DNA of 36,239 nt, taken from Myxococcota bacterium (GTDB lineage Bacteria > Myxococcota_A > Polyangia > HGW-17). Below the pieces are notes generated by a model that was not told the origin of the DNA, searched no databases, and saw nothing but the letters and a program-made list of their open reading frames with translations. The translations under genes were made by a program, and so were the position numbers. The DNA lies in the NCBI GenBank assembly GCA_018821305.1, contig JAHJMN010000185.1, positions 1-36,239 on the forward strand. Direction: 5' to 3'. Positions 1 through 36,239 of this stretch are shown piece by piece. Positions within the stretch are counted from its first letter, which is position 1. Each line of letters opens with the position of its first letter.

Positions 1-164
1 ACAAAGGTGGAGAAAATAATTCAGGCAAGAATGATGCCTCCGACAAAGGTGGAGAAAATAATTCAGGCAAGAATGACGTCTCCAGATTCACGGAGGGGCG
101 TCATTTAGGTCTATGTGATTGCCCCGGCGCCGATCCCAGGGTTAAAACCCTGGGCTATCTATAG
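1..164 (+). CDS. 3' end of a protein with 14-residue tandem repeats (partial)
   Basis: The reading frame enters from the left edge and stops at TAG 162-164. It starts with two copies of a 42-bp direct repeat (1-42 and 43-84) encoding the 14-residue unit DKGGENNSGKNDAS, which is Gly/Asn/Ser/Lys rich and probably disordered or surface exposed. After the second unit the frame leaves the repeat and reads through the first unit of the R3 palindromic array, so the last 26 or so residues (RFTEGRHLGLCDCPG and onward) are encoded by repeat DNA rather than ancestral gene sequence. I infer that R3 insertion replaced the original C-terminus. The protein's identity is not visible. Confidence 0.55.
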   Translation, partial: KGGENNSGKNDASDKGGENNSGKNDVSRFTEGRHLGLCDCPGADPRVKTLGYL

Positions 165-545
165 GCGGTCTGCGAACGCTTTCAGGATCCGCGGATTCAA
201 GATTGCGTTTGGATTCACGGGTGGCGTCATTTACGTCTATGTGATTACCCCAGCGCCGTCCCGGCTCTTACGAGCCGGGCTGATAAACTTGCGCCTGTGT
301 GGGCACAGGCTCATGATCCGAGGATTCAAGATTGCGTTTGGATTCACGGGTGGCGTCATTTACGTCTATGTGATTGAAAAATGTCGGATTTTCCGCGTTC
401 GTAGAACGCCTGTAATTAGCCCAGTGCTTCAGCTCTGGGTTAGGCGTTCCTGACCCGTCCCGTTCCCCCTTTACTGCGCCGCCTGCGGCGGCGCAGTAAA
501 GGGGGAGCGCTTTTTCGGATCCGCGGATTCAACATCGCATTGGGG
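85..545 (+). repeat. R3 palindromic repeat array, left copy (three units)
   Basis: Three units in the same orientation start at about 85, 213 and 342. Each has a 36-bp head (GATTCACGGGTGGCGTCATT, then TACGTCTATGTGATT) and a tail ending GGATTCAAGATTGCGTTTG. Between head and tail lie hairpins: 135-154 (CCCAGGGTT/AACCCTGGG), 260-279 (CCCGGCTC/GAGCCGGG), 293-310 (GCCTGTG/CACAGGC), 395-409 (GCGTTC/GAACGC) and 420-439. The third unit ends in a giant hairpin at 461-509. A same-orientation three-unit array lies at 31640-32160. The open frame across 115-453 is a by-product of the repeats, not a gene. Confidence 0.85.
461..509 (+). terminator. Giant hairpin ending the left R3 array; possible terminator
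   Basis: The arms at 465-483 and 487-505 are perfectly complementary over 19 bp around a 3-nt TGC loop. They extend to 461 and 509 with one G-U wobble in RNA. A run of T (511-515) follows directly, so it could end transcription of the gene entering from the left. The right array ends in a structurally equivalent hairpin whose outer arm sequence differs, so the structure seems to matter more than the exact sequence. Confidence 0.55.
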
Positions 546-743
546 ATTATGCACGGTGTTCACCGGAGAAAATACGTCGTTTACCTTTTTTTATGACTTT
601 CGGCGGGGGCAATCCGTCGCTCACCTATAACCTGCTGCTGGACACTTTCACTTCCCTTATTTTAACCCTTGGAACAGTCTTTTAGTCTTTTACACCATAC
701 TTTCGGTACAGACAGCAGTATGACTTTTTTCGGAAGGTGAAGC

Positions 744-3700
744 ATGAATATAGCAAAATTCTCAGTTAAACAACCGGTGCTTGTGAATCTGCTTACGGTT
801 TTTCTCATCGTAGCGGGTTTACTGTCTCTAAGCCGCCTGCCCCGGGAAACTTTCCCGAACATTCCCGTGGGAGTCGTCATGGTCAGCGCCGTTTATCCCG
901 GTGTCAGTCCCACGGAAATGGAATCCCTCGTTGGGATGAAAATTGAAAAAGAAACTAAGGACATCAAGGGTATCAAGAATATCACCGTAAACAGCGTTGA
1001 AGGATTCTGTAACGTTGCCATTGAAACCAAGGAAGGTCTTCCCGAGTCCGAGCATTCCCGCATTGCCCTTGATGTGCAGGCTGCCGTAGGGCGCATCGGT
1101 GATTTCCCCGCGGATATGGATAAGCCCGTCACCAAGCTTCTGAAAGTGGAAATCCCCGTACTTTACGCAGGACTATCTTCGAAGCTCACGGAATATGAAA
1201 CCCGGCAGAAAGCCAAGGACATTCAAGAAGACCTCGAGCGAATCAAGGGAATTTCCTCCGTGGCAATAATGGGTTTGCGGGATCTCGAGATGAAAATCAC
1301 CGTGGATCCGGAAAAACTCAAGTCTCACAACCTGGATATCAAACAGGTTATGGCTCTGGTTTCAGCTCATTCCAGCGATATCCCCGGCGGCACAATCAAA
1401 GCCGGACGCACGGAGTACCTCATTCGTATTCCGGCGAAAAAAGACAATCCCATGGCTTTAAAAACCATCGTTGTGAAAGCATCCCCCACGGGCGTTGTCA
1501 AACTCGGGGAAATAGCTGAAATCACCGATGCCCTCGCAGACCCCGTGGCCGTTTCCCGGGTGAGTGGAGAGCGGGGCCTTTACCTTCTCGTAAACAAGAC
1601 TTCTGACGCGGACGCCATCAAAGTTGCGGATAAATTCATGGATTACATGAATAAATACAACAAAAATGCTACGGACGGAATCAAACTTGAAGTCCTTTGG
1701 GATTCCAGCCGATACATTAAAATAAGGCAGGCAACACTTTACTCAAACGGTATTTCAGGTCTTATTTTAGTTACACTGCTGCTCTTTGTTTTCCTGAATT
1801 TCCGGGCGGCGCTCATGACGGCCCTCGGTATCCCCGTGGCATTCTTCGGCACGTTCATCTTCATGCACTACATGGGGATCACTTTCAATATGATGGCAAT
1901 GTTCGGGCTCATCATAGCACTGGGTATGATCGTCGACGATGCCATTGTGGTGGTGGAAAATATCTTCCGATACAACATGCAGGGAATGGATCCGAAAAAG
2001 GCGGCAATCAAGGGAGCAAGTGAAGTCTTCTGGCCCGTCATCGGATCCGTTTCCACCACCGTTGTGGCATTCATGACCCTCACGGTAATGCCCGGAGTTA
2101 TGGGAAAGATTCTCGCGATTATCCCCATGGTTGTAGCTATTGCTCTTGTCGTAAGTCTTGTGGAGGCCCTGCTGGTTTTACCGTCGCACATGGCCCACTA
2201 CAGCAAAAGCGGTAAAGCTCCCCTGGAAAAGAAGGAAAGCCGCTGGTTTATAGCTATGCAAAACGGCTTTGGCTGGCTTCTAACAAAAGTAACAAGGTGG
2301 TGGCCCATCTCCATCGTTTTCTTCCTTGGAGTATTCATGTTTTCCGGGTGGTTTGCGGGAAACAAACTGGAATTTGATGCTTTCCCGGCAAAAACTATCA
2401 CGGGAATTACCATAAACGGCGAAACTGCCGTGGGTTCAACCATTGAATACACGGAAGCTGCCGCGAAGAAAGTTGAAAAATTCCTCGCAAAAGTTGGGGA
2501 AAAAGAAGTAGACGCATCATTTTGTACCGTCGGAAGCGCCCAGGTGGGACACGACATTGTAACGGGCAACCACGTCTTTCAGTGCATGGTGCGGTTCCAT
2601 AATGATGGCAAAACGAAGCCGCGCAAACCCACGGAAATCATCCGCCAGTGGAGAGAAGATTTCGCATCCATTTCCGAACTGGAGAAAATCAACGTCAATA
2701 TAATGAAAAACGGCCCCCCTTCGGGAAAACCCATTGAGATTCAGGTTCGTGGTAAAAATCATAAAAACCTTCAAGCTGTAAGTGCCGAGATTCAAAAGTT
2801 CGGGACAACAATCAAAGGCGTCACGGACATCTATGATGACGAAGCTACAGGAAAACGCGAACTTCTCGTAATGGTGGACTCTGAGCGGGCAGCGTTTCAT
2901 GGTCTTGACAGCGCTCAAGTTGGTCTTGCCGTTCGCCGGGCATTTGCCGGGGGAATTGCCACAAGATTCCAGCGTAATGATGACAATGTGAATGTAGTTG
3001 TGCGGTATCCGGAAAACCGACGCGTAACGGTGCAGGAACTCAGAGATTTTGAGATAACAAGCCCCGTATCCGGAAAAGGAATCGTGCTTTCCGCCATAGC
3101 TGACATTAAAGAGGGTAAAGGCCCCGGTCAACTCAAACGCGTTAACCAGTTGAGAACCATAACCGTCAGCGGCGAAATCGACGTGGATACCACAACGGTT
3201 TCAAAGGTAAACGGTGCCCTGATGAAGTTGACGGATAAGTTGAAAATCCAGTATCCCGACGTGGACATCGTCTACAAGGGCGAAACGGAAACATCTTCGG
3301 AACTGGTAGATTCAATTATCATGGCGCTGATTTTAGCTCTTCTTGGGATTTACATAATCCTTGCGACTATTTTCCAGAGTTTCGGTCAGCCGTTCATCGT
3401 TTTAATGGCCATTCCCTTCGGCGCCATTGGGGTTGTATTTGGTCTATGGCTCCACGATCAGCCCATTTCAATGATTGCCATGCTGGGAATTGTCTCGCTG
3501 CTGGGTGTTGTTGTCAACGACTCAATTGTAATCGTAGAGTTTATAAACAACAAAGTCAAAGAAGGCATAGCCGTTAAAGATGCGGTCATCGAAGGTGGAA
3601 AACTCAGACTTCGCCCGGTTATCCTCACTACTCTGACCACGATTTTCGGACTGCTTCCCATGGCCATGGGCTGGTTCGGTTCCGAGCCCTGGCTTGAACC

Positions 3701-3845
3701 AATGGCCATCGTTATTGTTTGGGGTCTTGCGTTCTCAACGCTTCTGACTTTGCTCCTGGTTCCCTGTATGTACCTTTTCATAGATTTTCTGAAGCGCTCC
3801 GGTGCGAGAGTTATAAACTTCGTTACTCCCGGCAGAAAGGAATAA
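744..3845 (+). CDS. RND-family efflux transporter permease (AcrB/HME-like)
   Basis: Inner-membrane proton-driven export pump of 1033 aa, the usual RND size. The first membrane segment lies at about 10-30. A periplasmic porter domain follows with the typical GVSPTEMESLV stretch near residue 53. A membrane cluster at about 335-500 contains GMIVDDAIVVVEN with the paired acidic residues D398/D399, equivalent to the proton-relay Asp pair of AcrB. A second porter half and a C-terminal membrane bundle follow, with VNDSIVIVEF where AcrB carries its relay Lys. The start is preceded by GGAAGGTGA. The TolC-type gene follows after 7 bp, so the two are likely co-transcribed. No periplasmic adaptor gene precedes it; an R3 array does. 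The substrate cannot be told. Confidence 0.93.
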   Translation: MNIAKFSVKQPVLVNLLTVFLIVAGLLSLSRLPRETFPNIPVGVVMVSAVYPGVSPTEMESLVGMKIEKETKDIKGIKNITVNSVEGFCNVAIETKEGLPESEHSRIALDVQAAVGRIGDFPADMDKPVTKLLKVEIPVLYAGLSSKLTEYETRQKAKDIQEDLERIKGISSVAIMGLRDLEMKITVDPEKLKSHNLDIKQVMALVSAHSSDIPGGTIKAGRTEYLIRIPAKKDNPMALKTIVVKASPTGVVKLGEIAEITDALADPVAVSRVSGERGLYLLVNKTSDADAIKVADKFMDYMNKYNKNATDGIKLEVLWDSSRYIKIRQATLYSNGISGLILVTLLLFVFLNFRAALMTALGIPVAFFGTFIFMHYMGITFNMMAMFGLIIALGMIVDDAIVVVENIFRYNMQGMDPKKAAIKGASEVFWPVIGSVSTTVVAFMTLTVMPGVMGKILAIIPMVVAIALVVSLVEALLVLPSHMAHYSKSGKAPLEKKESRWFIAMQNGFGWLLTKVTRWWPISIVFFLGVFMFSGWFAGNKLEFDAFPAKTITGITINGETAVGSTIEYTEAAAKKVEKFLAKVGEKEVDASFCTVGSAQVGHDIVTGNHVFQCMVRFHNDGKTKPRKPTEIIRQWREDFASISELEKINVNIMKNGPPSGKPIEIQVRGKNHKNLQAVSAEIQKFGTTIKGVTDIYDDEATGKRELLVMVDSERAAFHGLDSAQVGLAVRRAFAGGIATRFQRNDDNVNVVVRYPENRRVTVQELRDFEITSPVSGKGIVLSAIADIKEGKGPGQLKRVNQLRTITVSGEIDVDTTTVSKVNGALMKLTDKLKIQYPDVDIVYKGETETSSELVDSIIMALILALLGIYIILATIFQSFGQPFIVLMAIPFGAIGVVFGLWLHDQPISMIAMLGIVSLLGVVVNDSIVIVEFINNKVKEGIAVKDAVIEGGKLRLRPVILTTLTTIFGLLPMAMGWFGSEPWLEPMAIVIVWGLAFSTLLTLLLVPCMYLFIDFLKRSGARVINFVTPGRKE

Positions 3846-3852
3846 CACCATC

Positions 3853-5343
3853 ATGAATACGCTTATATTAACAATTACATTTATTTCCATGCTGGGCCAA
3901 ACTCCCGATACGAATATTTCTCTCACGGACGCTTTAAACCGGGCCGTACGAAACAACCGTGATTTAAAGGAAGCTGGGGCCCGCATAGCCCTTGCAAAAG
4001 GAGCTCAGCAGGCATCCCGGGGTCGATTTGATACAAACGTGACGGCAAAAGTTCAGGGTTCCTACCTTGAAGCTCAGCCCGTGGAAGGGTCATTCATGTC
4101 CGTGACATCCTCGAAATCCATAAGTTTTGAAGCGGGAGTCTCGAAAATGCTTAAAACCGGTGGCATCGTGATGCTTGGCATGAAGACTTCCCGATCCCAG
4201 ACGGAGCAGTTAATCGACCTCAGTGCCATGGGAAACCCCGTTCAATCGAAAATGGAGACGAAATCCATGAATACATCTTTGACTCTGACGGTTTCGCATC
4301 CACTTCTTGCGGGAATGGGTGTGGAAATCAATACCGCGGATATCAAGAAAGCAGCGCTGAATCGGGAAGTGGAAGAAATTAATCAGACGGCAAAAGCGGA
4401 GACCGTGGTGCGGGATGTCATTTCGGCTTGGCTGAATCTGGATCTCGCCTGGAAACAATATGATGTTCTCATGAGCAGCCTCAAGGTTGCAAAGAACCAG
4501 CTCCACGATACCGAGGCCCTTTTGAAAGCGGGAATGGGAAAAGATTCGGATCTGCTGGCGGTGAAAGCCGCCGTGGCCCAGCGGGAAGTGGATATCGAAA
4601 ACATGAGATCCATGATTCTGAAAGCTTCTTTAAGCCTTGCGGATCTCATGGGGATCAAAGTGGATGCGAATGCTCCAATTTTCCGTCCCGTGGGTCTTAA
4701 AAAGCTGGATGCGGGATCCCTCGATAACATCGTCAAAACCGCCATCGCTCGAAGTAAAACCCTTGCGGCCCTCGCACGACAACTTGAAAGTAACCGCGTT
4801 GATGAAAAAGTGGCGAAGAACATGCTCTTACCAAGACTGGACGTCAGTGTAAGTGCCGGGCCCACGATGGATTCCGTAAAATACACGGAAACCCTCAAAA
4901 ACCTGTACCGCTTTGATGCATTCATGGTCGGTGGTGGATTAAGTTTCTCTACCTCCGTGGAAAGAAATCAGGGAAAAGGTTACCTCGAAACGGTACGTTC
5001 AACCAAGCGTATCCTTAATATTCAGAAGGAAAAGCTCATGAATCTCATTGCCATGAGTGCCGTAATAGCCCGTAATGACTATGAAAGTGCTCAAAAACGC
5101 ATTACCGCCGCCCGCATATCCGTAAAAGCATCGGAACTTCATCTCGAAAACGAGAAAAAACTTTTCAAACTCGGTCGCGGAACCAACCACAGCGTTTTAC
5201 TGCGCCTCACGGAACTGGACAGCGCAAAACTCGGCCTTGAAAAAGCCCTGTACGATCTGGAAGTTGCCAAGAACCAGATCTTTACCCTCAGTGGCACTAT
5301 TCTCGGTAGATATGGAATTTCTGTAGATTCCCTGAACAGATAA
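3853..5343 (+). CDS. TolC-family outer-membrane efflux channel
   Basis: 496 aa with a short hydrophobic N-terminal signal (MNTLILTITFISMLG) and the TolC-family opening SLTDALNRAVRNNRDLKEA. Two long heptad-rich helical halves alternate with Ser/Thr-rich strand segments, as in TolC-type trimers with a beta-barrel and periplasmic alpha-barrel. The second half repeats the ARIALAKGAQQA-like pattern near residues 300-330. The ribosome site AGAAAGGA overlaps the end of the upstream pump gene, so the two are probably translated together. It should form the outer-membrane exit duct for the pump at 744-3845. The adaptor that would link them must be encoded elsewhere. Confidence 0.9.
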   Translation: MNTLILTITFISMLGQTPDTNISLTDALNRAVRNNRDLKEAGARIALAKGAQQASRGRFDTNVTAKVQGSYLEAQPVEGSFMSVTSSKSISFEAGVSKMLKTGGIVMLGMKTSRSQTEQLIDLSAMGNPVQSKMETKSMNTSLTLTVSHPLLAGMGVEINTADIKKAALNREVEEINQTAKAETVVRDVISAWLNLDLAWKQYDVLMSSLKVAKNQLHDTEALLKAGMGKDSDLLAVKAAVAQREVDIENMRSMILKASLSLADLMGIKVDANAPIFRPVGLKKLDAGSLDNIVKTAIARSKTLAALARQLESNRVDEKVAKNMLLPRLDVSVSAGPTMDSVKYTETLKNLYRFDAFMVGGGLSFSTSVERNQGKGYLETVRSTKRILNIQKEKLMNLIAMSAVIARNDYESAQKRITAARISVKASELHLENEKKLFKLGRGTNHSVLLRLTELDSAKLGLEKALYDLEVAKNQIFTLSGTILGRYGISVDSLNR

Positions 5344-5360
5344 ATCCACCGGTGGTGTTT

Positions 5361-5609
5361 ATACATTGAATGTTTACGACCTGCTCCTGACTCTGTTTTC
5401 CTGTTAAAAAAATCAGGGAACAGGTAATCAGTAACAGGATCAGGCAAGCAGGATCAGGCAAGCAGGATCAGGCAAGCAGGATCAGGCAAGCAGGATCAGG
5501 CAAGCAGGATCAGGCAAGCAGGATCAGGCAAGCAGGGTCAGGCAAGCAGGGTCTTTAACTTGAGGCTTTATCTTGAAATAATTTACTATCTTATAACTCC
5601 GAAAGCGGT
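5361..5609 (+). repeat. R2 element copy 1, internally expanded
   Basis: Shares with the copies at 9915, 11605 and 13878 the left segment ATTGAATGTTTACG, the CCTG-rich arm, the A-run linker CTGTTAAAAAAATCAGG, and a right tail ending AACTCCGAAAGCGGT. That right end is a degraded form of the R2 inverted end TTACTCTGCAAGCGGT. The descending CAGG arm has been expanded into a 14-bp tandem array (5435-5553). The element fills almost the whole gap between the TolC-type gene and the next lipoprotein, whose start codon follows within 5 bp. Confidence 0.7.
5435..5553 (+). repeat. 14-bp tandem repeat, eight units plus a partial
   Basis: Eight units of CAGGATCAGGCAAG, starting every 14 bp from 5435, followed by a partial unit. 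The last full unit and the partial carry a GGATC to GGGTC change. Spacing is exact and there are no spacers. It lies inside an R2 element and appears to be slippage expansion of that element's CAGG-rich arm. Confidence 0.95.
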
Positions 5610-5613
5610 TTAA

Positions 5614-6192
5614 ATGAACATGAATAAGATATACTTTTTTTTGCCCCTGCTTTTTGTTTCCTGCGCTTCCGTCCATCTGGAGGCTAAGTACTATTCTTCG
5701 GACTCGGATCGAAAGACTGCGACTAAAATCATTGAAAAATTTGAACAGCGTGAGGTAATAACGCCAACGGACGGCATTGGGATCATAGTGGATCGGCTTC
5801 CCCGTTCATTCCGGATCCGAAACGGTAAACTGATAGCGAAAAAGCCCTTCAGAGTGCTGGGGCGTTTTGAACTCGGCTACTTCAAAACAGCTACCGCCGT
5901 GCAGTTTCCCCTGGTTTTTCACGATTACAAATCAAAGGCGATGAAAGTTCTGTGTTATCCTCAGGTTCCTCTTTCCTGGGCTACGGCAACCATGTGGTCA
6001 CTTCTTGTTCCACTGGCCTGGCCGTGCATTATCAACATCCATGAAATCGAAGAACCATCCGACGCTGTAAAAGAAGCAAAAAGACTTGCTGCCATCGCCG
6101 GTGGTAATCTCGTCATTGGGTTTTTCAAACGAAACCGCCTTGATAATTCAATTGAATCATTCTCCGGCTGGATCCTGAAAATAACACTGTAA
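5614..6192 (+). CDS. Predicted lipoprotein, unknown function
   Basis: 192 aa. The N-terminus MNMNKIYFFLPLLFVSC is a short type II signal with lipobox FVSC at about residue 17, so the mature protein should be lipid-anchored. A hydrophobic stretch near residues 120-140 (WATATMWSLLVPLAWPCII) could be a membrane hairpin or part of the fold. The C-terminal part (DAVKEAKRLAAIAGGNLVIGFF) resembles the end of small lipoproteins that build an A-G-G-N-core helix, but I cannot assign a family. The ribosome site is weak (AAAGCGG), and translation starts immediately after the R2 element's right end. Two in-frame Met codons six bases apart leave the start uncertain. Confidence 0.75.
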   Translation: MNMNKIYFFLPLLFVSCASVHLEAKYYSSDSDRKTATKIIEKFEQREVITPTDGIGIIVDRLPRSFRIRNGKLIAKKPFRVLGRFELGYFKTATAVQFPLVFHDYKSKAMKVLCYPQVPLSWATATMWSLLVPLAWPCIINIHEIEEPSDAVKEAKRLAAIAGGNLVIGFFKRNRLDNSIESFSGWILKITL

Positions 6193-6212
6193 CTCTTCAA
6201 AGCACTGAAATA

Positions 6213-6365
6213 GTTCGTGTCCTGAAATTCAATTTTTATCAAAATTGAGCATGTTTACGAAAACATGCTATTCAGAACACTACAATAATTTCAAGGTCTT
6301 CGTTGTTACTGTCCTGTGTTTAAATCTTGATGAAACTTGAAAACCTGTATTTCAGGACAGTAACT
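6213..6365 (+). repeat. R1 element copy A with 5-bp flanking duplication
   Basis: A 153-bp element bounded by GTTCGTGTCCTGAAAT on the left and ATTTCAGGACAGTAAC on the right, inverted with two mismatches. It is flanked by AAATA at 6208-6212 and 6366-6370, as expected for a target duplication. Internal structure: outer stem 6217-6226/6271-6280; hairpins 6230-6247 (CAATTTT/AAAATTG) and 6249-6268 (GCATGTTT/AAACATGC); and a second stem 6305-6316/6353-6364 (GTTACTGTCCTG/CAGGACAGTAAC). It holds no coding sequence, so any transposase must act in trans. Confidence 0.85.
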
Positions 6366-6388
6366 AAATAACCCTAAAGAAATTTGCC

Positions 6389-6419
6389 TTGACACCGATC
6401 TATAGAATGATGGTATTCT
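6389..6419 (+). promoter_or_regulatory. Possible sigma70-type promoter for fliS
   Basis: TTGACA at 6389-6394 is a perfect -35 box. TATTCT at 6414-6419 is the best -10 candidate but gives a long 19-bp spacer. It lies just downstream of R1 copy A and about 80 bp before the fliS start. No sigma54 or sigma28 box is obvious. Confidence 0.35.
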
Positions 6420-6502
6420 CCGGGATACTTGTACTGTATGGTTCGTGCCGGAATTCAGTTCTGAACTGACATTGACGGCGCAGGCTCACGAAAGGTATTT
6501 AA

Positions 6503-6931
6503 ATGAATTACCCTACAAGCGGATATCCACCGAACAACGCCGCCGGCGGTGCCATAAACCGATACAAATCCATCGGTGTAGAAACTGCGGATCCGGGCAG
6601 ACTTCTGCTTATGCTCTATGATGCTGCAATTGGTAACTGTAAAAAGGCAAGAATACTCCTTGATAAAGGTGATATGGCCGGGAAAGGCACCGCCATCGGT
6701 AAAGCTCAAGCAATACTTAACGAATTTATCGCCACACTGGATTACAGCGTGTCTCCGGAACTTTGCTCCAATCTGGAAGCTCTGTACTTTTTCATGATTG
6801 ACCAGCTTACCCAGGCAAACATCAATAAAAGTGTTGAGCCGATTGATGTCGTCATCAAATTGCTTAAAGGCCTCCGGGAGGCCTGGGGTGAAGCAGTGGA
6901 AAAGACAAGTTCTCCACAGCAGATGCCATGA
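6503..6931 (+). CDS. fliS: Flagellar export chaperone FliS
   Basis: 142 aa, typical for FliS. It carries the family signature AINRYKSIGVETADPGRLLLMLYDAAIGNCKKA at residues 18-50, followed by the four-helix-bundle pattern with AQAILNEFIATLDYS and LYFFMIDQLTQANI. FliS binds the C-terminus of flagellin in the cytoplasm, prevents early polymerisation and delivers it to the flagellar export gate. The start follows AAAGGT. Its stop overlaps the next start (ATGA at 6928-6931). No flagellin or FliD gene is adjacent, which is unusual because fliS commonly follows fliD. Confidence 0.92.
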   Translation: MNYPTSGYPPNNAAGGAINRYKSIGVETADPGRLLLMLYDAAIGNCKKARILLDKGDMAGKGTAIGKAQAILNEFIATLDYSVSPELCSNLEALYFFMIDQLTQANINKSVEPIDVVIKLLKGLREAWGEAVEKTSSPQQMP

Positions 6932-7302
6932 CCATTGTTCGAAAAACCACTTTCACTGAAGAACAGATTCTCCTTGATTTTCTGGAACATGCCCTTAACC
7001 CGCCTTTTTTACCCTGCGGATTCGAGAAACTTCCTGTCTGGTCCGAAAAGCGGGGCAAATTATTGCTTCGACTGGGAAAACTTAAAGAGGAAAGCCCTGC
7101 CGTTTTCTCGCAAATTATCGAAATTCATCAAGATTCAATCACTCAAACTGAAATCATCGCAAACGGATTATCAGAAATTGCTTCAAAACTCATGGACCGA
7201 CTTGAATCCACCCTCGGAATGGTCCGTTCATCGAGAAAACATCTCAAAACCTATCTGGCGGACACTCCTGAGACTTCCGGTGGTTTTTCCTGGAAAATCT
7301 GA
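6928..7302 (+). CDS. Small helical protein coupled to fliS; possible flagellar chaperone-like protein
   Basis: 124 aa, largely helical and charged in its second half (PAVFSQIIEIHQDSITQTEIIANGLSEIASKLMDRLESTL). It starts inside the fliS stop codon (ATGA), so it is translationally coupled to fliS. Position, size and helical character fit a FliT- or FlgN-like export chaperone. No recognisable signature is present, so the role is inferred from context only. Confidence 0.7.
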   Translation: MTIVRKTTFTEEQILLDFLEHALNPPFLPCGFEKLPVWSEKRGKLLLRLGKLKEESPAVFSQIIEIHQDSITQTEIIANGLSEIASKLMDRLESTLGMVRSSRKHLKTYLADTPETSGGFSWKI

Positions 7303-7401
7303 TTTTTCAAAATGGCGGTGTAACGTTTGAAATTCTTTTTCGCTTGAGGTAGAAACCACGGCAGGTATGGAAAAAAATTCATATTGTGAACTTTTTTCTA
7401 C

Positions 7402-7430
7402 TTGCAATGAAATATTTTCTGACCACAATA
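7402..7430 (+). promoter_or_regulatory. Possible promoter for the beta-barrel gene at 7480
   Basis: TTGCAA at 7402-7407, a 17-bp spacer and ACAATA at 7425-7430, about 50 bp before the start codon. The spacing is good and the boxes are moderate. Confidence 0.35.
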
Positions 7431-7479
7431 GTATTTAGTTTTGGTTTTCCTATAACTCGTTTCTCAAGGAGATATACAA

Positions 7480-8121
7480 ATGAAGAGGCTTTTATTATCG
7501 TTAGCAACAGTTTTAGTCACCCTTTTCCCCGCCATTTCAAGCGCACAATTTCACGTAGATCCAATCGGCGGCCCCGCAGGCCCCGGCCCCATGATGCAAC
7601 CCCGCAGAGTCGGCTTTGTTCATGAATTTTCCCTTGTTGTATCCGGTCTTACCGGCGAAGGCGCAAAAGATTATGTCGCTGGCGGTGGTGCTTATTACAC
7701 TGGTCTTTTCCGTGCCCAGCCCAATTTCGCCATCGGTATTCACACAGGTTTCAGTTACGCAATGCATGCCGAAACTAACGATGAAATTCAACATGCTATT
7801 TTTGCAGGTGAAGCCAGATTTTACATTCCACTGGGACCCATGATGGAAGCCTGGGCTGCCGTAAACCTCGGTGGCGGATCCCTTCAGGAAGTCAGGGATA
7901 CCGGCTATGATGACGAATCACGTTCCGGACTTCTTGTTGGTTTCGGTCTCGGTCTTAACTGGTTCATTTCCCCGAATTTGAGTTTTGGTGGGTTCTTCAG
8001 ACTTTACAGACTCATGTGGAAAGATGACGCCTATGTTGAAACTGCAGATGGTACATTCACTGAAGCTGAATACTACGGACTGTGGTGGACCGTTGGTGGT
8101 TCCGTGACCCTTCATTACTAG
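7480..8121 (+). CDS. Predicted outer-membrane beta-barrel protein
   Basis: 213 aa with a clear Sec signal peptide (MKRLLLSLATVLVTLFPAISSAQ, cleavage after about residue 22). A Pro/Gly-rich segment follows, then alternating hydrophobic/polar strands rich in Gly and aromatics (for example GLLVGFGLGLNWFISPNLSFGGFFRLY). It ends in an aromatic residue (SVTLHY), the usual outer-membrane insertion signal. The size suits an 8-stranded OmpW/OmpA-type barrel. The ribosome site AAGGAGATATACAA is very strong, suggesting high expression. Function is unknown. Confidence 0.8.
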   Translation: MKRLLLSLATVLVTLFPAISSAQFHVDPIGGPAGPGPMMQPRRVGFVHEFSLVVSGLTGEGAKDYVAGGGAYYTGLFRAQPNFAIGIHTGFSYAMHAETNDEIQHAIFAGEARFYIPLGPMMEAWAAVNLGGGSLQEVRDTGYDDESRSGLLVGFGLGLNWFISPNLSFGGFFRLYRLMWKDDAYVETADGTFTEAEYYGLWWTVGGSVTLHY

Positions 8122-8291
8122 TACTCCGCTTTTTGAAGAATTTAAAACACGCCTGCCTTTTTCTCCGCTATCAATTTAATAACAAAAATCTCTTTTGTTT
8201 CATATAATTTGTAAAGTATACAGAATATATTCTTGAAATAATCTTCGAGTTAAAACATAATTCTTTTTGATAATTTCGGAGTACAGTCAGA

Positions 8292-8768
8292 ATGGTAAAC
8301 ATATCAGAACATAAAGATTTCAACATCTGCCCCGTTTGCTTCAAGGATCGTCCTTTTGAACTCGAACAGGACAATGACCCGGACAAGAAGCACCTTTTCA
8401 GTTGCGACAGTGATTTCAGAGGAGTCGGAAAGGATCAAACCATTCAGGATGCCTGGGAATTCGAAGAAGACGGTCATCCCAAGTTCTGGATCCACCTGTT
8501 TCCCATCTGCCCTGTATGCTGCGGTACCGGTATTGTGCTGGACACGGATGAGTTTGTCGCTCTTCAGGCGGAAGTCGCTATGGTTGTAGACAATCTGCTG
8601 CAGATCATAAAAGCCTACGAGCACCATCCGTCAATCCTGAGGGAACACACGGATCGCATTACGCTGGTTTTAGTTCCCATGATCGTCCGCAGGATTTTAC
8701 ACCTTGTCCCTCGACCGGCACGCCACAGTTATGCCAGGTACCTCGGAAACCTCTTTAATCTCATGTAA
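8292..8768 (+). CDS. Small protein with two CPVC motifs, unknown function
   Basis: 158 aa, no signal peptide. It carries CPVCFKDRPF near residue 13, a single Cys in FSCDSDFRG near residue 37, and CPVCCGTG near residue 75, enough to bind one or two zinc ions; CPVCCGTG resembles a DnaJ-type CxxCxG zinc knuckle. The second half is helical, ending with RPARHSYARYLGNLFNLM. The start follows CGGAG. It converges with the membrane protein gene at 8785 with only 16 bp between the two stops. I do not recognise the family. Confidence 0.75.
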   Translation: MVNISEHKDFNICPVCFKDRPFELEQDNDPDKKHLFSCDSDFRGVGKDQTIQDAWEFEEDGHPKFWIHLFPICPVCCGTGIVLDTDEFVALQAEVAMVVDNLLQIIKAYEHHPSILREHTDRITLVLVPMIVRRILHLVPRPARHSYARYLGNLFNLM

Positions 8769-8784
8769 ACTTTTTGTTATTGTT

Positions 8785-9642
8785 TCAGTCCTGATTTTCA
8801 AACGGCGGGGGTGTGGGATTTGATCTGGCATGGATCTTCTCAAGAGTTTGAGATGAGATGATCAGATTTTCCAGTACCTGATTTTCATCCTCTCGATTCT
8901 CCCCGTCGACAATTGTCATCCTGACCTCTTTTAAATTTAGAACATGGAAATTTTTACACTTTTTACATGTAGCCACATTCAAGGCCAGCCAGTGGGGCTC
9001 ATCCACCAGTTGCAACCAGTCAATCCAGCTTTCATCCCCGGCGAGCATCCGGGTCGTAATTTCATTTGCATATTCTGGATTGTAAAAATACGGCAGATTC
9101 TTTCGATCGACCCACTTCTGGCAATCTTCACAGTATACATTGTCGGCAAATGAACCAAACCACATGACAATAAACATTGTTATGTACAGTAAAGCCTCAA
9201 TCCCAAGAAAAATAGCATAGAGCATTCCACTGACTCGGCCACCTTTAATTGAAAACCACCCCGTTGTGACGAGATTGTCAATAATATTTATAACCATCTT
9301 GGGATTTGTGAGCAGTTCAAAATAATTGAGATTATGTTTCAGAACAAACAGAAAGGCAACCCAACTCACATACAGCGTAACCAGCCCCATAACAAGGGCC
9401 CCGACTAGAGCTGTGTATTTATTACGATTTTTGCCGTAGTTTTCCCCGACGAAATAAATATAAGCAACTAAAGCTACGAAACCAAGACTGATCATAAAGT
9501 TCAGATATATAAAAGGAATATACCGGACCAGATAAGCATAGGCTAAAGACAGTGGAAAAAGAGAGACCAGCCCCAGAGCTGCTCCGAAAAGTGGTCCTTT
9601 AATTGAAAATGTTCCGGATAATTTATAAAACTTCGGCTCCAT
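8785..9642 (-). CDS. Multipass membrane protein with a cytosolic zinc-ribbon-like tail
   Basis: 285 aa. The start at 9642 is chosen because AAAGGGAGG lies just upstream and because the longer frame would begin inside an R1 element. About four or five membrane segments occupy residues 15-165. The hydrophilic tail carries CEDC (YCEDCQKWVDR) and CKKC (ATCKKCKNFHV) about 60 residues apart, a possible zinc-binding pair, and ends Pro-rich (NPTPPPFENQD). R1 copy B lies 16 bp upstream of the start, so its promoter is either inside the element or beyond it. No family is recognised. Confidence 0.8.
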   Translation of the reverse strand: MEPKFYKLSGTFSIKGPLFGAALGLVSLFPLSLAYAYLVRYIPFIYLNFMISLGFVALVAYIYFVGENYGKNRNKYTALVGALVMGLVTLYVSWVAFLFVLKHNLNYFELLTNPKMVINIIDNLVTTGWFSIKGGRVSGMLYAIFLGIEALLYITMFIVMWFGSFADNVYCEDCQKWVDRKNLPYFYNPEYANEITTRMLAGDESWIDWLQLVDEPHWLALNVATCKKCKNFHVLNLKEVRMTIVDGENREDENQVLENLIISSQTLEKIHARSNPTPPPFENQD

Positions 9643-9658
9643 AAAACCTCCCTTTGTA

Positions 9659-9812
9659 GTTCGTGTCCTGAAATTCAATTTTTATCAAATTTGAGCATGT
9701 TCAGGAAAACATGCCATTCAGAACACTATAATAATTTCAAGGTCTTCATTCTTAATGTCCTGTGTCAAAATCCGGTGTAAACTTGAAAAGACCGTATTAC
9801 AGGACATTAACT
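9659..9812 (+). repeat. R1 element copy B with 5-bp flanking duplication
   Basis: A 154-bp relative of copy A, same plus-strand orientation, ending GTTCGTGTCCTG and CAGGACATTAACT. TTGTA flanks it on both sides (9654-9658 and 9813-9817). Its second stem is 9752-9763/9799-9810 (TTAATGTCCTGT/ACAGGACATTAA). Compared with copy A, a C-G pair has become A-T in both arms, so pairing is kept. The first hairpin has one mismatch and the second keeps 7 bp. It sits 16 bp from the start of the minus-strand membrane gene. Confidence 0.85.
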
Positions 9813-9900
9813 TTGTAGCCCCAAACGGTACCAACAGTCGCGTGAGTTTAAATTAGCATTATTTCCATGTCAATCCCGAGTTAAAGGCTGCTTTATATTT

Positions 9901-9914
9901 AGTTACTGTCCTGA
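9901..9914 (+). repeat. R1 end fragment fused to the left end of R2 copy 2
   Basis: AGTTACTGTCCTGA is the R1 end sequence. It joins GTAAAAGGATC, which in R2 copy 4 follows the R2 end ACCGCTTGCAGA. The junction replaces the R2 left end with an R1 end. Confidence 0.5.
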
Positions 9915-10128
9915 GTAAAAGGATCCAGACCCAATGCTGCTCGGTTAAGGCGTATTAGTTGATATTGAATGGTTACGCCCTGTTCCTGAACCTGTTTACC
10001 TGACTTCCTGATTCCCTGTTAAAAAAATCAGGTATTCAGGAAATCAGTAGCAGGAACAGGAAAATCAGGGGCTTTCTCTTGAAGCATTTCTTTAAACCGA
10101 GTCACAATCATATTACTCTGCAAGCGGT
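9915..10128 (+). repeat. R2 element copy 2
   Basis: The right end TTACTCTGCAAGCGGT (10113-10128) is the exact reverse complement of the left end of copy 4 (13878-13893). The centre is a long imperfect hairpin: CCTGTTCCTG at 9979-9988 pairs with CAGGAACAGG at 10051-10060, and CTGACTTCCTGATTCCCTG largely pairs with CAGGTATTCAGGAAATCAG around a TTAAAAAAA loop. The left end is replaced by an R1 fragment. Confidence 0.75.
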
Positions 10129-10428
10129 CCAGAACACTTCATGAGTAATACTATTGTGAGTTATTCTAAAGAAATGCTTCAGAAATGAGCCCCCTGTTTA
10201 CACTAACCATAACGCTCTAACTTTCGGGTATTTTAAAGTTTATTCCAACAATATATATATCCTGCAATATTCGTTATGACAAAAATGTCGTGCAATTCAG
10301 GTTATTTGTGTTCAAGAGCTCTATGGTCTCGTTCAACAACCTGTTATTACAAAACAATTTCAGAGAGGAATACAAATTGCTTAGACCGTTCGGGAGAAAA
10401 CCGCACCTGCATTGTCGGAGAATTAACT
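10129..10428. other. Intergenic stretch with an inverted R2 tail
   Basis: 10141-10180 is an inverted, roughly 80% identical copy of the R2 tail at 10081-10120, making a long cruciform with a 20-bp centre. The remainder (about 10200-10428) is AT-rich leader DNA of the GLQ-repeat gene, including ATATATATA near 10250. I see no further gene. The upstream open frame in phase with that gene has no ribosome site and no signal-like start. Confidence 0.5.
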
Positions 10429-11598
10429 ATGAAAAGTACTACACTTATCTTATTTGCGACTATGATATTTCTTTTTCCCCTTCGCGCGAATTCTTCTGAC
10501 TTATCCTTTTTTTATCGCAACAACTTACTTTTTAATTACGGCACGACGGATTCCGTCGGTTTTGCTTATGGCGCTTACGGAAACCTTTTTCGCAAGTCGT
10601 TTACCGGAGTCATGTACAGTGGGATTTTCAATTATACTGAAGGCAACATGACAGGACTTCAAGTCTCTCCATTTAATTACGTGCAAGGTGATTTTACTGG
10701 TGTTCAATTAAACACACTCGTGGGACTCGTTGACGGCAACGCTAACGGACTTCAATTGAGTGTTTTCATAAGTTATGCCGGGGGGAATTTTGACGGTTTT
10801 CAAATAGCCGGGTTCATGTCTCATACTATGGGTAATTTCGACGGCATTCAGGCTGCAATTGTGAATATCACTGAGGGCAGTTTCAGTGGACTTCAATTAT
10901 CTCCCGTCTTTAATATAGTAGGTAAAAACTCATCAGGAGTTCAATTTTCTTTTGGGGTGAATGGAGCCGAAGGTAAATTTACGGGGCTTCAGTTCTCTTT
11001 CATCGTTAACTTTGCGGACTCTATCAAGGGCGTTCAATTCGGTTACGTCAATAAAGCCGGGGAAGTAACAGGCGTTCAGGCGGGAAGTTATAATTACGTT
11101 TCAAAACTGAACGGCCTTCAGGTTGGTTTCGGAAACCTTGCGAGATCCGGAAACGGGCTTCAAATTGGTTTTGCCAATATCAGTAATGATTACAAAGGCT
11201 ATGCCGTTTCCCCCATCATTTTCAATTTAAAAGAATTTATTGATCTCGAAGCGGGCTGGACTTCGTTTGCAAAGCCATATGGCGGAATCATCTCCGGTAC
11301 AGAAAAGTCATATACGATGCTGACTTACAGTCCATCGTTAAAAGATGATGATGAAGGTGCCTTCGGTGTCCATTACGGAATCCGTCACCGGGACAAAACC
11401 TGGATGTTCGAGTCGGATATCGGCTATGTGTGGAATACAGCAGAAAACGGTCGGTATCGCGGGTTTTCAGCAATACGTTTCCGGTTGCATCACCGGTTCA
11501 CTGAGCATTGGTCGTTCTTTGCCGGGATGGAATTACTTAGAATTTTTGAAGGAGAAAATTCTGGACCCCGCTGGTTCATGGGCGTGAGACTTCAATAA
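10429..11598 (+). CDS. Surface protein with about 13 GLQ-type repeats (LA_2272-like)
   Basis: 389 aa. The start at 10429 has GGAG eight bases upstream and opens a Sec signal (MKSTTLILFATMIFLFPLRANS); longer in-phase frames have no such features. Residues of about 55-235 consist of 12-13 repeats of 14-16 residues with the core (T/N/S)G(L/V/I)Q(L/V/F), for example MTGLQVSPFNYVQGD. The regular spacing predicts a beta-solenoid. The C-terminal 130 residues look like beta-strands (IGYVWNTAENGRYRGFSAIRFRLHHRF) and may form a barrel anchor. The pattern recalls surface-repeat proteins named after Leptospira LA_2272; that assignment is from memory of the repeat style. R2 elements lie close on both sides. 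Confidence 0.8.
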   Translation: MKSTTLILFATMIFLFPLRANSSDLSFFYRNNLLFNYGTTDSVGFAYGAYGNLFRKSFTGVMYSGIFNYTEGNMTGLQVSPFNYVQGDFTGVQLNTLVGLVDGNANGLQLSVFISYAGGNFDGFQIAGFMSHTMGNFDGIQAAIVNITEGSFSGLQLSPVFNIVGKNSSGVQFSFGVNGAEGKFTGLQFSFIVNFADSIKGVQFGYVNKAGEVTGVQAGSYNYVSKLNGLQVGFGNLARSGNGLQIGFANISNDYKGYAVSPIIFNLKEFIDLEAGWTSFAKPYGGIISGTEKSYTMLTYSPSLKDDDEGAFGVHYGIRHRDKTWMFESDIGYVWNTAENGRYRGFSAIRFRLHHRFTEHWSFFAGMELLRIFEGENSGPRWFMGVRLQ

Positions 11599-11604
11599 AA
11601 CTGT

Positions 11605-11876
11605 ACCGCTTGCAGAATAAAAGGTTCGAAATCTCAAAGTGAATGTTTTCATCCTACCCTTTTTAATTAATTAATTGATATTGAATGGTTACGCACTGTT
11701 CCTGAACCTGTTTCCCTGACTTCCTGATTACCTGTTAAAAAATCAGGGAAGCCTGGTAAGCAGTAGCAGCAACAGGAAAATCAGGTAGGCAATTTCGCGC
11801 AGCGGAATGCTTTAGAGGGACTTTATCCTGAAGCATTTCTTTAAAACGAGTCACTATCGAATTACTCCGTAAGCGT
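11605..11876 (+). repeat. R2 element copy 3 between convergent stop codons
   Basis: Left end ACCGCTTGCAGAATAA (11605-11620) and right end TTACTCCGTAAGCGT form degenerate inverted ends. The centre has the CCTG/CAGG imperfect hairpin with a TTAAAAAA loop, and the tail GAAGCATTTCTTTAAAACGAGTC matches copy 2. It begins 6 bp after the GLQ-gene stop and abuts the minus-strand Sel1 stop at 11877, filling the whole convergent gap. It could act as a bidirectional terminator. Confidence 0.8.
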
Positions 11877-13712
11877 CTATTTCCCTTTTTTCTCTGTTGT
11901 CATCCGACAACTCTCGCTGTCTCCGAGGCGGCAAGCTTTTTCATACAACTCCAGAGCTTTCTTATTATCGACTTTAATGCCACCGCGACCTTTTTCATAG
12001 ATTTTACCCAGATTGAAACAGGCAGTCACTTCCCCGGCATTACATGCTTTTTCGAAATACCTTATGGCTTTTTTAACATTTTTTGCCGTTCCGCGCCCCA
12101 GATAATAGCTCATTGCCAGATTTGTACATCCTTGAGCAAAATTACCGAAGCATGCTTTTTTGTAATAATCGTAAGCCATGCGTTTATCGAGTTTCAGCCC
12201 GGTCCCGGTTTTATACATTTCGGCGAGGCTGTTGCAACTCGCCATCTCAAGAGCAATGCAATTCTTCTTATAGAGAGCCACAGCTTTCTTTAAATCTTTA
12301 GTTACGCCTTCGCCAAGTTCATAGAGCCTTGCGACATTCTGACACGCGGGAAGGTGCCCTGATTTACAGGCTTTTTCAAAAAGTCCGAATGCTTTTACTG
12401 AATCCGATTTAACAGCCACTCCACTGTGGTACATGTGCCCAAGATTGTTACAGGCGGTCATTTCGCCCTTTTTACATGACATCTCATAAAGTTTAAAGGC
12501 CTTAACGGGATCCGGTTTAACACCGAACCCTTTTTCATAGAGATAACCCAGATTGGCGCAGGCAATGGGCTCCCCCATAACGCAGGCCATATCGTAAAGC
12601 AAGCCCGCTCGTTTGAAGTTCTGCTCAACCCCTCGACCGGTTTCGTAGATATATGCCAAAAGCCTGCATGATTCCATTATTCTGCCCTGGCACGATTTCT
12701 CAAAAAACTTTACGGACAGATTGAAGTCAGGCTTATCCCCATCAATTCCCTTCTGATACATTTTTCCAAGAACGTTACAGCAATTATTCTCACCTTTTTC
12801 GCACCCAGTGGTATACATTTCCGCCGCTCGTCTTGGGTCCTTTTTCAATTTTTTTCCTTCAACAAGAAGATTACCTCCGAAAAGACATCCGAGACCTTCT
12901 GCCGCAGTACAGGCATCTTTATAAAGCTGGAAGGCTCTGGCATGAAAACCATCCTCCTCGTGGAGTTTTCCCTGCCAGATGCACCCTTCATGATGTCCGC
13001 TTTCACACCATTTTTTAAATACCTTAAGTGCTTCCTTCCGGTCTCGCTTCACTCCTCGCCCCTCGGATAGCATACGCCCCATGTACATACAGCTCTCACC
13101 CTGCTTTTCTCTGCACTTTTTTGAAAAGTAATTGTATGTATCCGCTGGATTCTTTGCCGTAGCAAAAACAAGGGAATGATATTGAAAACAGCTCTTTTCA
13201 AGTTTTCCTTTTTCGCAACTGGATTTATAAAGGATCCGGGCTTTTGGAAGATCCGGCACAAGATTGTCAAATCCCTTTTCCGATACCGTCCCGAGGAAAT
13301 GACAGTCTTCCCACACACCCTTATCACAGGACAGGTTGAGATATTTAATCATTTTGCCAGTGTTATAATAGTTGTTTTCCTTTAAAGCAAAGAGCCTTCC
13401 TGCCCGGGAGCAGGCTTTTACGGTGCCACATTTACATATTTCTTCGAGTTGAACGGTAGTATAACTCGATAAGTCAGTATTCTCATTAATTTTCTTGAAT
13501 GCTTTACAGGGATCAACTGCTGCCACCTGAGGAACTGGTTTTGTTGCAGGCTTTGTCTGCTTTTCCGGCACCTTTTCCGGTTGAGATTTACTTTCATCGG
13601 GCCCTGCAGTGGTTTTAGTGTTTCTTGATGTCCTGGAATCACAATAAACAAAAAGCAGCATAGTCACAGCTGCAGCAGTTATTATCGACATACTTACAAG
13701 TATTTTTTTCAT
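11877..13712 (-). CDS. Lipoprotein with about 13 Cys-rich Sel1 repeats
   Basis: 611 aa. The N-terminal signal MKKILVSMSIITAAAVTMLLFVYC ends in a lipobox-like VYC; a Lys/Pro/Thr-rich linker (about 25-65) follows, then Sel1/TPR-like repeats of about 36 residues with the consensus ACxNLGxxYExGxGVxxDxxKAxxLYExACxxG. Two Cys recur at fixed positions in nearly every repeat, as in Helicobacter cysteine-rich Hcp proteins, where they form a disulfide per repeat. Such solenoids act as extracytoplasmic protein-binding scaffolds. The lipid anchor and disulfides place it in the periplasm or on the surface. R2 copy 3 abuts its stop codon and R2 copy 4 lies upstream. Confidence 0.9.
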   Translation of the reverse strand: MKKILVSMSIITAAAVTMLLFVYCDSRTSRNTKTTAGPDESKSQPEKVPEKQTKPATKPVPQVAAVDPCKAFKKINENTDLSSYTTVQLEEICKCGTVKACSRAGRLFALKENNYYNTGKMIKYLNLSCDKGVWEDCHFLGTVSEKGFDNLVPDLPKARILYKSSCEKGKLEKSCFQYHSLVFATAKNPADTYNYFSKKCREKQGESCMYMGRMLSEGRGVKRDRKEALKVFKKWCESGHHEGCIWQGKLHEEDGFHARAFQLYKDACTAAEGLGCLFGGNLLVEGKKLKKDPRRAAEMYTTGCEKGENNCCNVLGKMYQKGIDGDKPDFNLSVKFFEKSCQGRIMESCRLLAYIYETGRGVEQNFKRAGLLYDMACVMGEPIACANLGYLYEKGFGVKPDPVKAFKLYEMSCKKGEMTACNNLGHMYHSGVAVKSDSVKAFGLFEKACKSGHLPACQNVARLYELGEGVTKDLKKAVALYKKNCIALEMASCNSLAEMYKTGTGLKLDKRMAYDYYKKACFGNFAQGCTNLAMSYYLGRGTAKNVKKAIRYFEKACNAGEVTACFNLGKIYEKGRGGIKVDNKKALELYEKACRLGDSESCRMTTEKKGK

Positions 13713-13877
13713 AACTTACCTTCTGGAAACATAAATATTCCGTGTCGCTAAACTCAATTTAGTCAGTTAAACCAATAAAATCTATATTCTTTGCACGAAA
13801 AACTCAATTTTCCAGATATAACCGTTGATAACGCATCCAGATTACAGCGATGCCCACGTTAGTTGAGCCAGAGTATT

Positions 13878-13972
13878 ACCGCTTGCAGAGTAAAAGGATC
13901 GAAATTGGGAAATTGAATTAAAAATTACGTTCCTTTTATTTATTAATTGATATTGAATGTTTACGCCCTGAA
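13878..13972 (+). repeat. R2 element copy 4, truncated
   Basis: The left end ACCGCTTGCAGAGTAA is intact at 13878-13893, followed by AAGGATCGAAATTGGG and ATTAATTGATATTGAATGTTTACGCC as in the other copies. Homology ends at the stop codon of the minus-strand methyltransferase gene (13973-13975), so the hairpin core and right end are missing. It occupies the second half of the 260-bp gap; the first half shows nothing recognisable. Confidence 0.65.
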
Positions 13973-15160
13973 TCAGCGAGTAAGAAGGGAAATCATTTCA
14001 AAGTGCGCTGTCATCGGCATTGTGTTGATTGCTCTTATAGCCCGATGTTCATATCCACCCTGAATCAGGCGTGAAATATCTCTGGCTCCGGTCATGGGAT
14101 CGCAACTTATCAATATTATTGCCCCGGGAGCGAGGGAGATGAGTTTTTCCGTCACCACTTTGTCCATTCCCTCCCGCGGCGGATCGCTCACCACAACGGA
14201 AATGCCTTCAATATCCGGGAAAAACGAAGCACTCTTACCGTAAAATTTCGATCTTTTTACGTTTTTATAAAACTGTTTTGCTACATCTGATGTTTCAACG
14301 GCATGAACAACCGCTACATCTTCGAGGTATCGGGTTATGTTGCCACTACCGGCATAAAGCTCGAGGATCTCCCCACTGTGGTACACCATGTTCAAAAAAT
14401 CCATTACGGCACCGATAATCGCTTTATTAGCAGACAAACCTGCCTGGGCGAACTCACCGGGAGCTTTGTAAAACGGTTTGCCATCAAAAATATCTATATC
14501 TTCAGTGCCATATATGAGTTTTTTTCCCGAAATCAGTGAGATTATTCTGTCTTCGGTTTCCGGGATCCTGGTTATTTTTTCCTTTGTGCGAATCGCAATT
14601 TCATTTCGGTGGGTCCACTCAATGGTAAATTCACCGTCGCAGCCGAGGGAAGTTACCAACCTGAGGTCTTCGGGTACTGCGCAAACGGGGCAGAAATCAA
14701 CTATTGCCAGACGATCGGACAAACCCTGACGAAGGAATGTTTTACCACCGGAAATAACCCCGCGGAGTCGATTACGATATTTAGTCTGGGGACCACATTC
14801 CTCTACCATCCGGGGAAGTACAGGACTTGGTTTATGCTGCCGAAATGCCCGACAAATCATTTCCAGTTTGGCTTCAAGCTCCGTCTCCATTGAGACACCC
14901 ATCATAGGACAGCCACCACAGAACTCCCGCTTTGGAGCATCAGGACTTAAGTAAAATGGGCAGACATTGGCTGTCCGTTTGTCAGATTTTTTAACAAACT
15001 CGATTACTCGACCAGTCCAGAATTTGCCCTTTCCCGTGATTTCGATGCTGCATACATCCCCGGGTACCGTTCCGGGAACCAGAACAGGTTTTTTATCAAC
15101 AAAACCCATTCCGAAACCGTTACCGCCGGAAAAATTTTTAATCTCAATAGTTTCTGTCAT
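13973..15160 (-). CDS. TrmA/RlmD-family RNA (uracil-5)-methyltransferase
   Basis: 395 aa, cytoplasmic SAM-dependent enzyme. A TRAM-type RNA-binding domain fills about 1-58. A probable 4Fe-4S site is formed by C67, C81, C84 (CPFY...CGGCPMM) and C157 or C160. The methyltransferase core has ILELYAGSGNITRYL, the DPPREG motif and ISCDPMTGARD with the catalytic Cys near 353. The general base lies in MPMTAHFEMI (Glu near 388), where canonical members have FPxTxHxExV. It is the last gene of a three-gene operon, its ATG one base after the TGT-like gene's TAA. Whether it modifies 23S rRNA, tRNA or something else cannot be read; a second, quite different paralogue lies at 23095. Confidence 0.87.
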   Translation of the reverse strand: MTETIEIKNFSGGNGFGMGFVDKKPVLVPGTVPGDVCSIEITGKGKFWTGRVIEFVKKSDKRTANVCPFYLSPDAPKREFCGGCPMMGVSMETELEAKLEMICRAFRQHKPSPVLPRMVEECGPQTKYRNRLRGVISGGKTFLRQGLSDRLAIVDFCPVCAVPEDLRLVTSLGCDGEFTIEWTHRNEIAIRTKEKITRIPETEDRIISLISGKKLIYGTEDIDIFDGKPFYKAPGEFAQAGLSANKAIIGAVMDFLNMVYHSGEILELYAGSGNITRYLEDVAVVHAVETSDVAKQFYKNVKRSKFYGKSASFFPDIEGISVVVSDPPREGMDKVVTEKLISLAPGAIILISCDPMTGARDISRLIQGGYEHRAIRAINTMPMTAHFEMISLLTR

Positions 15161-15161
15161 A

Positions 15162-16007
15162 TTATTCTTTCAGGAGAGTTGTTCTCATCGCCATGGCGGC
15201 ACCGGCATCCAATTGCCTTCCGCTTATTTTGCACAGGTTATACAGGGCAAGATGAATAATTTCAAGTCTGGAAGGACTTTCAATGATTTTGTCACTTCCC
15301 ACGGCCTTCCCGGAAAGGGCAAGTTTGATCCACGTACTTGAATCCGTTGTTATTTCTGAATTCGTTAAGATATGAGGAATCGTTGTCAAACCGAAAAAAT
15401 GCACTGGACGGTCATCCCATAAATCCATTATGTCGCCGATTATTTTTTCCATAAGAATTTTATCCCGGCGGTACTGAAGCAAAGCGCCAACAGCTAATCC
15501 GTCAAAATCCTCATCCCGCAATTTTTCAATATGCCGCCTCATCAACGGAAGGGAAGGATGGGCACTAATGGAAGCATATAACTTCATTGATCGTTTACGA
15601 CGCTGGCTCAGGGCAAAAAGGGCGTTATTCAAGCTTTCTTCATACCGGATGGTGACGGTTTTGTCATCATCGGAGGCTCGAACAGGAATATCAAGGGTGA
15701 AAGCCACATAAGCATGCTTTTCCTGATAATCCAGAAGCTCTGTTGCTCGAATCGGAAACTCCGTGTCTCCAAATTTCAGAATAACCGAGGTAGTGTCGCA
15801 ATCGTCGCGTTTCAGAGTCCCGCCATAGGCCAGATAACCATACGACCCGCTGTCCAGAAATATCCTCACATCAGGAAAAGTACTTCCCGATCGACACGCA
15901 TAAGGATAACTTATAAGAACCTCTTTAATTGTTAAAGGAAGATAGGGCCACAGAAGCTTTTCTGTGTAATGAATCCCGGAAATTACCGGAATATTTCTAT
16001 AATTCAT
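15162..16007 (-). CDS. Minimal TGT-fold (tRNA-guanine transglycosylase-like) protein lacking the zinc site
   Basis: 281 aa against 370 or more for classical TGT. Several TGT landmarks appear in order: IFLDSGSYGYLAYGG (D52, like the archaeal DSGSxQ loop that binds the incoming base), VAFTLDIP (about 101-108, equivalent to the MxFDEC region), DFDGLAVGAL (167-176, like GxDGxAIGGL), RPVHFFGL (200-207) and TTDSSTWIKLALSG, where D222 aligns with the Asp nucleophile. The C-terminal CxCxxC...H zinc cluster is absent. This family exchanges a guanine base for a 7-deazaguanine in RNA, or in DNA for DpdA relatives. It lies between an acidic protein and an RNA methyltransferase gene, so a nucleic-acid modification role is likely; the substrate is unknown. 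The family call is from motifs only. Confidence 0.68.
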   Translation of the reverse strand: MNYRNIPVISGIHYTEKLLWPYLPLTIKEVLISYPYACRSGSTFPDVRIFLDSGSYGYLAYGGTLKRDDCDTTSVILKFGDTEFPIRATELLDYQEKHAYVAFTLDIPVRASDDDKTVTIRYEESLNNALFALSQRRKRSMKLYASISAHPSLPLMRRHIEKLRDEDFDGLAVGALLQYRRDKILMEKIIGDIMDLWDDRPVHFFGLTTIPHILTNSEITTDSSTWIKLALSGKAVGSDKIIESPSRLEIIHLALYNLCKISGRQLDAGAAMAMRTTLLKE

Positions 16008-16021
16008 TCAGGAGAGACACC

Positions 16022-16510
16022 TTATGCTTTTATTATCAAATTCGATTCCGCATCAAGAGCTTCATTAGCTGCGCGGTAGAACTCAAACCACATTTTCTTA
16101 AGTGGTGCGCGGGTTCCGTCGAAGTCATCGATAATGTCTTCATCTTCGTCATCCATAATGTCTTCTTCATCCTCATCGGGAGGAGAATCCGGATCATCGA
16201 TTCCAAGCTCATCCTGAAGGTTTTCGAGAGCTTCAATTAATGATTGAAGACTTCCTATACGAATTTCGCCAAAGGGAAGAACTTCAGAAAACAGCCCGGG
16301 AATATAGATATCCGCTGCAGCATGTTCCTCATCAAGGCTATCCATGAACTCCGAAAGAATGTCATCTTCCACTTCTCCTTCTATTCCCTGATCCAGGTCG
16401 TCATTCTGCTCCCTTAGGGCTACCCCAAGCCTTCCGAGCTCATTTTCAAGGGATTCAATGTCATTTTCCTTCATAACATCTGAAAGCGGTGAAATTTTGA
16501 ATATTGCCAT
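16022..16510 (-). CDS. Highly acidic small protein, first gene of the TGT-like operon
   Basis: 162 aa using the ATG at 16510, which has GGAG eight bases upstream and opens MAIFKISPLSDVMKEND. It is strongly acidic with a low-complexity Asp/Glu run near residues 105-130 (PDEDEEDIMDDEDEDIIDD). The ends are more ordered (LFSEVLPFGEIRIGSLQSLIEALENLQDEL and LKKMWFEFYRAANEALDAE). It could be a nucleic-acid mimic or a partner for a basic protein; that is inference from charge and operon position. Its stop lies 14 bp before the next start. No family recognised. Confidence 0.75.
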   Translation of the reverse strand: MAIFKISPLSDVMKENDIESLENELGRLGVALREQNDDLDQGIEGEVEDDILSEFMDSLDEEHAAADIYIPGLFSEVLPFGEIRIGSLQSLIEALENLQDELGIDDPDSPPDEDEEDIMDDEDEDIIDDFDGTRAPLKKMWFEFYRAANEALDAESNLIIKA

Positions 16511-16633
16511 TTTCTTACTCCGAGGTTGCAATTGAGCAGAGTGCTCATCAAATCCATTTGCAACAACTGGCCAGGATGTCAAGCTGATTTAATCAGTGCT
16601 CTTTTATTTTATTTTCAGGCAAGTGATTAAAAA

Positions 16634-16661
16634 ATTGTAATTATTGATTTTATTATTTCAA
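16634..16661 (-). promoter_or_regulatory. Possible promoter for the TGT-like operon
   Basis: Read on the minus strand: TTGAAA (16661-16656), a 16-bp spacer and TACAAT (16639-16634). This gives a leader of about 120 nt that contains a 6-bp inverted repeat at 16584-16596. Confidence 0.4.
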
Positions 16662-16814
16662 AGCAAGAACACCCTATTTTGCATTTTTTTTTCAGAATTT
16701 GTCTTAGTCCCTTTAGAGGAAGCCCACATTTGAAAAGCATTTCATCACTCCCACCCTGAAAACCGCCGGGGCAAAAGACCCAGAATGACGAATTTCCCTG
16801 TCTGTTTTATGAGG

Positions 16815-16843
16815 TTGAAAATTCCTTGAACATAAAATATACT
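16815..16843 (+). promoter_or_regulatory. Sigma70-type promoter for the lipoprotein gene at 16870
   Basis: TTGAAA (16815-16820), an exact 17-bp spacer and TATACT (16838-16843). Transcription would begin about 20 bp before the start codon, and the ribosome site GAAAGGG follows immediately. This is the best promoter match in the window. Confidence 0.6.
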
Positions 16844-16869
16844 CTTGAACTTCAGAAAGGGTTAATACC

Positions 16870-18891
16870 ATGAAAATAAAAACAGGATTTCTCACAGTAA
16901 TAATTTTTACTTTATTATCATTCAGTTGCACCGGAGGCAAGAAAAAGGGAGATGGCGATCAGACAGTTCCCCCAAAACTTCCCCCTAAAAACGACACAAC
17001 GGTAACCAATAATCAACCACCGGTGGAAGCTGATATTAATGAACTTCCGCAGACAATTTCGCCTGAAGCTTTTCACCAGATGCTCAAGGAAGTTTACGTA
17101 GTTAAACATCCGGATCGTCTCCTTGATTTCATTTCCGCCCCCAAAGGAAACCTGATTTCAATACCAAGTGCCCTAACAGGTCAGGCAAACATTTTACTTA
17201 AGAGAATGTTCACATATCGGGCATTTCTCAAAAGTCAGGCCTATATGGCGGGTACCGGGATTGAAGAACTTCTCCGCGACGCCGTTGCCGATACAACTGG
17301 ACTTGGAAACGGGTTCAAAACTTTCAAAATCAAGGGTAAATCCGGTTTAAGTATCTACATTGACTACAATGCAGAATCCACAATCCATCGCAGACTTGTA
17401 AACAATCACTACGGCACATTCGTCAAAAAACCCTGGGGTGGCTATATCGACAACAAAGGCAATCTCAACAAAAAAGACCAGCCTCGCGTTTACATTATGA
17501 TGGAAGGCAAATCTCTCTATATTTCAATAGATCCGGCCCTCATTAACCCCATGAAAAACTACATTAAAGCCTCTGCAGATTATGCTATTGCCGACCTTAA
17601 CATAGGTGGTGCACTTTATGGAAAGCAGCGTAGACTGGCGAGATCATTAAGCAGAGAAATGAGGGATGTACCCTTCGGAAACAAATTAAACTTCCGCACA
17701 TTCCTCCACGACATTCTAAACATAACCGTAGGTGGTGGTTTGAAAAACAACAATGGTCTCCTCATAATGGAAGCTGTTTTCAATAAAAACGTAAAAAGCA
17801 GTGTTTCAAAAGCCATCCTTAAACCCAGAAGCGTTGAAGACCTCGGCAAATTCATGCGTCCGGACACCATGATTTTCTTCGTGGATAAAACCGATTATTC
17901 AACTCTTACCCGTTACGTAAAAATGCTGTCTCAGGCATTCCCCATGTTCAAGGCCAAAATCGACCACATCGGTGATAAAAAAGAAAAAGCAAACGCTCTC
18001 AAGCTGGTAGCAATGATTGAAGATTTCCACAAAAATACCATGGTAATGATGGATAATCTCGGTACGTCCACTTATTTCCAGTCACGCATTTTCAAAAAGA
18101 AAAGCGTTTTCAGTGGCGGCTTTGAATTAAAAGACGCTTCTAAAGCGAAAGAAGTTCTTGAAGCGACTAAAAAACTCGCTGATATTACAAATCCTGCCCG
18201 TTGGGTAAATCTTCTCGATAAAAATGCTAAAAGAGAAATAGGCTGGGTTAAAGATTTCTACTCAATCCGCACAGCAAAAACCAAAATTCTTAAAAACGAT
18301 GCTCTTATCGTAACAATTACCCTGAACTGGAATAAAATCCCCAATCAGGTATTCCCGGATCGAGCTGTTTTAAAGAAATTTGAATCCTTCTACGGAAAAC
18401 GCCTTGAGTTCAGATACATGGTAGACGGCAACTTCATACATGCAGTTTACGGAACCGACTGGAACAACGAGCTCAAGTTCCTTGTTGCTAAAAAAGGCAA
18501 GTTCCCTACGGATTGCAAGTTTGCTGGAAAAAACATCAATTCCTTCGGTGGACTTAACATGTCTCAGTTTGCCTCCTGGATTTATGAATATGCCAAGGAT
18601 TTAGGTTATCTCTCAAAGAAAATCGACAGTACTGAAGTTGGTAAAGAAACCCTCAATGCTTTCAAATCCCTTGCAACTACTTCCTGGATTATTGGTCGTA
18701 TTGAAACAAATACCAGAGTAAATTCATCAATTTACAAGCTTAAAATCCCTAGAGCATTAGTCGATTTATCCTGGCTTGGTGCAAAATGGTACTATGTTGC
18801 GGTAAGTAATCCATCTGCAATTATGAATCCTCAAGGCCCTCAAGGGGCAAAAATGAAGAAAACCCCTAACAGAGCAAAGAAAACTCGCTGA
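16870..18891 (+). CDS. Large lipoprotein of unknown function
   Basis: 673 aa. The N-terminus MKIKTGFLTVIIFTLLSFSC has a lipobox (SFSC) at about residue 20, followed by a Lys/Gly/Pro/Thr linker with KKKGDGDQ and PPKLPPKND. The large globular part is basic (pairs of Lys throughout) with alternating strand and helix segments; GFELKDASKAKEVLEATKKLADI near 417 is the kind of helix seen in DUF3352-like extracytoplasmic proteins, but I cannot confirm that. The C-terminus is a basic tail (GAKMKKTPNRAKKTR). It has a strong promoter and an AAAGGG ribosome site, suggesting good expression. It is followed by a small beta-barrel gene on the same strand. Confidence 0.85.
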   Translation: MKIKTGFLTVIIFTLLSFSCTGGKKKGDGDQTVPPKLPPKNDTTVTNNQPPVEADINELPQTISPEAFHQMLKEVYVVKHPDRLLDFISAPKGNLISIPSALTGQANILLKRMFTYRAFLKSQAYMAGTGIEELLRDAVADTTGLGNGFKTFKIKGKSGLSIYIDYNAESTIHRRLVNNHYGTFVKKPWGGYIDNKGNLNKKDQPRVYIMMEGKSLYISIDPALINPMKNYIKASADYAIADLNIGGALYGKQRRLARSLSREMRDVPFGNKLNFRTFLHDILNITVGGGLKNNNGLLIMEAVFNKNVKSSVSKAILKPRSVEDLGKFMRPDTMIFFVDKTDYSTLTRYVKMLSQAFPMFKAKIDHIGDKKEKANALKLVAMIEDFHKNTMVMMDNLGTSTYFQSRIFKKKSVFSGGFELKDASKAKEVLEATKKLADITNPARWVNLLDKNAKREIGWVKDFYSIRTAKTKILKNDALIVTITLNWNKIPNQVFPDRAVLKKFESFYGKRLEFRYMVDGNFIHAVYGTDWNNELKFLVAKKGKFPTDCKFAGKNINSFGGLNMSQFASWIYEYAKDLGYLSKKIDSTEVGKETLNAFKSLATTSWIIGRIETNTRVNSSIYKLKIPRALVDLSWLGAKWYYVAVSNPSAIMNPQGPQGAKMKKTPNRAKKTR

Positions 18892-18906
18892 TCTTTACTG
18901 TTTTCG

Positions 18907-18957
18907 GTTTTGAAAGTCCTGAACCGACTTCGGTAAATTCCATGGAATTTTCAAAAC
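18907..18957. other. Nested palindrome before the gene at 18986
   Basis: Outer arms GTTTTGAAA (18907-18915) and TTTCAAAAC (18949-18957) enclose the perfect 16-bp palindrome AAATTCCATGGAATTT (18935-18950). It lies 16 bp after the upstream stop and could be an attenuator, terminator or protein-binding site. No T-run follows, so a simple terminator is less likely. Confidence 0.4.
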
Positions 18958-18985
18958 TGGAACCAAAAACGCACTCCTGATTTCA

Positions 18986-19477
18986 ATGAAAACTGTACTT
19001 TCCATTCTATTTTTCACATGTATAATCATACCTTCGGCGGTGTCGGCCCAGTCTAAAAACATTTTTGTTTTTGAGGGAGGCTCTCACATTCCGGATCCCG
19101 GTGCCAGGGTTTCTGCCCGGTATGCTCATCTCTTTAATGATTCCTGGAGTATGGAACTGGGTGGCTTATATTTCAATTCCAGCGATGAACTCGCAGGAAA
19201 TGCCGCCGGTATCGTTCGACTGGTCTATACCGTGGATTTTCTCAGTATCATCCCATCCTTGTTCGTATCAGTTCTTGGGGGTTGGAACATCACTAACTCC
19301 AAGTCCTTTGCGGGTTTCGATTATGGTCTGAACGTTGATTATCTGTATTCAAGAAAACTCAGATTTGGAATAACCCTTGGTGGGCAGAGTGTTTCAGGTT
19401 TTGAATCGGAAGATGCGGTAAAAAGCTCATTTTTCTTCACCTTGGGAATCCGAATCACTACTGGGGATGAGTGGTAA
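18986..19477 (+). CDS. Small predicted outer-membrane beta-barrel protein
   Basis: 163 aa with Sec signal MKTVLSILFFTCIIIPSAVSAQ (cleavage near 22). Eight or so alternating strands follow (for example ARVSARYAHLFNDSWSMELGGLYF, LNVDYLYSRKLRFGITLGGQ and SSFFFTLGIRITTG), matching an OmpA/OmpW-sized barrel. It ends GDEW, close to the terminal aromatic expected for outer-membrane insertion. Its last 20 bases overlap the 3' end of the convergent histidine kinase gene. A nested palindrome lies in the leader. Function unknown. Confidence 0.75.
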   Translation: MKTVLSILFFTCIIIPSAVSAQSKNIFVFEGGSHIPDPGARVSARYAHLFNDSWSMELGGLYFNSSDELAGNAAGIVRLVYTVDFLSIIPSLFVSVLGGWNITNSKSFAGFDYGLNVDYLYSRKLRFGITLGGQSVSGFESEDAVKSSFFFTLGIRITTGDEW

Positions 19478-21830
19478 GTTTAAGTACCATCTGACACAAA
19501 ACTTCAATATCAAATGGTTTCTGCAAAAATTCCACCAGGGGACCTCGATTGATGGGCATTGCCATTTCTGATTCACAATATCCTGAAATAAAAATTACCG
19601 GCATTTGTGGATATTTCTTTTTCAGTTGCTCGTAAAATTCTGGCCCGGACATCCCCGGCATAACAACATCACTTACAATTAGATTTACTGGCTTTTCACT
19701 ATTTTCAATATAATAAAGAGCACTTACGCCGGAAGACATGGATGTGACCGTGAAGTTTTTTCTTTTCAGGACATTTTCAATAAATCGAATTACATTCCGG
19801 TCATCTTCTAAAACCAGAATATGCTGCCCCTGACCTTTCGGACAAGTGGATAATTCACTGGAATTTGCTGCGCATGGTGCAGTATCAGTTTCTCTGGGGA
19901 AATATACCGTAAAACTTGTGCCTTTTCCGGGACTTGTATTAACCTGAATATCTCCACGGTGCTGCTTTATTATGCCATAAACCGTTGCAAGGCCGAGCCC
20001 TGTCCCGGAGCCTTTGGGTTTAGTTGTATAGAAAGGCTCAAAAATATGAGGAAGAACGTCTGAAGGTATCCCGGAACCGGAATCATTGACGGAAACAAAC
20101 GCAAATTCACCGGTTTGGGTTCCCTGAGGGTTAGTAAAATCACCGGATCTGATGACAATGGAGCCGGATTGCTTGATTGCATCCTGAGCATTTACAATTA
20201 AATTGATTAAAACCTGTTCAAACCGCACGGCATCAACGGAACTTACAAGGGGAAACGACGAGAGATCAAAAGTAATTTCAATATTCTCTCTGACTGTCCT
20301 CCGAATAAGATTTTCCATGTTTTTAATAAGGATATTGAGGTCCAGTTTCTGCTCACTGAGAATCTGCTTGCGACCGAAAGCAAGAATCTGTCGGAGTAAA
20401 TCTCGACTTTTAAGTGAAGCATTCTTGATTTCTTTCACCGCCTCGTGGTGGGGAGATCCAGGAGTCATTTCATCCAGAAGTATCTCGGCAAACCCCAAAA
20501 CCGGCACAAGCAAATTATTGAGATCATGAGCAATTCCACCAGCAAGTCGCCCAATACTTTCTATTTTCTGCGCCTGACGGTATTCCTCTTCCAGTTGGTC
20601 TTTCTGTTTTTTCAGGCTCATTTTTTCGGTAATATCTTCAACAATTCCTTCTAAAAAAGCCTTCTTTCCTTCAGAGTCCGTTTCTATTCTTGTAATTATA
20701 TTAGCAATAATAGTGGTTCCATTACGCTTTTTGAGATTTACTTCATAACTTACCATATTATCTGTATTTGAATTATCGATAACACTATCACGTATCTGCG
20801 GGTCAGCATAGATGTCCTCACGGATATTATTAACATTATTGATAAATTCCTGAGGATTTTCCCAACCAAGCATTCGCGCGAGAGCCGGATTTGCATCCAG
20901 AAGTCGGCCTTCCACGGTAGTACGGAAAATACCGACGGGACTGTTTTCAAAAAAAGCGCGATATTTTTCTTCACTTATCCTGAGGGCTGTTTGATGGCGC
21001 CTTGTTTCGGTTATATCCGTACTTATTCCACTCATGGCAACAGGCTCGCCGTTTTCACCGTAAACAAGGTTTGTACGGCAATCGAGAATAACCATTTCAC
21101 CGGCATCATTCTCATTTACCACTTCTCCGCGCCAGAATCCGTTTTTTAATGTTGACTCTATAATTTCCGATTGACGCAGCTGCCCATCGGAATCCGGATT
21201 ATAACCGGTAACAGATCTGCCTCCGAGGTCATCTCTGTTTAAGTGCATGAAATCCGAAACTGCTTTATTGACCCACTTGATTTGCCCGTTTAAGTCCGTG
21301 ACTGTTATAAAATCTCTTATCTGATCAAGTACTTCAACTCTGAATGCATTCTCCGCATCGATTTTCCGCGCTTCGGTAATATCAATAAACGCACCTTCGA
21401 GGTATTTTACCATCCCACCAGAGTCATATACTGCTTTTCCCCTTTCGGTAATCCAGCGTATTTCCTTATTTCCGGTCACAATACGATAACTTATTTCCCA
21501 GGGGTTAAACTCATCAATTGCTCTTTGCACAGCGTCCCGCACAGCTTCCCTGTCTTCTACAAAAATCAAGTCTACAAAAGAAACAGCATTATTTTCAAGA
21601 ATATCTTCTGAGCAGTAGCCGAAAATTCCTTCGCAATCACCCACCAGACTCACCATAGTCCAGGCATCGTCATTGAGGCAACGATAGATTATGCCCCGGG
21701 CAAGTTTTAAAACGAGCTCCAATTGACTTAAATCCTGATAAACACCCAGGTTGCTGGATTCAATCACGGATTCAAGGTAACTGCACCTGCTTTTCAATTG
21801 TTCCAGTTCTGCTTGAAGATCTTTACTCAT
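19458..21830 (-). CDS. Triple-PAS hybrid sensor histidine kinase with receiver domain
   Basis: 790 aa and apparently soluble. A short coiled start (LQAELEQLKSRCSYLESVIESS) is followed by three PAS domains at about 35-155, 165-282 and 285-405, each ending in the PAC-like (A/E)DITE motif. The dimerisation/phosphoacceptor domain has RLAGGIAHDLNNLLVPVLGF with the conserved His. The ATPase domain shows NLIVNAQDAI (N box), DSGSGIP (G1) and GSGTGLGLATVYGI (G2). The C-terminal receiver (about 668-788) has LEDD, the phosphoacceptor Asp in LIVSDVVMPGMSG, and the terminal KPF. It senses an intracellular signal through its PAS domains and passes phosphate internally. No cognate regulator is adjacent, so it is an orphan. 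Confidence 0.95.
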   Translation of the reverse strand: MSKDLQAELEQLKSRCSYLESVIESSNLGVYQDLSQLELVLKLARGIIYRCLNDDAWTMVSLVGDCEGIFGYCSEDILENNAVSFVDLIFVEDREAVRDAVQRAIDEFNPWEISYRIVTGNKEIRWITERGKAVYDSGGMVKYLEGAFIDITEARKIDAENAFRVEVLDQIRDFITVTDLNGQIKWVNKAVSDFMHLNRDDLGGRSVTGYNPDSDGQLRQSEIIESTLKNGFWRGEVVNENDAGEMVILDCRTNLVYGENGEPVAMSGISTDITETRRHQTALRISEEKYRAFFENSPVGIFRTTVEGRLLDANPALARMLGWENPQEFINNVNNIREDIYADPQIRDSVIDNSNTDNMVSYEVNLKKRNGTTIIANIITRIETDSEGKKAFLEGIVEDITEKMSLKKQKDQLEEEYRQAQKIESIGRLAGGIAHDLNNLLVPVLGFAEILLDEMTPGSPHHEAVKEIKNASLKSRDLLRQILAFGRKQILSEQKLDLNILIKNMENLIRRTVRENIEITFDLSSFPLVSSVDAVRFEQVLINLIVNAQDAIKQSGSIVIRSGDFTNPQGTQTGEFAFVSVNDSGSGIPSDVLPHIFEPFYTTKPKGSGTGLGLATVYGIIKQHRGDIQVNTSPGKGTSFTVYFPRETDTAPCAANSSELSTCPKGQGQHILVLEDDRNVIRFIENVLKRKNFTVTSMSSGVSALYYIENSEKPVNLIVSDVVMPGMSGPEFYEQLKKKYPQMPVIFISGYCESEMAMPINRGPLVEFLQKPFDIEVLCQMVLKLTTHPQ

Positions 21831-22176
21831 TCGATGAGAAACTTTCTGGAAAAAACCTTTTTGTTTAAATTGATTACCACACTTTCTATCGGATAAAAAG
21901 CCGCAATTTTAAGTCTATGAGTGCTTTTCCCGGGCATTTTTTATTGAAAATTAATCAACGAAACATATTTTTTTTTATTAACCACCTTTAGTCATTAACC
22001 GTATTTTAATATAATCAACAACTTCCTGCTTCTTTTCACAAACACGCCAACGCAAGAGAAAAGTTGAATATTATTTTTTTTTCTGTAAATATCCGTCAAT
22101 AAAATCGCACTGGTTTTTTCTAGTGTGATTATTATGTCGTAATAACAGGGTTCAACCCTTTTGAAAGGAGATTTCA
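21831..22176. other. Divergent intergenic region
   Basis: 346 bp of AT-rich DNA between the histidine kinase (minus) and the PEVK lipoprotein (plus). Besides a promoter candidate at 22064-22091 it holds the small inverted repeats CACT...AGTG (around 22110-22127) and GGGTT-CAA-CCCTT (around 22148-22160), the latter just before the ribosome site. No gene is seen. Confidence 0.4.
22064..22091 (+). promoter_or_regulatory. Possible promoter for the PEVK lipoprotein
   Basis: TTGAAT (22064-22069), a 16-bp T-rich spacer and TAAATA (22086-22091). The leader would be about 80 nt with a short hairpin next to the ribosome site GAAAGGAG. Confidence 0.4.
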
Positions 22177-22953
22177 ATGAAAAATTTATTCGTACTCGTA
22201 TCTGTAATGGCACTGGCTTTCACCGGCTGCAAAAAAGGCAAAGAAGAAAAGAAAGTTGAAAACAAACCAGTAAAGCCGGACGTAATGAAACCGGAAGTTA
22301 AGAAACCGGAAGAGAAAAAACCCGAAGTTAAAAAACCCGAAGTAAAGAAACCCGAAGAGAAAAAACCCGAAGTTAAGAAACCCGAAGAAAAGAAACCCGT
22401 AGTAGCAGTAGTTGTTCCCGCAGAAAAAGATATGCCCGAAACAATGTACCTCAGCTCCAAATTCGTAACTTCTGACAAGAAAATCAAAGACGACATCAAA
22501 AAACAGATGGAAGCTATGAACAAATTCATCGCTGGCTCCAAGGGCAAAATCAAATCAGTTGGCGCCCCTATGGTATGCTACTACAACAAAGATATGAAAA
22601 AACTTCAGGGAGAACTCTTCTTTGCAGTTGAAAAAGAATGCAAAGGCAAAGGCGCTATTAAATTCTCCAAAGTAAAAGCACGCAAAGTTCTCGCTATGGT
22701 TCACAAAGGACCCTACGAAAAACTTATGGACACCTACAATGCAATGACCAAGTTCGTAACCGAAAAGAAACTTGAAGTTGTAAAAGACCTCGCTTGCGAA
22801 GTTTATCAGAACGATCCTTCCAAAGTAAAACCTGAAGAACTCAAAACCGAAGTTTTCTTTGAAATCGCTCCTGCTAAAAAAGACGACAAAAAAGACGCTA
22901 AAAAAGACGCTAAAGCTCCCGCAGCTAAAAAACCCGTAGCAAAGAAGAAATAA
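22177..22953 (+). CDS. Lipoprotein with PEVK-rich linker and GyrI-like effector-binding domain
   Basis: 258 aa. The signal MKNLFVLVSVMALAFTGC gives a lipobox (FTGC, Cys 18). Residues of about 30-75 are an extended repeat of KPEVKKPEEK, which should span the periplasm or peptidoglycan. Residues of about 85-232 resemble the GyrI-like/effector-binding fold: TMYLSSKFVTSDKKIKDDIKKQMEAMNKFI, KVKARKVLAMVHKGPYEKLMDTYNAM (the typical (V/A)xxxHxGPYxxLxxxY segment) and LKTEVFFEIAPAKK. The tail is Lys/Ala/Asp low complexity. The ribosome site GAAAGGAG is strong and codon use is Lys-rich, suggesting an abundant envelope protein. The ligand is unknown; such domains bind hydrophobic or cyclic small molecules. 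Confidence 0.82.
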   Translation: MKNLFVLVSVMALAFTGCKKGKEEKKVENKPVKPDVMKPEVKKPEEKKPEVKKPEVKKPEEKKPEVKKPEEKKPVVAVVVPAEKDMPETMYLSSKFVTSDKKIKDDIKKQMEAMNKFIAGSKGKIKSVGAPMVCYYNKDMKKLQGELFFAVEKECKGKGAIKFSKVKARKVLAMVHKGPYEKLMDTYNAMTKFVTEKKLEVVKDLACEVYQNDPSKVKPEELKTEVFFEIAPAKKDDKKDAKKDAKAPAAKKPVAKKK

Positions 22954-23094
22954 TTTTTCTCCCCCCGCAGTCCTTTCTCTAAAAATTCCTACAATTAATA
23001 AAAATTAAATTGGCAAATAAACCCCCGCTGCCTTCAAAGTAAACACCCCTGTGGACCTGTGGACCCTGTTTCCCAGCTGACCGGCTTTTCAAAA

Positions 23095-24426
23095 TCAGGG
23101 TCTTATAAATCCTGCGACGGTTTCAAAGTGGTGAGAATCGGGGAACATGTCAAAACCTCTCAGCCTTGCCAGTTCAAAACCGCTGGTGGCGAGCAAATCC
23201 GTGTCCCGTTTGAGAGTAAAAGGATTGCAGCTCATGTAAATAATAAAATTTACATCCGAATCAACAATTGCCTCAACCGTTGCCCGGTCGAGACCACCCC
23301 TTGGTGGATTTACAACGATTACATCGAAACTTTTTGAATTGAGAATGTTATTAATGAGCCCACTGTCACCGGCATCCCCGGTGATGAAATTCACTTTCTT
23401 TGAAGATAATCGACCGGCGGAAGTTAAAAACGGATTTATCTCTAAAGCTGTAACATCAAAACCCGCCTCCGCAAGGGATATGGAAATCCCACCGCTTCCG
23501 GCAAAAATTTCAAAAACACTGCTTTTACCAACTGCAAGTTCGATTATGTACGAATATGCTTCAAACGCCACGCTGGAATTGGCCTGGGAAAAGGATACCG
23601 CATCACAGTATTGAAAACCGCCAGGCACGCTGACACGGACAAGTCTTTCCCCCGCAAGGAGGATTTCCTCTTTTCCCGCAAGACGGTTTGTCTTTTCCGG
23701 GTTTATATTAAGACTTACCCCAATGACGCCATCTTTTCCCATGAGAGATTTCATATCCTCAATGATGCCGGGAGAAGGCATCACAGCAGTTATGAACGTA
23801 ATTACAACCCCTTCCCCGCTTTTTAACATAACGGATCTCAGGATTCCTTCCCCTGTGGATTCATTATAGGCGGGAATTTGCGCAACTGTTTTCCTGAGTT
23901 CCGGCAAAACCCTTCGGATTTCGTCCGTCAGAATCACGCAGTCGAGCATTTCAAACACATCATGGCTGTCGGGTTTGTAGGACCCCAGAATCGTTTTGTC
24001 ATCAGGGCCGGCAGTGGCGATAAACTTGGCTTTTGAACGCCATCCATAGCGGTTCTTTGACGGCACAAACTCGGCATTGCGGTTGAAAAGCTCCCCGAGT
24101 AGTTTCTTTTTCAATTGAATCTGATAATTGTAATCAATAAATGCCCCTTCACACGACCCGCATTCCGTTACAAACGGACACAGCGGCGTAATCCGGTGGA
24201 TTGAAGGTTCATTCAGGTCCGCAATACGGCCAAACCCCCTCGGACTGTGCGATGAAACGGCATCTATCACAATATGGGCCACATCACCAGCTACGGCAAA
24301 AGGAACAGAAATCGCATAGCCACTACAGATGCAACTTCCCCTGAAATCATGGTTGTTTGCACTTATGTGTGTTTTGAGGCACTGCCCCGGAAGCTTTCTA
24401 CCAGCCTTCGTTTTCTTTGACTTCAT
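23095..24426 (-). CDS. Second TrmA/RlmD-family RNA (uracil-5)-methyltransferase
   Basis: 443 aa from the ATG at 24426 ([11 protein letters not shown]); another ATG seven codons upstream (24447) is equally possible, and neither has a clear ribosome site. A TRAM-type domain with SVPFAVAGDVAHIVI lies near 40-60. Four Cys suitable for a 4Fe-4S cluster are C83, C89, C92 (CPFVTECGSC) and C163. The SAM fold has VFEIFAGSGGISISLAEAG, the NPPRGGLD motif, MSCNPFTLKRD with catalytic Cys near 400, and FPDSHHFETV with the general base Glu near 435. It overlaps the spoVR 3' end, so it is part of or coupled to the prkA-yeaH-spoVR operon. Low similarity to the paralogue at 13973 suggests a different target uridine. 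Confidence 0.88.
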   Translation of the reverse strand: MKSKKTKAGRKLPGQCLKTHISANNHDFRGSCICSGYAISVPFAVAGDVAHIVIDAVSSHSPRGFGRIADLNEPSIHRITPLCPFVTECGSCEGAFIDYNYQIQLKKKLLGELFNRNAEFVPSKNRYGWRSKAKFIATAGPDDKTILGSYKPDSHDVFEMLDCVILTDEIRRVLPELRKTVAQIPAYNESTGEGILRSVMLKSGEGVVITFITAVMPSPGIIEDMKSLMGKDGVIGVSLNINPEKTNRLAGKEEILLAGERLVRVSVPGGFQYCDAVSFSQANSSVAFEAYSYIIELAVGKSSVFEIFAGSGGISISLAEAGFDVTALEINPFLTSAGRLSSKKVNFITGDAGDSGLINNILNSKSFDVIVVNPPRGGLDRATVEAIVDSDVNFIIYMSCNPFTLKRDTDLLATSGFELARLRGFDMFPDSHHFETVAGFIRP

Positions 24427-25903
24427 TTGATGTATGAATCTGACCATCGTAACTGAGGACTAAATGTTTGTTTTTAAAAACTGTTCGGATGTTCACCGGA
24501 CGTTTCCAGATGCGGTTAATGTTTTCAAGGGTTGCCTTTGCGTAGGGCACCTCGAGGTCGATACCGTTATGCCGGTGCACCAGATAAAGTTCGCTGCGAT
24601 TATGATAATTGGCGTCAACGACTTCAATTACCGGCTGTCCGCGATTTGTAAGCTGGAACAAAAGCCGCTGCTTGATTTCGTTAAACTCACGTGTGGAAAT
24701 GACGTATTCTTCCTTGCTCTTGTTGAAATCGTAGTTGAAAAACTGCCGTTCGTTGGCAAAGTCCTCGGTGAAAAACTCATCAAGGAACGTCACATCGGAA
24801 AAGTGCCGCCGGACTTCGAAAATCTTCTCGATACCTTTGTTAGCCTGGGTATTCCAGTGCAGCCTTTGCTCAATATCAGTGCAGTTGTGGTATTCCGGCC
24901 CGAAGGCTCCGCGGTTCCAGCGTTCTTCAATGTAGCGGAACAGCTCAAGGCCCATCTTGTACGGGTTGAGTTGCCCCTTGGCCTGATATGTGACGCCACT
25001 CGTGGTATCGGCGTAGTTTATAACTTCACTGGGCTCAAGGAGTTTTTCCGTCATCATCTTCGTATGCCAGAAAGTGGCCCACCCCTCGTTCATGATTTTC
25101 GTCATGGCCTGAGGAGCAAAGTAATACGCTTCCTCGCGTATTGTCTCGAGAATCATGCGTTCCCAGGTGTTAAGCGGCGCGTAATGAATAAGGAAGTTCA
25201 GAACGTCACTCGTGGGCGCCCAGGGAAGGCGGTTGCGGTTTTTCATGGACTCGCGGATTTTTTCCTTCTGAGTTTCCAGATACTCCGGCGGATTTATGAA
25301 TGATTCCATATACGGTTTCGCATCAAAGCGGTGGATCGCCCCGGAATCTATGCGGGTTTCCCCGGTGTCCGGTGGTGGCTCCATGGGCTGACGCACGATA
25401 AACTGGCTGTAGACGTCAATGAGGTTTTCAATACTCAGACACACGTCAATGAAGTTTTCAATCTCCTCGACACCGTATTTCTCCATGGCCCGACGCACTT
25501 TCACCGCGTGATTCGCCATTTCGTTAATCATATGCCGTTCGGTCTTTGAAAATGTGAAGTTATTCTTGAAAAAGTCATTGTGAGCCATAACATGGGCCAT
25601 GACCATCTTCTGCTCCATGAGGGAGTTTCCTTCGAGAAGATAGGCATAACACGGGTCGTTATTGATGACCATTTCGTAGATTTTCGACAGACCGAAAATA
25701 TGGCTCTTACTCAGGCGATCGTATTCCATCCCGTAACGCCAGTGGGGATAGCGACTGGGAAAACCGCCGTATGCCGCCACTTCGTTCATGGTTTTGTAAT
25801 CGAGAACAATAAAATGCGTCGGAAAGAAATCAAGGCCGTAGGATTTGGCGACGTCTTCAACGCGAAGTTGCATTTCTCTCAGGTAGCGGGGAAGTTCAGA
25901 CAT
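24398..25903 (-). CDS. spoVR: SpoVR family protein
   Basis: 501 aa, the family's usual length. It opens [36 protein letters not shown] and includes [24 protein letters not shown] near 45-65, [13 protein letters not shown] near 105 and the conserved [13 protein letters not shown] near 290, all typical of SpoVR/YcgB. The molecular function is not established; the family is linked to stress and stationary-phase physiology and, in Bacillus, to the spore cortex. Here it sits directly behind yeaH (2 bp between TAA and ATG), giving the widespread prkA-yeaH-spoVR trio. No sporulation genes are nearby, so the general stress role is more likely than sporulation. Confidence 0.96.
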
Positions 25904-25905
25904 CT

Positions 25906-27018
25906 TTACTTACCCTTTCCTAAAAAGTCCCTGATGCTGTCCATAATGGCATCCCGGTCGGGAATGTTGGAGAGAATCAGGTTTTCTTCTTTTGTGCCGT
26001 AGGCTTCCTCAAGGTCGTGAATAAACTGACCGGAGCCGTAAGGGCTTTTCACCTGGCCGTAACCGAAAAGATTGATTTTCGGTAGCAGCCGTTCCGTAAG
26101 TATTGAGAAACAGCGGTTGGTGTCCTCCCTCGACCAGTTATCACCATCGGAAAACTGGAAAATGTAGATGTTCCACTCGTCCACAGGGTATTCTTTTTCA
26201 ACAATGTCTGCCGCCACGGCATAGGCACTTGAGATCATGGTTCCGCCGCTTTCTTTCGTGCGGTAGAAAGTATCCTGGTCGACCTCCCGGGCTTTCGTAT
26301 CGTGAATGATGTAGCGCGATTCAATGCCGTCATACTGGTAACGCAGCCAAGTGTCGATCCAGAAGGATTCAATGCGCACCATGAGCTTTTGCTCCTCACC
26401 CATGGACCCGGAAACGTCCATAATATAAATGATTACGGCGTTTGTCTGCGGGATTACGCTTTCTTTCCAACTGCGAAAACGCTTGTCCTCTTTAATGGGC
26501 ACTATTACCGGGCAATTTTTGTCATAGGTGCCCATGGTAATCTGTCGTTTGAGTGCTTCGCGGTATGTGCGTTTGAAATGACGCAGGGACTCGGGGCCCG
26601 TATGCCTTATGGCGTTGTATTTATCCTTGGGAGCCTTGATTGTGCGCGTGCCCCGGGGTTTGATGTTCGGAAGTTCCAGCTCCTCACCGATGATTTTCGC
26701 AAGATCCTCAAGTGAAAACTCAACTTCGAGACTGTGCTGCCCGGGTTGATCCCCCGCCTGCCCCTGACCGTCGCCTTTTTGCGGATCGCCTCCGAGGCTG
26801 TCGCCTACTTCCCCTTCCCCCTGCCCTACGCCGCCGGAATCCTTTAGATTATAGCGGAATCGCGGCATATCGATGGAGTGGACGGGAATGGAAACTTTGT
26901 CTTTACCCTGCTTGCCAATCATATCGCCCCGGGAAATATACTTCCGCAAATCGCTTTTAATGCGACCTTTGACGATTTGTTTGAATCTGGCGTGATCCTG
27001 ATCGATTTTCTGACTCAT
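25906..27018 (-). CDS. yeaH: YeaH/YhbH family protein (DUF444, VWA-like)
   Basis: 370 aa from the ATG at 27018, which has AGGA seven bases upstream ([18 protein letters not shown]). The N-terminal third contains the family stretch [32 protein letters not shown], followed by a Gly/Gln/Asp-rich spacer (about 62-95). The C-terminal half has a von Willebrand A-like fold with [15 protein letters not shown], a metal-site motif DxSxS at about residue 201, and [15 protein letters not shown] and [10 protein letters not shown], which complete a MIDAS-type site. In enterobacteria its partner is the YeaG kinase. It lies 66 bp downstream of prkA and 2 bp upstream of spoVR. Confidence 0.95.
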
Positions 27019-27084
27019 AATCACATCCTGCGGGCCTTAAGGCCGTTTATTCATGCCGTTAAAAAAACAAAAGTGCACCCCGGT

Positions 27085-29163
27085 TTATTTTACGGATTTC
27101 ACGTCACCACGGGCGAAAATCGATGCAACGTACTGCAGAATGTCACTGCTACAGATTTCGCAATAACCGTAATTCCGGATGAGCCTTGATTTAATGATCT
27201 CAATCTTGGCTTGCTCGTCTTTATCTACCATGCCGCTGACGATACTCGTAAGCTTGATGGCATCCCGGCTGTCTTCAAAGAGTTTGAGTTCAAGTGCCCT
27301 CGTGAGCCGTTCGTTCATGCGGTAGTCAAACTGCTTGCCGTCCACTGCCAGAGCGCCGATGTAGTTCATGAGTTCCCGGCGGAAATCATCCTTGCGACTT
27401 TCGGGAATGTCGATTTTCTCTTCGATGGAGCGCATGAGGTGCTCATCGGGTTCCATGTATTCCCCGGTGTATTTGTTTTTGACGCGCTCGCGCTGGGTGT
27501 AGGCTTTAACGTTGTCGATGTAGTTTGCACACAGTTTCCCGATAGCTTCTTCATCGGCACTGATGGCACGCTGAACTTCGTTTTTCACGAGGTCTTCGTA
27601 TTCTTCTTTTACCACGGCCATGAGTTCGCGGTAATGAGCTTTAATCTCCTCGTTTGTGATAAGGCTGTGAGATCGCAGTCCTTTTTCAAGTTCATTTAAA
27701 ACCATGAAGGGATTGATACAGCCTTCGTCCTCGTCACTGACTAAAACGTTGGAGATTTTGTCCTGCACAAAACGGGGCGAAATACCGTCCATTCCTTCGC
27801 GCATGGATTCCTTGCGTAATTCTTTGATGTTATCGACGGTGAAGCCCGGAATGTTTTTGCCGTCGTAGAGTTTGAGCTTCTGAAGCAGAGTCAGATTATG
27901 CTTTTTCGGGTCTTCAAGGCGCGTGAGAATCGTCCACATGGCGGCCATCTCGAGAGTATGCGGCGCAATGTGCTTTTTGATTTTCTCTTCGTTGAAGGAT
28001 TTACGGTAGATTTTTTCTTCTTCGCTTACGCGAGTAACATACGGCGTATCGATTTTGATGGTTCGATCCCGGAGGGCTTCCATGAACTCGTTGTTCAAGA
28101 GTTTGCGGTATTCAGCTTCGTTCGTGTGACCAATGATAACTTCATCGATGTCCGTCTGGGCGAACTTCTTGGGTTTGATTTTATGTTCCTGAGTGGCGCC
28201 GAGGAGATCATAAAGGAAAGCAACGTCCAGCTTGAGAATTTCGATGAATTCGATGATTCCGCGGTTTGCGATGTTGAATTCACCATCGAAGTTGAAGGCT
28301 CTCGGATCGCTGTCTGTGCCAAACTCGGCGATTTTGCGGTAGTTGAGATCCCCCGTAAGTTCCGTGGAATCCTGATTTTTCTCGTCTTTAGGCTGGAAGG
28401 TACCGATACCACAACGATTTTTCTCGGAAAGCACAAGGCGCCGCACTCTGATATGCGTTTCGATCATCTTTTCCCAGTCGCCATCGTGATGTTTGATGAG
28501 TTCCCGGTAAATCTGCCTTGATGCGGGATCCAGTTCGCGATCCAGCTTGAGAGTTGCCGCCGGATAAGGGAAGTTGTTGAGATCAATGAGATCACCAAGA
28601 ACCTTTTCGCGCCATTCAACGGGAATGAGCAGAATAGGATCTTCGTTCATCGGGGACGGGAAAATCGTCTCGCCACCGCTTATGTGAGCCAGTTCCTGCG
28701 GGAGGATCCAGTCGAAAGTATAAAGTTTACCTTTTTCCGTGCGGCTGTAGTCTTCCAGTCCGCGCTTAATAAGCCGTGCCACCGTGGACTTGGCGCTACC
28801 TACGGGGCCGTGGAGCAGAATAATGCGGCTTTCGGGGCCGTAACCCATCGCGGCGCCCTTTATAACGTTTACAAAGCGCTGCAGAGGAATATCAAGGCCG
28901 TAGACAGCATCTTTGCCTCCGTTTACGGGATCATAAAAGAAGTTATACCTTGTGATTTCCTTCTTGAAATCCGTATAAATATCCACACCGTGGGAAATCA
29001 TCATGTCGTAAAGCCGCTGATAGGCAGTGCGGATGACTTCCGGGCTTTCCTTCACAATATTGAGGTATTCCTGAAAGGTCCCCGTCCAGTTGATGGCCTT
29101 GTAGGCTTCTTTGTCCTGCAGTTTGCCGATTTCAGACACCGTCGTAAGCTTGATATCAGTCAT
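27085..29163 (-). CDS. prkA: PrkA (YeaG) family serine protein kinase/AAA+ protein
   Basis: 692 aa. The start at 29163 (MTDIKLTT) is chosen because GGTGGAGG lies just upstream; the longer frame would use that SD as codons. The N-terminal AAA domain has [17 protein letters not shown] (Walker A near residue 120) and the family stretch [31 protein letters not shown]. The conserved [32 protein letters not shown] and [19 protein letters not shown] lie near 285-335, and a C-terminal kinase-like region follows. PrkA proteins phosphorylate Ser/Thr, and recent views also give them ATP-dependent protease-like activity. It is first in the minus-strand operon, controlling or using YeaH and SpoVR in nutrient or stress adaptation. 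Confidence 0.97.
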
Positions 29164-29289
29164 AAAATCCTCCACCTTGGGCGCGTAAAGCGTTATTCCG
29201 GAAATTGTTCAAAGCAACTAACCTATCAAATAACACGAAATGAAAGTTTTCGCATTCCTCTTTTTCGGCATTTCGGGGATTATTTTTTA

Positions 29290-29335
29290 GTTCGTGTCCT
29301 GCAATTCGCTTTGCGAAGGATTTTATTTTTACACA
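29290..29335 (+). repeat. R1 element, partial copy D
   Basis: GTTCGTGTCCTG opens the fragment, followed by the hairpin TTCGC-TTT-GCGAA (29305-29317) and GGATTTTATTTTTACAC. It matches the reverse complement of copy E (around 34300-34344) rather than copies A-C. The right half is missing. It lies between the divergent prkA and the HPPD-like gene. Confidence 0.6.
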
Positions 29336-29428
29336 AATCTCCTCCAAATCTCCACCCCGGTGCAAATTATGGAGTACACAGTCCGCTTTTTATGGTAAAA
29401 GATCCTCCGTCGATATGGAGGTAATTTC

Positions 29429-30694
29429 ATGAAACTGACTTTTGAGGATCTGAAAAACTACAAACTGAAGGGTGACAAGAAAAATACTGAATTTCTGAAC
29501 ACCTGGCTTCCCATGGTGTATGAACGCCGCCACGAATGCGGCATTGATGAGCTCGTAAAGCGCATCGGAGCCGTCGTTATGAGCATCGACCACGCCAAAG
29601 CTGTCGACTACATCTGCCGACTCCACTACATGACGCCCTATCGTTTTAAAGCCTGCTACGTAAACGCAACACACCGCATTTACATTCTTGAAAACACACC
29701 CGATACGCCGGTTTATTTTATCCTTGAGCCCCTGAGTAACTCCTTCACGGATGAACTCACGGAAATGAACGACCTTTATCCCCTGTCAAAGAAAACCCCC
29801 AACGCCCGTTATGTCGGTGAGATCTTCGTCACAACGGACCGAGCCCGTACGGCAGATATTCTGCGCAGTCAGGACATCCGATTTCACAAACCGGGAGATA
29901 CGCCCAACGCTTTTTATCATAACGACGCGTTCATCTTTTCGAAAACGTCCACATTCACCCGCAACCGAATCGGCTACACAGAGAATAACCTTCACGATTT
30001 CGATAACCTCGACATCGGCGAAAAGCTCTGCCTCTCACGGGAAACCATCGGTCGTTTTGATGCCGCCGCCGCCGTGCATACCCAGTACGGCCTTGACCGC
30101 TACATCGGTGGCATTGATCACATCGCAACGCGCCTTCTGTACGGTGATCGCGAAGAAGCAATCCTCGAGTTCATCACCATGACCAACTACTACTACTGGG
30201 GCGCCTACAACATCGATGACCAGAATTCATCCACCAATGTTACACGCAATCCCAACGCATCCGACGATGCATCTTTAGAGGTAAATTCCCCGGCAAAGGT
30301 CTTTACAGCTAACAATACACCATCTTTCCTTAACTCATTTCGCAATCTTCCCATGCCCACGGAAACCTTCGTTCTGCGCTACGGTCGCCGCCTTCATCAT
30401 ATCGCTTACGAAATCAAAGACCTTGTTCACGAAGGCAATATACAGGCCATCGACTATGTCGTCGCCACCCTGCGCGAAAACGGTATTGAGTTTCTGGCAA
30501 AAGTCTTCGGCAGTTGTGCGGGGAAACCGGATCTCAAGCAAATCTTCTCGAAAACCTGCCCTTACGACGTAACAATCACCGAATACGTCCAGCGCTGCAT
30601 GGGTTTTGACGGCTTTTTCACCAAAGAAAACGTAGGCGACCTCACCCAGGCCGCAGGCCTCGAAGTCCTCCAGAAATCCGGCATCTACGACTAA
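29429..30694 (+). CDS. VOC-superfamily, HPPD-like dioxygenase fold protein
   Basis: 421 aa, cytoplasmic. The ribosome site GGAGGT precedes the ATG. The C-terminal half has the three metal-ligand segments of 4-hydroxyphenylpyruvate dioxygenase-like proteins in order: GGIDHIATRL (His, near 228), RRLHHIAYEI (His, near 318) and ITEYVQRCMGFDGFF (Glu, near 386). IDYVVATLRENGIEFLAKVFG, like the TDDI...L...G..FL region, lies between the last two. The N-terminal half resembles a degenerate second VOC pair. Classical HPPD is shorter (about 360 aa) and ends GFGxGNFxALFE; here the end is TKENVGDLTQAAGLEVL, so the substrate may differ. Other tyrosine catabolism genes are absent nearby. Confidence 0.72.
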   Translation: MKLTFEDLKNYKLKGDKKNTEFLNTWLPMVYERRHECGIDELVKRIGAVVMSIDHAKAVDYICRLHYMTPYRFKACYVNATHRIYILENTPDTPVYFILEPLSNSFTDELTEMNDLYPLSKKTPNARYVGEIFVTTDRARTADILRSQDIRFHKPGDTPNAFYHNDAFIFSKTSTFTRNRIGYTENNLHDFDNLDIGEKLCLSRETIGRFDAAAAVHTQYGLDRYIGGIDHIATRLLYGDREEAILEFITMTNYYYWGAYNIDDQNSSTNVTRNPNASDDASLEVNSPAKVFTANNTPSFLNSFRNLPMPTETFVLRYGRRLHHIAYEIKDLVHEGNIQAIDYVVATLRENGIEFLAKVFGSCAGKPDLKQIFSKTCPYDVTITEYVQRCMGFDGFFTKENVGDLTQAAGLEVLQKSGIYD

Positions 30695-30712
30695 CTGACC
30701 ACCTATCGGGGT

Positions 30713-31522
30713 TTAGAACGGGATGTCGTCCCATTCTTCGTCGTGTTTTATTTCCGGGATTTTCACTCCTACGGGATTTTCGTATATCAAAAAATTTTCA
30801 GTCACGGTACTTTCCGCTGGCATACCGTATTCGTAAAGTCGAATCCAATCTATCATATCAACAACATACAGGTCGAAATTAATTGATTCTTCATAATCAT
30901 CGCCATTTTTGATATTAGCCGGAATTGACCCTCCAAATTTGGTCCGATACCGCAGTAGATGTGCAAACTCGGTAAAATCACGATTTTTAAAATAAAACGC
31001 CATTACAATGAGATAGCACGCCGGAGATATTTTCTTTCCATCTCCCTTTATAAACTCTTCACCCTGGAAATGACCTTCATAAAAAGGCTCAAAAAACGAC
31101 ATCCTGAGCCGTTTCAGAGCATTTATATTATCCTGAAAAGCACTAAAATCCTTCCGGCGTATGTTTGACCCATCACCATTTTCAAAAATCTGCAGAACGT
31201 TAATAAATGCAGTCTCTCGAGTTTCGTGAAAACAACCGAGATCAATAATATTCTTCTTATTTTTCTCCCCTTCTGCGTACCAGTTAATCCAATCGAACTC
31301 AATCTGATATTTATAATCCCAGAGCATTGCGGCAACGGCAGCACGCAGTTGTTCACGGGAAGGAACAGCCTGACTGTGGAAATCAATCTTTTGTCGAAAC
31401 TTATCCCACTGGCCCCCGGCTTTCCTCACACGTTCAGGTCTGAGATACCAAACCCCAGCACCCTCAAGAAAGCGCACAATTTGAGTAAGAATATACTCAT
31501 CAACAGCCCGATAAATATTCAT
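30713..31522 (-). CDS. Conserved-looking cytoplasmic protein of unknown function
   Basis: 269 aa. The ATG at 31522 has GAGGT seven bases upstream; the longer TTG frame lacks a site. It is rich in aromatics with long helices (DEYILTQIVRFLEGAGVWYLRPERVRKAGGQWDKFRQKID and AVAAMLWDYKYQIEFDWINWYAEG). A central segment FYFKNRDFTEFAHLLRYRTKFGG and an acidic C-terminus EIKHDEEWDDIPF stand out; similar acidic tails are often protein-binding. No domain is recognised. It converges with the HPPD-like gene, 18 bp between stops. Confidence 0.75.
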   Translation of the reverse strand: MNIYRAVDEYILTQIVRFLEGAGVWYLRPERVRKAGGQWDKFRQKIDFHSQAVPSREQLRAAVAAMLWDYKYQIEFDWINWYAEGEKNKKNIIDLGCFHETRETAFINVLQIFENGDGSNIRRKDFSAFQDNINALKRLRMSFFEPFYEGHFQGEEFIKGDGKKISPACYLIVMAFYFKNRDFTEFAHLLRYRTKFGGSIPANIKNGDDYEESINFDLYVVDMIDWIRLYEYGMPAESTVTENFLIYENPVGVKIPEIKHDEEWDDIPF

Positions 31523-31639
31523 AAAATACCTCAATCAGAAAATAAAAAAACAAATCCACACAGCAAAAACCTCAAACAAAACCACCATCAATTCAAAAAC
31601 AATATTACAAAATCCTCGGATTAATCAATTCCAATTCCC

Positions 31640-32160
31640 AAACACAATAGATTCAACATCGCGTTTGGATTCACGGGTCGAGGTCATTTACGTTTATGTG
31701 ATTACCCCGGCGCCGTCCCGGCTCTTACGAACCGGGCTGGAAAGCTTGCGCCTGTGCAAGCACAGGCTCATGATCCGCGGATTCAGGGTCGCGTTGGGAT
31801 TCACGGGTGTGATCATTCATGTTTATGTGATTACCCCGGCGCCGTCCCAGAGCTGAAGCACTGGGCTAATATAGGCGGTCTACGAACGCTTGTCGCATCA
31901 TTTCCCGCACTTCGATTCAGAATTGCGTTATCCCATGTTGTTTACAATATGATCTGCGGATTCAACGTCGCGTTGGGATTCACGGGTCGAGGTCATTTAC
32001 GTCTATGTGATTACCAAATACCAAACGCCGGAAATTTCCGCGTTCGCAAGAACGCCTTTGGATAGCCCGGAGCTTCAGCTCCGGGTCCGCGTACGCACCC
32101 CCGCCCCCTTTTTCCCTCATATGCGCCGCCGGTGGCGGTGCATATGAGGGAAAAAGAAAA
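31640..32160 (+). repeat. R3 palindromic repeat array, right copy (three units)
   Basis: Three units in the same orientation as the left array begin near 31669, 31799 and 31978, with heads GATTCACGGGTCGAGGTCAT or close variants. Hairpins: 31717-31736, 31750-31767 (GCCTGTG/CACAGGC), 31846-31865, 32040-32055 (GCGTTC/GAACGC) and 32066-32085 (CCCGGAGCT/AGCTCCGGG). The array ends with a giant hairpin at 32108-32156. The preceding 31523-31640 is AT-rich with no gene seen. Open frames through the array are repeat by-products. Confidence 0.85.
32108..32156 (+). other. Giant hairpin ending the right R3 array
   Basis: The arms 32108-32130 and 32134-32156 pair over 23 positions with one G-U wobble and a GGT loop. 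The inner 8 bp (GCGCCGCC/GGCGGTGC) match the left-array hairpin. The outer 15 bp (CTTTTTCCCTCATAT and complement) share little with the left one, yet pair just as well. Confidence 0.85.
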
Positions 32161-32203
32161 CACAACAAGGTTTGAAAATAAATTCTGACTATGCAAAATA
32201 TGT

Positions 32204-32231
32204 TTGACAAGTTTTATAAAATTGATATTTC
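32204..32231 (+). promoter_or_regulatory. Possible promoter for the three-lipoprotein operon
   Basis: TTGACA (32204-32209) is a perfect -35 box; TATTTC (32226-32231) after 16 bp is a weak -10. The leader to the first start would be about 40 nt. Confidence 0.4.
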
Positions 32232-32276
32232 TTTATTGCGTTTAGACTCTCAACAACAGGCATTTTACAGACACAC

Positions 32277-32573
32277 ATGAAAATACTCTTTTTTTTATCA
32301 TTATTATTCAGTTTCTCTTGTCATGGTCCGAATTATCCTGTTCTAGGTCCATCGGGAGAGGGCTGGGTCGTTTATAATCAGAAATACAATAAAACTGAAG
32401 CATTTGCTGCACAAAGTTCAAGTAAATCGGGTAATACGACTACTACCACTACAATGTATTATTCCGGCTCCAGCTCTCGTTATCTTGAGGGCAGCTACAA
32501 TAAATCAAAAGATAAACCTGGCTGTCAGGGATACCTGCATATAAAAGATTGTATGTACGGAGTTATAAAATGA
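32277..32573 (+). CDS. Small lipoprotein, first of a coupled trio
   Basis: 98 aa. MKILFFLSLLFSFSC has a lipobox (SFSC) with Cys near 15. The mature part is Ser/Thr/Tyr rich with a low-complexity stretch GNTTTTTTMYYSGSSSRYLEG, and ends with two Cys (PGCQGYLHIKDCMYG) that could pair. Its stop overlaps the next start (ATGA at 32570-32573), so it is translationally coupled. No family recognised. Confidence 0.72.
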   Translation: MKILFFLSLLFSFSCHGPNYPVLGPSGEGWVVYNQKYNKTEAFAAQSSSKSGNTTTTTTMYYSGSSSRYLEGSYNKSKDKPGCQGYLHIKDCMYGVIK

Positions 32574-33154
32574 GGAAATATTCTTTTTATTTTTACATTT
32601 TAATAGCAGTATCATGCTCAACTCCGACGATAATGCCAAATCATAACCCCGGTAAATTGAATAACCTGAAGTTATCAGTTCCAGCAGTTGAAAGAATTTC
32701 ATCAAAAAGTGTGATTCTTTACCTTGAGGTTGACAGGACCACTTCTCCGATTGGAGCATGGCTTGATGATTCAGACGATCAAATAACTCCTGTGATGAAA
32801 ACTTTTGTCATGGCAAATCCGGGAATGGTTATGTTTGAGAAAACAGCACTCCAGCTGGAAAAGAGTGGACTGAAAGTATACAGACTTTACAATGACCAGA
32901 CATATATTCCAGCAGCAATAAAAAACAATTCCATTTTAATAAAAATGACAATAGAGAATATGGAATTTCATGTCAGAAGAACAACTGATTTGAAAGTATA
33001 TCATCTGGGCAGAGCTGATATTTCCTATAAAGTTCAAAAAAATAGTAAGGTTTTTCAAGGTAAAACCTCAGTTAAGGGAAAGACTACTGAAAATCATGAT
33101 ATTTTTGAGGTACTCGCTTTTCATTTCTGCAATACCGTGAAAGAATTGTTATGA
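32570..33154 (+). CDS. Predicted lipoprotein, second of a coupled trio
   Basis: 194 aa from the ATG at 32570, which overlaps the upstream stop; a longer frame from 32549 exists but its start lies inside the previous gene. MRKYSFYFYILIAVSC has a lipobox (AVSC). The mature protein alternates strands and helices (KSVILYLEVDRTTS; FEKTALQLEKSGLKVYRLYND; SILIKMTIENMEFHV), reminiscent of small periplasmic lipoproteins that assemble on outer-membrane complexes, but no signature is certain. It is coupled by ATGA (33151-33154) to the next gene. Confidence 0.75.
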   Translation: MRKYSFYFYILIAVSCSTPTIMPNHNPGKLNNLKLSVPAVERISSKSVILYLEVDRTTSPIGAWLDDSDDQITPVMKTFVMANPGMVMFEKTALQLEKSGLKVYRLYNDQTYIPAAIKNNSILIKMTIENMEFHVRRTTDLKVYHLGRADISYKVQKNSKVFQGKTSVKGKTTENHDIFEVLAFHFCNTVKELL

Positions 33155-34203
33155 ACAATAAGACAAATTTTTTAATAATTATATCGATTTTTAGTTTTTT
33201 GTCGTGCCATCATGAAGTAAGGCAGAACATAAAATCTGACGTGGATTATTCAAATTTAAAAAATATTTTCCGCGGTAATAGATATTGTTCCCTCAATGTC
33301 GCACCCATGGTCGATCACAGGCCAAAGAATGAAACTTATGATCATAATCAAAAAAGTGCATCTCTTTTTCTGCCCTTGATTTTAATAAATATATTCAATA
33401 CTGCAGGTCCAGTTTTTGGTGAAGCCAGTAACTATGATCCTCATTTGAGAAAAAGCATTGACAGTTTATTAAAAGAATCACTCAAATTAACAAATATTTG
33501 CAGTGGAAAAGGGAAGAGGTACACATTATACCCGGAACTGAAGCACTATTATGGTGTAAGATACGAGAAAAATTCATTTTTAATCGCGGCAGGTATCGGG
33601 CTTGTATCAAAATTTGAATTTTTTCCTTCTGCTCATGTTGCATTTCAACTTACACTCAAAGAAACCGATACAGGTAAAGTTGTTTCAACAAGATACATCT
33701 CTGAAAACTATCTTTTTAATCCTACTGATCCAGGACTCAATATAAACACTTCGGCATTCGGGCCTGGTGCTGAAATATTAAAAGCGACGACAAGAGTTCC
33801 AACAATTGCTCTTCATAGGTTGCTAACCAGACTCCCCTATGAACTTGAAACTATGCTTGCACAGGATCATGACATCAAAGTGGATCAGGATTCAGATCCA
33901 GAATCATTCATGCTGGTCAGACTGACAAAAGAATATGATTTCAATGAAATAGTTATAATTGAAATCAAAACGGGACGAATTCTTTTCAATAAAATAACCA
34001 GACGCATATTTCCGATTATGTCCAAACCAAATGAATGGGTTGTTGCCCCCGTTTCAGTTAAAACAAGACGCTGGTTGAATAAAAACGACTATCATAACTT
34101 ACTCAATATACTTAATAAATTCTATAAAGTCTCATTCAAGGGAAACTTGACCGCCGCAACCTTCTCCGGTGTACGTGACCCCAAACCCGACCCCGTGAAA
34201 TAG
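33151..34203 (+). CDS. Predicted lipoprotein, third of a coupled trio
   Basis: 350 aa. MNNKTNFLIIISIFSFLSC has a lipobox (FLSC, Cys near 19). The mature part begins SLNVAPMVDHRPKNETYD, then a hydrophobic stretch LFLPLILINIFNTAGPVFG that may contact membrane. A middle section KRYTLYPELKHYYGVRYEKN and AFQLTLKETDTGKVVSTRYISENY looks like a beta-rich lipoprotein core. The stop codon TAG (34201-34203) shares two bases with the edge of R1 copy E. The trio likely acts as one envelope complex; the role is unknown. Confidence 0.75.
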   Translation: MNNKTNFLIIISIFSFLSCHHEVRQNIKSDVDYSNLKNIFRGNRYCSLNVAPMVDHRPKNETYDHNQKSASLFLPLILINIFNTAGPVFGEASNYDPHLRKSIDSLLKESLKLTNICSGKGKRYTLYPELKHYYGVRYEKNSFLIAAGIGLVSKFEFFPSAHVAFQLTLKETDTGKVVSTRYISENYLFNPTDPGLNINTSAFGPGAEILKATTRVPTIALHRLLTRLPYELETMLAQDHDIKVDQDSDPESFMLVRLTKEYDFNEIVIIEIKTGRILFNKITRRIFPIMSKPNEWVVAPVSVKTRRWLNKNDYHNLLNILNKFYKVSFKGNLTAATFSGVRDPKPDPVK

Positions 34204-34344
34204 TTACTGTACTGAAATACCGAAAATCAAATTTTTCACCCGATTTTTGCTCAGGACAGTAACCGCAAGGTGTTGAATTTATTACTAGTGGCCTGTTCGG
34301 ATTTTTAATAAAATCCTTCGCGAAGCGAATTACAGGACACGAAA
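34202..34344 (-). repeat. R1 element copy E, inverted and diverged
   Basis: Compared with copies A-C it lies in the opposite orientation: AGTTACTGTACTGAAAT on the left, ATTACAGGACACGAAA on the right. One stem is 34203-34215/34251-34263 (one mismatch). Two hairpins, 34299-34316 (GGATTTT/AAAATCC) and 34317-34329 (TTCGC/GCGAA), occupy the places of the two hairpins in copy A but have unrelated sequences. GAAAT occurs at both edges (34197-34201 and 34341-34345). Confidence 0.65.
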
Positions 34345-34425
34345 TAGGTACTGTACTTTAAACCAGAACAGCCATTGCTGACAATGGCAACTTTATATCG
34401 ACCAGATTGGAACCAAGAGATGAAC

Positions 34426-35148
34426 ATGAGTATTTCATTCATTATTGCTCTTTGCCTCGCAGTAATCACTGTTATCATAGTTATAAACAGGCCTCGATCT
34501 TCAAAGAAAAAAAACGCTCTTCTTCGTTCGCATTTAAAAGAAGGTCGAGATTACCGATTCTTTGTCGGAGTACCACTAAAGTCTCCAACAAAATGGATGA
34601 AAGTAATGGTCAATGGGCAGACTCTTTCCCTCGATGGCGAGGACCTTAACTTGAACAAAATCAATTCCTTCCTCGTTGCCTACCCCAATGGAGAAGTACT
34701 CAGTGTTCAGAGGGAGTTTTACCCCTTACCGGATGGTATTCATTTCGTCAATTATAGAAAAAAGCCAAGGAAAGACATTCTTGACTTAACCACGTTAGAA
34801 GAAGGTAAAAAATTTGTGGAAATCACTTACGGAACGTCAGGTTCAAGACCGAACCAACCAGGCTACTACTCAACAACTATCAGAAACATTTCGGCATATC
34901 GCCTTCGTGTCATACATTTTGGGGCATTCACTAAATCGGGTCTAGTTTTTAGGTTGAACACAATCACTGGCGATTACTTCACAGCGGATCAATTCATCAA
35001 CTGGTATGGTACACCTGAAGATGGATGGATTGCACCAAACACCTCAGTGTCTGATCCGAATAATTACGGCAGTGGCGATGGATACTGGGTTTATTATTTT
35101 GAGACCGAGAATGGAGTAACTTTTGCAGCAGGAGCTCCAAACCAATAA
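34426..35148 (+). CDS. Single-pass membrane-anchored protein, unknown function
   Basis: 240 aa from the ATG at 34426, which has AAGAG seven bases upstream; in-phase starts at 34384 and 34420 are possible. A membrane segment (SISFIIALCLAVITVIIVI, residues 2-20) is followed by a basic stop (RPRSSKKK) and a soluble domain: LKEGRDYRFFVGVPLKSPTKWMKVMVNGQTLSLDGEDLN near 35-75 and a Tyr/Gly-rich C-terminus (YNYGSGDGYWVYYFETENG-like). The soluble part looks beta-rich and cytosolic or periplasmic depending on topology. An R1 element lies just upstream and carries no obvious promoter. No family recognised. Confidence 0.75.
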   Translation: MSISFIIALCLAVITVIIVINRPRSSKKKNALLRSHLKEGRDYRFFVGVPLKSPTKWMKVMVNGQTLSLDGEDLNLNKINSFLVAYPNGEVLSVQREFYPLPDGIHFVNYRKKPRKDILDLTTLEEGKKFVEITYGTSGSRPNQPGYYSTTIRNISAYRLRVIHFGAFTKSGLVFRLNTITGDYFTADQFINWYGTPEDGWIAPNTSVSDPNNYGSGDGYWVYYFETENGVTFAAGAPNQ

Positions 35149-35198
35149 AAAGTCCTCAAATCCGCATTTCTTTCAAGCAAGAACAAATTTTATCACTC

Positions 35199-35663
35199 TT
35201 ATTCTTTATAGATTTTCTGAAAATTTTTGAATTCCGTATTCTTCAATTCTTTTTTTAATATTTTCCGCGCAATTTCAAAATCAACAACGAAACAGGCAAT
35301 TTCCATCGTACCTGCACCAACACTGTTACCATCACAATAACCCAGCCCATTGCAACCAAGTATATCATTAATTGCTTCTTCAATACGATCGTACTTGTCC
35401 AAATTTTCTTCAATCCCATCGGATTTGTATTCAATGACCAGAATACTCATTTCTTCTTCATCAATTTCCTCAAATCCCTCACCGACCTTTTTTGCAACCT
35501 TCTTTTTGATAATTTGTTGAAACTCTTCGGTTTTAAAACCCCTGATTTCTTCCGACTTACCTTTTTCTCCAATTTTACCCCAGTGCACTATAACCGCTCC
35601 GCTATCTTCCCATGCTTCCCAGTAATGCAAAGTTCCTTGTTTCGCTTTATATAATCTTACCAT
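35199..35663 (-). CDS. WGR-domain protein
   Basis: 154 aa. Residues of about 3-65 match the WGR domain of PARP and molybdate-metabolism relatives: GTLHYWEAWEDSGAVIVHWGKIGEKGKSEEIRGF with the W-G-(R/K)-I-G core, here WGKIG. The C-terminal half (LVIEYKSDGIEENLDKYDRIEEAINDILGCNGLGYCDGNSVGAG) is an unassigned alpha/beta domain. WGR domains bind nucleic acid ends or proteins; in bacteria they often occur alone or with repair or immunity factors. No PARP catalytic domain is present. The ribosome site is weak. Confidence 0.8.
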   Translation of the reverse strand: MVRLYKAKQGTLHYWEAWEDSGAVIVHWGKIGEKGKSEEIRGFKTEEFQQIIKKKVAKKVGEGFEEIDEEEMSILVIEYKSDGIEENLDKYDRIEEAINDILGCNGLGYCDGNSVGAGTMEIACFVVDFEIARKILKKELKNTEFKNFQKIYKE

Positions 35664-35705
35664 TTGTAATCAATACCATTTTTCAAAACATACGCAACTG
35701 TATTT

Positions 35706-35745
35706 ACTCGTGTTATGAAATTCATATTTTATCAAAGCTGAAATG
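35706..35745 (+). repeat. Degenerate R1 fragment F
   Basis: ACTCGTGTTATGAAATTC followed by ATATTTTATCAAAGCTGAAATG aligns with the first 40 bp of copy A with scattered changes, including loss of the CCTG core. Confidence 0.45.
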
Positions 35746-35771
35746 TCTCGACTCTACATCCGCACCCATTT

Positions 35772-35981
35772 TCAACTCTGGCTTACTGTTTCCATGGTGT
35801 CTGCCAGACATGCGGGGCAATATTCATTCCTCTTAGACTCTAATCCACATACCCGACAGCGGTATTTTTCCTCCTCAGACTTCTCTGATTCACCAACTTC
35901 AACAAGTCGTTTTCTCTCAACTTCTTCCATCCGAACCCTGACAGGATCAACCAATTTCTTTAAAGTATAAACAATAGACAT
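35772..35981 (-). CDS. Small zinc-ribbon protein
   Basis: 69 aa, start preceded by AAAGGTGAGG. A basic/acidic helix (VDPVRVRMEEVERKRLVEVGESEKSEEEK) is followed by CRVCGLESKRNEYCPACLADTM, a CxxC...CxxC zinc ribbon in the last third. The two-CxxC pattern with a preceding charged helix is common in small nucleic-acid or protein-binding adaptors. The start lies 15 bp after the stop of the RCC1 remnant; both are on the minus strand. Confidence 0.75.
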   Translation of the reverse strand: MSIVYTLKKLVDPVRVRMEEVERKRLVEVGESEKSEEEKYRCRVCGLESKRNEYCPACLADTMETVSQS

Positions 35982-35996
35982 TCCTCACCTTTCAAA

Positions 35997-36164
35997 TCAT
36001 AGCACAGGCTGCTTTACTGGAGTTGGCCTGAGGACTTCCATATCGAAGTTTCCGATACCGAGATTTCCATCATTATTGTGCCCCCAGCAGTAAGCACTTC
36101 CGTCATTTTTCAGGGCGCATGTGTGAATCTTACCGGCGGAAATTTTCACAACATTATCTATATA
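35997..36164 (-). pseudogene. C-terminal remnant of an RCC1-repeat protein, cut by an R1 element
   Basis: The readable part encodes DNVVKISAGKIHTCALKNDG followed by SAYCWGHNNDGNLGIGNF, a complete RCC1 (regulator of chromosome condensation) blade, then a short tail ending PVKQPVL. Upstream, the frame enters R1 copy C and meets an in-frame stop within the element, so the rest of the multi-blade propeller is separated. A short protein could start at TTG inside the element (36194), but that is unlikely to fold. The other part of the gene, if present, lies beyond the right edge. Confidence 0.65.
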
Positions 36165-36239
36165 GTTCGTGTCCTGAAATTCAATTTTTATCAAAATTGA
36201 GCATGTTTACGAAAACATGCTATTCAGAACACTATAATA
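36165..36239 (+). repeat. R1 element copy C, cut by the window edge
   Basis: The visible 75 bp from GTTCGTGTCCTGAAATTC match copy A (6213 onward) with a single C to T difference near the end. The left flank ATATA is a candidate target duplication. The near-identity suggests recent movement or gene conversion. Confidence 0.85.

Follow-up and report, generated by a model that had tools for sequence, protein, structure and literature searches.

The IS200/IS605 family includes derivatives that lack tnpA, among them PATEs and IS605 MITEs, and the BIMEs of Escherichia coli are extragenic mosaics in which palindromic units are arrayed with linkers that they share. In Pseudomonas fluorescens SBW25, ordered REPIN clusters consist of tandem repeats of a flank f1, a REPIN and a flank f2 (PMC3116915). 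A 2018 survey characterized TnpA_Y1 subclass 1.2 by the motifs Y-x3-Q-x2-HH, DH[IV]H and WQ and a length of about 148 aa, placed it mostly in Cyanobacteria and Bacteroidetes, and listed it as 'no' for REP and as generally without IS200 terminal structures (Quentin et al., PMC6006769). A literature search of limited extent found no later paper naming subclass 1.2 in the survey's sense.

Composition of the two arrays

The window, which is the whole stretch of 36,239 nucleotides analysed, had been described in an initial annotation as carrying two same-direction arrays of hairpin-bearing units. The arrays are real: each has three heads on the + strand, hairpin cassettes between them and a palindrome after the last head. 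The features are given below by position and strand.

77..123, +, array 1 head 1, truncated at the 5' end (HMM match); abuts the end of a 42-bp-repeat reading frame
135..179, -, array 1 cassette D, which is cassette C reversed; hp1 CCCAGGGTT..AACCCTGGG-CTAT and hp2, aligned with tnpA-flanking copies
195..249, +, array 1 head 2 (HMM match)
260..319, +, array 1 cassette A; double hairpin of hp1 CCCGGCTC..GAGCCGGG-CTGATAA and hp2 GCCTGTG..CACAGGC, then the tail TCATGATCC
324..375, +, array 1 head 3 (HMM match)
391..439, +, array 1 cassette C; hp2 GCGTTC..GAACGC, TTAG, hp1 CCCAGTGC..GCTCTGGG, the same hairpins as those flanking tnpA
464..506, no strand, array 1 giant palindrome, part of cassette C; near-perfect, after the last head (covariation alignment)
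515..545, +, array 1 tail GATCCGCGG and start of a truncated fourth head (ATTCAACATCGCATTGGGG), from the sequence
31651..31706, +, array 2 head 1 (HMM match)
31717..31776, +, array 2 cassette A (module search)
31781..31835, +, array 2 head 2 (HMM match)
31846..31889, -, array 2 cassette D (C in reverse); CCCAGAGCTGAAGCACTGGGCTAATATAGGCGG..GAACGC
31919..31954, +, array 2 tail segment of a D/B-type unit (module search)
31960..32015, +, array 2 head 3 (HMM match)
32036..32085, +, array 2 cassette C, second subfamily; ATAG-CCCGGAGCTTCAGCTCCGGG, as at the contig-84 tnpA
32108..32156, no strand, array 2 giant palindrome; near-perfect, after the last head

The arrays are mosaics built from four or more types of cassette. 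One type, D, corresponds to a part of cassette C in reverse complement: positions 31846-31870 (cassette D, array 2) are the perfect reverse complement of 415-439 (cassette C, array 1). The unit at 226-375 matched that at 31683-31832 at 87%, and the DNA strands of the arrays folded far below their shuffles (z = -7.7 and -6.2, with 0 of 100 shuffles as low). A coding role for the arrays was considered and rejected; the frames at 115-453 and 31754-32065 are taken to be spurious, since head-to-head spacing is generally not a multiple of three.

The basic unit is a 55-bp satellite made of the head plus ATCCGTTC or ATCCGCGG, with the sequence ATTCA-N12-GGATTCA-...-GTCATTCACGTTTATG|ATCCGTTC. A conserved head is present in every unit, as had been claimed, but at a length of 47-55 bp and not 36 bp. 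Each head unit has one fixed site, which is either empty or filled. By counts from unit lists, about 18 units of 55 bp were empty, with the form ...TTTATG|ATCCG; about 100 were occupied, the insert lying between TATG and ATCC, starting with TGATTACC and ending with CATG or TATG. The occupied form reads TATG|TGATTACC...hairpins...CATG|ATCCG. Within this one genome, filled and empty copies of the repeat site can be compared side by side. The exact element ends are provisional, the occupied/empty comparison being drawn from satellite units only.

The insert with cassette A, whose two hairpins are those listed for array 1, measures 74 bp (129 - 55). Cassette B consists of AGGGATC..GATCCC-TTCGCTAAT and GAACC..GGTTC, and cassette C of hp2, TTAG or ATAG, hp1 CCCAG..CTGGG and the giant palindrome. 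The hairpin foot in this genome is TTAG or ATAG at cassette C and TCAG at cassette A, and array-type palindromes have a T-run before the GC core and an A-run after it. The giant hairpin, previously thought to close each array, is really the centre of one cassette type, and an A double hairpin and more units often follow it (L012, L024).

The initial annotation understated the arrays, since those in the window are samples of a genome-wide mosaic family. Across the 5.2-Mb genome, 83 matches were found to a 206-bp unit, 45 to cassette B and 79 to cassette C, these sets partly covering the same arrays. Within the 355 kb of the genome covered by the module counts, an HMM found 164 heads; cassettes numbered 73 (A), 57 (B) and 78 (C) and giant palindromes about 50, and the modules fell into about 86 clusters of 1 to 23 each; the copy number is a lower bound because many arrays lie at contig ends. 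The modules are overwhelmingly extragenic: open reading frames of at least 150 aa covered 10% of module bases vs 73% of other bases. With the gene context taken from ORFs of 150 aa or more and not from curated genes, 22 of 46 clusters lay between convergent genes, compared with 35 of 169 adjacent ORF pairs as background, and array direction had no clear tie to the flanking genes. Copies within one array were more alike than copies across arrays (0 of 1000 permutations for each module), and local duplication therefore takes part in array growth. The unit DNA had no match in 58 relatives, including the sole available species of the same genus, and the head pattern had none in a contig collection from which this genome itself was possibly excluded. 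No array was found upstream of the orthologous RND pump in the sister species, where the region is too diverged for a clean empty site.

Other repeats were also seen. A second MITE-like family (AGTTCGTGTCCTGAAATTCAATTTTT...) occurs in the window at 6210-6287, 9656-9733 and 36162-36239, as an inverted pair at 29288-29327 and 34307-34346, and as a perfect 54-bp palindrome at L028:238-291. A 14-bp minisatellite, CAGGATCAGGCAAG, occupies 5407-5574 of the window, with related GGATCA tracts inside the hairpin array L008, and tandem repeats (TTTCAATGCACATATTCGATCACGCCGGAAATTTG..) at L009:2738-3080 immediately follow a hairpin array. At 24398-29175 of the window, PrkA kinase, DUF444 and SpoVR are encoded consecutively as an ordinary conserved operon.

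Transposase genes and hairpins in this and other genomes

That no protein explains the hairpins was correct for the arrays themselves but not for the genome as a whole, where tnpA genes are flanked by the same hairpins. Three Y1_Tnp genes were found. Two of them, 85-86% identical, are on contig 8 (L037) and contig 84 (L038), and each is bracketed by inverted copies of cassette C in the order hp2, NTAG, hp1 and giant palindrome; the hairpins at these two tnpA copies correspond to the two C subfamilies found in the arrays, TTAG-CCCAG and ATAG-CCCGGAG. Of the options that the initial annotation had left, a mobile structured element is the one in keeping with array hairpins that also bracket tnpA genes. 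In solo elements, which lack tnpA, cassette C and either A or C' form the two ends and enclose the giant palindrome (L067 twice, L070, L074, L077). Cassettes C and D are two orientations of an IS200/IS605-like element end, the giant hairpin is its internal palindrome, and cassette A, which is tied to tnpA through C-giant-A elements only, is the right half of such tnpA-less elements. The third tnpA has a copy of cassette B about 740 bp downstream and another multicopy hairpin family upstream; the link is suggestive only, and the tie of cassette B and the third tnpA to the rest of the system is less clear.

TnpA is 142 aa long, matches Pfam Y1_Tnp, has DHIH and the tyrosine Tyr116, and is a solitary HUH Y1 enzyme by model. 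It scored 81 bits against the NCBIfam IS200/IS605 transposase model NF033573 (cut-off 55). Judged from its motifs YIEKQEIHH, DHIH and WQ, it carries the Y-x3-Q-x2-HH signature of TnpA_Y1 subclass 1.2. No TnpB, as carried by IS605, was found in the genome. The contig-8 copy, whose gene lies at L037:4866-5294, interrupts a CRISPR array of 11 repeats next to a Cas_GSU0053 gene, and this position points to past mobility. The CRISPR array (L037:4458-6061) is type I-G/U-like by its Cas_GSU0053, and one block of repeat, spacer and left end is duplicated in it.

A collection-wide search returned 583 TnpA relatives, chosen for their similarity to a single query alignment; the best 80, from Bacteroidota, Planctomycetota, Acidobacteriota, Verrucomicrobiota and others, were taken, and 79 were testable. 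Y-x3-Q-x2-HH was present in 78 of the 79, with WQ and DH[IV]H partly imposed by the search patterns. Several same-class relatives had matching bracketing hairpins (L047, L049, L052, L057 and L060). In L055, tandem units of about 154 bp with three hairpins each flank tnpA; the units at L055:1240-2190 contain CCCGGTCGTGAACGACCGGG, AGGGCGCTTCCGGCGCCCT and CGCGGCGGTTCACCGCCGCG.

At 50 of 79 loci, the two 400-bp flanks had a repeat in common that scored above the 99th percentile of cross-locus pairs. Among the 59 loci with long flanks, a shared flank repeat was found near the gene in 38 and far from it in none, and the double-hairpin motif, the GGCT part of which was imposed by the scan, near the gene in 18 and far from it in none. 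When the scan was run without the GGCT constraint, 36 of 79 hairpins outside Bacteroidota had a TAG foot (19 of the 36 being GTAG), compared with 3 of 44 in the far control; the foot is not universal because it is rare in Bacteroidota (4 of 90 hairpins). Copy number was checked in two relatives and gave only 6 and 9 matches; mass amplification is therefore not general. The survey's entry for subclass 1.2, without REP or terminal hairpins, does not describe these loci, where hairpins are enriched near the gene.

It is fairly likely that subclass 1.2, so far classed as an orphan single-strand endonuclease without REPs, does have a REP-like substrate of its own, namely DNA hairpins that surround the gene as inverted or tandem copies in Planctomycetota, Acidobacteriota, Verrucomicrobiota, Bacteroidota and others; that outside Bacteroidota this substrate often takes the form CCC-stem-GGG-CTA-spacer-hp2 with a TAG foot; and that in this bacterium it was amplified into satellite-borne mosaic arrays. 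If so, a widespread subclass of single-strand DNA endonuclease described as having no substrate would gain a candidate one with defined sequences.

Origin of the arrays and nature of the hairpins

The arrays are probably REPIN/BIME-like mosaics of non-autonomous IS200/IS605-like ends, presumably dispersed by the subclass-1.2 transposase and amplified in tandem. TnpA would recognise single-stranded DNA in its folded form, probably where the replication fork exposes it, would be guided by the NTAG foot, and would move tnpA-less elements in trans, inserting them after TATG, with the element ending in CATG. The arrays may then have arisen when elements inserted into the 55-bp satellite and the units were duplicated in tandem or the heads underwent unequal exchange. 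The analysis brought out no host function for the arrays.

A neutral minisatellite would need slippage and unequal exchange only, with the palindromes kept by template-switch correction and tnpA as a bystander with similar repeats. Head-only tandem 55-bp units do occur, arrays are homogenised internally and the genome has other minisatellites, but this origin is unlikely: it leaves unexplained the 86 dispersed clusters, the solo two-ended elements, the tnpA insertion in the CRISPR array and the fact that homologous tnpA genes in other phyla are bracketed by hairpins of this kind. For the perfect palindromes, template-switch repair without any protein could be an alternative means of upkeep.

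Stems that vary and still pair had been reported for the arrays, and the covariation check agreed: giant, A and C stems covary, the giant stem strongly so. In the giant stem, 97.3% of cells were paired and 19 of 25 pairs had changed on both sides, with 186 two-sided and 12 one-sided cells (0 of 500 shuffles). The A and C double hairpins covaried at 6 of 15 and 6 of 14 pairs, and the cross-phylum hp1 stem, in examples from a scan requiring a stem, had 58 two-sided and 0 one-sided cells. Two outcomes had been named beforehand as contrary to the initial annotation, namely a total of only two arrays and an absence of covarying pairs; both were examined and neither holds.

Strong conserved hairpins, units in one direction and many clusters between convergent genes could also suggest a structured RNA, be it a riboregulator, a processing island or a bidirectional terminator. 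Selection on RNA is expected to leave G-U intermediates, and these were nearly absent (12 vs 186 in the giant stem, 0 vs 58 in the cross-phylum stem); because the paired changes nearly lack them, the hairpins are read as DNA. Such a pattern accords with DNA hairpins that are under selection or are repaired by template switching, not with RNA. Rfam gave no match at the gathering score, both orientations (C and D) occur within one array, and the same hairpins bracket tnpA genes. The proposed transcript-processing or terminator island fared no better, with no clear tie of array direction to flanking genes and with palindromes that run T-run, stem, A-run, opposite to an intrinsic terminator. An RNA origin is accordingly very unlikely, and the initial annotation is partly supported overall. 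The rarity of wobble pairs where stem changes are compensated offers a simple mark of DNA vs RNA that is usable on other unexplained hairpin arrays.

We see very little chance that the arrays belong to a canonical REP/RAYT system, with REPs of class 2 tyrosine transposases. Such a system would share the Y1 transposase between inverted hairpin pairs, the multicopy extragenic hairpins that also flank the transposase gene, the BIME-like clusters and the TAG foot. However, TnpA scored 23 bits against the curated RAYT model NF047646, far below its cut-off of 80, and is not a canonical RAYT; its Tyr motif is Y-x3-Q-x2-HH, whereas the class 2 motif of the survey ends in NP (PMC6006769); double hairpins with a giant palindrome are not canonical REPs; and the feet of this genome (TTAG, ATAG, TCAG) differ from GT[AG]G. 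An integron-like attC array, suggested by tandem units with imperfect palindromes, is wholly improbable, as no integron integrase in the genome exceeded the cut-off (best 71.7 bits vs 265) and the units lie mostly 55-285 bp apart without gene cassettes.

Comparison with known systems

The REPIN/RAYT system of SBW25 resembles this one in its non-autonomous hairpin pairs between genes and its adjoining Y1 transposase gene, and its f1-REPIN-f2 tandem matches the order head, hairpins, tail. The present system differs in a transposase that is not a RAYT by model, in units with double hairpins plus a giant palindrome of about 50 bp, and in a shared flank that is a 55-bp satellite also found without hairpins. 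With TnpA_Y1 subclass 1.2 it shares protein length, DHIH, WQ, Y-x3-Q-x2-HH and low copy number; unlike the subclass as surveyed, hairpins flank the gene at most of the 79 loci and are multicopy in this genome.

As in IS200/IS605, a solitary HUH Y1 TnpA above the NCBIfam cut-off has hairpin-bearing ends on both sides (L037, L038), and the TATG|..CATG| pattern of the array units may be likened to target-then-element-end logic; in contrast, the ends here are inverted double hairpins, the genome is without TnpB and many ends are arrayed in tandem. E. coli BIMEs are likewise mosaic extragenic palindrome arrays with shared linkers, but here the linker is a tandem satellite and the units run in one direction; the likeness seen is one of layout. 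This layout is known in kind; its association with this transposase subclass, the combination of double hairpin and giant palindrome, and the satellite scaffold appear to be new.
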